Shown here in pieces: positions 1-57,715 of a stretch of DNA of 57,715 bases. The notes under the pieces are model-generated. The model was not told where the DNA came from. It searched no databases and worked only from the letters and a program-made list of their open reading frames with translations. Position numbers and translations under genes: made by a program. Location of the stretch: positions 1-57,715 of the IMG/VR virus record IMGVR_UViG_3300004097_000007, one strand, 5' to 3'. The first letter of the stretch is position 1. Every line of letters starts with the position of its first letter. The stretch is from a virus.

Positions 1-90
1 GAAGCAGGTGCAGAAGCAAATGCAGAAGCAACCAAAGCCGAAATTACAGATGTAAAGGCGAAGAGCAAGACACGCAAAACAGGATCCTAA
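1..90 (+). CDS. C-terminal fragment of an unidentified protein
   Basis: Frame 1 is open from the window edge to a TAA at 88-90 and encodes 29 residues rich in Ala, Glu, Lys and Thr, ending KSKTRKTGS. The start lies outside the window, so family and length are unknown. Its place just ahead of virion genes suggests a head-module protein. A similar low-complexity Lys/Ser/Thr tail ends the small protein at 7838-8086. No function can be assigned. Confidence 0.6.
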   Translation, partial: EAGAEANAEATKAEITDVKAKSKTRKTGS

Positions 91-125
91 TCCTGCAGAC
101 GCTCTAATTTTAAAGGAGACCTGAC

Positions 126-428
126 GTGTCCAGCACAACTGCACATCAATACAGAACTACAACCACTGCCACGGTAACCCCCGTAGCAGCGGTTTCCCTT
201 ACGATTGCACCTAATGACACTCCGCGCACAGTCAGATTTGTTTCTGACGTGGCTGTACACTTGAAGTGGGCAGTACGTGACGAAGATGCCAGTGTATCCA
301 CACTCGACGGGTATGTTCCGGCAAACTGTGTTGAATACATAACAATAGGACCGAACAATCAGGTTGAAATTATCGGGGCACAAGGCGTTACAACAGGAAA
401 CGCTTGGTTCACCGAAGTTTCAGGATGA
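126..428 (+). CDS. Small putative virion protein (100 aa)
   Basis: GTG start at 126 is preceded by AAAGGAG at 114-120, and the gene ends 6 bases before the next start. The N-terminal 30 residues are rich in Thr, Ala and Val; the rest alternates in a way typical of a small beta-sandwich. It sits between the fragment at the left edge and a run of large structural genes. A capsid-decoration or fiber-associated role is plausible from position only; I recognise no family motif. Confidence 0.6.
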   Translation: MSSTTAHQYRTTTTATVTPVAAVSLTIAPNDTPRTVRFVSDVAVHLKWAVRDEDASVSTLDGYVPANCVEYITIGPNNQVEIIGAQGVTTGNAWFTEVSG

Positions 429-434
429 TCCGAA

Positions 435-1211
435 ATGCAGATGACACAACCACTACGTTCTGGAGTTGCGGGATGGTTACGCGGAACAACGTTTAACCCT
501 CTCGCAGGTGTAGTTCAACTGGCCTTATCTACCACGGATCCAACTTATGACGCATCGGGGGTCTCTGAGCCTTCGGGAGGCGGCTACGCCCGTAAAGATG
601 TTTTGTTCGGGGATCCAACACAGATCGCAAATGTTCAATCACGTTCCAGTATATCTCAAGTAATATTCGAAGCGACTGCTGACTGGGGAACGATAACCCA
701 TGCTGTGTTGTACCGAGGTACTGAGGCGTACTGGCAGGGGACCCTGAACGCCCAAAAACTGGTAAATAGTGGGGACTCCTTGAGTTTTGCTGTGGGAGAC
801 ATCGAGCTGACGGCAGGCCTTCGTTGGTCAACGTATTCCCGTGATCTTATTTTAAACACCGTAACAGGTGGTGCGCTACAGGGATTAGGGCAACTGTACC
901 TGGCACTTTCAACCGCCGACCCTACGGAAACTGGTGCAGGTATTTCAGAACCTTCTGGGATGTACGCTCGCCAAGGAATATCCCTAAATGAAACGGCAAA
1001 TGAACCCACGGGAATAGTCGTGAGCAACCCAAATGCTGTTGTATACGGCCCCGCCACAGGAAATTGGGGCAACATAAGCCACATGGCTATATATGACGCT
1101 GTGACAGGAGGGAATATGGTAGCATATGGCCCTGTCGCCGTTCAGCGTAACGTCGTATCCGGAGACGCGTACGCCGTTTCCACAAACTCTCTGGCCTTAA
1201 CGATCCGATAA
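435..1211 (+). CDS. Putative virion/fiber protein with two tandem ~100-residue repeats (258 aa)
   Basis: The protein is an internal duplication. Residues about 26-125 and 152-256 both open with an (L)ALSTxDP motif, followed by G-(V/I)-SEPSG, a (G)YAR motif, an (A)xWG-(T/N)-I-(T/S)-H motif and a closing S-G-D segment. Such repeated beta-rich units are common in phage fibers and decoration proteins. Start ATG 435 follows a GGATGA that overlaps the upstream stop; ATG 441 is an alternative. The next gene begins 10 bases downstream. The exact location on the virion is unknown. Confidence 0.65.
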   Translation: MQMTQPLRSGVAGWLRGTTFNPLAGVVQLALSTTDPTYDASGVSEPSGGGYARKDVLFGDPTQIANVQSRSSISQVIFEATADWGTITHAVLYRGTEAYWQGTLNAQKLVNSGDSLSFAVGDIELTAGLRWSTYSRDLILNTVTGGALQGLGQLYLALSTADPTETGAGISEPSGMYARQGISLNETANEPTGIVVSNPNAVVYGPATGNWGNISHMAIYDAVTGGNMVAYGPVAVQRNVVSGDAYAVSTNSLALTIR

Positions 1212-1221
1212 GGAGTATGGC

Positions 1222-1890
1222 ATGTCCGCGTCTAGCACAGGTCCACTCCCTTCGTTCGGTGTTTTTGGCTGCCTCGGTTGGAGTAGTTCGGGGACCATCG
1301 ACCGCCCCGCAACGATAAGCACCACAGGAACGCTCCAAACAGCATTAAGTGTTATTTCCCCTATCCATGCTGCTGCACCCGTGCGATGGGATACAGGCAC
1401 AAATTTACGTATTAACTCGGCGACAGATTCCACTATAAGAATGTCCGCAGAGTTGATGGGGTCCGAGGACCCAAGAACACCTACTGACACGCCTTATTTT
1501 GTAAACAATATCGCAATTGTTACAGGTGGAAATTCTGGCGGAGGTGGAAGTGTTTCTATATATGATGAAGGCGGACTTGTGCGTGCCAATACACAAGAGA
1601 TTGATGTAATAGGGGCAGAGGTCGCCGCCACGATTTCCGCACAAGGTTCCAACAGAGTCGCGCTTACAGTGACTTCGGAGGGATCCACTGGATATCCATT
1701 TCCAGACATATTAGACGAATCTGATCCTGTTTATTTCTATTTTGGATGGGATTTCACAGGAAGTGATTGGGCTATTCAACGTCAAGAACGCAGCACGTCC
1801 CAAACCACTATAGCAGTGTTCTCCGCCAACACGACGCACGCCACCTTGGACAGTGCGTGGGAAGACCGAATAGTTTTGACTTACACGTAA
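1222..1890 (+). CDS. Putative virion/fiber protein (222 aa)
   Basis: ATG 1222 has a strong AAGGAG at 1210-1215 that overlaps the upstream stop codon. The sequence is Ser/Thr/Gly rich with a short glycine run near residue 107 (SGGGGS), probably a linker between two beta domains. The last codons contain the -35 box of a promoter for the next gene. No named family is recognised. It belongs to the adhesin-like cluster by position and composition. Confidence 0.6.
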   Translation: MSASSTGPLPSFGVFGCLGWSSSGTIDRPATISTTGTLQTALSVISPIHAAAPVRWDTGTNLRINSATDSTIRMSAELMGSEDPRTPTDTPYFVNNIAIVTGGNSGGGGSVSIYDEGGLVRANTQEIDVIGAEVAATISAQGSNRVALTVTSEGSTGYPFPDILDESDPVYFYFGWDFTGSDWAIQRQERSTSQTTIAVFSANTTHATLDSAWEDRIVLTYT

Positions 1891-1904
1891 TTTCGTGGTA
1901 CATT
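1876..1904 (+). promoter_or_regulatory. Sigma-70-like promoter inside the 3' end of the preceding gene
   Basis: TTGACT (1876-1881), 17-base spacer, TACATT (1899-1904). The -35 lies in the last codons of the upstream gene, and the start of the 458-residue structural gene is 36 bases downstream. Confidence 0.5.
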
Positions 1905-1939
1905 TTTTCTGAAATTCTAATACAAGAGAGATGTATAAA

Positions 1940-3316
1940 ATGGTTCTAATCACTGATCCAGATGGTCTAAACCAAGCCGTTGAGGTGGATTTTGATCCAG
2001 TTTTAAAGACCATAACTCTGAATATTGCCGGAAACCTATCGGCAGACGGTGTCACACTAAAAACGCTATACTCGTTCACCAAAGAGGAATGGCGTACTGA
2101 TATTGATTTAATTAAGTATGAGTTCCCTTTTACACCGATTACTGACGAATTTTTTGAGCTAAAGGACGGTTGGGACTTCGCTTCGGCTACGTCTGAAAAC
2201 TTGATTCGACGTTCGGGGTGGCTCGTACGCGACGGATCCAATAATGTTGTAAAGCATTTCTGTGGTGTAGCGATTCTTGGTGCCGAAAATGATGATCAGA
2301 TTTACTATCAATTAGACGGAGACGAGTCTCCCTCTGATTTTGTATTCCTAGGAAATACCGCAGAAGCTGTTCAGATTATCGATGACCCCGATGGAGACGG
2401 CACATACGCAGACGGATTCAATAAGTCTTCTAGTATTAATGTTTTCAACCGTGAGCAGGGGCAATTATATTCCTCCGGATCCACGACCGCTAACGGTGAA
2501 GCCAGTTTACTCGCGCCTAAACTGTTCTCGCTAACACTGAATACCGGGACCGATCTAAAAGTTTCATCGAGCGACTCTGCCATCGATACTACGGCACCGT
2601 ACACAGGAATGTCGATAACGTACTACGCCACGCCGCAGTCACGCACAATCGGCGCGGCAGGACGCGATTTTGGAATTATAATTGACGGCAATAACGGCAC
2701 TGCTGAACAAATTTATGAATACGTACAAAGACAACTGCGCTTAGCAACAGATATTGATGCTGATTCTACTTCTCAAATCGGTAAACTTTCTGATGAACTT
2801 CTACTCTTCGTGGGGGATAATCTTGAAACACTGAGTTCTACCAACCCTGACGGGGGCGGTACAGGTGTGTATATTGATAATTTCCAAGCGGCAGACACCA
2901 ACCGAATCTCTTTCCGAGATAATGCCCAAACGTCCCGCGCATTCCCGTTTGTTTCTGTGGTAACTCTGTCGTTCAGCCAGACTTTGGAGAAAGACACGGA
3001 TGCTATTTATCGTGTGTTTTTCACGAACGCTAACGGCAATAATTTTGGAGATTCCGATGCTATTCTCGTTGAGGATAATGGCGGAAGTGTTGTTTCAGGC
3101 AGCATTTCGGGGGTCCCTTCGATTCAATTCGACTTTGATTACGACGGAAATGTACAAGGCGGGCGTACACCAGCAACTGACGCGGATATCACTGTGGTGG
3201 CACTCGGCTTAGACACTGGGCAGTATGTTGTGGCTACCGGAACCATTGCACGATCAACCGCTAACAGTGTTTCTCTTGTTGCACCGACTGAGCGTCAATA
3301 TGAAAATGCCGTCTGA
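1940..3316 (+). CDS. Virion structural protein of a marine-phage type (458 aa)
   Basis: ATG 1940 is preferred over the in-frame ATG 1931, because the AAGAGAG at 1924-1930 touches 1931 but is 9 bases from 1940. The N-terminal 120 residues include TLYSFTKEEWRTD, a PFTPIT segment and a GWDF motif, a pattern I associate from memory with uncharacterised structural proteins in marine siphoviruses. The C-terminal part is acidic and beta-rich, with DPDGDGTYADG resembling a calcium-binding loop near residue 155. It heads a promoter-led unit of four consecutive large structural genes. Its place in the particle is unknown. Confidence 0.7.
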   Translation: MVLITDPDGLNQAVEVDFDPVLKTITLNIAGNLSADGVTLKTLYSFTKEEWRTDIDLIKYEFPFTPITDEFFELKDGWDFASATSENLIRRSGWLVRDGSNNVVKHFCGVAILGAENDDQIYYQLDGDESPSDFVFLGNTAEAVQIIDDPDGDGTYADGFNKSSSINVFNREQGQLYSSGSTTANGEASLLAPKLFSLTLNTGTDLKVSSSDSAIDTTAPYTGMSITYYATPQSRTIGAAGRDFGIIIDGNNGTAEQIYEYVQRQLRLATDIDADSTSQIGKLSDELLLFVGDNLETLSSTNPDGGGTGVYIDNFQAADTNRISFRDNAQTSRAFPFVSVVTLSFSQTLEKDTDAIYRVFFTNANGNNFGDSDAILVEDNGGSVVSGSISGVPSIQFDFDYDGNVQGGRTPATDADITVVALGLDTGQYVVATGTIARSTANSVSLVAPTERQYENAV

Positions 3317-3365
3317 TAAACTTACTTGGTAGGCGCTATCCTACCCCGACAGGCGGAGGATACCC

Positions 3366-4619
3366 ATGGCATATCGCGACGATATAATTGGTCTAGGGGC
3401 AAACCATCTATTCCCTTTTGATGGTGATGCAACAGACCTTGTAGGAAATTTATCTACAACCCCCGTAGGAATAACTTACGGGGGTCCTTCCATATGCGAA
3501 GACGCCTCCCAGAGTTTACTGATCAGCTCCGTGACTAATAGACTAACCTTAGATGCCACACCCAATATAGAAGATGCAAATCAGCGTTTCGCGGTAGCAG
3601 GATGGTTTATGGTGGATTCCATTCAACTCCCTCCCAAGAGTATGTACGCAGATGGTGGGTCATTAAATTCGATGAAGATAATATTCGGATTCGGCAACAA
3701 TTTAATGCTTGAAGTGCTCAGCTCCTCTGCCCAAAATCCGTTTCTAGTACAGGTGTACGGGCCGATTCTCCAGCCCAATAGAATTTATCACATATGCGCG
3801 GTGTTTGAAGGACCTGCCTATGGCAACGAAGCGCGCTTATACGTGGATGGAGTGAAGTATACACAGGCAAGCCCCGTCGGAGGCGCACCTAACGACGTAC
3901 TAGCCGCTGGACGCGATACAGGAGTATTCGGGGTTCCAATCACGTCCGAAATAGGAAACGACAGCGTGGTACAAAACGCTGCGGTGGATTCTAGATTAGG
4001 TTTCTGGGCATTCTGGGGAAACAACAGCTCCGCAGCACTGACTGACCAACAAGTACGCCGCGATCTTTTCGAAAAAGGGGCACCACCTAGTATCACAATC
4101 GAATCGAATACGCAAGAAAGTATGCAGGCAACTTTAAATACACTTGCTAACACAGTACGCCCCGATCAACCACTAAACATACGTGTTGAACCCGTTCTAG
4201 GTGGCGGGGATTTCCAGCTAGTTGCTGATAATATAAGACACGACGCACTGGCGAGCACGCACCTACAGTACACAGGCACGGACACACTTACATGGATCAA
4301 TGATAATGGAAGCAACACATCGATAGTAAGTGTACCCAATTTGGGTGCTGTGGATATAATTACGCCTGCTACGCTAACCATTTCCTCCCTGATTCCAGAT
4401 ACAGAAATACGAATTCTAGTGTCAGGGACAACTGATGAAATTGTCGGGGTAGAAAGTTCTGGAACATCCTTTCAAGTTATGCTACAAGCAAGTGTTGTGG
4501 ATGTAGTTATACATAAAGAAGACTACGAAAATCTTTTTATAAAAAATGTATCCATGATGGACGGAAACGTCGAATTATCGATTGATCAGATATTTGATAG
4601 ACAGTACGGGAGTGGATAA
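3366..4619 (+). CDS. LamG/concanavalin-like adhesin-type virion protein (417 aa)
   Basis: Start ATG 3366 with GGAGG just upstream. Residues about 10-235 form a LamG/concanavalin-like jelly roll: an NHLFPFDGDATDLVG-type opening, a VAGWFMVDS strand, NRIYHICAVFEG, and an RLYVDGVKYTQ segment, which is the usual 'area, width, Y-V-D-G' pattern. Residues about 245-417 form a second module shared with the end of the next protein (IESNTQESMQATLNTLANT here). Such domains commonly bind glycans or serve as structural jelly rolls. The next gene starts directly after the stop. Confidence 0.7.
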   Translation: MAYRDDIIGLGANHLFPFDGDATDLVGNLSTTPVGITYGGPSICEDASQSLLISSVTNRLTLDATPNIEDANQRFAVAGWFMVDSIQLPPKSMYADGGSLNSMKIIFGFGNNLMLEVLSSSAQNPFLVQVYGPILQPNRIYHICAVFEGPAYGNEARLYVDGVKYTQASPVGGAPNDVLAAGRDTGVFGVPITSEIGNDSVVQNAAVDSRLGFWAFWGNNSSAALTDQQVRRDLFEKGAPPSITIESNTQESMQATLNTLANTVRPDQPLNIRVEPVLGGGDFQLVADNIRHDALASTHLQYTGTDTLTWINDNGSNTSIVSVPNLGAVDIITPATLTISSLIPDTEIRILVSGTTDEIVGVESSGTSFQVMLQASVVDVVIHKEDYENLFIKNVSMMDGNVELSIDQIFDRQYGSG

Positions 4620-7280
4620 ATGGGTGTAATTAAAGTTGAGTCTTTTGACGTTTCCCCCACAAACGACGGAGACATGCACACACTGACCAACGACGTGGGA
4701 AACCTGTCGAGCGCGTTCGTAAAAATAAACGGGGCGTCTGATAAAGGTTCAGGACGTGTTGGGAACACAGGCAACATTGGGCCAAGAGACACCCATATGG
4801 GCGCACGGCTCACTGGTACAGGCGAGGTAACGTTCCATAAAGGCGGAACGCTACAGATGCGTAAAATGGGAGAAGTGTGGCGCTATACGGGGCTTCCGGG
4901 TGGCCCCGACGAATTTATTGTGCGCGGACATCTTGTAGTTACCCTGCCCGCAGGAACCTCTTCTGGCAGCGCACCTGTGCCTTCCCTGATCAATAAAAAC
5001 GACGTGGTGCCATTTCTAACGGGGCTTAGTTCTACGTCAACAAGTGTGTCCGACTTCGACGCTGCCACAGTTGCCACGCACATAGACACTAATGGGGACT
5101 TAGTTGTGAGTCGCCGATCCACTGGTATCGCAATTACGGTATATGTGTCGGTAGTGGAGTTCACTGGAACAAATTGGACCATTGGTCACGCTATCTCGGC
5201 TAACCACGACACCGCACAAGAGATTGTAGAAATAAATAGTGATAGCACCGGAACGGGTGGGACAGCATTCAGTGTCGGCGATTGGGAACACGCCTTCATA
5301 GAGGGATCTATGCAGGGAGACACCAGTGAAACAGGTCTCTCCGATAATCTAATTGTCATGGAACCTGGAGGGACACCAACACAAATACGCTTCTTCCTAC
5401 ACCAAGACGCTAATGCGCGCAACGACGGCGTGGCGTACGCACATGTTTTAAGTAATCCAGCTATCTCCGTAGCACGTGAATCTGATACTGATTTCGCGGA
5501 GACCAATGGTACCGTTGGAACCATGGGTTTTCCATCGGGGGCACCGACGAACACCCCTATAGATGAGTTGTCTTTGGAATGGTTTTCGGATACGAGCGGC
5601 GTAGGAACGGCGCACGCCCGTGGACGCGTAATAGCTAGAATCACAGATTCCTCCGGAACAATCGAGCACTGGGTACATCGAACCGGAAATACTGTATCTG
5701 TTTACTGGGGTGTGATAGATTTATCCAACGTTATAGGCGTGGCGCGTCCTGTGATCGACTCCACTAATGATGTTGTCTACGACGGCGGCTCCAATATCAC
5801 GGTCACTGGAAGCAACTATCAAACTGTACAAGGTTCAGGAAAACTTGAAATATGGGGGGATCTGGAGGGCACGCTGCGCGTAGAGCAGGCCGTGACTACG
5901 TGGACTGACGTTTCCATATCGTACAATTTTGTTAGAGGGGGGCTACCGGACGGTGTCGGATATTTGGTAGTGACCAATGCAGACAGCGTCGCGAGCGCCC
6001 TGTTCATTATAGATGTAGGGTTTCCGGACTATCTAACCGTTGTAAACCGCGTGAACCCCGATCACATGTGGGTTTTGGACGGGAACTACGATGATACGGG
6101 ATCCTTTCCCACCTCTCCGATGACAAGTAGTGTAACAGGAACACAAAATTTTATCAACGATCCGCTGTGTGAGAATGTTGTACAAACGGTACAGTTCACT
6201 GGAATCAATTCGAAGAGAGAAGCCGCCGACAACACTGAAATGAACTTAGGAGTGCACACTGCACGCACTATGTGGGGGTGGATTAAAGTTTCTGACATAC
6301 AGGAACAGCTTTCTCTAATTTATAAAGAAGGCGGCACCATAAACAATATTATGTTTGCACGTGGTTATGGCAACAAAATTATGGCACAACTGGCAGACAC
6401 TGGAGATGACAACGTACAAGCGTATTCTGATAGATCAATAATTCCCGAACGAGCGTACTTAATAGCATTTCGATACGACTATAGCGACACAACCCCCGCA
6501 TTCGAATTTTGGATTGATGGAATATTGCAATCACGTTCTACCGGAAACCCGCTAACGGCTTCGTCGCTAGATTCCCACTCAGGGGATATCTTGTGGAATG
6601 ACAGCGATTCCAGTCTTGAAGTAGGGGGAACCGACGTCACGTTTCGCGGAAACAATGACATTAAATACAATGTATGGGGATCCACAACTGTTAAATTGAC
6701 AGACGAACAGATGCGTTTTGAATTATTTGAGTATGGCGCGTTGCCCGATTTCAGTATAACGTCAGATACGCCAGCAAACATGCAGGCGCAACTGGATTCT
6801 ATAGCCAACACGCACCGCGCGGACAGCCCCTTAGCTATTCGCGTGGAGAAACCTGTTGGAACCACGGATATGACGCTAATCGCTAATAATATTACATTTG
6901 ATCCACACTGTTCTATAGACGTCCAATGGGCAGGGACCGGAACGCTGTCATGGATAAATCTGAACGGATCGAATACGGAAAAAACCTCTGAAAAATTTGG
7001 GGGAAATATGATCATTGTCAATCCAGCCACGCTAACTCTTACTGGATTGCAAAATCCAACAGAAGTACGTATATATGATACGGGAACCACTACCGAAGTT
7101 GCTGGACAAGAGGATGTAACATCTGGTACATTCTCTACAGACATACTAGTAGAGGCTGTTGACGTGGTGATACATTCTCTAGGATTTCAGTATAAACGTC
7201 TAACAAATATAAATACTTCTGGAGGAGACGTCAATCTTCCGATACAGCAACGCATCGACCGACAGTATCTTAACGCATAG
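4620..7280 (+). CDS. Large LamG-containing virion protein (886 aa)
   Basis: ATG 4620 follows the previous stop without a gap, with GGGAG 13 bases upstream. Residues 1-380 are a unique beta-rich region; residues ~380-460 look like an IPT/Ig-type fold (GSNITVTGSNYQTVQGSG). Residues ~475-705 form a LamG-like jelly roll starting HMWVLDGNYDD, with an EFWIDGILQSR signature. Residues ~715-886 match the C-terminal module of the preceding protein (MQAQLDSIANT, RIDRQYLNA against FDRQYGSG). The pair looks like a gene duplication with N-terminal growth in this copy. Probable fiber or capsid-displayed adhesin. Confidence 0.7.
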   Translation: MGVIKVESFDVSPTNDGDMHTLTNDVGNLSSAFVKINGASDKGSGRVGNTGNIGPRDTHMGARLTGTGEVTFHKGGTLQMRKMGEVWRYTGLPGGPDEFIVRGHLVVTLPAGTSSGSAPVPSLINKNDVVPFLTGLSSTSTSVSDFDAATVATHIDTNGDLVVSRRSTGIAITVYVSVVEFTGTNWTIGHAISANHDTAQEIVEINSDSTGTGGTAFSVGDWEHAFIEGSMQGDTSETGLSDNLIVMEPGGTPTQIRFFLHQDANARNDGVAYAHVLSNPAISVARESDTDFAETNGTVGTMGFPSGAPTNTPIDELSLEWFSDTSGVGTAHARGRVIARITDSSGTIEHWVHRTGNTVSVYWGVIDLSNVIGVARPVIDSTNDVVYDGGSNITVTGSNYQTVQGSGKLEIWGDLEGTLRVEQAVTTWTDVSISYNFVRGGLPDGVGYLVVTNADSVASALFIIDVGFPDYLTVVNRVNPDHMWVLDGNYDDTGSFPTSPMTSSVTGTQNFINDPLCENVVQTVQFTGINSKREAADNTEMNLGVHTARTMWGWIKVSDIQEQLSLIYKEGGTINNIMFARGYGNKIMAQLADTGDDNVQAYSDRSIIPERAYLIAFRYDYSDTTPAFEFWIDGILQSRSTGNPLTASSLDSHSGDILWNDSDSSLEVGGTDVTFRGNNDIKYNVWGSTTVKLTDEQMRFELFEYGALPDFSITSDTPANMQAQLDSIANTHRADSPLAIRVEKPVGTTDMTLIANNITFDPHCSIDVQWAGTGTLSWINLNGSNTEKTSEKFGGNMIIVNPATLTLTGLQNPTEVRIYDTGTTTEVAGQEDVTSGTFSTDILVEAVDVVIHSLGFQYKRLTNINTSGGDVNLPIQQRIDRQYLNA

Positions 7281-7291
7281 GAGGTTAGGAC

Positions 7292-7765
7292 ATGACCGAC
7301 TTCCTTTTTAATGGGGTCACTAAATTAATAACAGAACCTTCGGGCGCTGGGGATAGTTTATTCACCGTGAAGCGTGACGTGTATTCTGCGTGGAAACGCT
7401 GGGTACAGCGTGGGGATGGTGCTCCTTTTCTGCGTCCATTCGATCTGGAGGGCGGGAGACCTATTGGGACTACTGGGTTATTTACGGGGGTAACATATAT
7501 TTTAATAAATGGGTGGAAAATACGCGGCGCGGATCGCGATCACCAATTATTTTTAGACGGAAATATATATGCAGAAGACGGCAAAGTAACTTCGCCTAAC
7601 CCAAATTTCAACGTAGAAGTTTTCATAAACTCTTCCACACAAGCACAAGGCATCAGTACTACAGGCACACAAGGTGGGTTCACGGAAAACGACCGAACTG
7701 ATTTACAACTGACAAGAGACCACGCACGTGCCGCAAATCAGCAAACTAAAATGGAAAATCCGTAA
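7292..7765 (+). CDS. Conserved small virion protein (157 aa)
   Basis: ATG 7292 with GGAGG at about 7280. The sequence has VYSAWKRWVQRGDG, GVTYILINGWKIRG and DHQLFLDGNIYAEDG segments, a pattern I associate with short structural proteins that accompany the two upstream families in marine phages. It ends the promoter-led four-gene unit. The function is not known; assembly with the neighbouring adhesins is inferred from linkage. Confidence 0.6.
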   Translation: MTDFLFNGVTKLITEPSGAGDSLFTVKRDVYSAWKRWVQRGDGAPFLRPFDLEGGRPIGTTGLFTGVTYILINGWKIRGADRDHQLFLDGNIYAEDGKVTSPNPNFNVEVFINSSTQAQGISTTGTQGGFTENDRTDLQLTRDHARAANQQTKMENP

Positions 7766-7775
7766 CCGTGGTATA

Positions 7776-7804
7776 TCGACAAAATAGCGTCGTCGTGATA
7801 TAAG
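7776..7804 (+). promoter_or_regulatory. Strong sigma-70-like promoter
   Basis: TCGACA (7776-7781), 17-base spacer, TATAAG (7799-7804), each 5 of 6 to consensus. It starts 11 bases after the previous stop and about 34 bases ahead of the next gene, so it probably drives the 7.8-11.3 kb unit including phoH and the neck genes. Confidence 0.55.
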
Positions 7805-7837
7805 TATCCCACCAAGCGGTTAGCGGGAGAATATGAA

Positions 7838-8086
7838 ATGTATAAAAAAGTTTACGCGCCAGACGGTTCGATGTTTGAGGTACCTCAGCACGTTTTTGAG
7901 GATGTCATCCTTAATCTCGGTTGGACGCAAACAAAACCTGACGACAAACCTGTGGATAAACCCTCAGATAGTTATGTAGGTAAACTGCCTGATGAAACGG
8001 TACGTTCTCCTAAAAAATCTGAAAAATCTGCACGACGTGGCTCCACAAAAGTATCTAAAAGTACTTCAAAGAAAACAACAGATTAA
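7838..8086 (+). CDS. Small basic-tailed hypothetical protein (82 aa)
   Basis: ATG 7838 with GGGAGA at 7825-7830. The N-terminal half (MYKKVYAPDGSMFEVP) is a short ordered unit; residues 36-82 are low-complexity Asp/Lys/Ser/Thr, becoming strongly basic at the end. Small phage head-associated proteins often carry such tails, but no motif fixes a role. Confidence 0.6.
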   Translation: MYKKVYAPDGSMFEVPQHVFEDVILNLGWTQTKPDDKPVDKPSDSYVGKLPDETVRSPKKSEKSARRGSTKVSKSTSKKTTD

Positions 8087-8106
8087 ACGTGACGGGAAAC
8101 AGTCTT

Positions 8107-8532
8107 ATGGGCCTTTTCACAGGAAGTAAAAATGAAAACTCCGGTGAAGCGGTAGGTGTAGCTCTGATGCTGGGCGAGATTCGCGATTTACGCGGAACAA
8201 TAGATAAACACGACGAACGTCTTCGCGGCGAAATTGGGGGAGTGAAGCAATCTGTTTCTGACCTATCCCAAGCCGTACTTAGATCGCAAGGAGACGTAGG
8301 GGCCATCCGCACAGATATTGACCGTATGTCAGATAATTTTGATTCTATGCAGAAGGATTTGACAGGAGTACAATCCGAAGTCAATGAATTAAAGAACGCC
8401 CGTGACATCGATGATGCCGGATGGGTAGGCCCCAAGAAATTGGCACGCAGCGTAATTCTAGTAGGAAGTTTTCTAGCCGCTGTGGCTATTCTAGTAAAGT
8501 TTGGCCCCGGAATATGGGCAGCTTTTATATAA
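8107..8532 (+). CDS. Tail-anchored coiled-coil membrane protein (141 aa)
   Basis: Heptad-rich residues ~20-95 (EIRDLRGTIDKHDERLRGEI and following) predict a long coiled coil. It is followed by a C-terminal transmembrane segment SVILVGSFLAAVAILVKFG and a short WAAFI end. ATG 8107 with a weak GGGA is preferred; GTG 8089, three bases after the upstream stop, would add six residues. The layout recalls tail-anchored phage membrane proteins of unknown role; a holin or spanin-like job is possible, but the lysis cassette is 21 kb away. Confidence 0.6.
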   Translation: MGLFTGSKNENSGEAVGVALMLGEIRDLRGTIDKHDERLRGEIGGVKQSVSDLSQAVLRSQGDVGAIRTDIDRMSDNFDSMQKDLTGVQSEVNELKNARDIDDAGWVGPKKLARSVILVGSFLAAVAILVKFGPGIWAAFI

Positions 8533-8620
8533 CGATATACACATATGGGGAGTAAAAACACACGTTCGCGTGAACAATGAATGACGCCTAATACCTTTTA
8601 CCACGTCGGAGAAATATCGT

Positions 8621-9433
8621 ATGAACGAGACCAAGCAATCCGAGATGTTCGAAATTAGTGCGAAAGCACAACGCCGCCATGCACGTAAAGCCGAAAAAGA
8701 AATGAAGCAGGCCAAGCGAAATCCCAAGCCAATTGAAGCGCGTAATACACGCCAGCAGTTTTATATTGATAGCCTACACAACAATGAACTAACATTTGGA
8801 GTAGGGCCAGCGGGTGTAGGAAAAACATACGTACCAGCGCGTATATATGGAGCCATGCTTGCTTCTGGAGAAATAACTAAGTTGTATGTCGCGCGTCCAA
8901 ACGTCGCTAAAAAACAACATCAAAATGGATTTCTACCCGGAACGTTAGAAGAAAAAACCGCACCGTGGCTCGTCCCGATATTTGAAGGCATCAAAGACAG
9001 TATGAGTCCTGCCGAATTTGAGCGCCTAAAACGTGAGAAAAGAATAGAAGAAGTACCGTACGAGTACATCCAAGGACGCACATTTAAGAATGCGGCGTGC
9101 ATCATTGATGAAGCTGAAAATCTGGATCTAGATGATCTGTATATCACATTGACTCGCCAAGGTGAAGGCCTAAGTATGGTTCTATGCGGCGATATCTACC
9201 AATCGCGCATCCCTAATAGCGGTTTGAAAACTGTTGTAGATATGGCACAGTCCTCTCATATGGAATCTATCGGAATTATTGAATTCCAAGACGAGGACGT
9301 GGTTCGCTCACGCCAAGCGCGTCAGTGGGCAAAGGCATTCCGAGACCACCACTCCTTGAAAAATGCACCGGATTATGATAGTGACCAAGGGGTATTAGAC
9401 TTGCCCGATTTCATAACCAAGGATAAAATTTAA
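8621..9433 (+). CDS. phoH: PhoH-like P-loop ATPase
   Basis: PhoH family: Walker A GPAGVGKT at residues 62-69, the family signature QGRTF at 151-155 and Walker B CIIDEAEN at 160-167, followed by MVLCGD as the sensor region. The N-terminal 40 residues are basic and charged. GGAG lies 11 bases before ATG 8621. The stop overlaps the next start as TAATG, so translation is coupled to the neck genes. PhoH proteins are frequent in marine phages; an RNA-linked ATPase or nuclease role is suggested for the family, but the phage function is unsettled. Its placement among head-tail joining genes is odd. Confidence 0.9.
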   Translation: MNETKQSEMFEISAKAQRRHARKAEKEMKQAKRNPKPIEARNTRQQFYIDSLHNNELTFGVGPAGVGKTYVPARIYGAMLASGEITKLYVARPNVAKKQHQNGFLPGTLEEKTAPWLVPIFEGIKDSMSPAEFERLKREKRIEEVPYEYIQGRTFKNAACIIDEAENLDLDDLYITLTRQGEGLSMVLCGDIYQSRIPNSGLKTVVDMAQSSHMESIGIIEFQDEDVVRSRQARQWAKAFRDHHSLKNAPDYDSDQGVLDLPDFITKDKI

Positions 9434-9951
9434 TGGCTTTCGTTTTCACAGTAGAGACAGGCGCAGGGACAGACCCTCTAGCCAACTCTTATGTCTCCGT
9501 TGTGGAAGCGGACGACATCATTACAACAAACATCCATGCAGCGCTTGAATGGGACATGTTGGCGGTAGAACAAAAAGAGAGATTACTGGTATGGGCATCT
9601 CGATATCTCGATGAGCACACCACGTGGAAAGGCGAGAAAACCATTTCTACAAGTCCACGCCGCTGGCCCCGTTCAGGAGTATGCGACCGCGATAACACCC
9701 ATATTGGACCTAATGAAATCCCTGTCCAATTGAAAGTGGCCACCGCCGAAATGGCTCGATATTTAGTGGCGCAAGATCGTACTGTTGAACGCGATAGTGA
9801 TGGACTCGAACGTGTCAAAGCAGACGTTGTAGAAATCGAGTTCCTTCCGGGCTACCGCCTCCCATCTGTACCATCCAATATGCAGTATCTTGTACAAGGT
9901 CTTGGAGCCATTTTTGGTGGCGGATTTCGCTATGGAAAGGTGACACGTTAG
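9433..9951 (+). CDS. Head-tail adaptor, 'DnaT-like' family (172 aa)
   Basis: The N-terminus (TVETGAGTDPLANSYVSVVEAD) and the RYLDEHTTWKGEK ... RRWPRSG ... IPVQLKVATAEMARYL pattern match the phage family usually labelled 'putative DnaT-like'. These proteins are encoded between capsid and tail genes and act as connector/adaptor proteins in the HK97 gp6 position. It overlaps phoH and the next gene by one base each. The DnaT name is historical; replication function is not implied here. Confidence 0.7.
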   Translation: MAFVFTVETGAGTDPLANSYVSVVEADDIITTNIHAALEWDMLAVEQKERLLVWASRYLDEHTTWKGEKTISTSPRRWPRSGVCDRDNTHIGPNEIPVQLKVATAEMARYLVAQDRTVERDSDGLERVKADVVEIEFLPGYRLPSVPSNMQYLVQGLGAIFGGGFRYGKVTR

Positions 9952-10355
9952 TGGGCTTTAAATCTCTTCTTGATAATCAGGTGCAAGGTCTAATGAAGAC
10001 CCTAGGCCAAGCCGATGGCCTAGCACCGAATCATACGTACAATCAGGTCACCGCTAACGCGTATGACCCTGCAACAATGACTAATGCTGCAACCGAAGTT
10101 CCCTATACTGATGTTCCAATGGTTATGGCAAGATTTAAAATTGAAGAAATAGACGGGGAAAAAGTTGTCGCCACCGATTTAAAGGCAATCATTGCCTCTC
10201 TTGATTTGGCTGTACAACCTTCTGAGCAAGATATTATTGTCATACAAACTGCAGGTACTGTAGCCGGACCTGTCGGAACCCGCTATCAGGTAGAAAAAGT
10301 AATGGGAGTTCCGGGCAACAGTGTGCACATTCTTCAAATTAGAAAGACTACGTAA
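9951..10355 (+). CDS. Putative head-closure/stopper protein (134 aa)
   Basis: GTG start at 9951 overlaps the upstream stop as TAGTG, and the gene overlaps the next by one base. Second in a four-gene coupled block that ends in a tail terminator, the usual slot for a head-closure (HK97 gp7 / SPP1 gp16 type) protein. The C-terminal half has the expected small beta-barrel look (DIIVIQTAGTVAGPVGTRYQ). The assignment rests mainly on gene order. Confidence 0.55.
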   Translation: MGFKSLLDNQVQGLMKTLGQADGLAPNHTYNQVTANAYDPATMTNAATEVPYTDVPMVMARFKIEEIDGEKVVATDLKAIIASLDLAVQPSEQDIIVIQTAGTVAGPVGTRYQVEKVMGVPGNSVHILQIRKTT

Positions 10356-10840
10356 TGCCGCGCGGGAGTACTGTAATAAACGCTGTTGGCTTCAATAGTA
10401 GCCTTGATCGCACAATCACCCGCTTAGAAAAGAAGTGGATGAAACGTAACCAGACATTGGTTAACACGGCGATGAAGAAGTTGATAGCACGTACACCCGT
10501 ACATACAGGGCAGACCGTACGCAATTACATCGCCTCGAACGGTAACCCCGCCTCCGGCGGTGTTATAGCAGGTGAAGCTCCTGTTGAGCGCACAAACTCA
10601 AAGTCTCTAGGAACTGAGCGCCTGCGTGGAGGGGCGGAAGCACAGGCTTTAGCAACTCTCGCAACCGTGGATTTTTCAGATCCATACGATACATTCTTTA
10701 TAACTAACAGATCCCCCGCCGTAGGCGGGTTGGAGATTGGGGCATTACCCAAAGAGCCGTTCACGCCTAGATCCCCCGCAGGTATGTTTGGAATAACGCT
10801 GCAGGATATATCAGCTATCGCAGACCGAGGAATATTTTAA
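10355..10840 (+). CDS. HK97 gp10-like tail-completion/neck protein (161 aa)
   Basis: It has the HK97-gp10 family layout: an N-terminal helix, then ARTPVHTGQTVRNYI at about residues 44-58 (the conserved 'TPV-TG-L' element), a mixed middle, and a C-terminal EPFTPRSPAGM region. Members join the connector to the tail terminator. Coupled to both neighbours by TAATG overlaps. A 15-base perfect palindrome (10715-10729) lies within the coding sequence. Confidence 0.65.
   Translation: MPRGSTVINAVGFNSSLDRTITRLEKKWMKRNQTLVNTAMKKLIARTPVHTGQTVRNYIASNGNPASGGVIAGEAPVERTNSKSLGTERLRGGAEAQALATLATVDFSDPYDTFFITNRSPAVGGLEIGALPKEPFTPRSPAGMFGITLQDISAIADRGIF
10715..10729. repeat. 15-base palindrome CCCGCC-GTA-GGCGGG in the gp10-like gene
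   Basis: The only plus-arm member of the GTA-centred palindromes and the longest arms (6 bp). It encodes SPAVGG in the neck protein. A related CCGCC-TCC-GGCGG is at 10548-10560. Confidence 0.55.
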
Positions 10841-11253
10841 TGACACCTGATATGGTATCAGACGCCCAAGTTCTTTTTTCAACACGACTACATGAACTGT
10901 ATCCGGATATGCCCGTGTTTTTCTCGAATACAGATGTAACCGACCAGATCGGATATTATGCGGTGTTTCACGTTTTACCGGGGGATACGCTGCCGATAAA
11001 TCTAGGCATAACCGCGAAATCTCGTAACGTTGGTTTGATTCAGATTGATGTTATTGGTCCGTTAGACGTGGGCCGTGGAGAAGCTTTTAAACGCGCGTTT
11101 TCCCTTGGTAAGGTATTTCGCCGCCAAGTACGTACCGTAACCACTGAGGGACAGGTTACTTACAAAGATCCGAGCGTTGCAGACGCGGGGGAAGTTCGCG
11201 GAAAGCACATGGAGATGGTGCGAATTCCGTATAGATACGACTTTGTGGGTTGA
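10840..11253 (+). CDS. Tail terminator protein (DUF4128/gpU-like, 137 aa)
   Basis: Length, position last before the tail tube gene and the pattern YPDMPVFFSN ... VLPGDTLPINLG ... GLIQIDVIGPLDVGRGEA ... PYRYDFVG fit the phage tail-terminator-like family (DUF4128, lambda gpU fold). The protein caps the completed tail and docks it to the head. TAATG overlap with the upstream gene. The stop codon is embedded in the -35 box of the promoter for the tail tube gene. Confidence 0.7.
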   Translation: MTPDMVSDAQVLFSTRLHELYPDMPVFFSNTDVTDQIGYYAVFHVLPGDTLPINLGITAKSRNVGLIQIDVIGPLDVGRGEAFKRAFSLGKVFRRQVRTVTTEGQVTYKDPSVADAGEVRGKHMEMVRIPYRYDFVG

Positions 11254-11278
11254 CAGTATCCCCGTTGTCAGCTATTCT
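11250..11278 (+). promoter_or_regulatory. Sigma-70-like promoter for the tail genes
   Basis: Perfect TTGACA (11250-11255) overlaps the TGA stop of the tail terminator gene; 17-base spacer; TATTCT (11273-11278). A leader of about 150 bases precedes the tail tube gene and contains no open gene I can support. Confidence 0.6.
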
Positions 11279-11434
11279 GGCCCGTTACTCCGACCAATCT
11301 TGACTTTCATGTAGATATTGGGTAGTCTCCCCAGTACGTAGAGAACGCTCAGCGCACTCTATCTGATCAGATTTAGAACGTAGGGGTGGCACGGCTACCC
11401 TCCTATACCCGCCCATTATAAGGAGGCATGCATA

Positions 11435-13537
11435 GTGACCTTTGCTGACGCAAACCGCGCACAAATTCGTACTTTAGAAGAAGTTACTTGGGGGATCACT
11501 CCCACGGTAGGATCTTCTCGCGAAATGCGCTTAACATCTTCATCTCTGTCCGCGACAAAAGAGACGGCGGTCTCCGACGAACTTCGTGCGGATCGTATGG
11601 TTCCTGATATTGTCGAAGTCGCAGCGCACTCTAGTGGTGAAATTAACTTTGAATGGTCTTCTGGCCCGCAGGACGAATTCCTTGCCGGATTCCTTCTATC
11701 CACTTGGACGCGCCCGATGAACATGGATTTCTGGAAAGGATCCATTGTAACCGTATCTGCGGCTAATACCTTCACATTAGTAGGCGTCGACGCTACGCCG
11801 TATATTGAAGCAGGCCGTGTCATCAAGATTGTTGGGTTAGAAGCCGCTGCAAATAATGGCTACTTCACAGTGGCTACTGTAGCTGTAAACGGATCCAATA
11901 CTGATATAACCGTAGCAGCATCCAATTTGGTTGTAGAAGCAGGCGGGAACGCGGCGCGTCTATATGACGCCAATGACGTCATCATTAACGGTAATGAAAC
12001 CATCTCAGCAACCGCATCTGGTTTTGCGGGAACAGGTGTGTTTGCTTCTGCGATTGCTGCTGGACAGCTACAAGTAGGACAGCAAGTTACAGTAGAAGGC
12101 ATGGGATACGGTACAGCGGTCGTGACCTTTACAACTGCTGCTGCGTCCACATTTGCTATGGTACTCAGCGACGGTACAAACGAATTAACCATCACAACTA
12201 CGACTGATTTTGACCCAGGCGTGGATCACATTGCATCTGCCGCAGCGCTTGCGGCATTCATCAACACAAACGCCCGTACAGGTGCCACAGCGCTTAACGT
12301 TAAGGCTTCCGACGACGGTGCAGGGGTTGTTACAGTAACCAACCTTAATACCTTTGTGACTGATCCTGTAACACTGGTTCGCACTGCCTCAACTGGCGGC
12401 GGACAAGCGTACGTAACAGTGCCTGATGCAAACGTTGTTGTTACATCCTTTTCTGCAGCAACGATCACAGTGGCAGGGGACATTACAACATCTGTTCTAA
12501 CACTCGATAACGGTAATGACACGATCACAGCATTAACAGCAGGCACAAGCTATCCGGTAACGGGAGCAGGCGCAGCGGCGGACGGCGCGGCGCTGGCGGC
12601 GGCAATCAATGCTCTGGAAGGCTGGACGGCTGTTGATGATTCTGCTGGAATTCTGACGGTATATCCAAAGCACGCGAATGCTACAATCAACGTTACTACA
12701 GTTGATGCAACGGTTGTCCTAACAACTCCCGTGGAGTACACAGGCAGCACTGAATCGCGCGGCGTATTCAGAATTACAGGCGTAGCTGACGACTTGTTGA
12801 GCGTCACACCTGCACCGCAAATCACACCTGCTGGGCAAGCTGTTGTTATTAAAGGGTCACACCTACGTAACTCTGGAAATGTAAACGCGATTGCGCAGCG
12901 TTCGTGGAGCATTGAAACGGCTTACACCGACATCGATCAGTACATGGAACAGGATGGCATGGTCGTAGGTACCATGGGCTTAGAGATTGCTTCTGGGTCT
13001 ATCCTAACGGGTACACTCGGTTTCGAAGGACGTGCTACGTCATTGCGCCAGTCCACGCTACTTGGATCGCCACTGTATGTGCAGCAAGTCGCCCAATCAG
13101 GTGAAGTGTCCAACGCAACCACAGACGTGGGTAATATCGAAAAAGATGGTGAACTTCTTCCAGCATGTATCCAATCGTTGTCTATTTCTGGGGAAGCCGG
13201 ACTGCGTATGCAAAATTGCGTCGGATCTAAGTTCCCACGCGGTATTGGTACAGGACGATTCAACTTGTCTGGATCCGCAACGATCTACTTTGAAAATCAG
13301 ACACTGTTCAACGACTTCATCTCCCATAGCACACTTTCGCTAGGGTGGTCAGTGGCTGACGCTGAAAATATCGCCTATTATTTCCGCATTCCTGCAGCGA
13401 AATTCTCTGCAGATGAGATTGCACCGGGTGGTATCGACCAAGACGTGTTTGAAAATATCGAGTGGACAGCGTTCCGCGATGCGGCGACGAATACCATGCT
13501 TATGTTGGATCGATTCTCTAACGACACAGCAGTGTAA
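11435..13537 (+). CDS. Major tail tube protein with a large internal insertion (700 aa)
   Basis: GTG 11435 follows a perfect AAGGAGG at 11420-11426. Residues ~1-105 and ~470-700 read as a typical siphophage tube protein: the end has SIETAYTDIDQYMEQDGM, NQTLFNDFISHS, an AYYFRIPAAKF strand and GGIDQDVFENIEWTAF. The middle ~360 residues are repetitive, Ala/Thr/Val-rich and beta-like, with several (T)ITV/NGxxT repeats, as in surface-exposed Ig-like tail decorations. Usual tube proteins are roughly 150-350 residues. An intrinsic terminator follows immediately, as expected for an abundantly made protein. Confidence 0.75.
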   Translation: MTFADANRAQIRTLEEVTWGITPTVGSSREMRLTSSSLSATKETAVSDELRADRMVPDIVEVAAHSSGEINFEWSSGPQDEFLAGFLLSTWTRPMNMDFWKGSIVTVSAANTFTLVGVDATPYIEAGRVIKIVGLEAAANNGYFTVATVAVNGSNTDITVAASNLVVEAGGNAARLYDANDVIINGNETISATASGFAGTGVFASAIAAGQLQVGQQVTVEGMGYGTAVVTFTTAAASTFAMVLSDGTNELTITTTTDFDPGVDHIASAAALAAFINTNARTGATALNVKASDDGAGVVTVTNLNTFVTDPVTLVRTASTGGGQAYVTVPDANVVVTSFSAATITVAGDITTSVLTLDNGNDTITALTAGTSYPVTGAGAAADGAALAAAINALEGWTAVDDSAGILTVYPKHANATINVTTVDATVVLTTPVEYTGSTESRGVFRITGVADDLLSVTPAPQITPAGQAVVIKGSHLRNSGNVNAIAQRSWSIETAYTDIDQYMEQDGMVVGTMGLEIASGSILTGTLGFEGRATSLRQSTLLGSPLYVQQVAQSGEVSNATTDVGNIEKDGELLPACIQSLSISGEAGLRMQNCVGSKFPRGIGTGRFNLSGSATIYFENQTLFNDFISHSTLSLGWSVADAENIAYYFRIPAAKFSADEIAPGGIDQDVFENIEWTAFRDAATNTMLMLDRFSNDTAV

Positions 13538-13550
13538 ACTAATAACAAAG

Positions 13551-13583
13551 AGGGCAGACCCCGAAATCTGCCCTTTTTATTTT
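13551..13583 (+). terminator. Rho-independent terminator after the tail tube gene
   Basis: Arms AGGGCAGA (13551-13558) and TCTGCCCT (13567-13574) pair over an 8-base loop and run into TTTTTATTTT. It lies 14 bases after the tail tube stop. Confidence 0.85.
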
Positions 13584-13620
13584 CTATCCCCGACATTCAG
13601 TTTCTGAATAGCCATGGCTC

Positions 13621-13664
13621 GCGGAGCGTGGAAGGTTGTCGGGGCCGTTATAACCACGCTCCGC
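13621..13664 (+). repeat. 11-bp inverted repeat with 22-base loop upstream of the chaperone gene
   Basis: GCGGAGCGTGG (13621-13631) pairs perfectly with CCACGCTCCGC (13654-13664). No T-run follows, so it is not an ordinary terminator. It lies in the leader of the tail assembly chaperone, between the tube-gene terminator and the ribosome binding site. A structured 5' UTR or protein-binding site is possible. Confidence 0.6.
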
Positions 13665-13694
13665 ACCTAAACACAACCCGACGAGGAAGCAACA

Positions 13695-14156
13695 ATGACT
13701 ACACTAAATAGCACAAATCTTCACGCAATCTTTGCAACAGATCGATCCAAAGAAGAAGACGGATCGTGGGTGGATATCAACCAATTCCAAGGATTGAAGA
13801 TTAAAATTCGTCGCCTACGCTCGGACGCGGCGGCAAAAGAATTTGAAACTAAACTGGCTGCACGCTACGGTGAAGGCAAGCTGCGCGAAATGCAGAAAAA
13901 TTCTACAGGCGGAGACACCAACGAAGGTGCTGAGATCCTGAAATTACAACTGTCTTGTGTTTTGGTTGATTGGAAAGGGTTGGTAGATACTTCTGCAGAG
14001 GCTGACGAAGACGGCATTCTACCTGAAATTCCGTATTCAGCCGAACTGGCCACAGAACTTTTAGAACTACGTGATTTCCGTGAATTCGTATTCCAAGCGG
14101 CGAATGAACGAGACGCCTTTCGCGAAACGTCAAACAAAGACGCAGTAAAAAACTAA
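13695..14156 (+). CDS. Tail assembly chaperone, short form (gpG-like, 153 aa)
   Basis: ATG 13695 with GAGGAAG upstream. Size, acidic helical composition and position between the tube and tape-measure genes match the lambda gpG role: it binds the tape measure and recruits tube subunits during assembly. The reading frame ends GTA AAA AAC TAA, so the last two sense codons form the slippery heptamer A AAA AAC (14147-14153). Ribosomes that do not shift make this form; those that shift make the longer GT product. Confidence 0.8.
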   Translation: MTTLNSTNLHAIFATDRSKEEDGSWVDINQFQGLKIKIRRLRSDAAAKEFETKLAARYGEGKLREMQKNSTGGDTNEGAEILKLQLSCVLVDWKGLVDTSAEADEDGILPEIPYSAELATELLELRDFREFVFQAANERDAFRETSNKDAVKN

Positions 14157-14608
14157 CTAGCTTCCTTCGCTGGACTTTGGATCAATCCCCAACGTCCAGC
14201 AAGGAAGCCAGCAAAGAAAAATTTAAGGCGGCATTGGCGGCGAAGGGTAGTAAGAAGATCACAGCGGTCTCCAAAACCCCGCCCGCACAAAAGGCAGTAA
14301 AAGAAGAAGTTCCTATCCTGTTTCCAGATTTATTCTGGGTATGGGGTGCGTACTGTTTTTTGAACGAGCGCCGCCAAGTGGGACCAAATGGACCACAGCC
14401 TATTTCGGTTGAAGCGATGCAGGCGTACTCGCAGCTAACCAACCGCATCGAAACCACCTATCGTGAACAACTACTTCTTTTCATTCCAGAACTAGATCGA
14501 CTGTTTCTACATGATTTCTACGCGAAACAACAGGAACAACATGAAGAAATGCAGAAGAAGCAAGACCAATCCGCGCGCCGCGCAAAAAACACAGGACGAA
14601 GTCGATAA
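13695..14608 (+). CDS. Tail assembly chaperone, -1 frameshift fusion (gpGT-like, 304 aa)
   Basis: The -1 frame is open from the slippery site to a TAA at 14606-14608 and adds 151 residues, starting LTSFLRWTLDQSP, to the 153 of the short form. The join is 13695-14153 then 14153-14608. The added part carries a basic Lys/Ala linker, a PDLFWVWGAYCFLNERRQ segment and a C-terminal amphipathic tail EQHEEMQKKQDQ. The T-like frame has no good independent start near 14177 (only TTG), supporting translation by frameshift. The tape-measure ATG follows directly. Confidence 0.8.
14147..14208 (+). promoter_or_regulatory. Programmed -1 ribosomal frameshift signal
   Basis: Slippery A AAA AAC at 14147-14153, 6-base spacer containing the zero-frame TAA, then a long stem-loop. 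GCTTCCTT (14160-14167) pairs with AAGGAAGC (14201-14208), and GCTGGAC (14169-14175) pairs with GTCCAGC (14194-14200); C14168 is bulged and the loop is 18 bases. The heptamer, spacing and 15-bp stem are as in known tail-chaperone frameshift sites. Confidence 0.85.
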
Positions 14609-17600
14609 ATGGAATCCAATGAACTCCGCCTGATTATCAACGCTGCCGCTGCGAAAACTGGCGGCAAGCAATTTGTTGCGGCTATACGACAAGTACAGCA
14701 ATCAGTAATGGATCTTGATCGAGATTCTGCGGGATCGTTCACCAAACTAAAAGCCGAAGCTAAAGCGGCAGGAACTGCAGCACGCGCAGCGGGTAAGGAA
14801 ATCGGTGCGGCAGGTAAATCCGCCAAAGCAGGCTCGGATGAAGCTGTCGCAGGCCTTTCAAAACAAACCACTGCAGCACAACGCGCCGCCGCCGCGCAGG
14901 CCCAATTCACTGCATCTATGGGCGCAGCACAGCTTGCGTCTGAACGATTACGTGCGCGATTACTCCGTTCGGGAGACGCTGCGGGGGCTGAATTAGTTAC
15001 AGCGGCGTACGATAAGTTAAAAGTGTCTACAACAGGTCTGGCAGGGAACACAGAACGTGCTCGCGCTTCGCTGGCGACGTTCAGAGGCACGCTTACGCAG
15101 ATACAAGTAAAAGCGCTAGAAACCGCCAATAGCTTTGGGCGCACATCCGCACAGGCGCAGGCACTAACGGGCGCTGTTGGTCGTGTATCCGGTGCAAGTA
15201 ATAACGCTGCAGGCGGTATCCGCAATGCAGGCGGAGCTGCGCGACAAGCATCCCGCGATTTCCAAACAGCGGCTGGAAGCATGCGTGGATTTGAAAACGC
15301 ACTGAACGGCACATTTCAAGCGTCATCACTACTGCGAAATGCTTTCGGAGCGATCACCATCGGCGCATTCACCTCTAGTGTATTTCAAGCTGGCGACGCC
15401 CTTGAGCAATTTAAAACTACGATGGAAGTGGCGAGCGGATCCGTTGCTGCCGCAAGCAGCGACCTAGAGTTTATTGATGGAATGGCAAGCCGTCTCGGTA
15501 CAAACCTTGGCGCGTCCCGCGATGCGTTCTCAAAGTTCGCCGTTTCGGCACAAATTGCAGGCGTTGAAACTGGCCAAACCCGTGAAATATTCGAATCCGT
15601 ATCGACCGCCATGGCTGTTCTTGGTAAAGGTACTGAGGATCAGCGTCTAGCTTTCTTAGCCCTAGAGCAAATGATGTCAAAAGGGGTGATCTCCGCCGAA
15701 GAGCTGCGTCGTCAGCTCGGTGAACGCTTACCTGGCGCCGTATCTATCATGGCGAATGCCCTAGGCGTGGGCGTAGGTGAATTACAGGATATGCTTAAAG
15801 CGGGGGAGCTTGTATCCTCAGAGGTTCTGCCCAAATTCGCCCGTGAATTAGATAAGGTTGTCGGATCGCAGTTGGAGCGTACGTTCAACCGAGCCGGATC
15901 CAACTTAGGCCGTCTACAAGTTGAATTTGCTAAATTGCTGGAAGTAGTGTCGAGTAGCGGATTCTTAGATGAATTATCCTCACAATTTAAAGACCTAACA
16001 ACACTGTTGCGCTCATCTGAGGCAGAGGAAGTCGCCCGCCGCATCGGTCAAGGGATGGCAGATATGGCACGCATGGTCGGAGACGCCGCCCAGTTTATCG
16101 TGCAACATTTAGATACCATCGCCACTGTAGCTAAAACCGTGTTCGGGGGTATCCTTGTACGTCAAATTGGCTTAGCAATTACCGCAATTACCGCGATGGG
16201 ATCAGCCTCGAAGGTTTCGGTAGCCGCACACCTATTATTTGGACGCTCCGCCGCTGCTGTCGGAACGCAAATGGCCACTACTACAGGTAAACTGACTGCA
16301 GGGGCAGCAGCTACTACATTGTTTGGCAGCGCATCCGCAGGCGCGGCAGGTAAAGTTAGACTTCTAGGTGCAGGTATGGGACTCCTGCGCGGATCTTTCG
16401 CGTTTCTAACTGGACCAGTCGGGCTGGCACTTACCGCCTTAACGCTTCTTCCTGCCATTTTCAGTGATGCAGGTAATGCTGCTGAAAATACATCCGCGCA
16501 GTATGAAAAAGCTATGCAGCGCATGAATACAGCAAGCTTCGATTTCTTGGATACTGCTCGTCAGATCGGAGAGCTTACACCGTTTGATCGATTAAATCAA
16601 ACCCTTGGCGCGCTATCCGAAGGACGCGTTATAATTGAGGAGCTGGCTTCTTCCGGAACGTTTTTGACTAATCTCGCTGACAATATGCGCGATCTAACAG
16701 AAGCAACGCAGGGAACGGGAGCGGCTGCAGAGGTTTCTGGATTAACAACGCTTGTAGAAGACCTTCTGGCTATGAACCTGACTGCCCCAGAAGCGGCTGA
16801 CAAGGTTAATGAAATCTCGGATGCGATGAACGCGTTGAACGGTTCTGGAGAATTGGGGGACAACTTTTCCGAGCTGAAAACATTGGGCGACACCTTGAAT
16901 CCGCTGGGACAGGCCATCCTAACGTTCAGTGGATCAATGAAGGAAGCCGACACAATCGCTGGAGATCTGGGTGGCACACTTTCAGATCTCAATGTAAAAC
17001 AGGGAGAGCTTTTTGCGGCGCAAGAACTGCTGATCACCGGGCAGGGCAATTTAAATAACATGTCAGCCGAGACAGCCGCTGCATTTGATGGGCTGGCGAA
17101 CGGTCCTATCGTTGGTTTAGTCAGCCAAATGAGCCAGCTTGAACAGCGTATGCAGCGTATTTCTAACTTAAATGGTTCTGGTGTACGCGTAAATGAACTT
17201 GTAACTAATTTACAACTACTGAGACTGACGTTCGACGGCACGCAAGAATCCATCGATGAGTATGCAGCCCACTTGGAAGAGGCACGCGCTAAGGCACAGC
17301 AAGTCGCTGATAATGATTCGCTTTCTCGCCGTCTCAGAGAAGATGCAGCAGCCGCCTTAGAGGCAATCAGTGAAGCGGAAGCGTACGTAAATTCCTTATT
17401 GAATCTACAGGCGCAGGGAGATACAACTGCTGCGGCGCAGGAGAATTTACGCAATAACGTAAACGGAGCGAGCGGTGCCATGAGCAACGCCTCCGCAGTC
17501 GCATACGAATATGCAGGGGCGCTTGCGGTGGTTGCGTCGGCGCAGGCAAACGTTTCAGACATTTCAACTGATTTCCGAGAACAAAACCGTCTTCGCGTAG

Positions 17601-19255
17601 AATTATCCACGCTTGAAGGCGAGGCGCGTGCAGTATTCCAAGATCAAAACTTCGGTAACACTGCGCGCGAAGTCGCGGCAGTAAATAAAGAAATAGCAGC
17701 AGCCGAGGACACAATACGAAGCCTATCTACAACAGGTGACGCAATGGGTGCGGAACTCGCCCCCATCAACGCAGAGATTGTGAAATTGTACGATGAACGT
17801 GCCCAAATCATGGCAGAGGGAGAAGCCGCAACAACGTCGATTTTTCAGAACAATGAAGCCCGCGCAGCGGCGCGTCGTGAAAGCCCGCGTAGCAAACGCG
17901 GTGGTGGAGGCGGTAGTAAAGGCGGTAAATCAGATGCTGCTAAAGCGCTAGAAGCAGAACAGAAAGCATACGAACAAGCCGAAAAAGCGCTTAAAGACTA
18001 CGTCTTAGGGCTGCAGGATGAGTCAATCGCACTGTCACTCGTTACAACTGGACGAGCGTCTTCCACCGAAGCCGCTAGTCTTTTAATTGAAGCGCAGCGT
18101 TTAGGTGTAATTACTTCCGACGAGCAAGCAGACGCATTCCTGCGTCAGGCACGCGCTGCGGAAGAACTCAAGAGAGAAATGGAAGCGCTTGCAAATGACC
18201 CTGTAAAGCAGTGGCTTGCGAGTGTCCCTGCATGGCGCGAAGCTGGGCAGCAAATCGAAGTAGGCGTGTTCGAATCACTCAGTGATTCTATTTCAAACTT
18301 TATCAAAACAGGTCAATTTAGTTTCGAAGCTTTAGGAGAGTCAATTTTGAGCACGGTATCCGATATTGTTGCGGATAAAGCCGTTAAGGAGTTGGCAACA
18401 CTATTTGGCGGAGGTGAAAATGGTTTTGATCTGGGTGGGATACTGAGCGGAGCCTTTGCTTCTACGGGTGATGACACGGGCGGAATAGATATTGCATCGG
18501 CAGACCAGTCGGCTGTTATCCAAAATGCCCACAACCTTGGAGGACAGCAGGTTGCTAACGCAATCCAGCAAGCGTTCACAGGAGTGTCTGGACAACTACG
18601 CACCGACATAAAAAGCGGTGGCTCAGAAGCTGCGGCGAAATTAAAGACAGGCTTACAGACGGGCGGAACAGTCGCGTCGACTCAAATGGGAACACAGGTT
18701 AGAACTGCTGCAACGTCTGGGGCAGGTAATATGCACAACAAAATTGTTACAGCGTCACGTACAGGGGCATCTGCGATGGGATCAGCAATTGCATCCAGTT
18801 CAGGTGCGCCCGGTGGAGGGGGTTTATTAGGACTCTTCGGAGGCGGCGAAGGCGGTGGCTTATTCGGCGGCGGAGGCGGTGGTGGAAGTTTAGACTCTAT
18901 ACTATCCTTTGCCACGGGGTTCTTCTCGGAAGGAGGGATGTCTACAAGTCCAGTTGCAACTCAATCCGTACCCGCATCTGCATTCAAAAACGCACCACAC
19001 TTTAGTCGCGGCACCGCGAACACTTCGGGAATACCTGCAATGCTGCACGACAATGAAGCAGTTGTACCGTTGTCAGGGGGTCGAAAGATTCCTGTTGACT
19101 TGGGGGATGCAGGTGGTGTAGGAGGTGGTTCTACTGTAATAAATCAATCGTTCAATATCACGACACCAGACTCTGACAGCTTCCGACGCTCTCAATCACA
19201 AACCGCCGCTGACGCGGCTGGTGCTGCTAATCGTGCTCTTAGAGCGAATACATGA
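14609..19255 (+). CDS. Tape measure protein (1548 aa)
   Basis: ATG 14609 directly follows the GT stop. The N-terminus is Ala-rich helical; residues ~220-470 match the tape-measure N-terminal domain (AGDALEQFKTTMEVASGS, then MSKGVISAEELRRQLGERLP and a VLPKFARELDK motif). Hydrophobic stretches lie around residues 510-535 and 590-620, followed by coiled-coil-prone regions. The Gly-rich end (~1395-1440) leads to GIPAMLHDNEAVVPLSGG, a motif common in tape-measure C-termini. The protein sets tail length; about 1.5 Å per residue would suggest a tail near 230 nm, an estimate from the general rule only. Confidence 0.95.
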   Translation: MESNELRLIINAAAAKTGGKQFVAAIRQVQQSVMDLDRDSAGSFTKLKAEAKAAGTAARAAGKEIGAAGKSAKAGSDEAVAGLSKQTTAAQRAAAAQAQFTASMGAAQLASERLRARLLRSGDAAGAELVTAAYDKLKVSTTGLAGNTERARASLATFRGTLTQIQVKALETANSFGRTSAQAQALTGAVGRVSGASNNAAGGIRNAGGAARQASRDFQTAAGSMRGFENALNGTFQASSLLRNAFGAITIGAFTSSVFQAGDALEQFKTTMEVASGSVAAASSDLEFIDGMASRLGTNLGASRDAFSKFAVSAQIAGVETGQTREIFESVSTAMAVLGKGTEDQRLAFLALEQMMSKGVISAEELRRQLGERLPGAVSIMANALGVGVGELQDMLKAGELVSSEVLPKFARELDKVVGSQLERTFNRAGSNLGRLQVEFAKLLEVVSSSGFLDELSSQFKDLTTLLRSSEAEEVARRIGQGMADMARMVGDAAQFIVQHLDTIATVAKTVFGGILVRQIGLAITAITAMGSASKVSVAAHLLFGRSAAAVGTQMATTTGKLTAGAAATTLFGSASAGAAGKVRLLGAGMGLLRGSFAFLTGPVGLALTALTLLPAIFSDAGNAAENTSAQYEKAMQRMNTASFDFLDTARQIGELTPFDRLNQTLGALSEGRVIIEELASSGTFLTNLADNMRDLTEATQGTGAAAEVSGLTTLVEDLLAMNLTAPEAADKVNEISDAMNALNGSGELGDNFSELKTLGDTLNPLGQAILTFSGSMKEADTIAGDLGGTLSDLNVKQGELFAAQELLITGQGNLNNMSAETAAAFDGLANGPIVGLVSQMSQLEQRMQRISNLNGSGVRVNELVTNLQLLRLTFDGTQESIDEYAAHLEEARAKAQQVADNDSLSRRLREDAAAALEAISEAEAYVNSLLNLQAQGDTTAAAQENLRNNVNGASGAMSNASAVAYEYAGALAVVASAQANVSDISTDFREQNRLRVELSTLEGEARAVFQDQNFGNTAREVAAVNKEIAAAEDTIRSLSTTGDAMGAELAPINAEIVKLYDERAQIMAEGEAATTSIFQNNEARAAARRESPRSKRGGGGGSKGGKSDAAKALEAEQKAYEQAEKALKDYVLGLQDESIALSLVTTGRASSTEAASLLIEAQRLGVITSDEQADAFLRQARAAEELKREMEALANDPVKQWLASVPAWREAGQQIEVGVFESLSDSISNFIKTGQFSFEALGESILSTVSDIVADKAVKELATLFGGGENGFDLGGILSGAFASTGDDTGGIDIASADQSAVIQNAHNLGGQQVANAIQQAFTGVSGQLRTDIKSGGSEAAAKLKTGLQTGGTVASTQMGTQVRTAATSGAGNMHNKIVTASRTGASAMGSAIASSSGAPGGGGLLGLFGGGEGGGLFGGGGGGGSLDSILSFATGFFSEGGMSTSPVATQSVPASAFKNAPHFSRGTANTSGIPAMLHDNEAVVPLSGGRKIPVDLGDAGGVGGGSTVINQSFNITTPDSDSFRRSQSQTAADAAGAANRALRANT

Positions 19256-19259
19256 TCCC

Positions 19260-19288
19260 TTGACAGGGGCGATATAAATTGCTAAGGC
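19260..19288 (+). promoter_or_regulatory. Possible promoter upstream of the tail-tip genes
   Basis: Perfect TTGACA (19260-19265) 5 bases after the tape-measure stop, 17-base spacer, weak TAAGGC (19283-19288), which overlaps the likely AAGG ribosome binding site of the next gene. Only the -35 is convincing. Confidence 0.25.
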
Positions 19289-19294
19289 GTAAAC

Positions 19295-20659
19295 ATGGCA
19301 CTAGGTTTTCATAATGTTAGATTCCCCACTGATGTAAGCTTTGGATCGCAGGGCGGACCAGAATTCAAGACGCAGGTATTCACCTCACACAGAGGGTACG
19401 AAAAACGCAACATTGAATGGTCTCAACCGATGATGCGATTCAACGTTGCCTACGGAATAAAAACCGACGAACAGATGATGCAGGTTCTTGAGTTTTTTAA
19501 CGCCCGCCAAGGACAGGCGTACGCTTTCCGATATAAGAACTGGGGAAATTTCCAAGTAGTTAACGAAGCCATCGCCACTGGGGATGGTACATCGACAAGT
19601 CTACCTCTTTGGAAGTTTTATGGCTTTCAAGGCGCACGTCAGTATAAACGTCTGCGTAAGATTGTTAGAGGAACTGTAACGGGTGTTGGTATCGGCGCAG
19701 TAGGTGCCCTCGTAGAGGGTATTGACTACAACGTAAATTACGATGAAGGTGAGATTGCCTTAAATCAAGCGCCTGGATATGCTGTTCCTATATATGCCTC
19801 CACACTGGAATTCGATGAGCCAGTGCGATTCGCCCAAGATTCTGTTCAAAATGTAATTGATCAGTACAACAATAACTCACTAAATAGATTAGATTTAATT
19901 ACGGTTCGCGCACCATTTACGTCTGGACAGGTGTTTGCCCCCAATCAAGCTAATAATATCTCCGACCCATATTTCGACAAAGTTAGATTACTGCTAAATT
20001 TTGATGATATTGAAACACCTACTACTACCGTAGATAATTCGGATTTAAGTATTCCTGTAACTTTGACGTCACCAGCGACGCTCGAAACGGTGTCGCATAG
20101 TGGTTCAGGATCATTCAGTGCAGGCGTAGATGGACGCCTACAAACCCCCGGAACCCCGTTCAATCTATCACCTCTACAGCCGTTCACGTTAGAGGTATTT
20201 GCACAACACCCGCCAGAGACAGGCGGAGAAAACACCCAACAGATCATTGGAAAATGGGACGAAATAAATAACAACCGTTGTTGGGAACTTCGCTATAAAA
20301 AGGAAACCCAAGAGATACAGTTTGCGGTATCTACTGACGGAACAGATGAACGAGTTGTACTTACCTTCCCATGGGCGGTCGGTGTCGCAGAAGACTTCGA
20401 TTACATCACGGTAGATCGACTTACAAATAATTGGTACGTCATGCGTATAAAGGGACAGGTAGTGGCTTCTAGACAGGACTTTTCGGAAGTAAACGACGAC
20501 GTCTTTACACTATTAACTGTTGGCCACGCATCAAATCCTGCAGCAAGCACGGGGGCGTATCAGGGTTTGATCGATTCTGTCCGATTGACTGTGGGACGCG
20601 CACGTCACCTAGATTTTAATGCAATTACAGTGCCTGGACCATACAGCGTCACAGGTTGA
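19295..20659 (+). CDS. GTA-type distal tail protein (DUF2460) fused to a LamG domain (454 aa)
   Basis: Residues 1-~210 are DUF2460 (TIGR02217): VRFPTDVSFGSQGGPEFKT, NIEWSQPMMRFNVAYG, FFNARQGQAYAFRYKNWGNF and GDGTSTSLPLWKFY, as in R. capsulatus GTA orfg12, the distal tail/baseplate ring protein. Residues ~225-450 are an added LamG-like jelly roll (VRLLLNFDDIETPTTTVDNS, PFTLEVFAQH, GLIDSVRLTVGRARH). The fusion would place a glycan-binding-type domain on the tail tip. A second DUF2460 gene lies at 21733-22659. The stop overlaps a TTGACT element. Confidence 0.85.
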   Translation: MALGFHNVRFPTDVSFGSQGGPEFKTQVFTSHRGYEKRNIEWSQPMMRFNVAYGIKTDEQMMQVLEFFNARQGQAYAFRYKNWGNFQVVNEAIATGDGTSTSLPLWKFYGFQGARQYKRLRKIVRGTVTGVGIGAVGALVEGIDYNVNYDEGEIALNQAPGYAVPIYASTLEFDEPVRFAQDSVQNVIDQYNNNSLNRLDLITVRAPFTSGQVFAPNQANNISDPYFDKVRLLLNFDDIETPTTTVDNSDLSIPVTLTSPATLETVSHSGSGSFSAGVDGRLQTPGTPFNLSPLQPFTLEVFAQHPPETGGENTQQIIGKWDEINNNRCWELRYKKETQEIQFAVSTDGTDERVVLTFPWAVGVAEDFDYITVDRLTNNWYVMRIKGQVVASRQDFSEVNDDVFTLLTVGHASNPAASTGAYQGLIDSVRLTVGRARHLDFNAITVPGPYSVTG

Positions 20660-20685
20660 CTTATCCGCACATTGTGTGGTAGTTT
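20656..20685 (+). promoter_or_regulatory. Possible weak promoter
   Basis: TTGACT (20656-20661) overlaps the TGA stop of the DUF2460-LamG gene. The only nearby -10 candidate is TAGTTT (20680-20685) at 18 bases, a poor match. Confidence 0.25.
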
Positions 20686-20709
20686 CCGATGAAAGAAGGA
20701 AAATAACAT

Positions 20710-21720
20710 ATGACAATACTTGTTTGTGGTGCAGAGGGTGATTGGGCACTTTTCGAGAACACACTAGATCCCTTGGGTGCTGACGATAAACGTCGCGGGT
20801 CAGTGCGCGTTAACACGGGCCAGCAGATGTTTAAGGAATGGGTCGGGACGGATGATATCTGGGTACACGTCCGCGCCGCCGGACCGCGTACCACCAGCAA
20901 TACCGGAGACGGACTTCCGTGGCTGTCAGTACGAGCATCGGACGGTACTACACTATTGTCGCTGGTTGACGCCAATATTGATTTCTCCACTAACAGACCG
21001 TCACAAATATATCGCCGAAAAAGAGTCGCCGACGCGGAAACGCCCAACGCAGAGATCTTCACATCAGCCCCAAATGAATTCAACAACTACGATATACGAT
21101 TTCAGCGTGCTACAACAACTGATTTGTACGACACGATGACTATGTCCGTGTATATTGATGAAGTCCTGCGTTTTCAAGAAGTAAACACTGATCCTACAGG
21201 GTGGCCTCCACTAAGTCAATTACTTTTGGCCCCCCGCCATACAAACGGATCGCACGACGAGATGTACTATCAGGATGTGATCGTCACAGATTCGTTACCC
21301 ACGGTTGGGATGGAATTAGCGACCCTCGTTCCATCTGCGGTGGGTCAGTATAACGAATTTGTGAATGACTACACCAACATTGATGATCTAGGTTATGACC
21401 AATCCACGGTCATTTCTGCACCTACATCTGGCATACGTGAGAGCTGGGTTTTTGCAACACCAGAATTTGATCTTAGTGATAAAGTCATTTACGGACTCGT
21501 TACAAACACGGTGGCACAGACCGATGTAGCAGGAGTGGTCGGGGATTTTCAGCCTTTTATTCGTATTGGGATCACAGATTATGACGCCGACGTGAGCCTT
21601 GGATCAAACAATATTGCTCCGAACAGCTATGTCACTGAGTATCGCATAAATCCTGAGACAGGACAACCGTGGACACAACTACAGCTTTCAGGCCTCCAGT
21701 CGGGCGTGCGTGCTGTATAG
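20710..21720 (+). CDS. Putative tail-tip beta-sandwich protein (336 aa)
   Basis: ATG 20710 with AAGGAAA upstream. Residues 1-~205 look like a LamG-type jelly roll (GDWALFENTLDPLGADDK, TMSVYIDEVLRFQE, YYQDVIVTDSLPTVGMELATL). Residues ~210-336 have the layout of a second beta domain (EFVNDYTNIDDLGYDQSTVIS, GIRESWVFATPEFD) that I associate with phage tail and fiber proteins. It sits between the two DUF2460 genes, where the GTA cluster has nothing, so it is an accessory part of the tip. Receptor contact is inferred. Confidence 0.55.
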   Translation: MTILVCGAEGDWALFENTLDPLGADDKRRGSVRVNTGQQMFKEWVGTDDIWVHVRAAGPRTTSNTGDGLPWLSVRASDGTTLLSLVDANIDFSTNRPSQIYRRKRVADAETPNAEIFTSAPNEFNNYDIRFQRATTTDLYDTMTMSVYIDEVLRFQEVNTDPTGWPPLSQLLLAPRHTNGSHDEMYYQDVIVTDSLPTVGMELATLVPSAVGQYNEFVNDYTNIDDLGYDQSTVISAPTSGIRESWVFATPEFDLSDKVIYGLVTNTVAQTDVAGVVGDFQPFIRIGITDYDADVSLGSNNIAPNSYVTEYRINPETGQPWTQLQLSGLQSGVRAV

Positions 21721-21732
21721 TAAGGTAATATA

Positions 21733-22659
21733 ATGCCTAATGAAATTCCCAGTAACACTGGATACGTTGTGGGTACTAATCACAGTGCCATTTCTGATTT
21801 AAAGGGATACTCTCTAAGTGCCTTCTCCGCCGTTGGCACCGTATCAAAATTTGGATCACAGGCCGTTTTAGCGCCATCTTCCAGTTTGCAGCGTACGCAG
21901 AGCTACGTTCCATTGGTAAACCCTGCGGCTGCGGTTGATTCTAATACTTACGCTGTGTCTGGCTCGGGAGCGCTACACGCGACTGTTACGGCACAGAAAG
22001 GTGCGGTGGTGATGCAATCATTCTTTCCCCCACACGAGGATCTTATAACAACGATTCCATTCGTTGCACAGCGATTTCCGGAGTGTGTTTCGTACGGATC
22101 CTCCGGCGGGCCTGGGTTCAAAACAACAGTGTTCGAGGTGGACAGTGGTCTTACTTCCACAGAGATCGAGTGGGACAGCATACGTTCCGAATTCGAAGTA
22201 TCCTTTGACCACGTACCTCCTAACGACATTGCATCCGTGGAGAGTTTTTTCTATGGCATGCGCGGGAGAGGTGTTGGGTTTCTTTATAAAGATTGGTCTG
22301 ATTTTACTATATCCAACCAAAATTTTTTAGTGGGCGACGGTATCGAGCAGAGGTTCCAGCTATTCAAGCGATATAATTCTGGTGGGTATATATTTGACCG
22401 TATCATACGAAAACCCGTAGTGGGGACAGCGGTGATAGCAGTAAATGGTGTAGTCCTAATTGACAATCAGGATTATTTTATAAATGAATCCACAGGAGAA
22501 ATATCATTCGTCGTCCCCCCGCCCGCCAACGCTCTGGGCACAGTTATTTTCGCAGAATTTGATGTTTCTGTTCGCTTTGATTCCGACTTCTTAAACGTGT
22601 CGTATGATGATCATCAACAACTTAATATATCCGGCTTACCTTTGATTGAGATACTATAA
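21733..22659 (+). CDS. Second DUF2460 distal-tail-like protein (308 aa)
   Basis: Residues ~105-308 repeat the DUF2460 pattern of the gene at 19295: AQRFPECVSYGSSGGPGFKT, TEIEWDSIRSEFEVSF, FFYGMRGRGVGFLYKDWSDF and GDGIEQRFQLFKRY. Residues 1-104 are an unrelated Ser/Ala/Val-rich N-terminal region. The two paralogs differ in fusion partner, so they may form different rings or a mixed hexamer. The stop overlaps the hub gene start as TAATG, showing coupling to the GTA orfg13-like gene; this copy is thus in the canonical orfg12 position. Confidence 0.8.
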   Translation: MPNEIPSNTGYVVGTNHSAISDLKGYSLSAFSAVGTVSKFGSQAVLAPSSSLQRTQSYVPLVNPAAAVDSNTYAVSGSGALHATVTAQKGAVVMQSFFPPHEDLITTIPFVAQRFPECVSYGSSGGPGFKTTVFEVDSGLTSTEIEWDSIRSEFEVSFDHVPPNDIASVESFFYGMRGRGVGFLYKDWSDFTISNQNFLVGDGIEQRFQLFKRYNSGGYIFDRIIRKPVVGTAVIAVNGVVLIDNQDYFINESTGEISFVVPPPANALGTVIFAEFDVSVRFDSDFLNVSYDDHQQLNISGLPLIEIL

Positions 22660-24869
22660 TGAAAACCGTCCCGACAACACTCCAGACACACCTAAACCAA
22701 GAGGTGACCACGCTGTGCACGTGCTGGAGAATAACACGTACAAATGGATCTAAACTGTTTTTCACGGACTCTGACGAAGACGTCGTTGAGGGTGGAGACC
22801 GCTACTTATCAATTGGGGCGTACAGACGAACCGCCATTGAAAGCACCGCCACACTGTCGGTAGATAATCTAGAAGTAACCGGAGTAGCAAACCAGCTTGT
22901 GCTACCAGAAAATGAACTACAAGCAGGACTATTCGACAATGCAGAAGTGAATATTTTTGTCACTTCGTGGCAAGGTGGCGTTTCTGGGGAGTTGAAGATG
23001 CGTCGCGGGTTTTTCGGCGACGTCCAATCTATGCCTAACGGGACGTACCAAGTCGAACTACGCGGACTGATGCAGCGATTGGGCTACACGTACACAGACA
23101 TATTTACGTCGAGCTGTCGTCTCGACTTAGGCGAAAGATCCTGTGGTATCCCAATTCCGCGCGGTCAAATGGAGCGTGATACTTCTTATGAGGTGGGAGA
23201 TGTTGTCATTGCTCCCAATGCAGGGCAGCAAGATAACGTAGGAACATATAGAAAAATGCCCATCGGCGACGCCAGTTTTGAGCAGGTTGGTGATGCTGAA
23301 CCTACGCCTTCTGTGTACTGGAGATCTGTTGGAAATGTTGATCCCACGTTTCCTGATATCCAACCAGTACAAGGAACCCATGTTCTAAGAGGTGGGGACG
23401 GCGTTACAGATATCATTCAGGACATCGATCTAGTGGATTCCATTGGGATAGCAGCGAAAACTATTGACGACAACAAGGCAACTGCAACCCTGTATGGATG
23501 GCGTCGTGACACCGACGGTGCTGGTCGTTTTCGTATGCAGTTCCTTGATTGTGATATGAGAGATCTGGGATACGGTAGAGCAGTGCTCGCAGGCGCGTCG
23601 AAAATGACGGCAAGCACTCCAATTGTACTGGGCGGCGATTTTACCGCAGAGGCTTGGGTATACTTAAACGCAACCGCCGATGCATCTGCTGCAGGGATTG
23701 GCGGCGCAGAAACAACTGCGGATGAGTACGCGGATATTCGTTTTAATCCTCCTAGATTATTTCACAAAATCAGCGTCGCAAGCAGCGTGTCTTACGGCAC
23801 ATCTTCACAAGAGTTAAATGTTGGACAGTGGTACCACGTTGCAGTGTCTCGCCGCGCGTCGGATGGGCAGGTAACAACGTACATAGATGGAATCGAGAAA
23901 GGCCAGTCATCTGGATACACGGACCCATTTACACTAGATTTCTTGATGGCTACCACGGCGGGAACCACAGATGCCATATATGATGAACTCCGTGTCTGGG
24001 ATGTGGTTCGAGCGGGTTACGAAATTCGCGATAACATGAAGAAAACTATTTCCGAAACAACGCAAGGACTGATTCATTACTGGCGTTTTAACGATTCGGA
24101 TGGCGCTGCTGTAACAGGAACCGTTACTGTAAATACAGGCTTAAACGCTTTTGAAGGAGGCACCATCGCGCCAGTAGCATCAGCTATGATACACACCCCA
24201 CATGTGTCCACAATAGGAACTGGATTTGAGAATGTGGGGGATGTGTGGATACTACGTGAATTGGCTAATAGACCTATCCCTGTAGGCGCTCGTTACGTAC
24301 AAATCTGCTTCGATGCTACCAGTACTGGAAACTATCTTGATAGTGTGTTTGGCTGGACCGTAGACCGTACTGGTGTTGAAATGCCGAGCATCTTATCCGA
24401 AAACACCTATTATTCTTGCACGGTGGCGGGTACTACCGGAACTACACTACCTGTTCTGGGTGTGGATACTATCGTAGACGGGGGAGCAACGTTCACACGC
24501 GCTGATGATTCTTTTTCACGTGGGGGGCTTGTCACATCTTCCGAAGGCGCGCGTGTATTCACGGCAATCGTGGAGGATACACGTGCGGTCGATGCGTGGT
24601 TTAACGGAGGGGTTGTAACTTTCGAAACAGGTGCAAACAAGGGAGCTTCCATGGAGGTGAAAAACTGGATGCAAGCTGACGGAAAGCTTGAATTGTTTCT
24701 TTCCATGCCGTTCAATGTCGAGGCAGGGGACCTTTTCCGCGTATATCCGGGGTGTGATAAATCCCGTATATCATGTGCAGCTATTTTTAAAAATATAATA
24801 AATTTTCGCGGTTATCCAGATGTTCCTGGACAAGACGATTTGTACCGTTATCCGGATGCGCGCCAATGA
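22659..24869 (+). CDS. GTA-like tail hub protein (DUF2163) with inserted LamG domain (736 aa)
   Basis: Residues 1-~170 are DUF2163: FFTDSDEDVVEGGDRYLS, TATLSVDNLEVTG, MRRGFFGDVQ and LRGLMQRLG. The C-terminal ~80 residues match the phage_BR0599 end (GASMEVKNWM ... GDLFRVYPGCDKSRISC ... NFRGYPDVPG). Four cysteines, C153-x8-C162 and C699-x6-C706, have the pair spacing of the lambda gpL [4Fe-4S] ligands as I remember it. Between the pairs lies a ~530-residue insertion holding a LamG domain (DFTAEAWVYLNA, QWYHVAVSRRA, TYIDGIEKGQSSG, YDELRVWD). Overlaps the next gene by 4 bases (ATGA). Confidence 0.85.
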   Translation: MKTVPTTLQTHLNQEVTTLCTCWRITRTNGSKLFFTDSDEDVVEGGDRYLSIGAYRRTAIESTATLSVDNLEVTGVANQLVLPENELQAGLFDNAEVNIFVTSWQGGVSGELKMRRGFFGDVQSMPNGTYQVELRGLMQRLGYTYTDIFTSSCRLDLGERSCGIPIPRGQMERDTSYEVGDVVIAPNAGQQDNVGTYRKMPIGDASFEQVGDAEPTPSVYWRSVGNVDPTFPDIQPVQGTHVLRGGDGVTDIIQDIDLVDSIGIAAKTIDDNKATATLYGWRRDTDGAGRFRMQFLDCDMRDLGYGRAVLAGASKMTASTPIVLGGDFTAEAWVYLNATADASAAGIGGAETTADEYADIRFNPPRLFHKISVASSVSYGTSSQELNVGQWYHVAVSRRASDGQVTTYIDGIEKGQSSGYTDPFTLDFLMATTAGTTDAIYDELRVWDVVRAGYEIRDNMKKTISETTQGLIHYWRFNDSDGAAVTGTVTVNTGLNAFEGGTIAPVASAMIHTPHVSTIGTGFENVGDVWILRELANRPIPVGARYVQICFDATSTGNYLDSVFGWTVDRTGVEMPSILSENTYYSCTVAGTTGTTLPVLGVDTIVDGGATFTRADDSFSRGGLVTSSEGARVFTAIVEDTRAVDAWFNGGVVTFETGANKGASMEVKNWMQADGKLELFLSMPFNVEAGDLFRVYPGCDKSRISCAAIFKNIINFRGYPDVPGQDDLYRYPDARQ

Positions 24870-25312
24870 CACCAGCAAACGATATAGTAGAATACGCCAG
24901 AACGTGGCTTGGATGTAAGTGGCGTCACCAAGGACGTGGCGAGGGCACGCCCCCTACACTGGATTGTGCGGGTCTTTTAATTTTGACTGCAAGACATTTT
25001 AATCTACCTCACGAAGATTTGAAAGGATACGGACGAAACCCCGCACGTGCGTTCATACAACAAATAGAAACGTTTACCGATCAAGGAGACTTGAACGGAC
25101 CGATGCATGGGGCAATAGGCGTATTTAACGACACCGTCATGCCTTGTCATACAGGAATATTTTCACAACACGATAATGGAGACCTGTACGTAATTCACGC
25201 TGAATGTAAGCCACGTCGTGTATGTCACGAAGAATCATTTGGAAAATCATTTCCATCATTGCGCGACCGATTAGTCTCTGTTCGCTTGTTTAAGGATGTA
25301 GAATATGTCTAG
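24866..25312 (+). CDS. NlpC/P60-type cell-wall peptidase of the tail tip (148 aa)
   Basis: GTA orfg14-like. WLGCKWRHQG and PTLDCAGLL carry the predicted nucleophile Cys34; His95 (CHTGIF) and possibly His111 (VIHAE) complete the active site. This family cuts peptidoglycan stem peptides and, as part of the tail tip, would open the wall during DNA entry. Its length is typical. Translationally coupled by ATGA overlap upstream and an 8-base overlap downstream. Confidence 0.85.
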   Translation: MTPANDIVEYARTWLGCKWRHQGRGEGTPPTLDCAGLLILTARHFNLPHEDLKGYGRNPARAFIQQIETFTDQGDLNGPMHGAIGVFNDTVMPCHTGIFSQHDNGDLYVIHAECKPRRVCHEESFGKSFPSLRDRLVSVRLFKDVEYV

Positions 25313-28300
25313 TAGTTTTGGACGTCTCGCGCTCGGTACTGTGGGTGCCATAATCGGCGCACCATTACTCTTATCAGGGGTAGGATTCTCTATTGGGTCT
25401 GCACTGGGCGGATTTATATTCGCACCAGAGGTGGACGGACCGAATGTCGAAGGACCGCGTGTTGGTGACACTGACGTTGCGACCTCTACGCTTGGTAAAA
25501 CGTTGCCGGAGCACTACGGTGTGACACGTTCTGCTGGTAATATAATTTGGTCAGCCGGACTTAAAGAAGTAAAAACGACCGAGGAAATAGAAGGAGGCGG
25601 CAAGGGTGGAGGAAGTGCTGGAACCTCATCCACTTACTCATATTTTGCCAACTTCGCCTCAGCCTTCGGGCGCGGCAGAGCTGCGGATATCCTGCGCCTT
25701 TGGGCCGATGGAAAACTTATTTACGACGTCAGCGGCACGGACGCTATACAAAACGACAAATATAAATTCCGTTTCTATGAAGGGACGTCGGACCAAGCAG
25801 TAGATCCTTTAATACAAGAATCTGTCAATCGACGTCTACAAGGACTTCCTGACGTAAACGAAGGGAGTGGTCAACAGGCTTCTTTTAGAACTATTTTTGA
25901 TCTTGTAAACGACGCTCAGATCGCGGCAGCGGCAGGAGACCCTCGCGCGTCGCTATACGCCACATATTTGGAAGAATTAGAAGCAAACGCCCCTCAAGGG
26001 ATTCCAAATGACTACGGGTTTACACCTGCGTATCGCGATACGTGTATGATTGTATTTGAAAACATGCCTCTGGAGGACTTTGGTAACCGAATTCCGAACA
26101 TAACAGCAGAAATTGCGTGGGGGGACATTCCACAATCTATTGCAGATTCGGATGGAGGACCGCGCCAAGTGACTGTCCTAGAGAATTCTTCAAACACCGC
26201 TGTCCCTCTAAATGGTGTTGGGGTAGATTCGGGGCGCGGAATTATTATAGTTCGATCAGAAGACCGCCTGCGAAAGTTCTCCTCCATTGCTGGGTCGGAG
26301 ACTTTGAATAGACCTGCCACACAGAGCGTGGGGGAGGTAGGATCCGTCGCCGTCTCTCAAATAATTGGGGAAACCGATACTGGAGACATGGTAACTAAAT
26401 TAACCACCGACACCGGGACAACTATTTTAGGAAAGATAAGCTCCACGTCGCTCTTAATCACTGGCGCGGTTTCCGACGATGGACAGTTACACACATTAGA
26501 TAATCGCGTGTCTGAAATAACTTTCGGGGCGTCTCTAGGAACGCGTACAGATACCGAGTTATTTGCGGGAATTAGTCCTAGTGGATATTTTTACGCCCTG
26601 CGCACAGATACGCCCAACCTACAGCGTGTATACGGTGGCCCTGAATCAGAGGCTCGTAATGTGCTTGACTTCCTACGCGGTAACGTCAGATTTATAGGCG
26701 ATGGTCCGATGTGTAGTGCGGGGTTAGGCACGGTGTACGCTCTTGCGCATGACGATACGAGATGGCAGTTAGTGAGAGCCGAGGTAGAGTGGGGCGGTGA
26801 GGTCAGTTTCGCTACCTTACTTGGTAGAAATTCTTCGGGGGTGGCTGTAGACGGCGACACCGTAACAGATAGATTCTCTCTCGATGGTAGAACGGTGTCC
26901 AGTGTCGTTTACGATTCTTCGGAAAATCGTATTTACACGCTATTCCGCGTCGGAACTACTGCGGGACAGGTTCGTAAGTATACCCCCAACGGCTCGTTGG
27001 TATATGCAAAATCACTTACGCTACCACCTCCAATGCCTGAGTCCGGTATTCAAAGATCTTCGATAACAAACGGTAAAATAGTTTACGCCCACGAGGCGTC
27101 TGTAGCAGAAATTGACCTCATTACAGGGGATGAAACCGTGTACGCAGGCGTGTTAACAGGAAACGCTACTGCGGATGTGCAGATATACGAATCTGCTAGA
27201 GACACCCTTTATACATGGGTAGACGGATCTCCATACAAAATCGAGTTAGGAAAAAACAGCTCAGTCTCCACGTATCAGACTAATAATACGTTGCAACGCG
27301 TGGTGTCGTCCATATGCACGCGCACTGGAATGCGTGCTGACGAATATGACGTCAGCGGAATTGCCCCAGAGCATTTTGTGCGCGGATACACTGTCGGCAG
27401 ACCGTCGACAGGCCGAGCAGCTCTGGAAAAACTTCTCCTAGCTTACTTTGTTGATGGAATAGAAAGTGACTATACGGTAAAATTCAGTGACAGAACAGTA
27501 ACCCCCGTGCGTACTATATTTGAGGATGATCTAGGCACATTGAACGGCCCAACAGGTGCAATTAACTTTTTAGAATCACGTGCGCCTGACTACGGATTGC
27601 CTGTTGAGGTGAATGTGGTATACAATGATCAAGACCGCGACTATCAGCAAGGTACGGCGCAGTTTAGACGTGTGTCACAGCCTGTGCAGGTAATGCATTC
27701 CAATAAAACGGACAATGTGGAAATACCTATAGTATTCACCGAGCCAGAAGCTGCAGACATCGCACAGCGTATATTATTTATGGCGTGGCAGTCCCGCGAC
27801 TCTGGTAAAACCCAAACACATTGGTCTCATTTGGATTTGGATCCGGGGGACGTAGTTAATATTGCGTTTAACGATGGGCGAACTATTACAGATAGAATAG
27901 GAAAATCCACAGTCGGAGCAAATTTCGAGATAGAGATGGAGACCTCACGTTCAGGGGATCCGGTATATACGGCAAGTACGTTGTCCCCTTTACTTACGGG
28001 GAGCGTTCCGTCAAATGGAATATTAACGCCCGTACACACCGAACTGTTCGTACTAGATACACCACTACTGGAGGATTACCACGATCTAGGCCGATCCGCG
28101 TTCCGCTACTACACGGCAGTAGGCTCCGAAACAACCCAATGGTTGTCCGCGACCTTGTACGCCTCTTTCAACAGCACACAGTATCAAAGTTTTGATTCAT
28201 CAAATGTAGATATCACGTGGGGGCAATGTCAGAATGTGCTGAAAGCACCGCGCGCGTTGTGGTGCACAGATACTGAAAACACCCTTACAATATTGTTGTC

Positions 28301-29042
28301 GGTGGATAATGAGGACGTCGCGTCGGTTACTCGTGATGAAATTATAAACAATAAAGCTAATCGCGCCTTCGTGTGGAACCCTCACACGGGAGAAGGAGAA
28401 CTGATTCAATTCCAAGATGTTGTAATAAATAGTGATAACTCCATAACGATAAGTAATATATCACGCGGATTGCGCGGTACAGATTATGCCGCGTACACCC
28501 ACGTACCCGGAGAATATTTCTTATTTGTAAATGAATCCGCATATTTGTCACAAACCAATCCACTGGAAGTATTGGGGTCAACCGAATATTTTAGAGCCGT
28601 ATCCATAGGAGGACTTCTCGCTTCTACACCTACGGTCACAACCACATGGCAGGGACGTGATTTGCGTCCGTATGCTCCGTCACGAATTCGCCGCGCCACT
28701 TCGGGGGAGACCCTAACCGTATCGTGGGAACGTCGTACCCGTATTGGTGGGGAGTGGAACATGTTCGTGAGTGACGTGGAAATAGTACCGCTGAACGAAG
28801 ACAGTGAATCGTACGAATTCTATTTACTGCTACAGGGTACAGCGGCGTTGGATGCTTTTGATCCGGACGATGCGTCAACATATTCGCTCAAACGCGTGGT
28901 GTCTTCCCCTAACTATACCGTAACTGCCGAGGAACTAATCGCGGCAGGGCTTACAACAGGCGATCCTATCAATATTGCGGTGGCGCAGGTCAGTGCCCAA
29001 GTAGGGCGCGGCTTTGTAGCCAGCGGAGAACTGGCCCCATAA
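25305..29042 (+). CDS. Tail tip attachment protein (GTA orfg15/gpJ-like, 1245 aa)
   Basis: The N-terminus has hydrophobic segments (LALGTVGAIIGAPLLLSGVG), then VATSTLGKTLPEHYGVTRSAGN and the YSYFANFASAFGRGRAADIL block diagnostic of this family, with LRLWADGKLIYD following. Residues ~715-885 match phage-tail_3 (LGTLNGPTGAINFLESR, DYQQGTAQFRR, LDLDPGDVVNIAF). The C-terminal third contains the RAFVWNPHTGEGELIQFQDV and ISRGLRGTD motifs typical of tip proteins. It forms the central tip and usually decides host range. Overlaps the peptidase gene by 8 bases. Confidence 0.9.
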   Translation: MSSSFGRLALGTVGAIIGAPLLLSGVGFSIGSALGGFIFAPEVDGPNVEGPRVGDTDVATSTLGKTLPEHYGVTRSAGNIIWSAGLKEVKTTEEIEGGGKGGGSAGTSSTYSYFANFASAFGRGRAADILRLWADGKLIYDVSGTDAIQNDKYKFRFYEGTSDQAVDPLIQESVNRRLQGLPDVNEGSGQQASFRTIFDLVNDAQIAAAAGDPRASLYATYLEELEANAPQGIPNDYGFTPAYRDTCMIVFENMPLEDFGNRIPNITAEIAWGDIPQSIADSDGGPRQVTVLENSSNTAVPLNGVGVDSGRGIIIVRSEDRLRKFSSIAGSETLNRPATQSVGEVGSVAVSQIIGETDTGDMVTKLTTDTGTTILGKISSTSLLITGAVSDDGQLHTLDNRVSEITFGASLGTRTDTELFAGISPSGYFYALRTDTPNLQRVYGGPESEARNVLDFLRGNVRFIGDGPMCSAGLGTVYALAHDDTRWQLVRAEVEWGGEVSFATLLGRNSSGVAVDGDTVTDRFSLDGRTVSSVVYDSSENRIYTLFRVGTTAGQVRKYTPNGSLVYAKSLTLPPPMPESGIQRSSITNGKIVYAHEASVAEIDLITGDETVYAGVLTGNATADVQIYESARDTLYTWVDGSPYKIELGKNSSVSTYQTNNTLQRVVSSICTRTGMRADEYDVSGIAPEHFVRGYTVGRPSTGRAALEKLLLAYFVDGIESDYTVKFSDRTVTPVRTIFEDDLGTLNGPTGAINFLESRAPDYGLPVEVNVVYNDQDRDYQQGTAQFRRVSQPVQVMHSNKTDNVEIPIVFTEPEAADIAQRILFMAWQSRDSGKTQTHWSHLDLDPGDVVNIAFNDGRTITDRIGKSTVGANFEIEMETSRSGDPVYTASTLSPLLTGSVPSNGILTPVHTELFVLDTPLLEDYHDLGRSAFRYYTAVGSETTQWLSATLYASFNSTQYQSFDSSNVDITWGQCQNVLKAPRALWCTDTENTLTILLSVDNEDVASVTRDEIINNKANRAFVWNPHTGEGELIQFQDVVINSDNSITISNISRGLRGTDYAAYTHVPGEYFLFVNESAYLSQTNPLEVLGSTEYFRAVSIGGLLASTPTVTTTWQGRDLRPYAPSRIRRATSGETLTVSWERRTRIGGEWNMFVSDVEIVPLNEDSESYEFYLLLQGTAALDAFDPDDASTYSLKRVVSSPNYTVTAEELIAAGLTTGDPINIAVAQVSAQVGRGFVASGELAP

Positions 29043-29052
29043 CCACATTTAC

Positions 29053-29081
29053 TTGACAATGGGCACCACACCACGTACAAA
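29053..29081 (+). promoter_or_regulatory. Sigma-70-like promoter ahead of the tail fiber/lysis unit
   Basis: Perfect TTGACA (29053-29058), 17-base spacer, TACAAA (29076-29081), 11 bases after the tip-protein stop. The same boxes and spacing recur on the minus strand at 44733-44761. Confidence 0.6.
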
Positions 29082-29107
29082 AATAACACATCCGCAGGAG
29101 TTACACG

Positions 29108-29845
29108 ATGCCACTAGGTAAAACACCTATACTACAAACCGATTTGATGGCCCAATCCGATAACAACAAATTTTTGTTATTCAATGACGCCATCGTAAAA
29201 CTAGAAGATTCCATCCAGCGTTCCAGTATTATTACGATTGGTTCTGATGTGAATATAGCACTGGTGGAATCCCAGTTACTAGGGTTTGGGGTGCAGTTAC
29301 TGCAAGACGCGACTGTTCCATATACCGTGACGATCCCCGCAACAGTTGGATCCCCCGCCATACCCACAAATAGAATGTTGGCGTTCATCAACACATCGGG
29401 GCAAACCGCAATAATCACACACGGTGTCGGCGCGTTCGTGACAATTCCGACAGGAGAGGGGGTCATGGTGTATGCTGATGGAACTAATGTCGTCGCGGTT
29501 GCGGGTGCGGGTGCGGGAAGTACTCCACCACCACTGACCATTGTAACTGAATCCGCTGCGAACACATCCCGTACATCGGCTGAAACAGACATTGGTGCGT
29601 ATATAATTTCAAACAACGCAACAGGGTACACGTATAATATCTCGGTAGATGCTTCTGACATCATCCCTATTGGCACCGTGATCAGTTTTGAACAGGGTTC
29701 TACAGGCCAAATTACTTTCGCCGCCGAGGTCGGGGTGTCGCTTCGAGCTACGGGACAATTGACAACACGTACACAATATTCGGTATGCCGCATAACAAAA
29801 GTAGCGACGGACACGTGGACATTGGATGGCGATACAGCGCCGTAA
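29108..29845 (+). CDS. Putative tail fiber/receptor-binding accessory protein (245 aa)
   Basis: ATG 29108 with GCAGGAG upstream. The start MPLGKTPILQTDLMAQSDNN and FLLFNDAIVKLED recalls DUF2793-type fiber N-termini that follow the orfg15-like gene. The second half ends with ISFEQGSTGQITFAAEVGVS and KVATDTWTLDGD, a small beta domain seen at the ends of many fiber and spike proteins. Two linkers are Gly/Ala- and Pro-rich (GAGAGSTPPP). Function is inferred from position and domain style. Confidence 0.6.
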   Translation: MPLGKTPILQTDLMAQSDNNKFLLFNDAIVKLEDSIQRSSIITIGSDVNIALVESQLLGFGVQLLQDATVPYTVTIPATVGSPAIPTNRMLAFINTSGQTAIITHGVGAFVTIPTGEGVMVYADGTNVVAVAGAGAGSTPPPLTIVTESAANTSRTSAETDIGAYIISNNATGYTYNISVDASDIIPIGTVISFEQGSTGQITFAAEVGVSLRATGQLTTRTQYSVCRITKVATDTWTLDGDTAP

Positions 29846-29864
29846 AGTTATAGGAAATACACTG

Positions 29865-30653
29865 ATGCAAATCACAAACCATAAAATAACACCTTCAATA
29901 GATTCGCCCTCCCCGAATAAAAGCGGTGTGATCTCACCAAAATTCATCGTCATGCATTACACCGCAGGATTTACAGAGGAGTCTGCCGTCAATACCTTGA
30001 CTCGAAGTGGTTCAGGTGTATCGGCACATTTAACACTTGGCCTAAATGGTACCTTATATCAGCACGTTCCCTTTAACCGCAAAGCGTGGCATGCTGGACC
30101 TTCCCGCCACATGGGATACAGCGGATTGAATAGTCATTCAATTGGCATAGAAATTGTGAACGCGGGATGGTTTCGCCGCGATACAGACGGTAATTACGTT
30201 CGCAACAATATCGTCCGTCGTCCTGACCAAATGCCTCCGATGATCGAAGCTGCTAACAGTCGTGTAGGTTCAGGGACGCTTTACTGGCCCCAGTATACAG
30301 ACGCACAGTTGGAGGCCCTTGACGACATCACATCGGCAATCGTTACTGACTACAACATTCTCGATATCGTAACCCACGAAGAAATCGACACACGCGGATG
30401 GAAGACTGATCCTGGCCCCGCATTTCCAATGCAACGCTATAATAACCTTATGGGCGGGCGCGACATAGACGCTGATACCTACGCTGTCACCGCAAGCTCG
30501 CTTAACGTTCGTAGTGGCCCCGGTGTGAACTACGCAAAGATTGGGGACTCTCTTTCAAAAGGTTCTCTTGTCACACCGACAGATGTGCGTGGCAACTGGA
30601 CTAGAATCAGCGGAGATGGTTGGGTACACAATGGATATCTGCAACGCGTCTAA
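29865..30653 (+). CDS. Endolysin: N-acetylmuramoyl-L-alanine amidase with SH3 domain (262 aa)
   Basis: ATG 29865 is chosen for the AGGAAA at 29852-29857; an upstream in-frame start at 29826 would overlap the fiber gene. Amidase_2 domain, residues ~22-190: IVMHYTAGF (first Zn His), AWHAGPSRHMG, SHSIGIEIVN and THEEIDTRGWKTDPGPAF (second Zn His and catalytic region). Residues ~205-262 are a bacterial SH3 domain (SLNVRSGPGVNYAKIG ... GWVHNGYL) for wall binding. There is no signal peptide, so export through a holin is expected; it is followed by small membrane proteins and spanins. Confidence 0.93.
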   Translation: MQITNHKITPSIDSPSPNKSGVISPKFIVMHYTAGFTEESAVNTLTRSGSGVSAHLTLGLNGTLYQHVPFNRKAWHAGPSRHMGYSGLNSHSIGIEIVNAGWFRRDTDGNYVRNNIVRRPDQMPPMIEAANSRVGSGTLYWPQYTDAQLEALDDITSAIVTDYNILDIVTHEEIDTRGWKTDPGPAFPMQRYNNLMGGRDIDADTYAVTASSLNVRSGPGVNYAKIGDSLSKGSLVTPTDVRGNWTRISGDGWVHNGYLQRV

Positions 30654-30661
30654 GGATTAAA

Positions 30662-30982
30662 ATGATTTCGTTAATTGCTGTTTTTCTCGGAGGCGTTACG
30701 ATCTACCGCGCGCGTCAGTCCGGCATGGAATGGATCGCAATAATAGCGGTGTTATCTAAGTATTTTAATTTTCTTATTGGCGGTGACCTGTACGAGACTT
30801 TTTCCGCCAGAACTGGTCGCCACGTCCGAGACAGTGATGCACCTGCCTATGCTTGGAATATATGCTGCTTAGTGCTCGATTGCGCGTTCATTGTGGTAGA
30901 ACGAAATCATTGTCACGCTTCCGCAAGAAGAAAAATAGAATATGATATGAAACTATGTGGTAAACATGCCACATACAAATAG
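30662..30982 (+). CDS. Small membrane protein of the lysis region (106 aa)
   Basis: ATG 30662 with AAGGAT upstream; a longer in-frame version from 30620 would only re-read the endolysin end. Residues 1-10 and 22-38 are hydrophobic (MISLIAVFLGG, WIAIIAVLSKYFNFLIGG), and a third segment AWNICCLVLDCAFIVV spans ~68-83. The tail is basic with His/Cys. Position right after the endolysin makes a holin or antiholin role possible. No family is recognised. Confidence 0.5.
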   Translation: MISLIAVFLGGVTIYRARQSGMEWIAIIAVLSKYFNFLIGGDLYETFSARTGRHVRDSDAPAYAWNICCLVLDCAFIVVERNHCHASARRKIEYDMKLCGKHATYK

Positions 30983-31002
30983 AATGGAGTGAGAGTTTAT
31001 AG

Positions 31003-31500
31003 ATGAATCTTAAAGCATTACTACCCGACCCAGCCACCATCGATGAAACACTGCAGCAGATGTATTTTGTACGCGCTGTGCTGAAAGAATCCATTCACCA
31101 CCACGCCACGGAGGCGCTAAAAGACGCCCAGTATATACTGGATGTTGCCCAAGCAAGTGGTCCTGTGGTTGATACGTACACTGCACAGCATTCGTATACA
31201 GAAAATACTAGACGTGTTAAAGATGGAATTAATGCCGCGAGTATAATCAATCAAGGAATTTTAAATCTAGAAGAGACTACTGATCCTGAGATTGACGATT
31301 CCAACGAAGAATACAAGGTGGATACAATGGATATCCCCGTAATAAGCGCGCTGGTTGAAGGTGCTGCTAATCGTTTTAACGCTGCAGTGGAGTCTTTTCC
31401 AAAAAACCCTCGCCCAGGCACACGCTGCAATGGTAGTATATACTCGGTTCAGTCCCAAGATGAAACCGATGGGGAAGATCCCCATGAACCGGACACATGA
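31003..31500 (+). CDS. Hypothetical acidic protein in the lysis region (165 aa)
   Basis: Mostly helical N-terminal half (LKESIHHHATEALKDAQYIL) and an acidic tail (DSNEEYKVDTMD, DETDGEDPHEPDT). No transmembrane segment or signal peptide is seen. The next gene starts 12 bases downstream. No function can be given. Confidence 0.55.
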   Translation: MNLKALLPDPATIDETLQQMYFVRAVLKESIHHHATEALKDAQYILDVAQASGPVVDTYTAQHSYTENTRRVKDGINAASIINQGILNLEETTDPEIDDSNEEYKVDTMDIPVISALVEGAANRFNAAVESFPKNPRPGTRCNGSIYSVQSQDETDGEDPHEPDT

Positions 31501-31511
31501 GGAGATAAATA

Positions 31512-31829
31512 ATGTCTAAAGATACTAATAAAGTCCTCTCCGAACCCGTAAGCCGATCTAGACGATCCTATTTCATATTTCTTGTTGTAGGATACGCCTT
31601 AATATCTGCCACCGTGTTCACAGCCTTGGCTGGTTTAGGACTATTGACAACGCAGGCTTCGCTAATTACACTGTATGTGGAAGCCGCGCTAGGTCTCGCA
31701 GGAATCTCAACTGTTGCCTATGTGGGCGGATCGTCAATTGACTACAACGGCGGGTTTGGAAACATGTTCCGACGAGACAGTCAGGAAGATCCGTATGCAC
31801 CTCCGAAGCAAGAAGAGGCAAAAGGGTAA
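31512..31829 (+). CDS. Putative holin (two transmembrane segments, 105 aa)
   Basis: GAGGAG precedes ATG 31512. A short charged N-terminus with SRSRR is followed by two hydrophobic helices, YFIFLVVGYALISATVFTAL and LITLYVEAALGLAGISTVAY, and a hydrophilic, partly acidic C-terminus (EDPYAPPKQEEAKG). Size and topology fit class II-like holins or related phage membrane proteins. It lies between the endolysin and the spanin pair. It overlaps the i-spanin start by one base (TAATG). Confidence 0.6.
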   Translation: MSKDTNKVLSEPVSRSRRSYFIFLVVGYALISATVFTALAGLGLLTTQASLITLYVEAALGLAGISTVAYVGGSSIDYNGGFGNMFRRDSQEDPYAPPKQEEAKG

Positions 31830-32206
31830 TGAATATTTTAGCTTTACTGAGTTGGTTCAATCCAAAACGTTTGCTCGTACTAGGCGGCGCACTTGTATTG
31901 ATGTACGTAGTGTATATGGCGACACTATTCATTGCCGAGAAATATGAGCTAGAGAATCAAGTACGTATGCAGCGAACAGTGATTCAGCAAAATCAGATAA
32001 GAATAGATGGCCTCGTAACGTCGCTTAACTTAGCGAATGAGGCAACGGCTGTAGCGGAGGAAATATTGAATTCGGAAATACAGCGATCTGTAGAAATTGA
32101 ATCTGCGCGTCAGCGCGCTCTGCAAGTGGATCCAGAAGACAACGGTGCGGTGGCCCCAGTTCTACTAGATGCTTTAGATACAATTAGAGAGTTTTCCAAT
32201 GAATAA
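31829..32206 (+). CDS. Putative i-spanin (Rz-like, 125 aa)
   Basis: One N-terminal transmembrane helix (LLVLGGALVLMYVVYMATLF) is followed by a periplasmic helical domain with coiled-coil character (EKYELENQVRMQRTVIQQNQ) and an acidic end. Inner-membrane spanin subunits have exactly this type II topology. It overlaps a lipoprotein gene by 8 bases, the classic Rz/Rz1 arrangement. Confidence 0.75.
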   Translation: MNILALLSWFNPKRLLVLGGALVLMYVVYMATLFIAEKYELENQVRMQRTVIQQNQIRIDGLVTSLNLANEATAVAEEILNSEIQRSVEIESARQRALQVDPEDNGAVAPVLLDALDTIREFSNE

Positions 32207-32534
32207 ATTGGCAACATGTATTTCGGTTTTGTGCCTTTTAACGGCGTGCGCCGTGCCTAAAGAAGTGACAGTGGTGGAACCCGTATATATAAATATACAA
32301 GTTCCGGAGACGCTTATGGCTTCCTGTAATATTCCCGTACCGCCTACTCGTGCAACTCTTGAATCGCTTGGTGCAGAAGCCCAAAGTGTTGTCGCTGCAT
32401 GGACGTTGGCGCTTCACGGAGCACTAGAAACCTGTGCGGATCGTCAAGATGGATTAGTACGTGTAATACGTAATTATCAGGCAGAAATACGTCGTCAAAA
32501 CGCGATGAAGTCAGGTAAAATTAAAGGGCCGTGA
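32199..32534 (+). CDS. Putative o-spanin lipoprotein (Rz1-like, 111 aa)
   Basis: The signal peptide MNKLATCISVLCLLTAC ends in an LTAC lipobox, so Cys17 would be lipidated and the protein anchored in the outer membrane. The mature part is short with a VPPTRAT segment, then helical. Paired with the upstream i-spanin it would fuse inner and outer membranes at the last lysis step, indicating a Gram-negative host. The stop codon lies inside the loop of the terminator hairpin. Confidence 0.75.
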   Translation: MNKLATCISVLCLLTACAVPKEVTVVEPVYINIQVPETLMASCNIPVPPTRATLESLGAEAQSVVAAWTLALHGALETCADRQDGLVRVIRNYQAEIRRQNAMKSGKIKGP

Positions 32535-32548
32535 AAGGCCCTTTAATT
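32519..32548. terminator. Bidirectional terminator between convergent arms
   Basis: A perfect 12-bp stem, AATTAAAGGGCC (32519-32530) and GGCCCTTTAATT (32537-32548), with a 6-base loop GTGAAA. The T/A-rich stem ends act as U-tracts in both directions. It separates the rightward virion/lysis arm from the leftward metabolism/replication arm. Confidence 0.88.
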
Positions 32549-32558
32549 AATAGGTATA

Positions 32559-33014
32559 TCAACGTCCTGTAGAACCGAATTTACCCGACCCACGCGCCGT
32601 GTCATCAAGATCTTCAACTACGCATGGCGTGCTCAATTCACACGGCAGTATTAGCATCTGAGCGATACGATCCCCGTGATTAAATGCTATAGGGTACTCG
32701 CCAGAGTTTAACACAGCTACCATTATCTCACCACGGTAATCAGAATCGATTACTCCTGCGAGAATTTCCAATCCGTGTGCTACGGCTAGCCCGCTACGCG
32801 GGGCGATCTGACCATAAAACCCGTCAGGAATAGCCACGGCGATACCAGTTTTAAGAACCGCGCGTTCGTTTGTGTCGAGAAAGAACGTGGCAGCAGGCTT
32901 TTGATTGATCCCGTACTGTGATGCCTCATCCCAATATAAGTCTAATCCTGCGGCAGTTTCGGACCCACGCGTCGGGAGCGTGGCAGTGTTCGTAAGTAGT
33001 TTTGTCGGGAGCAT
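32559..33014 (-). CDS. dut: dUTP diphosphatase (151 aa)
   Basis: All five motifs of trimeric dUTPases are present: AGLDLY (22-27), PRSGLA (72-77), GVIDSDYRGE (87-96), GDRIAQM (114-120) and RGSGKFGSTG (141-150). It converts dUTP to dUMP and diphosphate, keeping uracil out of DNA and supplying the substrate of ThyX. AAAGGA precedes the ATG. It is last in the leftward arm, ending 11 bases before the terminator. Confidence 0.95.
   Translation of the reverse strand: MLPTKLLTNTATLPTRGSETAAGLDLYWDEASQYGINQKPAATFFLDTNERAVLKTGIAVAIPDGFYGQIAPRSGLAVAHGLEILAGVIDSDYRGEIMVAVLNSGEYPIAFNHGDRIAQMLILPCELSTPCVVEDLDDTARGSGKFGSTGR
32790..32802. repeat. 13-base palindrome CCCGC-TAC-GCGGG in the dUTPase gene
   Basis: It encodes the PRSGL of dUTPase motif 2, so protein constraint could partly explain this copy. 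Confidence 0.5.
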
Positions 33015-33018
33015 AAGT

Positions 33019-33147
33019 TTAGTCCTTTGTTACTAAATCAGTTACTTCACCAATAGCCCATTTGCGCCAACCGTTGATGGTCATGCGGGCTACTGGACCA
33101 AGTGCGGCACCGATTAAGATGCCAATTCCAAGCGATAGTACACTCAT
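33019..33147 (-). CDS. Small single-pass membrane protein (42 aa)
   Basis: ATG at 33147 is preceded on the minus strand by TAGGAGAAC, a strong ribosome binding site. The peptide has a hydrophobic N-terminal helix (SVLSLGIGILIGAALGPVA), then a positively charged stretch (RMTINGWRKWAIG). It ends 4 bases before the dUTPase start, so it is probably co-translated with it. Small phage membrane peptides often act in exclusion or membrane remodelling, but nothing specific can be said. Confidence 0.55.
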   Translation of the reverse strand: MSVLSLGIGILIGAALGPVARMTINGWRKWAIGEVTDLVTKD

Positions 33148-33167
33148 GGTAGTTCTCCTAGCATTTA

Positions 33168-33183
33168 TTGTCCTAATGGACAA
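33168..33183. repeat. Short perfect hairpin TTGTCC-TAAT-GGACAA
   Basis: A 6-bp stem with a 4-base loop lies between the ribonucleotide reductase terminator and the small membrane protein gene. It may be part of a leader or operator; there is no T-run on the minus strand. Confidence 0.35.
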
Positions 33184-33203
33184 GAGTTAAAGTAATTTAA
33201 AGT

Positions 33204-33228
33204 GAAAACGCCGCAGAAAATGCGGCGT
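33204..33228 (-). terminator. Probable terminator after the ribonucleotide reductase gene
   Basis: The minus strand reads ACGCCGCA, loop TTTTC, TGCGGCGT, then TTTC. The 8-bp GC-rich stem begins 27 bases after the stop; the U-tract is short. Confidence 0.55.
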
Positions 33229-33254
33229 GATTTAGATGCAGACCCCACACGTGT

Positions 33255-35309
33255 TCATCGGATCGGACACGCACCCCCCGCGCATTCATCAAGATCTAGA
33301 AGTCCTTCCTGATCAGTGCCCTCGAAGTTCACTGCTTTTAGGGTCACGACATACGCTGCGTAGTCGTCTTGTGACACGGGCGTTTGCGGTAGATACGAAT
33401 ATCCAGCGTCTTTTGCGTATCCTTCTGGATCGCTAACCATCTTTACAGGATCGGGGCGGTACAAAAATGACACACCTACGTAAGAATCCCAATTAGCCAA
33501 TAACCAATCAATGATAGTCTCCACTTCTGTTAAATCATAGTAAATTGTGATTGAACAGTTGTGATCAACGTAGTGATCCTGCATCATCTTGTATCGTTCA
33601 AGTTGATCTAGAGCAGGCTCCATATTAACCTCAACGTTGACACCGTTAACTTCTACTGTGTCGAAATCTACATTACTGTATTCCGCAGGAATCACAACCA
33701 AGCGTGCTGTAGGATCGTATGGGTTTGGCTCGGTTTTGTACCCCGCCGCCTCCAAAGCTTTTAACATCGGATCTGCACCAGAAAAGTTGATGCGGTTGAA
33801 AAGATACTTACCTAGAGGACGGTGCGCACCTTCCGATACTTCGTCGCCAACTAGGCCAAACACTTTAGATTGTGTTCCCGATGGTTTGATAGTGGTTTTC
33901 AGTTTCGCGCGTGGTAGTCCCAGCTCATCTGCCATGCTGTCACAGCCGTTATGCGCGACTGTACGAAGCCCTTCGAGCTGTTCGGCACTCGTGTGGCCTT
34001 CCCATCCAATAATCCCTGTCAGACCCACTCCACACAAGCGGAGGAACTCATTCAATTCGTGCCACGTCTCTTGAAGCACGCCATCTTTAAGGTTGACGCA
34101 GGTTTGGCGATAGTTTGCGCGGGATATCAAATATATTGCGCGGTGAAGTCCTGCAAGATCTCCATTGAAGCGGGATACGGCAACCTCTACGAGGTTACAG
34201 AATGATTTGTCCCCAAGCAAGATCTCCGCACAGGGATTTACACCCTTAAAGTGTGGCGCACGCTTTAGCGCTGCGATGGCGTTGATGAAGCCTGGCTCCG
34301 ACCCCCCTGCATCCTCCATCAGTTCAAATATTTCGTGTAAGTCAGATTTAGTTGGAGTGTGGTAAAACAGCAACGAATTATTGGACATACCACGATGCCA
34401 CAACCCGTTCTCGTTGTGACCTTTCTTGGCTGTTGCAAATTCTTTCCACTCAGGCTCACCGAATGGATAGAGAGCGATTTCAGCAGAACGTCGGGATGAC
34501 AGAATCGTCCCCAAGAAATTTTCAATGTCTAGAATATCGATTGCGGTGAGAAGTTCACCCGCAGCTCTGTTCATGACCCCCACAATACCGTGAAGTGCCG
34601 TCGTAATCTGTTCGTCTCCAGAACTGATCCAACCGTAACCTGACAGGCGATAACCAGCAGGACGGATTTCAGATAAATCAATGATCAACTTTTTGGCACG
34701 TTTCTTACCTGCCATGATTTTACCGAAAAGCTTTGCCCAAGCCTCCGCGCTGTCTCCGACCTTGATCGTCCATACACCTGTACGCTTATTAAAAAACTCA
34801 CGGTTGTTAGGGCGTCCTTTTAGAGCTGGATCAGAAATTGGATTTCCAGCTTCGTCGTGCGGGAGGACCTTAGTCGAACGAATGATTTCCAATTCAACGG
34901 GAGCAGTGAACCCGTTCAGAACTCCTACATTTCCGCGAAAGCCGACACCACAACCCTGTAGAAGAAGCCAAATTGTATCTACCACATCATGTACGGTCTG
35001 GACTTCACCGAATGAGCAATTGAATTGGGAGGCTTCACGTTCTTTCGCCACATCTGTTCCACCCAGCCAGCGTGTACGCCCTGACACGGTAGCCTTTCGA
35101 TCAATAAATAGTTGGTAAAGTTCTTCTAGTTCATCTGCTTGGTCTGCATCAAGCGCATCGCCCTGCGCACGTTCCCACAACCAACGCTGATGATCAATGA
35201 CGCGTCGCCACGCCTGATCAGGGGTTTCAAATTCTGTGCCGTTTTTGTTTGTGGGGCGTAGATACGTGCGACGCTCTACAATTTGAGCGCGTGCGCTTTG
35301 TTCAATCAT
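33255..35309 (-). CDS. nrdJ: Adenosylcobalamin-dependent (class II, monomeric) ribonucleotide reductase (684 aa)
   Basis: ATG 35309 is chosen for its CGGAGA site; an in-frame TTG 54 bases upstream lacks one. Active-site features match monomeric class II enzymes: SQFNCS with Cys98, NPCAEI with Asn358, Cys360 and Glu362, Cys371 (SFCNLVEV), and the C-terminal redox pair Cys676-x4-Cys681 (CAGGACPIR). It reduces ribonucleotides to deoxyribonucleotides using vitamin B12 coenzyme, without oxygen and without a small subunit. The host must make or import cobalamin, which suits marine alphaproteobacteria. Length is near that of Lactobacillus RTPR. Confidence 0.93.
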   Translation of the reverse strand: MIEQSARAQIVERRTYLRPTNKNGTEFETPDQAWRRVIDHQRWLWERAQGDALDADQADELEELYQLFIDRKATVSGRTRWLGGTDVAKEREASQFNCSFGEVQTVHDVVDTIWLLLQGCGVGFRGNVGVLNGFTAPVELEIIRSTKVLPHDEAGNPISDPALKGRPNNREFFNKRTGVWTIKVGDSAEAWAKLFGKIMAGKKRAKKLIIDLSEIRPAGYRLSGYGWISSGDEQITTALHGIVGVMNRAAGELLTAIDILDIENFLGTILSSRRSAEIALYPFGEPEWKEFATAKKGHNENGLWHRGMSNNSLLFYHTPTKSDLHEIFELMEDAGGSEPGFINAIAALKRAPHFKGVNPCAEILLGDKSFCNLVEVAVSRFNGDLAGLHRAIYLISRANYRQTCVNLKDGVLQETWHELNEFLRLCGVGLTGIIGWEGHTSAEQLEGLRTVAHNGCDSMADELGLPRAKLKTTIKPSGTQSKVFGLVGDEVSEGAHRPLGKYLFNRINFSGADPMLKALEAAGYKTEPNPYDPTARLVVIPAEYSNVDFDTVEVNGVNVEVNMEPALDQLERYKMMQDHYVDHNCSITIYYDLTEVETIIDWLLANWDSYVGVSFLYRPDPVKMVSDPEGYAKDAGYSYLPQTPVSQDDYAAYVVTLKAVNFEGTDQEGLLDLDECAGGACPIR

Positions 35310-35407
35310 TCGATATTCTCCGAAAATGGGATGGGATAGTGACGTCAAATTCACCTCTATCAAAGATGATTACGTGAACGACAACACTATAGGTGGTATG
35401 CGATAAC

Positions 35408-35418
35408 CCGAAAATGGG
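35408..35418. repeat. Upstream copy of an 11-base repeat in the nrdJ leader
   Basis: CCGAAAATGGG here is repeated exactly at 35320-35330. This copy sits about 11 bases past the -10 of the nrdJ promoter; the other overlaps the nrdJ ribosome binding site. Confidence 0.5.
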
Positions 35419-35428
35419 TAAGACTTGT

Positions 35429-35457
35429 AATTTACCTCGAAAAAATCAGGATGTCAA
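35429..35457 (-). promoter_or_regulatory. Sigma-70-like promoter for nrdJ
   Basis: On the minus strand, TTGACA (35457-35452), 17-base spacer, TAAATT (35434-35429). A second TTGACA lies 15 bases further upstream. The leader to the ATG is about 115 bases. Confidence 0.6.
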
Positions 35458-35482
35458 ACTAAATGATGTCAAGGCCGTGCGG

Positions 35483-35833
35483 TTATAATTTGTGGGGGAT
35501 AAGCCCCGCCGCTTCGATGATTCTGTCGATGTGTGCGGGGCGACCGTCCAGTAAGTACCCGATATGGCGTTTTTCTGTAAATCTATCCCCCAATATCTCT
35601 TGCGCCTGTTCGAGCATGGATCGATCATCTTTTAGGTGCACGATGATCTCACCATTACGTGATAGGTGGCTTTCACGCTTTCGTCGGGCTTGTTTTGAGG
35701 GGCGGGGGATTCTGTACTGTTTGATGCATCGTCGGATAGTTGTGATACTCACATCAAAATGTTCGGCAATCTTTTCTCTTGTTAATCCCTGCTCTCGGAG
35801 AGCTACAATCTCTTCACGGGTCGGTGTCACCAT
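35483..35833 (-). CDS. Helix-turn-helix DNA-binding protein (116 aa)
   Basis: Residues ~5-45 form a resolvase/transposase-type helix-turn-helix: TREEIVALREQGLTREKIAEHF, then DVSITTIRRCIKQYRIPRP, followed by a basic segment KQARRKRES. The remainder is a small helical domain. It precedes the ribonucleotide reductase promoter and could regulate it or belong to an early regulatory set. There is no catalytic domain, so it is not a recombinase. It overlaps the upstream gene by 20 bases. Confidence 0.65.
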   Translation of the reverse strand: MVTPTREEIVALREQGLTREKIAEHFDVSITTIRRCIKQYRIPRPSKQARRKRESHLSRNGEIIVHLKDDRSMLEQAQEILGDRFTEKRHIGYLLDGRPAHIDRIIEAAGLIPHKL

Positions 35834-36068
35834 TTCCGTATCTTTCCTTTACTGCCGCCGTAGGCGGTATTTCATTTTCAAGGGCTTTGACAGCAATAGC
35901 CCCCGCTTGCGCAAGTATGCCCGTTTCAAATAAAGCCATAGCACCTAACATCATAACACTCGCCGCCGTAGGCGGTGATTGGTTCTCTAGGGATGTGACC
36001 TCTTCCATTTCTGTCGTCATCTCGACCGTACCGTCACGCAGGTCTCGAAGAATTATTGCGGCTCTCAA
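35814..36068 (-). CDS. Hypothetical protein with two PPTAA repeats (84 aa)
   Basis: TTG start at 36068 is supported by GGGGAG six bases upstream and a TTGA overlap with the preceding stop. The sequence contains LENQSPPTAAS and LENEIPPTAAV around a hydrophobic segment (VMMLGAMALFETGILAQAGAIAV). The repeats are encoded by two copies of a DNA palindrome, CCGCC-GTA-GGCGG. Function unknown; possibly membrane-associated. Confidence 0.5.
   Translation of the reverse strand: MRAAIILRDLRDGTVEMTTEMEEVTSLENQSPPTAASVMMLGAMALFETGILAQAGAIAVKALENEIPPTAAVKERYGNGDTDP
35855..35867. repeat. 13-base palindrome CCGCC-GTA-GGCGG, copy in the PPTAA gene
   Basis: One of two copies 108 bases apart; it encodes the second PPTAA of the 84-residue protein. 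The flanking base on each side differs between copies. Confidence 0.6.
35963..35975. repeat. 13-base palindrome CCGCC-GTA-GGCGG, second copy
   Basis: Encodes the first PPTAA of the same protein. Fourteen bases (CCGCCGTAGGCGGT) are identical with the copy at 35855. Confidence 0.6.
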
Positions 36069-36292
36069 TGTGTTCTCCCCAAGGCGAACGCATCCAAAGA
36101 TTCTTGATCAGCGCGTTCCTCGTCATTAATGTATTGGCGCATTCGAGGGAGAATAACAGAAAGGCGTTCAACATGTGATGTGCGGGAAGAGTGAATGGAT
36201 GTTGGGTGAAATTTTTCACCCGAATCCGTTTCCTCGACTAGGTCCAGAATTTCGAAAAACTCTCTCAAGTATTCACACAGTTGATCAGTCAT
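36065..36292 (-). CDS. Hypothetical helical protein (75 aa)
   Basis: ATG 36292 overlaps the ThyX stop by 8 bases and its own stop overlaps the next TTG start, so it is tightly coupled both ways. The protein is helical and acidic (LREFFEILDLVEETDSGEKF, YINDEERADQESLDAF). A longer in-frame version would lie wholly inside thyX and is not supported. No function is known. Confidence 0.6.
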   Translation of the reverse strand: MTDQLCEYLREFFEILDLVEETDSGEKFHPTSIHSSRTSHVERLSVILPRMRQYINDEERADQESLDAFALGRTH

Positions 36293-37283
36293 AGATATCG
36301 TCGTCCCATTGTGGTGTTCGAATGGATTCATGGTCCAGCGTCTTGCGATACTGAATCCACCCGCCGCCGAAGTTTCCCGACAAATGTTCATTCTCCCACT
36401 TAGCCACATCTACGCCGCTGCAACCAAAGTACGTTAAAGTGTCCATCTTTGCTTGGTGTTCTGCAGGAGATGCATGTAGCGGTACAGAGCCAAGGAGGCG
36501 TTCGTACAAGGCCATGTCTGCTTCAACGGATGTTGGTGTACCGTCATGCGTTTTGTACGACACACGGGCGCAGCGAGCGACGCTGACCTTGATAAGATCG
36601 TCCACCGTCATAGGCACCGCGTCATGTACAAGGTTTTCCGCCGACTGGATGTAATCAAGCTCGGCGTCCGTCACATACGGCAGGTGCCAGTCCTCGTTGG
36701 ATAGCTCGCGCGGTGTTGATTCCGCATATGCTGCCATCATCAGATCGGACAAAACTTTGATTTCCGGCTGGGCGTCTTTGTGGCTGCGCAGGTGGAAGAA
36801 GTTATCGTAGTTTGTTGCGGTGACAACTACCTTGATGTGTGAGAATGGTTCGAGGATGCGGTTGACCACTTGCTTGTGATAACCTGCGGCGACAAATGCC
36901 TCGGCGACTTCGATGGCGCGATCTCGGGCTTCGTTCCAAGCACCTTCTGCCGAGTACATAATTCTATGTTCAAGCAGACCACAACGATCATCACCATCAT
37001 CGTAATATTCAAATCCGTTGACAAATACAGCGGCGTCAGTTTCTTGCTCCGCCTGCATGCCCGACTGGTTCATCCCCCAGTGTACGGGCATCGCCGTGTC
37101 TTCGATAATTGCGGCAATTTGACGCTCTACAGGAATGGCGCGGGACGACGAAGCGTTACGGCTGAACATGCGGTGGGTCATTAATTCGGCATGAATGAAG
37201 CGCGGGTAGTGCAATTCAAATGTGGTAATGCGTGGAGATTTTGGTCCAACGCTGTCTGCGATTATTTTAGCTGTGATTGTCAT
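36285..37283 (-). CDS. thyX: Flavin-dependent thymidylate synthase (332 aa)
   Basis: ELMTHRMFSRNASSSRAIP at residues 33-51 is the ThyX motif region, with THR where bacterial enzymes usually have RHR, as in the long phage/actinobacterial type. Downstream FSHIKVVVTATNYDNFFHLR (~150-169) and SVPLHASPAEHQA are further conserved parts. It methylates dUMP to dTMP using FAD, NADPH and methylene-tetrahydrofolate. At 332 residues it exceeds the common 210-260. It works downstream of dUTPase and ribonucleotide reductase in this same arm. Confidence 0.93.
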   Translation of the reverse strand: MTITAKIIADSVGPKSPRITTFELHYPRFIHAELMTHRMFSRNASSSRAIPVERQIAAIIEDTAMPVHWGMNQSGMQAEQETDAAVFVNGFEYYDDGDDRCGLLEHRIMYSAEGAWNEARDRAIEVAEAFVAAGYHKQVVNRILEPFSHIKVVVTATNYDNFFHLRSHKDAQPEIKVLSDLMMAAYAESTPRELSNEDWHLPYVTDAELDYIQSAENLVHDAVPMTVDDLIKVSVARCARVSYKTHDGTPTSVEADMALYERLLGSVPLHASPAEHQAKMDTLTYFGCSGVDVAKWENEHLSGNFGGGWIQYRKTLDHESIRTPQWDDDIYD

Positions 37284-37372
37284 GGTGTTCCTTGCCGATG
37301 TTGTCTGGCTAAATGTCCGGTTTAATGTACGTGATTGTCGTTTATGTTCAGTTAGTTATACAGTAAATTCCA

Positions 37373-37930
37373 CTAAACTGTAAACGTTTTTTGATCCAGT
37401 TTAGGAACAATATCAGCGACGTTCTGGTGAAGGTCTTCCAGAGAACGGTTGTTGTCGATGCGGTAGTCAGCGCCACTGTTCTCGTATGTAATATCCATCG
37501 AACCTGTTTCTGGTGGATGGCGGTCGCTACCATCAACCCAAATCACTGCGTCGAAAATGCCTTGCGCCTGACATGCCTGTAATTCATCGAGACGGCGCAT
37601 GCCGACGTACAAGTTGAATCCACGTTTCAACATCGTCTTTGCTGTCATGGTTTTGTCTGGCGTGTTGAACGCGCTGATCATTTGCATCCACAAGACACGG
37701 TTGTTGACACGGTCTGCGAACATTTCATCAAAGTCTTTGTACACCGCGCAGCCCCAGTTGTCCCACATGACTTCGCGTCCGACAAACTCGGATGAAGATG
37801 TGAACTTAAAACCGTAATCATCGCGCAGGATTTCACCAACAGTGTCTTTGCCGTGGCGGGCGTATCCTAGGATCAGTATGTTTGGTCGCGACGATTGGTG
37901 GTCGCTGTCCATGCCTGCGTATGCCATCAT
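37373..37930 (-). CDS. Deoxynucleoside monophosphate kinase-like P-loop protein (185 aa)
   Basis: P-loop GYARHGKDT at residues 22-30 and VGMRRLDELQACQ near 110-122 match the phage dNMP/adenylate kinase-like family (T4 gene 1-type fold). DAVIWVDGSDR is the core strand before the C-terminal helix. It would phosphorylate dNMPs to dNDPs, completing a path from ThyX and host-DNA breakdown products to precursors. The start overlaps the upstream stop as ATGA. Substrate is not certain. Confidence 0.75.
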   Translation of the reverse strand: MMAYAGMDSDHQSSRPNILILGYARHGKDTVGEILRDDYGFKFTSSSEFVGREVMWDNWGCAVYKDFDEMFADRVNNRVLWMQMISAFNTPDKTMTAKTMLKRGFNLYVGMRRLDELQACQAQGIFDAVIWVDGSDRHPPETGSMDITYENSGADYRIDNNRSLEDLHQNVADIVPKLDQKTFTV

Positions 37931-38106
37931 TCTACTTTCGGGTCTGTGAAGGTGAAGGTTCCGTCGATGTGCCTCGCGTAGTCAGGTGTTTCGCCCATCT
38001 CCCACAATTCGGAGAACAGCCACGCGTCCCATTCATCTTGTTTCTCGATGGGGATATAGAAGTGGTCCCCGCTGTCGTTACTGGCGATAATGTATCGTTG
38101 TGTCAT
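37927..38106 (-). CDS. Hypothetical small protein (59 aa)
   Basis: ATG 38106 has AAGGAAA upstream; the longer frame from 38244 would lie inside the next gene. It contains TQRYIIASNDSGDHFYIPIE and a Trp-rich acidic helix (DEWDAWLFSELWEM). Small acidic phage proteins of this style are common; the role is unknown. Confidence 0.6.
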   Translation of the reverse strand: MTQRYIIASNDSGDHFYIPIEKQDEWDAWLFSELWEMGETPDYARHIDGTFTFTDPKVE

Positions 38107-38117
38107 GGGGGTTTCCT

Positions 38118-38555
38118 TCAAATATTTTGTGTATACATCGGACTGTCTCTGGTGATCGACACCGTACATCGAGAGACGCGTGTCTGCATTTCTTCGAGGG
38201 TCAAAGCGATGGACCAGCTTTCTTCCCAGTTGGCACGATCCCATCCATCAGGGTCGTGAATCGTGACGCCTTCGAATTCGGGTTGACCCATCCAGTCTTC
38301 TGGTTGACGCTTGCCTGTCAGAAGAAACAGTTCATCTGAATCATCTTCTGCCATTATCTCTATCTTGAGTCCTTCGGAATCGATGTTGGCAAAACGTCCG
38401 TCATAAAATTCGTGGGCGGGTCGCACCCACGTCTGACCATCTTCTAGGCTCTGATAAATCACCGCCTCAGTCATCGTCGCCTCAATCAGGCAGTTACCGC
38501 TGACGCGGTATACTCCGCCAGATTTGACGTGCATCCATACTTCTGTTTTGCTCAT
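38118..38555 (-). CDS. DUF1653-like protein (145 aa)
   Basis: Residues ~8-55 match the DUF1653 pattern: HVKSGGVYRVSGNCLIEATM, AVIYQSLEDGQTWVRPAHEF and FYDGRF. The C-terminal region has ALTLEEMQTRV, probably a second small unit. DUF1653 proteins are small SH3-like beta domains of unknown activity. The start overlaps the upstream stop as TAATG. Confidence 0.65.
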   Translation of the reverse strand: MSKTEVWMHVKSGGVYRVSGNCLIEATMTEAVIYQSLEDGQTWVRPAHEFYDGRFANIDSEGLKIEIMAEDDSDELFLLTGKRQPEDWMGQPEFEGVTIHDPDGWDRANWEESWSIALTLEEMQTRVSRCTVSITRDSPMYTQNI

Positions 38556-38746
38556 TATACGTGTGTCCAGTTGAATTGAAGAAATAGCCAGCCCGCGAAT
38601 ATTCGGGTGTATTCAACACCAGAAAAGTCGTCGGCTCCGTTTAGGTGTGCAGCCCATGGTAGGAAACGAAAGCCATGCGCCTGCCAAGAAACTTCGCCAC
38701 GACGTGCGTGCCACATGAAAGATTTTAGATATTTCATTTTATCCAT
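38555..38746 (-). CDS. Hypothetical small protein (63 aa)
   Basis: Trp- and Phe-rich: SFMWHARRGEVSWQAHGFRF and FAGWLFLQFNWTHV. It is coupled downstream by TAATG and overlaps a possible 30-residue gene upstream by 13 bases. No family is recognised. Confidence 0.5.
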   Translation of the reverse strand: MDKMKYLKSFMWHARRGEVSWQAHGFRFLPWAAHLNGADDFSGVEYTRIFAGWLFLQFNWTHV

Positions 38747-38826
38747 CCCATAATTTTGTATTTAAGGAAGTTGCCTATCTTTGCAGCAGCCCCACAGTGT
38801 GCCTTGTTGACGCCATAGGTTGTCAT
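38734..38826 (-). CDS. Possible very small gene (30 aa)
   Basis: ATG 38826 follows GGGGGTGAG, which overlaps the stop of the upstream gene at 38831. The peptide MTTYGVNKAHCGAAAKIGNF with a basic C-terminus has normal composition and overlaps the next start. It fills what would otherwise be an 84-base gap in a densely coupled block. Support is positional only. Confidence 0.35.
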   Translation of the reverse strand: MTTYGVNKAHCGAAAKIGNFLKYKIMGWIK

Positions 38827-38830
38827 ATGC

Positions 38831-39310
38831 TCACCCCCCATCAGGACCCACTTTTCGGGCGTATATGATCACCTGATCGCAGCCGTACTGGCAAGCGATC
38901 AAGTCAGCTTCTTTGATGGGGATGGGTTTCATGTCTTGGCCTATTCCCGCGTAGCGGGTGATCCAGTTTACGTGTGGCTCTGCTGTAATTAGTCCTGATT
39001 CACGCAGTCTTTCGATGAATTCTTCCTTTTGTTCAGGTGGGATAACTTTACCACGCAAAGGTGCAGAATATCGTTCCATTGCGGCTACGCCGAGAGCACT
39101 GACCTTGCGGATATGTTCCATGCATGCCTCGCCACCATTTGGCTTGTACCAAGCCTCGCGTGCATCTGCCAGACATTTCTCCATACAGAGAATGTACTCG
39201 CCGGGTGTCATTGCAGGTTGTCCTTCATGGCGTTTCGCATTGCCACGTTGGGCATCTTGATAGGCGCGTTCGGTGTTTATTGCGCGGTAAACGGCATCAC
39301 GTGTTGGCAT
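38831..39310 (-). CDS. Conserved phage hypothetical protein (159 aa)
   Basis: The N-terminal half, AINTERAYQDAQRG ... MTPGEYILCMEKCLADAREA ... RKVSALGVAAMERY, is an all-alpha pattern repeatedly seen in phage genomes, resembling MazG-like helices but without a clear EExxE metal motif. The C-terminal part is mixed. A CCCGC-GTA-GCGGG palindrome (38946-38958) is within the gene. Function unknown. Confidence 0.6.
   Translation of the reverse strand: MPTRDAVYRAINTERAYQDAQRGNAKRHEGQPAMTPGEYILCMEKCLADAREAWYKPNGGEACMEHIRKVSALGVAAMERYSAPLRGKVIPPEQKEEFIERLRESGLITAEPHVNWITRYAGIGQDMKPIPIKEADLIACQYGCDQVIIYARKVGPDGG
38946..38958. repeat. 13-base palindrome CCCGC-GTA-GCGGG in the 159-aa gene
   Basis: Shares 16 bases (CCGCGTAGCGGGTGAT) with the copy at 39331, only 385 bases away, although one copy is coding and the other intergenic. 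Confidence 0.6.
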
Positions 39311-39330
39311 ATTTATGGCTTTCTGTTTGT

Positions 39331-39341
39331 CCGCGTAGCGG
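39331..39341. repeat. 11-base palindrome CCGC-GTA-GCGG, intergenic copy
   Basis: Lies in the 38-base gap between the MazG-like gene stop and the next start, in the leader of the 159-residue gene. Confidence 0.6.
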
Positions 39342-39348
39342 GTGATTA

Positions 39349-39726
39349 CTACGATTCAACTGGTAGTGCTGAGCCGTCTGTTGGGCGGAGCTTACGCTTT
39401 GCGATAATTTTGTCACGGTTCTTGTGTGCGCGATACATCACGGCATACGCCGACTTGTCCATGGAGATGTTGCGTGATGAAGCCAGCCCTGCCAGCGTCA
39501 GCATAACGTCACCGACTTCGGAGAAAGGGTCTCCGGCTTCACGGTCATAGACATAATCTACCAGTTCCAGCACTTGAGATTTCGTTAATCCCGTTGCTTG
39601 GACCAGTTCCAAGGCTTCCTCAAAAAAGCGCATCGGGCGATCTTTCGCCACCTCTTCTGGCGTGCCGAAACATTCCTGCATCCAGTTCCAAATCCATGTT
39701 TGGAAGTCTTCAATTTCTCGTTTCAT
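39349..39726 (-). CDS. MazG-like nucleotide pyrophosphohydrolase (125 aa)
   Basis: All-alpha NTP pyrophosphatase pattern: FFEEALELVQA (residues 34-44, the EExxE-type metal site) and DPFSEVGDVMLTLAGLA (the ExxD site). Such enzymes convert (d)NTPs or (p)ppGpp-like substrates to monophosphates. With the HD hydrolase at 47698 it could edit the nucleotide pool. Its start overlaps an upstream small frame as ATGA. Confidence 0.75.
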   Translation of the reverse strand: MKREIEDFQTWIWNWMQECFGTPEEVAKDRPMRFFEEALELVQATGLTKSQVLELVDYVYDREAGDPFSEVGDVMLTLAGLASSRNISMDKSAYAVMYRAHKNRDKIIAKRKLRPTDGSALPVES

Positions 39727-39902
39727 TCGTAGTCTGCCTTTCCAAAGAAACTGGGTCTAGTACCGTTCTGCACCTCTTTCCAGCGAATTGCTGGGTCCCA
39801 ATTAGGCGGGGCGACGCAGAGGTACACAACGGATGCGGTGGTAATAAATATTGAATTCAGGATTGCGTGGTACGAGATACCAGCGTTCCATGTATGGGTC
39901 AC
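39723..39902 (-). CDS. Possible small membrane protein overlapping the 55-aa gene (59 aa)
   Basis: A second frame, open from GTG 39902 to a TGA overlapping the MazG-like start. It has a hydrophobic stretch (AILNSIFITTASVVYLCVAPP), then PNWDPAIRWKEVQNGTRPSF, which looks like natural protein. It overlaps the 55-residue frame by 101 bases. The start has only a weak GAAG; the later GTG 39824 would give 33 residues. One or both frames may be used. Confidence 0.4.
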   Translation of the reverse strand: MTHTWNAGISYHAILNSIFITTASVVYLCVAPPNWDPAIRWKEVQNGTRPSFFGKADYE

Positions 39903-39969
39903 CTTCGGGACCGATCAAGAAGTCTGGTTCACGATCCGGTCTCATGTTATTGATTGTTCCAAAAAGCAT
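39802..39969 (-). CDS. Small protein resembling a truncated phage 'RWYLxPRN' family (55 aa)
   Basis: ATG 39969 has a perfect AAGGAGG and overlaps the upstream stop (TAATG). GDPYMERWYLVPRNPEFNIY resembles a phage protein family that I recall continuing with a His/Asp-rich part, but here the frame stops 22 residues later. It may be a short family member or a decayed gene. A different frame continues through the 3' part. Confidence 0.5.
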   Translation of the reverse strand: MLFGTINNMRPDREPDFLIGPEGDPYMERWYLVPRNPEFNIYYHRIRCVPLRRPA

Positions 39970-40253
39970 TAGTATCCTCCTTCGGATGCATCTAAAGCAG
40001 CTTCGGCTTCGAACAATTCGTCGCGAACTTCGTCAAGCTGTCTTTCAAGATCATCGATTTCGTATTGCAGTACGTCGGCACGCATTTCGTTATTATCACG
40101 TTCTGTCGTGACGGTGTAGACCTCTTCTTCAAGGTCCGATTCACGCGATTCGAGTCCTGAGATTTCTATATCCTGCGCCACAATTGTTTGGCGAAGTTCG
40201 TGGATCACTTTGCGTTGATCTGCGATGATTGTTTCATAGGTTACTTCTGACAT
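39969..40253 (-). CDS. Coiled-coil protein (94 aa)
   Basis: Almost entirely heptad-patterned and acidic: RKVIHELRQTIVAQDIEISG, LEYEIDDLERQLDEVR-like stretches to the end. It is coupled to the helicase gene upstream by TAATG. A structural or adaptor role is possible; no family is recognised. Confidence 0.6.
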   Translation of the reverse strand: MSEVTYETIIADQRKVIHELRQTIVAQDIEISGLESRESDLEEEVYTVTTERDNNEMRADVLQYEIDDLERQLDEVRDELFEAEAALDASEGGY

Positions 40254-41692
40254 TATACGATCACCGTTAATTTGTGGCTGGCGCGGGTTATCCCCGTATA
40301 CAACCAGCGTTGCGCGTCTTGGCGGAACACGGGACTTTCGTCGTGCAGCGCCACATCTTCAAACTCTGAACCCTGTGATTTGTGGACCGTGATAGCGTGG
40401 CCCCAGTCAACATGTTCACACTCTTTATTGGCACGAAATGCTTCACGGTCGGGGGCAGAATGTGACCCCTTGTTACGGAATGCATGTTCTTCGAATAGGC
40501 CTTGGGTAGCCCATATATCATATTCCATCCCGCCAACGTCTTCATCAATGGCTTTCAAGTTGATTCGGGCGCTCGCGTTGTTGAGATTTCCAATGTCTTC
40601 TGTACAACGAAGGAGCGTTCCGTTCACCAGTCCTGGGTACTGTCTCGAATTGCGGCATACCAGTAAAGGCTCATCTTTCATTGGTCCAGTTTCTTCCCAC
40701 CCACACTCCGTACGGATTTTGGCTGTGACATCCCAACGCTTTTTATTAGTACCAACAAGAACCATTGCATCGCGTTTCATGTTGAACGTGACGTCATCAT
40801 TTCGGCGGGCGACCACGCGTACATCGTCACCATAATCAGCGATAGGAATATTGCGCCCCTCTCGGGCCATCGTGGCTAAACGAATTATGGGGTTGTCTGC
40901 AGCTTGGCGATGTATTTCTTTTAAAAACACATTCGGCATTTCCATATCGAAGCCCCAAGAGTCTCCTACAGGAGGGAGCTGCCCCGGATCACCGATGGCC
41001 ATAATTGGAATACCAAAAGATTCAAGATCCGCAACGATTTCGGTGCCCACCATGGAAGCCTCATCGATAACGATCAGCTTAACTTCGGGAGGAAGCTCTG
41101 ACGCTGATTTTAGGTTAAATTTCGGACCCTCATTGTTCATTGCGTCTCCTAACTCTATGATAAGACCAGCAATTTTAGATTCTGCGGTCTTTACATCCAT
41201 GGAAGCAATGGAATGATCGGGGTGTTTTGCGCCTGCGTCTCCGTTTGTACGTAAAAATAATACGTGGTTCTCAATCCCTTTTATCTGTATTTCAAGGGCA
41301 TCGGCACGTGCAGATTTAGGCATGTAGATGGCTTTGTGAATAGTTGTTGCACCAGACGGCCAACCACTCTCCTTTAGTTTTCTGGACAGCACTTTCGCCG
41401 CCTTGCCTGTCGGAGCCATGAACATTACTTCATCTGGTGTTAATCCTATATGTTCGATCATGGATCCAACACAAGTGGATTTACCACTACCCGCAAATCC
41501 TGTAAACACGAAAGGCTGAATGCTAGAGGGAGCTACATTTCTGGAGGCGTAATCATACGATTCACGCTCTTCGTTCCATGTTTTTGTCTCAACTTCAAAT
41601 CCATATTGATCAATGGAGTTCTCGCAATTTTCATACCACAGTGCACCTTCTTTGACACCGCTAAATTGTTCGTCTGTTAATGTGATAGACAT
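40253..41692 (-). CDS. RecD/Dda-type SF1B DNA helicase (479 aa)
   Basis: Motif I GFAGSGKST at residues 65-73, Walker B VIDEASMV (~210), motif III GDPGQLPPV (~235), late motifs AITVHKSQGSEF (~440) and LYTGITRAS near the end. This is the core of a 5'-3' helicase such as T4 Dda or the second half of RecD2, without N-terminal extra domains. It probably works with the ssDNA-binding protein and Cas4-like nuclease encoded upstream. A minus-strand promoter with an overlapping inverted repeat precedes it. Confidence 0.9.
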   Translation of the reverse strand: MSITLTDEQFSGVKEGALWYENCENSIDQYGFEVETKTWNEERESYDYASRNVAPSSIQPFVFTGFAGSGKSTCVGSMIEHIGLTPDEVMFMAPTGKAAKVLSRKLKESGWPSGATTIHKAIYMPKSARADALEIQIKGIENHVLFLRTNGDAGAKHPDHSIASMDVKTAESKIAGLIIELGDAMNNEGPKFNLKSASELPPEVKLIVIDEASMVGTEIVADLESFGIPIMAIGDPGQLPPVGDSWGFDMEMPNVFLKEIHRQAADNPIIRLATMAREGRNIPIADYGDDVRVVARRNDDVTFNMKRDAMVLVGTNKKRWDVTAKIRTECGWEETGPMKDEPLLVCRNSRQYPGLVNGTLLRCTEDIGNLNNASARINLKAIDEDVGGMEYDIWATQGLFEEHAFRNKGSHSAPDREAFRANKECEHVDWGHAITVHKSQGSEFEDVALHDESPVFRQDAQRWLYTGITRASHKLTVIV

Positions 41693-41733
41693 GTATAATT
41701 CCGTTGTTCAGATGGATTCATTTTATTAAAGCC

Positions 41734-41762
41734 TTTCTACATGCAGGGGGGTAGATGGTCAA
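41734..41762 (-). promoter_or_regulatory. Sigma-70-like promoter for the helicase gene
   Basis: TTGACC (41762-41757), 17-base spacer, TAGAAA (41739-41734) on the minus strand. The -35 is part of an 11-bp inverted repeat. Confidence 0.5.
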
Positions 41763-41791
41763 GGACAAAATCGGATGTCCTTGACCTTTTT
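41757..41791 (+). terminator. Inverted repeat, terminator-like on the plus strand
   Basis: GGTCAAGGACA (41757-41767) pairs with TGTCCTTGACC (41776-41786) over 8 bases and is followed by TTTTT on the plus strand. On the minus strand it lies just after the upstream gene's stop without a U-tract and covers the helicase -35. It may be an operator, or a block to antisense transcription. Confidence 0.5.
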
Positions 41792-41794
41792 CAT

Positions 41795-42595
41795 TTAGAA
41801 GTTTTTGGCACCACGGCGACCGCGTCGCTTCGGAGCTTCATCTTCGGTAGGAGTTGAATCGTCAGCCCCTTCGGATTGGTCTTCGATTTGTACAGACTCC
41901 TCGTTAGTTTCTGGCTCTTGATCGTAATCGCCGCCATCTTCTCCAACCATAGCCAGCAGTTCTTCTTCCGAAGCCCAGTCAACAATTTTCAGTTGGGGAG
42001 CATAGCGCCATCCCACGTTTTTAGCCTTTGCCTTGTACTTGTTCGCATCAATTTCGATGATCGGTGTAAGGCCTGCTTTAATTTTGTAGGACTTGCCGAA
42101 TTGAGCCACTAGTGTGCGGAAACCGTTTAAGGCTACGCCTTGGTTTAGCTTGATAGTGTACTCTTCTTCATCTCCGTCAACAGGGCGCATGCCCAGAACG
42201 GCTTGACAGGTCCAACCATCCATGAAGTTATTGCTGCGGTCATTCTGCTTTGCACGAATTTCGTCAAGAGACATGTCAACCTTCTCTTCTGGATCGTCTG
42301 GGAGACGGTTAGGACCGTTTTTCCATCCGTTTGGATCCGCTGTCAACATTACGTCAACAGTTTCGAGAACTTCCCCATCCCACCAGAATGACCAAGACCA
42401 TAGAGAATTTTCTACATCAGCAGCGAACTGCGTTCCGTGGTCCAACTCTGTTTCGTCTTGTCCCGCCACAAATTGTCCAGTTACACCTTTAAACTTGACA
42501 TATGTTGTTCCGCTTGCCCCAGCACCAGCTTGAGCAAATGGGTTTGCGCCTGCGACCGCTAGGCCTGCGTTTTGCGCTTCAACAAGTGCGTTCAT
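41795..42595 (-). CDS. Putative single-stranded DNA-binding protein (266 aa)
   Basis: The N-terminal ~30 residues are Ala/Gly-rich, followed by a TYVKFKGVTGQFVAG beta region. After residue ~210 a long acidic tail begins (EDGGDYDQEPETNEESVQIE) and ends in basic KRRGRRGAKNF. Acidic low-complexity tails typify phage ssDNA-binding proteins, and the gene lies between a Dda-like helicase and a recombination nuclease. I do not see a clear OB-fold signature, so the assignment is tentative. Its leader has a 10-bp palindrome. Confidence 0.45.
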   Translation of the reverse strand: MNALVEAQNAGLAVAGANPFAQAGAGASGTTYVKFKGVTGQFVAGQDETELDHGTQFAADVENSLWSWSFWWDGEVLETVDVMLTADPNGWKNGPNRLPDDPEEKVDMSLDEIRAKQNDRSNNFMDGWTCQAVLGMRPVDGDEEEYTIKLNQGVALNGFRTLVAQFGKSYKIKAGLTPIIEIDANKYKAKAKNVGWRYAPQLKIVDWASEEELLAMVGEDGGDYDQEPETNEESVQIEDQSEGADDSTPTEDEAPKRRGRRGAKNF

Positions 42596-42647
42596 ATTTT
42601 CTTTCCTTCTTCGATTTTATTTTTACATTCATACCCGTTTTCATTAA

Positions 42648-42675
42648 ATGTAAAACGCACGGGTTCGTTTTACAT
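42648..42675. promoter_or_regulatory. Operator-like palindrome upstream of the putative SSB gene
   Basis: ATGTAAAACG (42648-42657) and CGTTTTACAT (42666-42675) form a perfect 10-bp inverted repeat with an 8-base centre. A third TTTTACAT half-site is at 42621-42628. The spacing of about 18 bases between half-site centres would place them on one DNA face, or the RNA could form a hairpin. Confidence 0.5.
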
Positions 42676-42695
42676 ATAGTACCGCTAGCGCGGCG

Positions 42696-43856
42696 CTATT
42701 TCGATACGGTTACGGTTAATTTTTCAAAACCATTCCCTTGTTCTTTGTAGTCTTCTGGATCTAGTCCAGCCTCTTCCATGAGTGCCGTAGATAGTCGTTT
42801 TGCGCCAGCTTGTGCACTGTAAAAGACTTTCCAATTCTCACCCACCGCTCGACTTGTTCCAGCGTTTATCATTTCTTGTCGAATAGCCTCGTTAGCTTCC
42901 TTGACATCTCTCTCGGTCTGCTTTTCCAATGCTTTCAATTTAGCTTGATTAGCGACAAGAATGTCCATGCGTGATATCATATCTGGATCCTGTCCGTCAA
43001 TCTCTCCAGCTTTCAGAGGGTCACGTTTTTCAGGAACACGTCCAGTTGATACGATGCTGCATGCGTCTTTAAACTTACAGTACTTACAATCCCCGTCTAA
43101 TTTTCCTTCTGGAGCAAACAGCGCAGGATCTTCCACTTCGAAAACCTTTTTATTACGCTCGCGTCCGATTTGGTATTCGCTCTCCGAGAACGGTACTAAA
43201 AACGGGCGAATGTCATCATACCAAGAGGCATTCACGTATATGACAATAGCGTATTCGGGTTTGTACTCCGTAGTGTCGCGCACAAGTCCCATCTGCATCT
43301 GCGTCTGTCCGTGGTGAATGGCTTTAGCTTGTTTGATTTCAATTCTAGGGTCAAAAGACTTCATCTCTAAAACAACACTGTCGGCGTCTAAATCTCCTTC
43401 GAAACCGTAGTATTCTAAAAAATCTTTGGGTAGTTTACCACCCATTTCTGGATCAATGGGAACGATTAATCCGTCCAGTGTTGCAGAATTACATCCATCA
43501 CGAATTGTCTCTTGATCGTCTCCTTCCATAATCAAATCAAGTCCACGACGGTTCAAACCTTGGCGGATTGCGGGGACGATAAGATAGTTCTCCATTATAT
43601 CCCCACGACGCATCGCGCCCCAGTTCTCTTCGTGGTCTTTATCTACTTCGTGTCCAAATTTCTTTCCGTGCTTCCCGAACCAAGTCTTACGGATGCACCC
43701 AAAACATTCGGAGGCACCTACCATTTCATTACGGTCATATTTCCACGTCTTCTGGTGGCTGGCGACGAATTCGTCAAAACAATCCTCAAACGTGAACCCG
43801 CCCGCAGGGATGTCCTTAGGGACACCTGTCGCCATGAGTTCTTCGTAATAGCTCAT
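42696..43856 (-). CDS. Cas4/RecB-like PD-(D/E)XK nuclease with Fe-S cysteines (386 aa)
   Basis: GASECFGCIRKTWFG (~48-62) and DCKYCKFKDAC (~265-275) supply cysteines in the layout of Cas4/AddB-type [4Fe-4S] exonucleases. SVVLEMKSF (~172) is the ExK active site, preceded by an Asp in ATLDGLIVP, and QTQMQMGL is the downstream Q-motif. The protein would process DNA ends in recombination. The C-terminal region is helical. Coupled by TAATG to the upstream gene. Confidence 0.8.
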   Translation of the reverse strand: MSYYEELMATGVPKDIPAGGFTFEDCFDEFVASHQKTWKYDRNEMVGASECFGCIRKTWFGKHGKKFGHEVDKDHEENWGAMRRGDIMENYLIVPAIRQGLNRRGLDLIMEGDDQETIRDGCNSATLDGLIVPIDPEMGGKLPKDFLEYYGFEGDLDADSVVLEMKSFDPRIEIKQAKAIHHGQTQMQMGLVRDTTEYKPEYAIVIYVNASWYDDIRPFLVPFSESEYQIGRERNKKVFEVEDPALFAPEGKLDGDCKYCKFKDACSIVSTGRVPEKRDPLKAGEIDGQDPDMISRMDILVANQAKLKALEKQTERDVKEANEAIRQEMINAGTSRAVGENWKVFYSAQAGAKRLSTALMEEAGLDPEDYKEQGNGFEKLTVTVSK

Positions 43857-44125
43857 TATACGTTACCATACCCCATTGATTTTGCTGGATCATCCATTTG
43901 TGGTACCTTCAAATTGTGGTCCTGACACGCCATCATGTATCCGATCTGCATTGCACGTCTAATGCTTATTTCATTGATGTCGTTGGAGACTTTCTGTACC
44001 AAGCGTTCCCCTCCGCGAGTGATATCACTCATATACACTGAAATACGTTCGTTGTAAAGAGGATTTTCATTAGACCCTGTATCTTGAGTAGATGTCGGGT
44101 TATTGTAGTTATTATTCGGTTCCAT
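43856..44125 (-). CDS. Hypothetical protein (89 aa)
   Basis: Asn/Thr-rich N-terminus (MEPNNNYNNPTSTQDTGSNE), then a helical core (RLVQKVSNDINEISIRRAMQ). It overlaps the exonuclease gene by 14 bases and the nuclease gene by one. Function unknown; probably an accessory of the recombination block. Confidence 0.6.
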   Translation of the reverse strand: MEPNNNYNNPTSTQDTGSNENPLYNERISVYMSDITRGGERLVQKVSNDINEISIRRAMQIGYMMACQDHNLKVPQMDDPAKSMGYGNV

Positions 44126-44723
44126 TGAACACTCCTAAATCCAGTAGATGGTAGAATACTTTTGCAGTCCCTTTAACGTCAACCAAGGCGTCGTGGGCAC
44201 CGTCTAGTTCTTCGCCGAAAAAGTGCATCATACATTCTTCCAGCTTAGGCCACTTATATTTACCGTAGCGCATAGGCAGGGCCTTAACGATGTTCGTTGA
44301 GTTCACCATTGTACACGCTAAGGTTTTTCCAATAAACGGGTCGGTGTATTTTTGATCTGTGCGCTCGCTGTACACTTTACACATACGGCGCATCACCGTG
44401 ACGTCAAAAGCGATGTTATGTGCCACAATTGTGTCAGCGTTTTCCATCATATCAAGAAACATTTCAACACCTGTTATCAGGTCACATCCATACTCGTCGG
44501 CGATATCGTTGTCAATTCCGGTAATTTCGGCAGCTTTTGGGTTTACAATCCAATCTCCGTTTGTACGGATACAGTAATTAAAGGCACCACGCTCGTTACG
44601 GTTCATCCCGTCCAGCTTCATACCTATTTGTACAGCCATAGGCTGTCTCGGGTGAATATCTTCGAACTTATCCAACTTTAATCCAGTGGTTTCAGTATCG
44701 AAAAAGAGTACGTTTTTGTTCAT
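44112..44723 (-). CDS. DEDDh 3'-5' exonuclease (DnaQ-like, 203 aa)
   Basis: Exo I FFDTETTGLK (Asp9, Glu11), Exo II AHNIAFDVTVM (~98-108) and Exo III HDALVDVKGT (~182) form the DEDDh set of proofreading-type exonucleases. Because the neighbouring polymerase has its own N-terminal exonuclease, this enzyme more likely trims DNA or RNA ends in recombination or degrades host DNA fragments. It has its own strong promoter. Confidence 0.88.
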   Translation of the reverse strand: MNKNVLFFDTETTGLKLDKFEDIHPRQPMAVQIGMKLDGMNRNERGAFNYCIRTNGDWIVNPKAAEITGIDNDIADEYGCDLITGVEMFLDMMENADTIVAHNIAFDVTVMRRMCKVYSERTDQKYTDPFIGKTLACTMVNSTNIVKALPMRYGKYKWPKLEECMMHFFGEELDGAHDALVDVKGTAKVFYHLLDLGVFNGTE

Positions 44724-44732
44724 TGCTTTGCC

Positions 44733-44761
44733 TTTGTATAGTTATATATCTCGTATGTCAA
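44733..44761 (-). promoter_or_regulatory. Sigma-70-like promoter for the exonuclease gene
   Basis: Minus-strand TTGACA (44761-44756), 17-base spacer, TACAAA (44738-44733), with an AT-rich spacer (ATATATAA). Boxes are identical to the plus-strand promoter at 29053. Confidence 0.65.
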
Positions 44762-44771
44762 CAAGAAAAAT

Positions 44772-47027
44772 TTAGTGAGTAGCGGCCCACGTCATACCAA
44801 TAGCGGATTCGGCGGTTACAGGGCAGTTGAAATTAAAATGCTCCCCTGCAAGAGGTGCCGCAGCTTCCATTATTTCAGCGGCGCGTTCTGCCAAGTCTTC
44901 GCGTACTGCGATCTGAATTTCGTCGTGAGACCACGAGCAGAAGAAATATTCTAAATTGGGGCCGTGATCCCACCCTTCTTCATAGAACATATCGTCAACA
45001 AGTAGACACCATTTCTTCGCAATTAGCGCACCGTCAGATTGCAGGCGAAGATTCAACGCAGAATGCTTTGAGCGTGCATATAATCGACGTCCGTCCAGTC
45101 CGCGAATGGTGTTAGAGTTCTTTCGCATCTCTTTGTGAATTTCACGGATCGCCTTCTGTAGTGAAGGCATCGCCGCCATGAGCTTTGATCGAAGTGTCTT
45201 ACCTAAAGACTGCTGACGGGCTGCGGATGAGAATGGCTCAACAATAGAACCAAGCTTTCCGTCCCCTCCGCCATACATGGCGGCGTACAGGAGGCGCTTA
45301 GCCACTGATCGTGTAATTCCCGCCAACTGGGCGTTTCGAGCGTGAATATCTCCGTTGAGTACTACGTCCACGATTTCTCCACCATCAAACGGGAACGTAA
45401 GATTCCCTAGGCAACGAAATTCGATTCCCGAGAGATCGCATCCTACCAGCTTATAGCCTTTAGGTACGGTAAACAATTCGCGGCAATCGTATCCGTAATC
45501 CCCCGCGCGTCCGCGTGCCACGATAGACCACTCAGATTTATTCTCTTTCCACTTTGATGATACGATGATAGGCGCACTCCAGCTATTTACGTTCCCAGCG
45601 TTTTTAGAAAGAAACTCCTCTCCTTTTTCTTTCGCCATTTCAGGAGTTATTCCTTTGTCTTCGTTAGCTCCAAATTCCACCGCATTTACCCCCGGCACCT
45701 GTGAGATGTTTGGGGAAGAGTGTGTAGCACGTCCTGATACGGTTCCACCTACATTTACACGTCCGTGGATTCGTCCGTCACTGCGGAGTAATTTCAGCCA
45801 TCCATTTTTACCGTCAGATACTTGTCCTAGTCGTTTTTTGTAAAAGAATAATTCCGCCAATGTTGCAGCCAAAGGAACATCATCAGCAAGATCTCGTAGG
45901 ATTTCATCATTAACTTTGGCTGCACCTTTTTCCGTGAAGTCTTGCGGTTCCCACCCATACAACGTTTTTAAACGATCTGTAATTTGAGGACGTGAATTGG
46001 GGTTGAATTCTTTCAATTCAATTTTCACTAGAGGAACATCCGCATAAACATCTGGCATCATCTTACGAAAGTCTCCACCAGCCGCAGCCTTTGCACGAGA
46101 TTTACTTCTGTCTATGTTGCGCTTGTAGGTATCAACGTTTCCCCATGTGCGGCGGGCGTGGTGTTCTCCATGTTCTGTTACAAATTCGTCCGTGTGGGCT
46201 TTTAACGGTCGATGCCATTTTCCGATATCCGCCGTAGCTTCCTCTGCGAGTGCATCGTATTGCGTCTGAAAATCTTGAGCCAGTTTGTCCGCTTTATTTT
46301 TGTCAAACACAAACCCATTACGCTCTTGCTTTACCATTAGATCATGTATTTGGTGCTCCATAATGGTAGCTTCGCGGGACCAATTGCAGCGTAGAATACT
46401 TGTCCACACCAACATGTTAACGTCAACATCGTTGATACAGTAGTCGTGCATATTCTGACTCCACGTGCCCCAGACGTAGTGGTGTAACTCCTCTGTAGTC
46501 GGTGCATCTAGTCCTTTTTCTTTGTGAATATCCTTTAGTTCGTTTTCACGGTCTTTCTTATAGTCGCCTTTATGCATCCCAAGACGTTGGCCCCAGCCTT
46601 CAAGGCCCTGTGTACCAATTAGTCGCCCAGCCAGTTTACCTGTTGACGCTAATCGAAAATCTTTTTCCTTTTGATCTGCAAAACACATGCGAACCATGAC
46701 CAGTGTGTCAACAATACGGGCTTCGGGAACGAAATATGGATATATAAGTGCAATCGCGGGGATATCAAAGTCGATGATGTTGTGTCCGATGATTGTCTTC
46801 GCATCCATCAGGATTTTTACACCTTCTTCGAGGTTATTTCCTTCATCGTTGTTAACAAATTCTATCGTCTTTTCAGTGTGAATATCTTTGATCACAAGGC
46901 AGTGAATTCGATCCATGCAGAACGGTGGTTCGACGTGTTCGGGTAAAAGCCCGTTGGTCTCGATATCGAATATTACTTCTTCGAATTCGCCCGTCACGAT
47001 CTGGATTGGATTGAATGAGTAAGTCAT
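44772..47027 (-). CDS. Family A DNA polymerase with 3'-5' exonuclease (751 aa)
   Basis: The T7-type layout is complete. Exo I is FDIETNG (20-26), Exo II is IGHNIIDFD, and the DEDDy region is NDVDVN. Motif A is VGCDLSGIEFR. Motif B is RSVAKRLLYAAMYGGG, with Tyr at the position of E. coli Phe762, and motif C is SWSHDEIQIAV. ATG 47027 is preferred; an upstream in-frame TTG at 47105 has no ribosome site. It is the replicative polymerase. A Tyr at the 762 position is usual in fast lytic phages and favours ddNTP acceptance. Confidence 0.95.
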   Translation of the reverse strand: MTYSFNPIQIVTGEFEEVIFDIETNGLLPEHVEPPFCMDRIHCLVIKDIHTEKTIEFVNNDEGNNLEEGVKILMDAKTIIGHNIIDFDIPAIALIYPYFVPEARIVDTLVMVRMCFADQKEKDFRLASTGKLAGRLIGTQGLEGWGQRLGMHKGDYKKDRENELKDIHKEKGLDAPTTEELHHYVWGTWSQNMHDYCINDVDVNMLVWTSILRCNWSREATIMEHQIHDLMVKQERNGFVFDKNKADKLAQDFQTQYDALAEEATADIGKWHRPLKAHTDEFVTEHGEHHARRTWGNVDTYKRNIDRSKSRAKAAAGGDFRKMMPDVYADVPLVKIELKEFNPNSRPQITDRLKTLYGWEPQDFTEKGAAKVNDEILRDLADDVPLAATLAELFFYKKRLGQVSDGKNGWLKLLRSDGRIHGRVNVGGTVSGRATHSSPNISQVPGVNAVEFGANEDKGITPEMAKEKGEEFLSKNAGNVNSWSAPIIVSSKWKENKSEWSIVARGRAGDYGYDCRELFTVPKGYKLVGCDLSGIEFRCLGNLTFPFDGGEIVDVVLNGDIHARNAQLAGITRSVAKRLLYAAMYGGGDGKLGSIVEPFSSAARQQSLGKTLRSKLMAAMPSLQKAIREIHKEMRKNSNTIRGLDGRRLYARSKHSALNLRLQSDGALIAKKWCLLVDDMFYEEGWDHGPNLEYFFCSWSHDEIQIAVREDLAERAAEIMEAAAPLAGEHFNFNCPVTAESAIGMTWAATH

Positions 47028-47068
47028 TGTTTTAATGTCCACATTTCGATTAGTTGTTGAGTTAATAA

Positions 47069-47116
47069 CGTGACTCTGCCGTAACAGGTCGGGGGCTGAT
47101 AACAAACAGAGTCACG
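47069..47116. repeat. 10-bp inverted repeat with 28-base loop upstream of the polymerase gene
   Basis: CGTGACTCTG (47069-47078) pairs perfectly with CAGAGTCACG (47107-47116). It occupies the 124-base gap between the PvuII-like gene and the polymerase gene. No U-tract follows on either strand. The plus-strand loop contains GTCGGGG, as does the loop of the inverted repeat at 13621. Confidence 0.6.
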
Positions 47117-47151
47117 CGTATTGGCAGCGTGTCGATAGACACATTAATTAT

Positions 47152-47694
47152 TTACGCCGCCGCTACATCCTCAGTAGTGGTTTCCTTGGAAGCCCATGAC
47201 GGTGTCACGTCTTTCAGATACATCGCTGTACCGACTTCACGCACGTAGTCGATTGGAATTTTAGGATTATTCAAGTGTGTACGCCCTTTTAAAGAGCGTC
47301 GCCACTTGGCGAACACAGGCATAAGTGCAGCCGATTCAACCAAGTAGGCTTCGACAAGGGTACTATCTTTATATGTAGCAAACACGAAACGGCGTGCCAT
47401 AAATCGGTCGATAACTGCGGTATTCAGGTGATGATTTGTTGAGAATCCTGAGTTCTTTTTGTTCAAATCGACCGTTTTAATTTCGTATTCGTTTCCAATG
47501 CGATCCATGGCGTCTGGACCGCGACGTCCTGGGTGGATATCTAGACCAGTTGCTATCGCGATTTGCAGGACTTTTACGCCGTTGTCCGAGAATGGGTCCG
47601 CGATGCCGTACGACTTGGCGAGGTGTTTCAGCTTGTCAGTGGCTTCGAGTGCGTCTTCCATTTCGGTCCAGCGCAGGTTCATATGTGTTGGCAT
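47152..47694 (-). CDS. PvuII-like type II restriction endonuclease, no partner methyltransferase seen (180 aa)
   Basis: Close match, recalled from memory, to R.PvuII (157 aa) over residues ~28-159: DPFSDNGVKVLQIAIATGL, HPGRRGPDAMD, NEYEIKTVDLN, GFSTNHHLNT, HLNNPKIPIDYVREVGTAMY. Catalytic Asp61, Glu71 and Lys73 correspond to PvuII Asp58, Glu68 and Lys70. Asp37, His88, His89 and Asn142-Asn143 correspond to base-contacting Asp34, His84, His85 and Asn140-Asn141; only His83 is changed (Asn87). The extra ~20 C-terminal residues are acidic and polar. Strong AAGGAG before the ATG. Predicted cut is CAGCTG, which I find nowhere in this window. Confidence 0.88.
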   Translation of the reverse strand: MPTHMNLRWTEMEDALEATDKLKHLAKSYGIADPFSDNGVKVLQIAIATGLDIHPGRRGPDAMDRIGNEYEIKTVDLNKKNSGFSTNHHLNTAVIDRFMARRFVFATYKDSTLVEAYLVESAALMPVFAKWRRSLKGRTHLNNPKIPIDYVREVGTAMYLKDVTPSWASKETTTEDVAAA

Positions 47695-47697
47695 TGT

Positions 47698-48279
47698 TTA
47701 CTCCTTGATTCCGAGTGCATCGCACGCGGCGAGGTATTCGTCACGCGCTTTCTTTGGTCGCCACGGATAAAAGTCCGAGTCGATTTCGTAAAGTGTCTGC
47801 TCGGCGCGGCCGGGGAACTGGTCCCACTCCCACGGCGAGGTTGTCGTAAGCTCTTCGGCTTCCGCATAAAGCAGTTGAATGTCTGCCCACTTGACGTAGG
47901 CTTCAATGCCATCGTCATATGGAACGCCGTAACGTGTGCGGAATGCTTGAGCACTTCCGTTTTCGAAACGGCGGTAGTCTGGTAAAAGTGATTTGAGGGG
48001 AGAGTTTACATCGCCCCATGCGTATTCAGGGGCGTCGTGGGTCAAAGCCCACTTGCGTACATACTCTGGTGCTCCTCGCTGTACCAAAAGACGCTCAACG
48101 TACACGCTATGTTGCGCAACTGAGTATATGTCGTCTTCGTATCTGTCTGAGAGATGTCCTGTGAATCGGCAGATACGGCTTAGCGCTCGTGCAATATCCG
48201 GTAGATAAAATTCAGATGGATCGTGAGGACCGAAGTGAAACTTACGTCCGGTCGCGGTTGTGATATACGGGTGTGTCAT
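47698..48279 (-). CDS. HD-domain nucleotide phosphohydrolase (193 aa)
   Basis: YfbR/DatZ-like HD fold: an RFTGHLSDRYEDDIYSVAQH start (His57), then WALTHDAPEYAWGDVNSPLK with the His81-Asp82 metal pair, and VKWADIQLL supplying the distal Asp. Such enzymes dephosphorylate deoxynucleotides. In 2-aminoadenine phages the related DatZ removes dATP, but the needed PurZ is not in this window. The stop lies 4 bases before the PvuII-like start and its end holds that gene's ribosome site, so they are co-expressed. Confidence 0.85.
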   Translation of the reverse strand: MTHPYITTATGRKFHFGPHDPSEFYLPDIARALSRICRFTGHLSDRYEDDIYSVAQHSVYVERLLVQRGAPEYVRKWALTHDAPEYAWGDVNSPLKSLLPDYRRFENGSAQAFRTRYGVPYDDGIEAYVKWADIQLLYAEAEELTTTSPWEWDQFPGRAEQTLYEIDSDFYPWRPKKARDEYLAACDALGIKE

Positions 48280-48302
48280 TCGTTGTCCTCATTGGTTTGG
48301 TT

Positions 48303-48330
48303 CTTTTATCATAAAACTTGTTGGTGTCAA
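48303..48330 (-). promoter_or_regulatory. Sigma-70-like promoter for the HD hydrolase and PvuII-like genes
   Basis: Minus-strand TTGACA (48330-48325), 16-base spacer, TAAAAG (48308-48303), about 20 bases before the HD gene start. Confidence 0.5.
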
Positions 48331-48367
48331 TACTTAAATTTAAAATATCCCCGCAATCTGCGAAGTG

Positions 48368-50161
48368 TCAATCCAGTGCCTCTTTAATTACGCCCATTTT
48401 TTCTAACAAGGCTATCGCCATTCGGCTTTCAATGGACCCGTCTACCACAAGGTGCTGTACAAGTACAGCATTTAATTGTCCGTGTCGCCATGCACGATCT
48501 TCGGCTTGCTCAATCATCGCAGGAACCCAATCTAGTTCCGCAAATACAACAAAGCGCGCGCGCGTCAATGTAAAACCAACACCCATAGCAATGATGTTTC
48601 CAAGTATCACATCGAGATGCCCGTCTTGGAAATCGTCCACGATGTCCTGGCGCTTGTCTGGATGGACGTCTCCGGTAATCACACCGACGCGAATTCCTTT
48701 CTTTTCAAGGCGCTCTTTGATCGATTTGATTACCGACTTGTGGTATCCAAAACAAATTACAGGCTCGCCGCACTGGACCAGTTTCTCGACGTGCTCTACC
48801 ACCAATCCGACCTTGGCTAGTGCCACTTCTTCACGTGCCGAGCTGATTTCGGTGAACATGATTTGTTCTGGTGCGGAGAGCGTTTTTACCGCCTCGCCCC
48901 AATCAGGTTCTTCTCCTGATTGTTCTGCCAAAGCTGCTGCCAATTTGTCACAAAGGTTGTCGATGTATCGGAACAGATTTGAAGTATCGATTCCCAGTAC
49001 TGATTTCTCGTAGGCTTCCAACGCGTTCTCGACGCGGTTTTGCTCTTTCTTGACAGGTGCTTCCAGTTTGTCTTTTGGAAGTAGAACCATTTCGCGGTTT
49101 TTGTCGGGCAGCTCTTTCAGCACCGATTGCTTATCGCGACGTACCATGAAACGCTCACGCAGGAGACGGTTAAGTTCTTCAAGATTTGACGCGCCGGACG
49201 AATCAAGGCCCCCGAACGATTCCTGTGCGTCACAGTACGTTAGTGCGTATTTTCTCCAGTTCAGCCCTAGTCCCTCAGGGTCGCACGCTCTAATAATCGT
49301 CCAAAGTTCTGATGGTTTTGAAAGAATTGGCGTCCCAGTTAGGTACAGGTGGTGTGCAGCCTCGATAGGCGTGAATACTTTTTTCGATATTCCTTTCTTT
49401 CGACTTGCCTTACGCTCTCCGCCAAAAACACACATGGATCGTAGTGACGTTGCCGTTTTTAACAGGTGGGCTTCGTCGCAGATAACAAGGTCCCATTCGA
49501 CTTTTTTGATCTGATCATCGAACGCTTCAAGCATGTCGTAGTTGACGATACACACATCAGCGGCAGGCCAGAAGTGTTCCGTACGCGATTTTGATATAGG
49601 CTTATCGCGGTGATCCCGCGCTCGGCCTCCGTTAGGCATGAACACCGGATCATTGTGCAATATTGACGCAGTTTGTCCCACAGATAACCCGTGAACGTCC
49701 CAGCGCTCCCACTCACGCTTCCAATTGCGTTTCAATGACGCAGGGCAGATGATAAGGATTTTATTCAATTTCTTGGTGTTGTGTAATCCGATAGCCTGAA
49801 TCGTTTTACCCAGCCCCGGAGGGTCGGCTATCAGAGTTCTGGAGCGCTTGGAGGCGTACTCTATCCCAGCGCGTTGGAAGGGCATGTAAGCAAGCCCCTC
49901 AGGGGCAGGGAATTCTGCCACGGTGTCTTCTGCCCAAGATGCGTCAATCGCCGCCTGACGGATCGCTAGGGCGTTGTCAAGGTACTCTTTAGCTGCACCA
50001 ATCGCCCAATCCTTTACAAGTAGAGCTTTTTCTTCATCAGCAGTCCACCAATGCTTTCGACGGAAGTCGTACTTCCACTTAGCACGTTTCAGTGCAAAAC
50101 GATCTTTCTCGTATTTACGTGTGGTTACAAACTTACCATCAATACGGTCAAATTGGGTCAT
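48368..50161 (-). CDS. SNF2-family helicase/translocase (597 aa)
   Basis: Residues ~85-300 are the first RecA-like lobe: MPFQRAGIEYA (Q-motif), ADPPGLGKTIQAI (112-124), CPASLKRNW, DLVICDEAHLLK and LYLTGTPI. The second lobe carries ICFGYHKSVIKS, VGVITGDVHPDKR, GNIIAMGVGFTLT and EQAEDRAWRHGQ. The order is that of SMARCAL1/HARP-like annealing helicases and phage SNF2 proteins. It likely remodels forks or strips proteins from DNA. It is a single-subunit helicase, with no nuclease domain attached. Confidence 0.92.
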   Translation of the reverse strand: MTQFDRIDGKFVTTRKYEKDRFALKRAKWKYDFRRKHWWTADEEKALLVKDWAIGAAKEYLDNALAIRQAAIDASWAEDTVAEFPAPEGLAYMPFQRAGIEYASKRSRTLIADPPGLGKTIQAIGLHNTKKLNKILIICPASLKRNWKREWERWDVHGLSVGQTASILHNDPVFMPNGGRARDHRDKPISKSRTEHFWPAADVCIVNYDMLEAFDDQIKKVEWDLVICDEAHLLKTATSLRSMCVFGGERKASRKKGISKKVFTPIEAAHHLYLTGTPILSKPSELWTIIRACDPEGLGLNWRKYALTYCDAQESFGGLDSSGASNLEELNRLLRERFMVRRDKQSVLKELPDKNREMVLLPKDKLEAPVKKEQNRVENALEAYEKSVLGIDTSNLFRYIDNLCDKLAAALAEQSGEEPDWGEAVKTLSAPEQIMFTEISSAREEVALAKVGLVVEHVEKLVQCGEPVICFGYHKSVIKSIKERLEKKGIRVGVITGDVHPDKRQDIVDDFQDGHLDVILGNIIAMGVGFTLTRARFVVFAELDWVPAMIEQAEDRAWRHGQLNAVLVQHLVVDGSIESRMAIALLEKMGVIKEALD

Positions 50162-50199
50162 GAAATCGAAACACCTTAACGGATTAGAGAAACTTGAGT

Positions 50200-50670
50200 T
50201 TATCCTAGTAGATTGGAAAAGATTTTAATAACAGCGTTTTCACCTTCCTCAAGCGTGACTCTGTCAGGAACCGCGATATAACCATCAGGAGGAATCACCG
50301 TAAACGTGTCAGGGTCATTACCGCTACGCGGTTCTGGCACAACAATAACAACTTCACCTTTTATCTGAAAGTCGTACCGAGTGTGTGTCGTATCCGCGAA
50401 CACCAATCGGTTGTGGATAGTCACGTCAGCAAAGTGAAACTCACCTTCGGCAGGACTTTCAACAGCTATCAGCATAGGAGTATGTACGGCTGCTCTGGAG
50501 ACGGCTGGAGATGTAAACGGCCTGTTTTCAGTGCCTTTGAAAGGCTCTGTACTCTGTCCACAGCAAGGTGCAGTTCTGCTTCCGTCTCCATGTTCTAGGT
50601 AGATGCCATGCCCATCTGCATATGCAGATGAACATGTAATCAGGGCAATTAAAGATACCCAGCGACGCAT
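50200..50670 (-). CDS. Secreted hypothetical protein (156 aa)
   Basis: ATG 50670 overlaps the upstream stop as TGATG. MRRWVSLIALITCSSAYADG is a typical Sec signal peptide with cleavage after AYA. The mature part is beta-rich, with a CCGQ pair early and a VVIVVPEPRSGNDPDTFTVI region; DKVTLEEGE-like end. It would be exported to the periplasm, where phage proteins can block superinfection or modify receptors. The function is not known. The ACCGC-TAC-GCGGT palindrome at 50320 encodes part of EPRSGND. Confidence 0.6.
   Translation of the reverse strand: MRRWVSLIALITCSSAYADGHGIYLEHGDGSRTAPCCGQSTEPFKGTENRPFTSPAVSRAAVHTPMLIAVESPAEGEFHFADVTIHNRLVFADTTHTRYDFQIKGEVVIVVPEPRSGNDPDTFTVIPPDGYIAVPDRVTLEEGENAVIKIFSNLLG
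50320..50332. repeat. 13-base palindrome ACCGC-TAC-GCGGT in the secreted-protein gene
   Basis: This copy reads with TAC in the centre on the plus strand, i.e. the opposite orientation to the copies at 38946 and 56993. Confidence 0.6.
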
Positions 50671-50891
50671 CACGCAGTTCCAGCCATGTGTTGGATAACC
50701 GCCAAGCGGAAATCCTGTGGACACGTGTTAGACGTGAATTTACGACGCCCCGCACGATTGAGTGGTAGGGGAGATTTCATTCGTGAAATATTTTTTCCCT
50801 TAACAACCTCGTTTTCGTGTCGTCTGCGATATTTTTCTGCTCGGCGATTCTCGGCGCGGAGTACTTGGCGTGTGGGAGTGTTGGTATTCAT
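50670..50891 (-). CDS. Small basic protein (73 aa)
   Basis: ATG 50891 follows AAGGAGA. It is highly basic (ENRRAEKYRRRHENEVVKGK), with a NRAGRRKFTSNTCPQ segment, suggesting nucleic-acid binding. First gene after a promoter and translationally coupled to the secreted protein. No family recognised. Confidence 0.6.
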   Translation of the reverse strand: MNTNTPTRQVLRAENRRAEKYRRRHENEVVKGKNISRMKSPLPLNRAGRRKFTSNTCPQDFRLAVIQHMAGTA

Positions 50892-50926
50892 GTTGGTCTC
50901 CTTATGATATGATTCGATAATAACCT

Positions 50927-50954
50927 ATACTATCATCTTGGGTTTCGTAGTCAA
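50927..50954 (-). promoter_or_regulatory. Sigma-70-like promoter
   Basis: Minus-strand TTGACT (50954-50949), 16-base spacer, TAGTAT (50932-50927), overlapping TATAGG. It lies in the gap before the small basic protein and may drive the genes through the SNF2 helicase. Confidence 0.5.
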
Positions 50955-50988
50955 GAGTAACTTTTCCGTCGAAAATTCTGTCACCTGT

Positions 50989-51291
50989 TTATGACACAGT
51001 CTTGATAAGACAGCGCCGTGTTTGTTGCTTCAAGCGAGTTTTCACCTCTTCATGAAATTCGACGCGTTTATCTTTTGATTGCTGTATGAAATATTCGTCG
51101 GTGGGATAGCAATCACTGATGAGGCAATGAAAACCATATTCGTCAAGGCCTTCTTTCACCCATAAATCATACGCGTGTAGGGCTTGCTGAATTGCGTCAT
51201 CGCGGTCGGTGGCTGCGACAATCACGTCTGAGCAATAAAAGCCCATCAATACATCGCTATCCATGTACCAGAGTGCAGGTGTCTTGTGCAT
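50989..51291 (-). CDS. Hypothetical protein (100 aa)
   Basis: ATG 51291 with AAAGGAGA, one base after the upstream stop. The sequence begins HKTPALWYMDSDVLMGFYCS, with a CLISDCYPTDEYF segment and a basic tail. It may be a small alpha/beta protein; no match is recognised. Confidence 0.6.
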   Translation of the reverse strand: MHKTPALWYMDSDVLMGFYCSDVIVAATDRDDAIQQALHAYDLWVKEGLDEYGFHCLISDCYPTDEYFIQQSKDKRVEFHEEVKTRLKQQTRRCLIKTVS

Positions 51292-51292
51292 G

Positions 51293-51583
51293 TTAGTCTC
51301 CTTTTATTGTGGATAGTAGGTTTTGAAAGTGTTTTTCTGCTGCAGCGGTTGCATGCGTTTCGGTGTCGAATCCTGTCACAAAATTAACCGGAAAATATTT
51401 CGATTCTTGTGCGAGCAATCTTGTGTCAAATTCATCGTATTGTTCCAGCGAGGTAAAGAATCCAAAACTGTATCCAGAAGTCGGCCTGATTGGATGGGTC
51501 ACATGATTCTGTCCCACAGAGTAAGCGCACCCAATGCATGGAATTACGGCGTCTCCTTCTTCATTCCAATTTAAATCCACCAT
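51293..51583 (-). CDS. Hypothetical protein (96 aa)
   Basis: Contains DAVIPCIGCAYSVGQN with a CxxC pair and a TSLEQYDEFDTRLL region. Followed at once by the 100-residue gene. The CxxC could bind metal, but no second pair is present. Unknown function. Confidence 0.6.
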   Translation of the reverse strand: MVDLNWNEEGDAVIPCIGCAYSVGQNHVTHPIRPTSGYSFGFFTSLEQYDEFDTRLLAQESKYFPVNFVTGFDTETHATAAAEKHFQNLLSTIKGD

Positions 51584-51592
51584 AAATTCCTC

Positions 51593-52075
51593 CTATAATT
51601 CAATTAACTCCGCGTTAGCGGGAAGATACAACGGGTGTTTCGGGTGTCCGTCCTTTGTCTTACCAAGACACATAATAGGTTTCTCCACCGATTGCAACAA
51701 AGAAATAACTTTTTCATTTCGTTCGTACAATGCGCCGTTAGTTCCCCAAGCACATACGATGATATCAGCCTCTTCTGCTGCCATCACAATGATTTCATCA
51801 TTGTCCGCACCGATTGGTTCTTCCGCCGTCTTCAACTCTTTTGGGTCAGTGGCGCGGAAGGCAAATAGGTTTACAACTTCGATCATGCCGCAGTTCTCTC
51901 GTTGGGCGAAACTAGTACAGCGACGTATTGTAGGGTCATCGTCAACCGCGTCAGCGGTCGATGGGTTCAGCATGATGAATAGCATCACCGGATCCATCGA
52001 ATCCCATTCACGGATTAGATTGTAGCGGTACACGCCATCCTCAGATAAAATTGCGTCTTTTAGAATGTCAGTCAT
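51593..52075 (-). CDS. DUF1643 protein (160 aa)
   Basis: The DUF1643 signature is clear: YRYNLIREWDSMDPVMLFIM, LNPSTADAVDDDPTIRRC, MIEVVNLFAFRATDPKEL and IVCAWGTNGAL ... CLGKTKDGHPKHPLYL. ATG 52075 is preferred over an in-frame TTG 18 bases upstream. The family is widespread in phages and plasmids, without an established activity. It overlaps the next gene upstream by 8 bases. Two ~12-base palindromes with 4-base centres lie at 51610 and 51945. Confidence 0.85.
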   Translation of the reverse strand: MTDILKDAILSEDGVYRYNLIREWDSMDPVMLFIMLNPSTADAVDDDPTIRRCTSFAQRENCGMIEVVNLFAFRATDPKELKTAEEPIGADNDEIIVMAAEEADIIVCAWGTNGALYERNEKVISLLQSVEKPIMCLGKTKDGHPKHPLYLPANAELIEL

Positions 52076-52415
52076 AATATACTTGTCCTTCAAGTGTTGC
52101 GGCTTGACTATACATATTTGATGAATAGTTTGATATGGATACGGTTCGAAACATCACCTTGGCAGGGCCTTGCATGCCAATAAAATCATACGACTCTCCG
52201 TTTATCTCGCCTGGATTAGTGTGCGCGCCAATGTGCATGTATATTGTTACGGATTCTTGTTGAGAATGATTCATTGAACAAATTTTGTGATGCACCGATA
52301 TTAACTCGGCTTCGTGGAATTCATCACAAATATCCACGGCCAATTCGAACGCAGTGGGAGGGCGGTGCCCATCATCGAAATGGTCCCACGTGTACGGTAT
52401 GATAGGTTCACCCAC
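52068..52415 (-). CDS. Hypothetical protein (115 aa)
   Basis: Begins MGEPIIPYTWDHFDDGHRPP, with a helical AFELAVDICDEFHEAELISV and a beta-like second half. It overlaps neighbours by 8 bases on each side, so it is a true member of the coupled block. No family is recognised. Confidence 0.6.
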   Translation of the reverse strand: MGEPIIPYTWDHFDDGHRPPTAFELAVDICDEFHEAELISVHHKICSMNHSQQESVTIYMHIGAHTNPGEINGESYDFIGMQGPAKVMFRTVSISNYSSNMYSQAATLEGQVYYD

Positions 52416-52602
52416 TTCTATTTCCTCCTAGCCACTGAAATACAGTTACCGATACGTGTGGTGGGGGGAATTGGCTTTGCACTGCCAGGCGTTCTGTTAC
52501 AACGACCTCGACTTTACAGGTTCGCGGAAGTTGATAAATAAGATCGTTCAGCTCCGCCGTCTTCTCGCCAATAAGTTTTGTTTGCGCAGTTATATCCATC
52601 AT
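52408..52602 (-). CDS. Hypothetical small protein (64 aa)
   Basis: ATG 52602 overlaps the RNA ligase stop as ATGA; the longer in-frame version starting at 52674 lies inside the ligase. It reads MMDITAQTKLIGEKTAELND, then a beta-like CKVEVVVTERLAV. Unknown function, co-translated with the RNA ligase. Confidence 0.55.
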   Translation of the reverse strand: MMDITAQTKLIGEKTAELNDLIYQLPRTCKVEVVVTERLAVQSQFPPPHVSVTVFQWLGGNRSG

Positions 52603-53588
52603 ACGATTGCCGTCGCTTTGGCGCGGAACCACAGTTTCGCTGCGGTGATGACGTACTTTTGCACCTGTTTCCATTCGAGATCCATTTCAGAGAGTTCTTC
52701 GCCACTTTCTTTCGCCACGTCTTGTCCAATCCACTTGAGAAAGTCGCCAGTCTTTTCCAGTGTTGCAATCCCGCCACACCCTTCGGAAACAGCCTGTTCA
52801 CAGCGTGCTTCGGTAACAAACGTCTTCACAAAGTCTTCTACACCTTTTGGAATGACCAAATCACGAACGACCGCTGGACCCGCTTTAGCACCGTGTCCTT
52901 CGCACTTGGCTTTGAACGTTAGCGCACTGTACACGTTTCGGTCGATGCCCTGCGCCATTGGAACGAACACCAGACCTTCCCCAGGACCTTCTACGCCGAA
53001 AATTTCTTCTATGAAAGGATCTCGTTCACCGATGATATTTGCCTGACGATTTGCCCAACTGGCAAAATAGTCACACAAACTGGCATCCGCGAAATTCATC
53101 ATATTAGGAACTTCGATGAACCATGGCAGAACTAAAAGGTTGTCAAGATCAGGCACGGCTGCTTCGATCACGTCAGGATCTGTGTACATGGCGTCCCCAA
53201 CTTGTACCGCAAAAATGAAGAAGTATTTCTTTGCCAACGTAGAGACTGCATCTTTTTTCTGGATGCCCGGACCTGCCCATTCTCCGTGAACCACTACGTC
53301 ATCGCGTTGTAGGCTCAGTGCCGTCAGGAATTTAGTGGCAGCTACGCGCCAGTCGCTGTCGTTCTTGTCCACGAAACCTGCAAAACCAAATTGATCTTCT
53401 CCTACGAATATATCGCGGTTGCGTCCCTGCGCTACCACGTCCCCCTTCGCTGAAATACGTACGGCGGCATTGGTGCCGTGGAGTTTGATCTTCGCGCCAT
53501 ACTTTACCGATGAAGGTACGTCGAAACGTTGTTGGCTGCGGTATACGTGTGCGTAGCTCTCGATGCTTGGAAATTTGATATGTGACAT
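52599..53588 (-). CDS. RNA ligase, Rnl2-like (329 aa)
   Basis: Nucleotidyltransferase motif I KLHGTN with Lys35 as the adenylated residue, motif III-like VVVHGEWAGPGIQ (~98-110), motif IV EGLVFV (~210) and motif V LTFKAKCEGHG (~228). The N-terminal catalytic domain is followed by a helical C-terminal domain to residue 329. It seals RNA nicks, probably repairing tRNA cut by host anticodon nucleases. No polynucleotide kinase partner is seen in the window. A promoter-like element precedes it. Confidence 0.85.
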   Translation of the reverse strand: MSHIKFPSIESYAHVYRSQQRFDVPSSVKYGAKIKLHGTNAAVRISAKGDVVAQGRNRDIFVGEDQFGFAGFVDKNDSDWRVAATKFLTALSLQRDDVVVHGEWAGPGIQKKDAVSTLAKKYFFIFAVQVGDAMYTDPDVIEAAVPDLDNLLVLPWFIEVPNMMNFADASLCDYFASWANRQANIIGERDPFIEEIFGVEGPGEGLVFVPMAQGIDRNVYSALTFKAKCEGHGAKAGPAVVRDLVIPKGVEDFVKTFVTEARCEQAVSEGCGGIATLEKTGDFLKWIGQDVAKESGEELSEMDLEWKQVQKYVITAAKLWFRAKATAIV

Positions 53589-53616
53589 TAGGTCCTCCTA
53601 TTTGTTGTTGTAGCTG

Positions 53617-53645
53617 AACCTAAGTGATTCGCCCTACATCGTCAA
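53617..53645 (-). promoter_or_regulatory. Possible promoter for the RNA ligase gene
   Basis: Minus-strand TTGACG (53645-53640), 17-base spacer, TAGGTT (53622-53617), 29 bases before the ligase start. Confidence 0.4.
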
Positions 53646-53682
53646 GTGGTTTTGAATACTTTCGAAATAGCCTCTCCATTAT

Positions 53683-53934
53683 TCATCCTTTCGTCCAGCC
53701 TGAACCAGATTCTGCTCCAGTTGTCAGTTCGTGTAAGATTTTACGCATATCGCGTCTCAATTGATTTGTGGCATGTCGGCATGAGGGGGTACTGCTCGCC
53801 GTTATCTTTCTGGCCCTGCCCGAATGTCGAACAACAATATCAATATGTTTCTTTCCCTGTACAATGTCATAGTCGGTAAAAAGTTCGCCGACAACTGATT
53901 CAACATCACGGAAGTGCTTTTTAGTTCTGCTCAT
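53683..53934 (-). CDS. Small basic hypothetical protein (83 aa)
   Basis: ATG 53934 with GGAGAA upstream. MSRTKKHFRDVESVVGELFT, a KKHIDIVVRHSGRARKITAS core and RHATNQLRRDMRKIL give a basic, probably nucleic-acid-binding protein that resembles short YcfA-like folds. It directly follows the recombinase gene. Confidence 0.55.
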   Translation of the reverse strand: MSRTKKHFRDVESVVGELFTDYDIVQGKKHIDIVVRHSGRARKITASSTPSCRHATNQLRRDMRKILHELTTGAESGSGWTKG

Positions 53935-53958
53935 AGAATTCTCCAAACATCCCTGTAA

Positions 53959-54633
53959 TTACCACATGGCCTCTGTTGTACGTGCCTGTCCTGACAGATT
54001 TTCGTCAATGTATGCTTGAGTCGTCTTGATGCTGGCGTGTCCTGCCATACTTTGAATGTCGCGAATAGATGCTCCATTCATATTGGCGACACGCGCGCCT
54101 CTTGTAATATACGAACGCCGCCCACTATGAGAAGAGTGTTCTTCTAACCCTAATTTTGTGTACACGCGTTTAATCCGCATACGCAGGGCGTGCGCACGAT
54201 GCTTTAGATTTTCTCGTGCGCCTGAGTTTCCACTCGGAATGACCCACTCACTTTCGCTGACAGAATAAAGTGATTCTAATTCTTTTTTCAAATCGGTGTG
54301 GCAAGGTATTTCACGTTCACCCGTGTATTTTGAAATATCTGAGCCAATGAAAATGGTGGGAAGTCTTTCACTGACAATATTCCCAAGGTTGTCCCGAAGT
54401 AGATTCCCCGGTCCCTCGGTAATGGGGTATTCGTGTGTACGAACCTCCCCCCGATGATCAATGACGTGTGGTGTCCAGCGTAGTCCAGCAATTTCTTGAA
54501 CACGCATTCCTGCGTAATACGATAGCATAAAAGCCACGGACATTACCTGTGGTTGCGGGTTGCTTTTCAAAACCTGATCAAGCAAATCAGTTAAGCCGCT
54601 CCGATCCAAAATTGGTGCATGTGAATTAGCCAT
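53959..54633 (-). CDS. Short tyrosine recombinase, catalytic domain only (224 aa)
   Basis: Catalytic residues are placed as in the integrase family: Arg44 (AGMRVQEIAGLRW), His169-x-x-Arg172 (HSGRRSY), His199 (GHASIKTTQAY) and nucleophile Tyr208. Phage integrases usually have another 120-200 residues of arm-binding and core-binding domains at the N-terminus, which are absent here. It could resolve genome multimers, invert a segment or be a shortened integrase. No excisionase, repressor or att site is visible nearby. Confidence 0.85.
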   Translation of the reverse strand: MANSHAPILDRSGLTDLLDQVLKSNPQPQVMSVAFMLSYYAGMRVQEIAGLRWTPHVIDHRGEVRTHEYPITEGPGNLLRDNLGNIVSERLPTIFIGSDISKYTGEREIPCHTDLKKELESLYSVSESEWVIPSGNSGARENLKHRAHALRMRIKRVYTKLGLEEHSSHSGRRSYITRGARVANMNGASIRDIQSMAGHASIKTTQAYIDENLSGQARTTEAMW

Positions 54634-54636
54634 TAC

Positions 54637-54894
54637 CTATCCTTTCGGTCCTTCTGGTGCAAAACGCCAGTGTGTTACGCGCTCATTTTCGACCGGATCC
54701 CATCCCTCAACCCCATCGTAGTCAACTTGTTCGTAGCTACAAATGGTTTCTGGTTGACTAGGCGGTGCTCGATTCGGTTCCCATGGATAGACAAAGGCGC
54801 AGTCGGGGATCCGGATCCCTTCTATTGTCCACACGTCAAACACAGTGCCATCTTTAGGAATAGTAGTTAAGTCTGCGTTCCAGCCGTTGTCCAT
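54637..54894 (-). CDS. DUF551-like small protein (85 aa)
   Basis: Pattern WNADLTTIPKDGTVFDVWTI ... VTHWRFAPEGP matches the phage 'PKDGT ... THW' family (DUF551-like). It is 3 bases upstream of the recombinase start and headed by its own promoter. The family has no known role. Confidence 0.65.
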   Translation of the reverse strand: MDNGWNADLTTIPKDGTVFDVWTIEGIRIPDCAFVYPWEPNRAPPSQPETICSYEQVDYDGVEGWDPVENERVTHWRFAPEGPKG

Positions 54895-54929
54895 GATATT
54901 CTCCTACGAATCAGTATTATTATTATTAT

Positions 54930-54959
54930 TGTATACCAAATTCGGTAGAAAGAAATCAA
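54930..54959 (-). promoter_or_regulatory. Possible promoter next to an (ATT)n tract
   Basis: Minus-strand TTGATT (54959-54954), 18-base spacer, TATACA (54935-54930). A run of five ATT/TAT triplets (54915-54930) follows on the minus strand, ahead of the DUF551-like gene. Confidence 0.4.
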
Positions 54960-54966
54960 GTATTTT

Positions 54967-55371
54967 TTAATGCATCCACGTATTATCGGTTTCGACCCCA
55001 CACAATTCCGCATATTTGTGTGTCAGTTTTATGTACCACAATTCGCTATGCGCAATTGCCAACTCGTTAAAGGTGGCGTCTCCTACACCGTATTCTTCTG
55101 CCGTGCGGAACGTTTGATATCTGAGGAGGTATTTGAATGCAGTGGATTTTGTTATGGTAGAATCACCACTTTCCATGACTGCCTCTGGATCAAGGTCAGC
55201 AAAAAGATCGAAATGATCCACATCTTCTATCTCACAGATTTCGTCACACATCTGTTCGTTAGTGTGCTCCACCCCTGAACCAATATTTGGAATAGTATCC
55301 GAACACACGTGAGTGGCTAATTCGTCGTATTGCTCAAAAAAGTCTTCGATATTTGTCGTATTATTCATCAT
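54967..55371 (-). CDS. Hypothetical acidic protein (134 aa)
   Basis: Acidic, helical: NIEDFFEQYDELATHV, CDEICEIEDVDHFDLFADLD and a C-terminal HSELWYIKLTHKYAELCG. It overlaps the upstream gene by 11 bases. No family is recognised. Confidence 0.6.
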   Translation of the reverse strand: MMNNTTNIEDFFEQYDELATHVCSDTIPNIGSGVEHTNEQMCDEICEIEDVDHFDLFADLDPEAVMESGDSTITKSTAFKYLLRYQTFRTAEEYGVGDATFNELAIAHSELWYIKLTHKYAELCGVETDNTWMH

Positions 55372-55552
55372 TTAGGACCTTATATCCATGTTTCGGGCAA
55401 TCTTTGTGGAATATATGAACCTGATTCCCGTCCACACGTCGTTCAGGTCCTTGTTGTGTCATTACTGTCACATCGGCTTCTGGACTATACACGTATACAC
55501 GGTAATCTCGGTCGATCTCTCTCCCATCTTTCGGGCAGGTGCATTCACTCAT
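55361..55552 (-). CDS. Small Cys/His protein, possible zinc binder (63 aa)
   Basis: CTCPKDGREID near the N-terminus and HIFHKDCPKHGY near the C-terminus provide four potential ligands (two Cys early; Cys/His late). It overlaps genes on both sides by 4-11 bases. Probably a small zinc-stabilised protein. Confidence 0.55.
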   Translation of the reverse strand: MSECTCPKDGREIDRDYRVYVYSPEADVTVMTQQGPERRVDGNQVHIFHKDCPKHGYKVLNDE

Positions 55553-55725
55553 AGTTTCACAAGCCCTCCGTCACATAACATGCGAAGCCAATTATACCCC
55601 GGTACTGGGTGATGATCATAGAATAGATGTCCGCAAATATCACAGATGCAGTCACCGCTTGCGCGTTGCCAATCATACATTTCTTCAATTCTAGTTCTAT
55701 CTGCTTTCGATGGCTTATTATACAA
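55549..55725 (-). CDS. Small Cys/His protein, possible zinc finger (58 aa)
   Basis: A TTG start at 55725 is supported by GGAGG within the end of the helicase gene; ATG 55680 is a shorter alternative. GDCICDICGHLFYDHHPVPG contains CxCxxCxH and HH, a likely zinc site. The start overlaps nothing but lies one base after the helicase stop. Confidence 0.55.
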   Translation of the reverse strand: MYNKPSKADRTRIEEMYDWQRASGDCICDICGHLFYDHHPVPGYNWLRMLCDGGLVKL

Positions 55726-55726
55726 T

Positions 55727-57715
55727 TTAGTCTTCCTCCCCGCCTGCAGGTATAAGTGTCCAAAGGGTGCCGTGCTTATGACGTGTTGCCAATTTTTCAA
55801 TCATGACTTCTTCGCCGCTTGTCAGTACGAACACACGTCCGCGATGTTGTGATAGAAGTTTACCGAAAGCGCGTCCGTCAAGTGTTCGGTCACCGTCTAC
55901 CGTCACTTTCATTCTAATGGGTAGTTGAATGTCATTTTCCAGCGCTACTTCCATAAGACTTGGAATATCCTTGTTCAGCTTAACCACAACCTTGTCTTCT
56001 GGGTGTAGATCCCACCATGTATCTAACAACGGAACGATGTCATCGTCCGCATCATCGCTGGCGATTTCTTTCAACTCATCACGGTTTCCAAGGAATCCGC
56101 CCAAACCAGCAGTGGTGAGAATTCCGCCCATAACACGAGACCAGTTCTCGAATGAATTTAAAATAGGACCTTCGTATTCAGGTTTACCTTGTGCAATCCA
56201 GTTTTGAATTATGGTCAAACACGCGTGTACAAGTATGCCTCGATTCTCTTTGGCCCATGTTACAATATCTTTACGCTTAAATTTAGTACGCATTTCAGGG
56301 TTGGCCATACGGGCGTCTAAATCGATCATAACCAAACGGCGCAATAGTTCACTCGATAGTTGTACGTTGTTACCTGTAAACACCCACACACAGCGTACTT
56401 CGGCTTCAACCGTCTGAGATTTCCCCAGCATACGCGCCTTGTACTTTGGTGCCGTCATTGCTGACGCAAGCTCGCCACTATCCACTCCCGCACTAATGTT
56501 ATCAAAGTAGATGATTGGAGAACCGTCAGCCATGAACGTAATTAATGTTTTTGACATCTCTTCTGGATTACGTGGCATGGCAACAGCAGGTGTTGGCTGC
56601 CCTGTGGCAATAATAGAACAAACGTCGTTCAGTAAAGACGCACCTGTACCAGGAGCAGGCTTGGTCATCAAGTGTCCCGGCGTAGAACCTGCAACCATTT
56701 CACGGGCGAACAGCAAAAGAATCATTGATAGGCAGTGCGTAACCGCTGGAATACCTTCTTCACTGAATGCTTTCTCAACTATTTCTTTACGGGCCATGCC
56801 TCCAAGTGGAAAGTCAGCAATGGTATCAACTAAAAGTTCTAGTGCGCCATCAACTTCTTCTTGCGTTGGTTTTGTACTCACCTTCGGAATGTCTACAGAT
56901 AAATCCGGCTCATAATATAGCCCACTTGATGTGTGATATCCTGCTGTAGTGAGTAGCTCTCCCTTCTTAGTGAAGATGGGAGACGTCACCATCCCGCGTA
57001 GCGGGGGAAGTGCGTTACGGCGTGCGTTGTACAGATGTTTTACGACTTCGATTGGTGCTGGCACCCCGCGCTCAACTTGCGTCTCCCCTGCAAATGATAT
57101 GGTGTTCCACTTTGTCATTGTATTGAGTTCCGCTCCAAATTGATCTTGCGATAGCATGCGAACTTTTGGCACACCTTCACCGTCTTGTTCGATTCGGGCC
57201 ATTTCATCCATGTAGTGAAACAGGAATGGGTGCTTCGTGTTTTCATCATGGATACGTAGGCGCGCGTATTCTACCTGCATATCATAATCCCATTGGTTCA
57301 CGATTGGTACCCCTTTGAAATTAGTCAGGTCTTCGGCAGCAATTTCTTTTTGTTCTGCAGTTGCGTCGCGTTCAAGTCCGCGCCACATTTTGTTCAGATT
57401 TCCCTTAGTCAGTGCTGTCTTTTTTTCTAGAATGTCTGTTATCATGTTGCGTGTAGACTGATCCACACCCATGCTGCGGATACGTTTCATGAAAGCCACC
57501 ACTTTATCATCTGTGATGGTGTCAGGAAGATCGCGTGTCATCGCGATGGGCGTTCGTATATTTCCGTCCGCATCCTTTGGAGCTTCCGCACGCGCTTTCT
57601 CAATCTTTTCCTCTTCGTCGTCTTCGTCGCTTGGGATCAGATACTCTTCACTCGTCAAGCAGTCTTCATCAAACCATCCAGCCTTAAGCATCTCTGCGAG
57701 GTGTGCAAGCTTGTG
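55727..57715 (-). CDS. D5-like AAA+/SF3 helicase-type protein, 5' end outside the window (at least 662 aa)
   Basis: The frame is open to the window edge (HKLAHLAE before the first ATG at 57691, which lacks a ribosome site), so the start is beyond it. The P-loop reads KPAPGTGASLL, with Ala where Lys is expected. Walker B-like SPIIYFDNI, the sensor WVFTGNN and RRLVMIDLD (arginine finger region) follow, as in phage/plasmid D5-type replicative helicases. The N-terminal part may hold a primase domain out of view. It leads the leftward block of replication genes. Confidence 0.75.
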   Translation of the reverse strand, partial: HKLAHLAEMLKAGWFDEDCLTSEEYLIPSDEDDEEEKIEKARAEAPKDADGNIRTPIAMTRDLPDTITDDKVVAFMKRIRSMGVDQSTRNMITDILEKKTALTKGNLNKMWRGLERDATAEQKEIAAEDLTNFKGVPIVNQWDYDMQVEYARLRIHDENTKHPFLFHYMDEMARIEQDGEGVPKVRMLSQDQFGAELNTMTKWNTISFAGETQVERGVPAPIEVVKHLYNARRNALPPLRGMVTSPIFTKKGELLTTAGYHTSSGLYYEPDLSVDIPKVSTKPTQEEVDGALELLVDTIADFPLGGMARKEIVEKAFSEEGIPAVTHCLSMILLLFAREMVAGSTPGHLMTKPAPGTGASLLNDVCSIIATGQPTPAVAMPRNPEEMSKTLITFMADGSPIIYFDNISAGVDSGELASAMTAPKYKARMLGKSQTVEAEVRCVWVFTGNNVQLSSELLRRLVMIDLDARMANPEMRTKFKRKDIVTWAKENRGILVHACLTIIQNWIAQGKPEYEGPILNSFENWSRVMGGILTTAGLGGFLGNRDELKEIASDDADDDIVPLLDTWWDLHPEDKVVVKLNKDIPSLMEVALENDIQLPIRMKVTVDGDRTLDGRAFGKLLSQHRGRVFVLTSGEEVMIEKLATRHKHGTLWTLIPAGGEED
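56993..57005. repeat. 13-base palindrome CCCGC-GTA-GCGGG in the helicase gene
   Basis: Identical in its 13 bases to the copy at 38946, 18 kb away, in an unrelated gene; encodes PPLRGM on the minus strand. Confidence 0.55.

Follow-up and report, generated by a model that had tools for sequence, protein, structure and literature searches.

A probable programmed -1 ribosomal frameshift signal with a downstream hairpin in a phage tail assembly chaperone gene

In the 57,715-nucleotide stretch of viral DNA analysed here (the window; IMG/VR record IMGVR_UViG_3300004097_000007), a slippery heptamer, a stop codon and a strong hairpin very probably form a programmed -1 ribosomal frameshift signal that lets a single start codon serve two tail assembly chaperones. 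The anatomy of the site is plain, both reading frames are conserved as coding sequence, the heptamer is kept in relatives, and a stem recurs among them. The original prediction of a -1 frameshift in a tail chaperone gene is supported by the position of the site between the tube and tape measure genes, by the match of both halves to one PHROG family, by the conserved heptamer and by a protein motif that starts at the shift point.

Organization of the locus

The gene order, as given by Pfam profile matches, is tail terminator, tail tube, G and T, tape measure (Table 1). G is preceded by a Shine-Dalgarno-like GAGGAAG and its 3′ end reads GTA AAA AAC TAA. The heptamer A_AAA_AAC, which had been proposed as the slippery site, lies in the zero-frame phase X_XXY_YYZ near the 3′ end of G, as expected of a dsDNA phage G/GT frameshift, and it is the only in-phase X3Y3Z within the final 90 nt of that gene. 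The -1 frame is open from 14108; counted from CTA at 14153 it runs through 14605 and closes with the stop at 14606-14608, directly before the tape measure ATG at 14609, so that the 151 codons originally assigned to it were found again and reach as far as the T frame of a G/GT pair should. The predicted GT fusion has 304 residues.

Table 1. Features of the putative frameshift site and of the surrounding genes (positions in the window)
Feature	Position	Strand	Basis
Tail tube protein	11435-13537	+	Pfam Phage_tube_2, 4.3e-26; upstream of G
Zero-frame ORF G, tail assembly chaperone, 153 aa	13695-14156	+	PHROG 8233 and 313; predicted fold matches viral tail assembly chaperones
Slippery heptamer A_AAA_AAC	14147-14153	+	Sequence; kept at the same place in relatives
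-1 frame extension T, 151 codons and TAA	14153-14608	+	Pfam Phage_TAC_18, 2.7e-9; PHROG 8233
Zero-frame stop TAA	14154-14156	+	Abuts the heptamer; at +0 or +3 in nearly all relatives
Spacer TAACTA, 6 nt	14154-14159	+	Sequence
Stem 5′ arm, bulged C14168	14160-14175	+	Fold; covers the -1 frame F-L-R-W codons (14162-14173)
Apical region, 18 nt	14176-14193	+	Fold; holds an inner 4-bp helix
Stem 3′ arm	14194-14208	+	Fold; sits in a variable linker of the T part
Tape measure protein	14609-19255	+	Pfam TMP_3, 3.5e-30

The chaperone homology of the two frames, together with their place between the tube and tape measure genes, is that of a G/GT pair: in PHROG 8233, whose members are tail assembly chaperones, G covers positions 7-140 and T continues over 141-268. 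The structures predicted by AlphaFold (pLDDT 80 for G, 84 for T) were compared separately, and both match the same single 268-residue chaperone, K4K660 of CcrColossus (E values of 8.6e-9 for G and 2.5e-4 for T). Searches of solved structures gave no credible match with G and no match with T by sequence; the NCBIfam search returned no match, the Rfam search of the window none, and no relatives were found in the bacterial genomes searched. Sub-threshold Pfam matches to DUF5870 (G) and BrxA (T) were read as chance or remote.

Two further observations concern the region upstream. The tail tube protein has 700 residues and the Pfam profile, of 266 positions, is stretched over residues 7-679, so large insertions are likely in this protein. 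Between its gene and G, at 13547-13578, lies a strong intrinsic-terminator-like hairpin with a U-tract, and G/GT may therefore be transcribed at a level other than that of the tube gene.

A strong hairpin downstream of the heptamer

The stem anticipated from the sequence, 15 bp with a single bulge, was recovered in full: positions 14160-14167 and 14169-14175 pair with 14194-14208, the 5′ arm (GCTTCCTT, the bulged C, then GCTGGAC) facing the 3′ arm (GTCCAGCAAGGAAGC). The apical region, described at the outset as an 18-base loop, does have that length but is not entirely unpaired, as TTGG (14177-14180) forms an inner helix with CCAA (14189-14192); the hairpin is worth -30.0 kcal/mol with this helix and -23.2 kcal/mol with the loop open. 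The spacer, six bases holding the zero-frame stop as had been claimed, sets the beginning of the stem 6 nt after the heptamer, a distance in the range of 5-8 nt that is typical of stimulators (PMC4066793). No pseudoknot between the apical loop and the flanks is indicated, since the best loop pairing (-4.6 kcal/mol) does not surpass the median for random regions (-4.8 kcal/mol).

Folds of this stability are rare in the window. The minimum free energy is -32 kcal/mol, with a z-score of about -6.4 to -7, and none of 200 dinucleotide shuffles was as stable; only 5 of the 23,062 windows of 60 nt sampled on both strands folded equally well. The window holds 380 X3Y3Z heptamers, and about -31 kcal/mol or lower was reached only here and by the antisense copy of the same stem. 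When the -1 protein was held fixed and its codons were replaced by synonyms at the frequencies found in the window, none of 300 recoded sequences folded as well (z -5.5).

Recurrence of the stem in relatives

Relatives were found by protein similarity (29 sites, the window included) and with a DNA pattern combining the heptamer and FL[RS]W-type codons, which gave further, more diverged sites in a viral collection, many of them with matching frames. Eight of nine proteins tested from these pattern-found sites match tail chaperone families; the exception was the T half of one site (L079), whose G half matched weakly. Alignments of all 17 relatives were too divergent for use in scanning.

Judged by dinucleotide-shuffle z alone, the relatives carry a weak and broad downstream signal (mean -0.76 at +5 and -0.52 elsewhere), which suggested a stem peculiar to this virus, a view that was revised after arm-swapping and synonymous tests. 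In the folds of the pattern-found sites the FLRW codons repeatedly supply the 5′ arm. We compared, in 41 non-redundant relatives without the window, the pairing of the 20 nt from +5 with the next 50 nt against the same pairing after downstream parts had been exchanged among GC-matched relatives (2000 draws). Own arms paired at a mean of -17.2 kcal/mol and swapped ones at -14.6 ± 0.45 kcal/mol (Z -5.8, 0 of 2000 draws), for arm windows that were picked after example folds had been seen; with the subset found by protein similarity only, the effect is weaker (Z -2.9, p 0.0015). In a scan of 30 offsets the signal peaked at this one and was clear over 0 to +20, with nothing below Z -2.2 outside. 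The antisense strand gave a Z of -4.9 for own-versus-swapped pairing, so that the swap test by itself is no proof of selection at the RNA level. The synonymous-codon control on the same 41 relatives gave a mean z of -1.18 (t -5.1), with 15 of the 41 below -2, and by the two controls together pairing is kept beyond what coding would lead one to expect. Among the 24 strongest-pairing sites, which include the window, 23 have a stem that begins 4-7 nt past the heptamer.

The family thus seems to have, as a recurrent feature, a hairpin placed 4-7 nt downstream of the heptamer, with a 5′ arm that coincides with the conserved protein motif. The nearest relatives (L022/L048, L061 and L072, with G about 45-58% identical) have no comparable stem, which makes the stem recurrent rather than universal and not strictly required in the family. 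The original prediction remarked that so obvious a stimulator is missing from many G/GT sites; this is borne out by these nearest relatives but not by the many diverged ones that have a stem at the same place.

Should the frameshift be real and the hairpin incidental (a coding coincidence, a transcription terminator or a processing site), the stemless nearest relatives and a mean shuffle z so near background would be readily accounted for, yet we consider this unlikely: synonymous recoding fails to produce the stem by chance, no U-tract follows it and the terminator scan did not list it, own-versus-swapped pairing peaks exactly at its position across relatives, and its spacing is that of a stimulator. 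We lean slightly towards a stimulator common to the family, namely a hairpin with its 5′ arm in the FL[RK]W codons and its 3′ arm in a freely varying linker that would track synonymous changes of the 5′ arm; motif and RNA signal would then share one stretch, and lineages would have lost the stem and gained it again. Such a family-wide overlap of a stimulator arm with a protein motif may perhaps be new, since no report of it was found in the open-access papers searched.

The frame junction in relatives

A heptamer stands at the junction in each of the 29 sites from the protein similarity search (GGGAAAC in 16, AAAAAAC in 12 and GGGAAAG in one), always in the X_XXY_YYZ phase, and the zero-frame stop follows at +0 or +3 in nearly all of them. 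Two residues at the junction never vary, N153 as the last of the zero frame and L1 as the first of the -1 frame, and in most relatives the -1 frame starts with L-x-x-F-L-[RK]-W at the shift point. In the group of phage DSS3P8 the heptamer itself is where the open -1 frame begins, and the zero frame ends immediately behind it, so the change of frame must fall within 10 nt.

This arrangement leaves very little room for a T protein made separately from its own start. The -1 frame does offer a TTG at 14177, and T is entered as a separate short CDS in several GenBank relatives, but no Shine-Dalgarno sequence stands ahead of that TTG, which lies inside the hairpin; initiation there would drop the conserved L..FLRW segment that begins at the shift point, the starts annotated in relatives are scattered, and in the DSS3P8 group the -1 frame starts at the heptamer itself. 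Just as improbable is RNA polymerase slippage on the six-A run, by which one extra A in some transcripts would give the same fusion through the -1 frame, as most relatives have GGGAAAC, with three As only, at the same place and always keep the X_XXY_YYZ phase, and transcript slippage usually requires longer runs.

Proposed mechanism

With ribosomal frameshifting as the preferred reading, most ribosomes would halt at the TAA adjoining A_AAA_AAC and release the 153-residue G. A minority would stall when their mRNA entry side meets the 15-bp hairpin, and in these we infer a tandem -1 slip of tRNA-Lys and tRNA-Asn on the heptamer, giving ...V-K-N-L-T-S-F-L-R-W... and the 304-residue GT fusion. By analogy with lambda, the role of G would be to coat the tape measure protein, and that of the T part in GT to recruit tail tube subunits. 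Lambda makes G and GT at a ratio of about 30:1 (PMC5009743); for two HK97-like chaperone genes, reporters showed 6-7% frameshifting (PMC3711429).

The site had been called a textbook one, which is fair for its G/GT-type anatomy but less so for the heptamer, since ribosomes of E. coli slip much less readily on A_AAA_AAC than on A_AAA_AAG (PMC5009743, PMC4066793); the re-pairing of AAC to AAA is poorly tolerated by bacterial ribosomes (PMC4066793). Both points fit the need for a stimulator, and the strong hairpin may compensate for the weaker heptamer.

Genome context

The virus, a large phage of marine type, comes from environmental contigs. The window corresponds to positions 44498-102212 of a 139.6-kb contig, with which it is identical over the 17.7 kb compared. 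A 20-kb stretch of this contig (positions 20001-40000, L042, including its intervals 1509-1871 and 9448-9523) holds 19 tRNA genes, among them a tRNA-Asn(GTT) and a tRNA-Lys(TTT), which would decode the codons of the slippery site. The same stretch holds a permuted tmRNA gene with the tag AANDNAAPTEMAIAA and a tRNA with a CTA anticodon, which could suppress amber stops; TAG terminates 7 of the 48 ORFs listed in the window.

Comparison with known systems

This kind of frameshift is already known in phages, and the site is a further example. The scheme is that of lambda gpG/gpGT and of other dsDNA phages, where the one gene ahead of the tape measure gene is expressed as two products through -1 slippage, as predicted here. 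The closest isolated phages are the DSS3P8-like roseophages (DSS3P8, V10, MD18, MAL1, RcXuper and RpAliso), with G and T each 50-54% identical and the same gene order; they differ in having GGGAAAC instead of AAAAAAC, weaker stems and GenBank records without a frameshift annotation (records L006-L011, in which L009, 2414-2806, is DSS3P8). The gene preceding the tape measure gene in DSS3P8 has been described as half as long as that of phiCbK (PMC4961962), which may reflect the unannotated frameshift.

Next come the phiCbK-like Caulobacter phages (Shapirovirus, Poindextervirus and Bertelyvirus), whose chaperone gp93/gp94 precedes the tape measure gene and is homologous in both G and T, with AAAAAAC adjoining the stop; the phiCbK and CcrSwift records even annotate a programmed frameshift. 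Their proteins, however, are only 22-34% identical to G and T of this virus, and they have no stem of equal strength at the canonical spacing. Published heptamers include AAAAAAC for the phiCbK phages, GGGAAAC for Colossus (both PMC3556154) and AAAAAAC for Acinetobacter phage Loki (PMC5313236). For Burkholderia phage KL1, the report describes GGGAAAC directly before the stop of gp18/gp19 and a stem-loop predicted downstream, the latter, unlike the recurrent stem described here, from one phage only (PMC3483164).

The site offers a clean and testable frameshift cassette in a group of large phages in which the frameshift is mostly unannotated, so that most of the examined records lack the T half of the chaperone or give it a wrong start. 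The pairing signal at the level of the family gives a route to study how an RNA stimulator is retained inside a conserved coding motif, and it also bears on whether a strong stem offsets the weaker A_AAA_AAC.

Follow-up and report, generated by a model that had tools for sequence, protein, structure and literature searches.

A PvuII-family restriction endonuclease without a methylase partner in CbK-like roseophages that have lost nearly all CAGCTG sites

Introduction

Restriction enzymes are thought to require a partner methylase, as they would otherwise kill their bearer. The closest described counterpart of the phage protein examined here is R.PvuII of Proteus vulgaris, which has the same fold, catalytic triad and DNA-contact residues, is 36-38% identical to it, and has a similarly sized subunit (about 18-20 kDa in both). 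Unlike the PvuII restriction-modification system, the phage gene has no M.PvuII-type N4 methylase, is found in a phage replication/nucleotide operon, and is carried by phages whose genomes lack the target site or, in one case, retain a single copy.

Two other viral systems are relevant for comparison. Chloroviruses also encode type II restriction endonucleases, such as CviAII; these are believed to break down host DNA early in infection and did not account for mutual exclusion (PMC7019647). In chloroviruses a cognate methylase gene remains next to that of the enzyme and the viral DNA is marked, whereas the roseophages would rely on the absence of sites. In phage T5, the breakdown of host DNA depends on A1, and nucleotides derived from the host are processed by Dmp (PMC13250531). 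A Dmp-type deoxyribonucleoside monophosphate (dNMP) phosphatase likewise adjoins the roseophage PvuII gene, and an A1-like gene (phrog_1745), upstream of the DNA polymerase, has a place comparable to the PvuII slot in the phages phiCbK, Lacusarx, RXM and Bajun.

Results

The PvuII-type gene was found in a 57,715-nucleotide viral sequence, referred to in full as the window. It lies among genes of a replication/nucleotide module, all on the same strand:

42696-43856, minus strand: RecE/Cas4-like exonuclease, part of the replication/nucleotide module of the PvuII gene
44112-44723, minus strand: DnaQ-like exonuclease (PF00929), part of the same module
44772-47105, minus strand: family A DNA polymerase, the next gene downstream of PvuII; its start is probably at about 46985, from alignment with relatives
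47152-47694, minus strand: PvuII-type restriction endonuclease, 180 amino acids (PF09225; phrog_28628), without an adjacent methylase
47698-48279, minus strand: HD-domain deoxyribonucleoside 5'-monophosphatase (phrog_318), T5 Dmp-like by annotation
48368-50161, minus strand: SNF2-type helicase, upstream of the phosphatase, in conserved gene order

An earlier note on this DNA had proposed that a phage encodes a PvuII-like enzyme whose active site is intact, and Pfam, phmmer and residue mapping agree with it. The open reading frame begins with ATG, 6 nt downstream of an AAGGAG Shine-Dalgarno sequence. Its product matches Pfam family PF09225 (Endonuc-PvuII) over residues 11-159 with an E value of 1.7e-33 and 116.3 bits, for a curated cut-off of 25 bits; R.PvuII is its phmmer match in the PDB (E 2.4e-31, residues 22-159), and the uncharacterised phrog_28628 matches it at E 5.3e-61. 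The overlay on R.PvuII proposed in the earlier note gave the same answer: the best structural matches of an AF2 model (pLDDT 88.9) are R.PvuII entries, with an rmsd of 1.4-2.0 Å and TM scores (target) of 0.86-0.92 for entries of single-chain length. Chance similarity is ruled out by these three kinds of match, and the gene is confirmed as encoding a true PvuII-family endonuclease.

In the alignment, D61, E71 and K73 correspond to the catalytic D58, E68 and K70 of R.PvuII, which are invariant in 25 aligned homologues, including the methylase-paired ones. R.PvuII residues D34, H84, H85, N140 and N141 correspond to D37, H88, H89, N142 and N143, the residue at the K143 position is identical, and the DNA-contact positions are invariant or nearly so among the 25 homologues. 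We take S81, H84, H85, N140 and N141 to be the base-contact residues from known PvuII-DNA structures. The role of D34 is given by the title of PDB entry 3pvi, and this complete base-contact set for CAGCTG is kept in the window protein. Position 81 is Ser or Thr throughout the roseophage clade; at the H83 position, all phage-branch proteins and three methylase-paired homologues have Asn.

The window is 99.998% identical to positions 44498-102212 of a 139,562-bp IMG/VR contig, IMGVR_UViG_3300028844_004840 (G001), which we took as the window's own phage. Its relatives are CbK-like siphoviruses of roseobacters and Rhodobacter with genomes of ~146-150 kb. Six of them were compared (DSS3P8, V10, DSS3_MAL1, MD18, RcXuper and RpAliso), making seven clade genomes with G001; MD18 has been described as lytic and CbK-related (PMC7643831). 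Five complete genomes bear PvuII (RcXuper, MAL1, MD18, V10 and DSS3P8). The orthologues in DSS3_MAL1 (pvuIIR), vB_RpoS-V10 and RcXuper belong to phrog_28628, are 58-61% identical, and share the gene order. GenBank labels them pvuIIR, "restriction endonuclease" or "type II restriction endonuclease PvuII"; they are annotated by name only, and the papers searched gave no explanation for the missing methylase or for self-immunity.

PvuII is thus a clade-wide gene of CbK-like roseophages. The earlier note had described a lone restriction enzyme in a phage; the enzyme is indeed solitary, with no adjacent methylase, but it is not a single case. The phage proteins form a branch of their own with a long stem (support 99/99), and pairwise dN/dS values of 0.04-0.18 among the closest pairs show that the gene is under purifying selection. 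RpAliso, which is nested in the clade, is without it. Because RpAliso is sister to RcXuper in the polymerase tree (98/95), the gene was most likely lost there; the same position speaks against a lineage that never had it. PvuII is dispensable, as RpAliso has neither PvuII nor A1, and the outgroup Cp1R7A-A1 likewise has neither.

The PvuII gene starts 3 nt after the phosphatase gene, which is directly upstream in the same orientation, and this adjacency is kept in RcXuper, MAL1, DSS3P8, V10 and MD18. Genes for RNR, ThyX, dCMP deaminase and dNMP kinase are found farther along the module in the relatives. No C.PvuII-type controller is located next to the PvuII gene, whose flanks are the dNMP phosphatase and the DNA polymerase; as far as the flanks are concerned, this bears out the earlier observation that a controller is missing. 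The gap between PvuII and the polymerase contains a hairpin (CGTGACTCTG...CAGAGTCACG; about 47064-47122, minus strand), possibly a terminator or regulatory element, with a folding z-score of only -1.7. In RcXuper, the helicase and HD phosphatase genes are separated by one for an HNH-type endonuclease (phrog_681/phrog_559; L001:17966-19366); none was seen there in the other relatives.

Methylase genes were compared across 16 further IMG/VR loci, five bacterial loci and five GenBank phages. Each of the nine homologues that fall outside the roseophage branch (L069-L072, L149-L153) has a convergent M.PvuII-like N4 methylase gene next to it. None is present beside PvuII in the roseophage-branch loci, a few of which are short contigs that miss one flank (e.g. 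L066, L073). No PF01555 or PF00145 methylase was found within the 57.7-kb window, and the five complete PvuII-bearing genomes have no matches to PF01555, PF00145, PF05869 or PF02384. Searches for a cognate methylase elsewhere in the phages with PF01555, PF05869 and PF00145 gave only a C5 methylase gene in G001 (22049-22966; L044:2049-2966), outside the window, whose product matches Vibrio phage proteins at 52%. It is overlapped by a gene for a CmoA-like SAM methyltransferase (G001:22890-23579; L044:2890-3579), and both genes are absent from all six relatives.

PF02384 gave a weak match, in G001 only, to a phrog_799 protein annotated as "DNA methyltransferase" (G001:26473-27087; L044:6473-7087), also encoded outside the window. 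The phrog_799 protein (~204-240 aa, with an NPPW motif) is present in all seven clade genomes, RpAliso included; scanned directly, it shows no Pfam match that passes the cut-off. Its relatives also occur in PvuII-less outgroups, near the DNA polymerase in Cp1R7A-A1 and RXM, a distribution that does not fit a partner of PvuII. A cognate methylase elsewhere in the phage was rejected on these grounds, as neither candidate is of the N4 type. The claim that no methylase accompanies the enzyme stands for the window only, given the C5 and phrog_799 genes elsewhere in G001. In the literature on RcXuper, DSS3P8, MD18 and solitary phage restriction enzymes we found no account of a methylase-free PvuII, and the solitary state and self-immunity of the roseophage enzyme seem to be undescribed.

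We compared observed CAGCTG counts with those expected from 4- and 5-mer counts. The site is absent from RcXuper, MAL1, MD18, V10 and DSS3P8, for which 73, 71, 61, 45 and 45 copies are expected (range 44.8-73.2), giving 0 versus about 295 for the five complete PvuII-bearing genomes together. The window (1-57715) has 0 for 11.3 expected, and G001 has one, at position 32528, for 24 expected. Roseophage-type metagenomic contigs of up to 81.7 kb also have none, with a small expectation in the shorter ones. By comparison, three of the four methylase-paired viral contigs contain 3-13 sites; the L069 contig (15 kb) has 0. The tetramer AGCT is common in the complete genomes (529-626 copies), so the loss concerns the hexamer. 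In the host, 238 sites occur over the 491.6 kb of the DSS-3 megaplasmid pDSS3 (0.48 per kb). The absence of sites supports the prediction that phage DNA is spared from its own PvuII, and a methylase would be unnecessary for genomes without the target.

Avoidance of CAGCTG is not specific to PvuII carriers, which counts against the methylase-free PvuII reading, as do the single site in G001 and the divergence of its enzyme. RpAliso has 0 sites for 66 expected. Among the PvuII-less outgroups, Cp1R7A-A1 has 0 for 24.5 expected, Lacusarx 1 for 69 and RXM 1 for 16, and there are none in the 215.7 kb of phiCbK or the 207 kb of Bajun. Many other 6-bp palindromes are equally absent from RcXuper, MAL1, V10 and DSS3P8 (~147 kb). 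Carriage of PvuII is thereby ruled out as the cause of the site loss. RGATCY and GRGCYC are missing as whole sets from these four genomes, with the exceptions that MD18 tolerates GRGCYC (110 sites) and G001 tolerates RGATCY (110). We read the absence of such degenerate sets as the imprint of selection by type II restriction in the hosts. Of the hexameric palindromes that none of the six complete genomes contains, CAGCTG is the one with the highest summed expectation (361), and MD18 lacks it despite its 110 GRGCYC sites; neither its rank nor the MD18 pattern tells the effects of PvuII and host restriction apart. No CAGCTG occurs in the 74.6 kb of DSS3phi2 (L160, FJ591093), a podovirus that infects the same host but is unrelated, and many other palindromes are missing from it. 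Site loss probably came first, with avoidance of host restriction making a methylase-free PvuII safe.

Discussion

We consider it reasonably probable that the roseophages have an active, methylase-free PvuII, harmless to the phage owing to site loss, that degrades host DNA. During infection, a CbK-like roseophage would make a PvuII-type homodimeric endonuclease that, judging from its residues, cuts CAG^CTG. Cuts in host DNA would fall roughly every 2 kb, whereas the phage genome, having lost nearly all CAGCTG, would receive one cut at most. The phage exonucleases and the neighbouring dNMP phosphatase may then use the fragments as substrates, which would complete host takeover. PvuII presumably entered on the clade stem from a restriction-modification source, at a time when host restriction had already cleared the lineage of palindromic sites.

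In several related phages, the neighbourhood in which PvuII stands houses a takeover gene similar to T5 A1. The presence of the A1-like gene near the slot in outgroups and its absence from all seven roseophage-clade genomes suggest that PvuII may have taken over an A1-type role, although the A1-like gene is also absent from Cp1R7A-A1. No nuclease activity has been reported for T5 A1, and in phages that have A1 within the replication module it may act on RNA polymerase instead (PMC8541194); this weakens the slot argument. That RpAliso has neither PvuII nor A1 also counts against replacement. The full sequence of events, in which avoidance driven by host restriction was co-opted as self-immunity and a captured PvuII replaced an A1-type function and cuts the host chromosome, is thus one that we propose tentatively.

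An alternative is superinfection exclusion, in which PvuII would mainly destroy competing phages or plasmids bearing CAGCTG while its own phage has no sites to cut. Potential targets exist, as other roseobacter phages contain the site (29 copies in RDJL Phi 1, 37 in SIO1, 7 in DSS3_VP1 and 6 in DSS3_PM1), but DSS3phi2, which shares the host, and all clade relatives have none. PvuII also adjoins a dNMP phosphatase gene within a nucleotide/replication operon rather than in an accessory region; the host chromosome is a far larger target; and the chlorovirus precedent argues against exclusion (PMC7019647). We regard a main role in exclusion as unlikely. Host-DNA degradation is favored over it on the basis of the host's roughly one site per 2 kb and the A1-like gene near the slot in four outgroups. 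The suggestion that the enzyme destroys host DNA or excludes superinfecting phages is accordingly strengthened in its first part by the gene context and weaker in its second.

The protein could instead have altered specificity or have lost double-strand cutting; it might then be a nickase, a regulator that binds DNA, or the product of a gene in decay. Where R.PvuII has Tyr94, the window protein carries Phe (F98); it also differs at two otherwise well-conserved sites (R99M and I111S), and its terminal branch (length 1.0) ranks among the two longest of the phage clade. Yet its catalytic and base-contact residues are all conserved, other phage homologues and one methylase-paired homologue share this Phe, and dN/dS is low across the family, making this explanation quite improbable. 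A split restriction-modification system, with the C5 or phrog_799 gene supplying the methylase, is very improbable: among the roseophage-clade genomes, CAGCTG occurs only in the C5-bearing G001, and phrog_799 is conserved, but the C5 gene is missing from all six relatives, phrog_799 also occurs in RpAliso and PvuII-less outgroups, neither is of the N4 type found with every other PvuII homologue examined, and without sites there is nothing to protect.

Host-DNA degradation by a methylase-free PvuII can be examined simply with culturable pairs, namely Ruegeria pomeroyi DSS-3 with DSS3P8 or V10, and RpAliso provides a natural relative without the gene. The roseophage enzyme represents a known family in an unusual setting, methylase-free and phage-fixed, with self-immunity by site absence and a role and activity predicted from its sequence and surroundings. 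This virus group appears to keep a classic restriction enzyme without its methylase in genomes free of the target. If this is true, the loss of palindromes, an anti-restriction adaptation, would become a licence for a weapon against the host, and the phage would be marked as "self" solely through the lack of a site.
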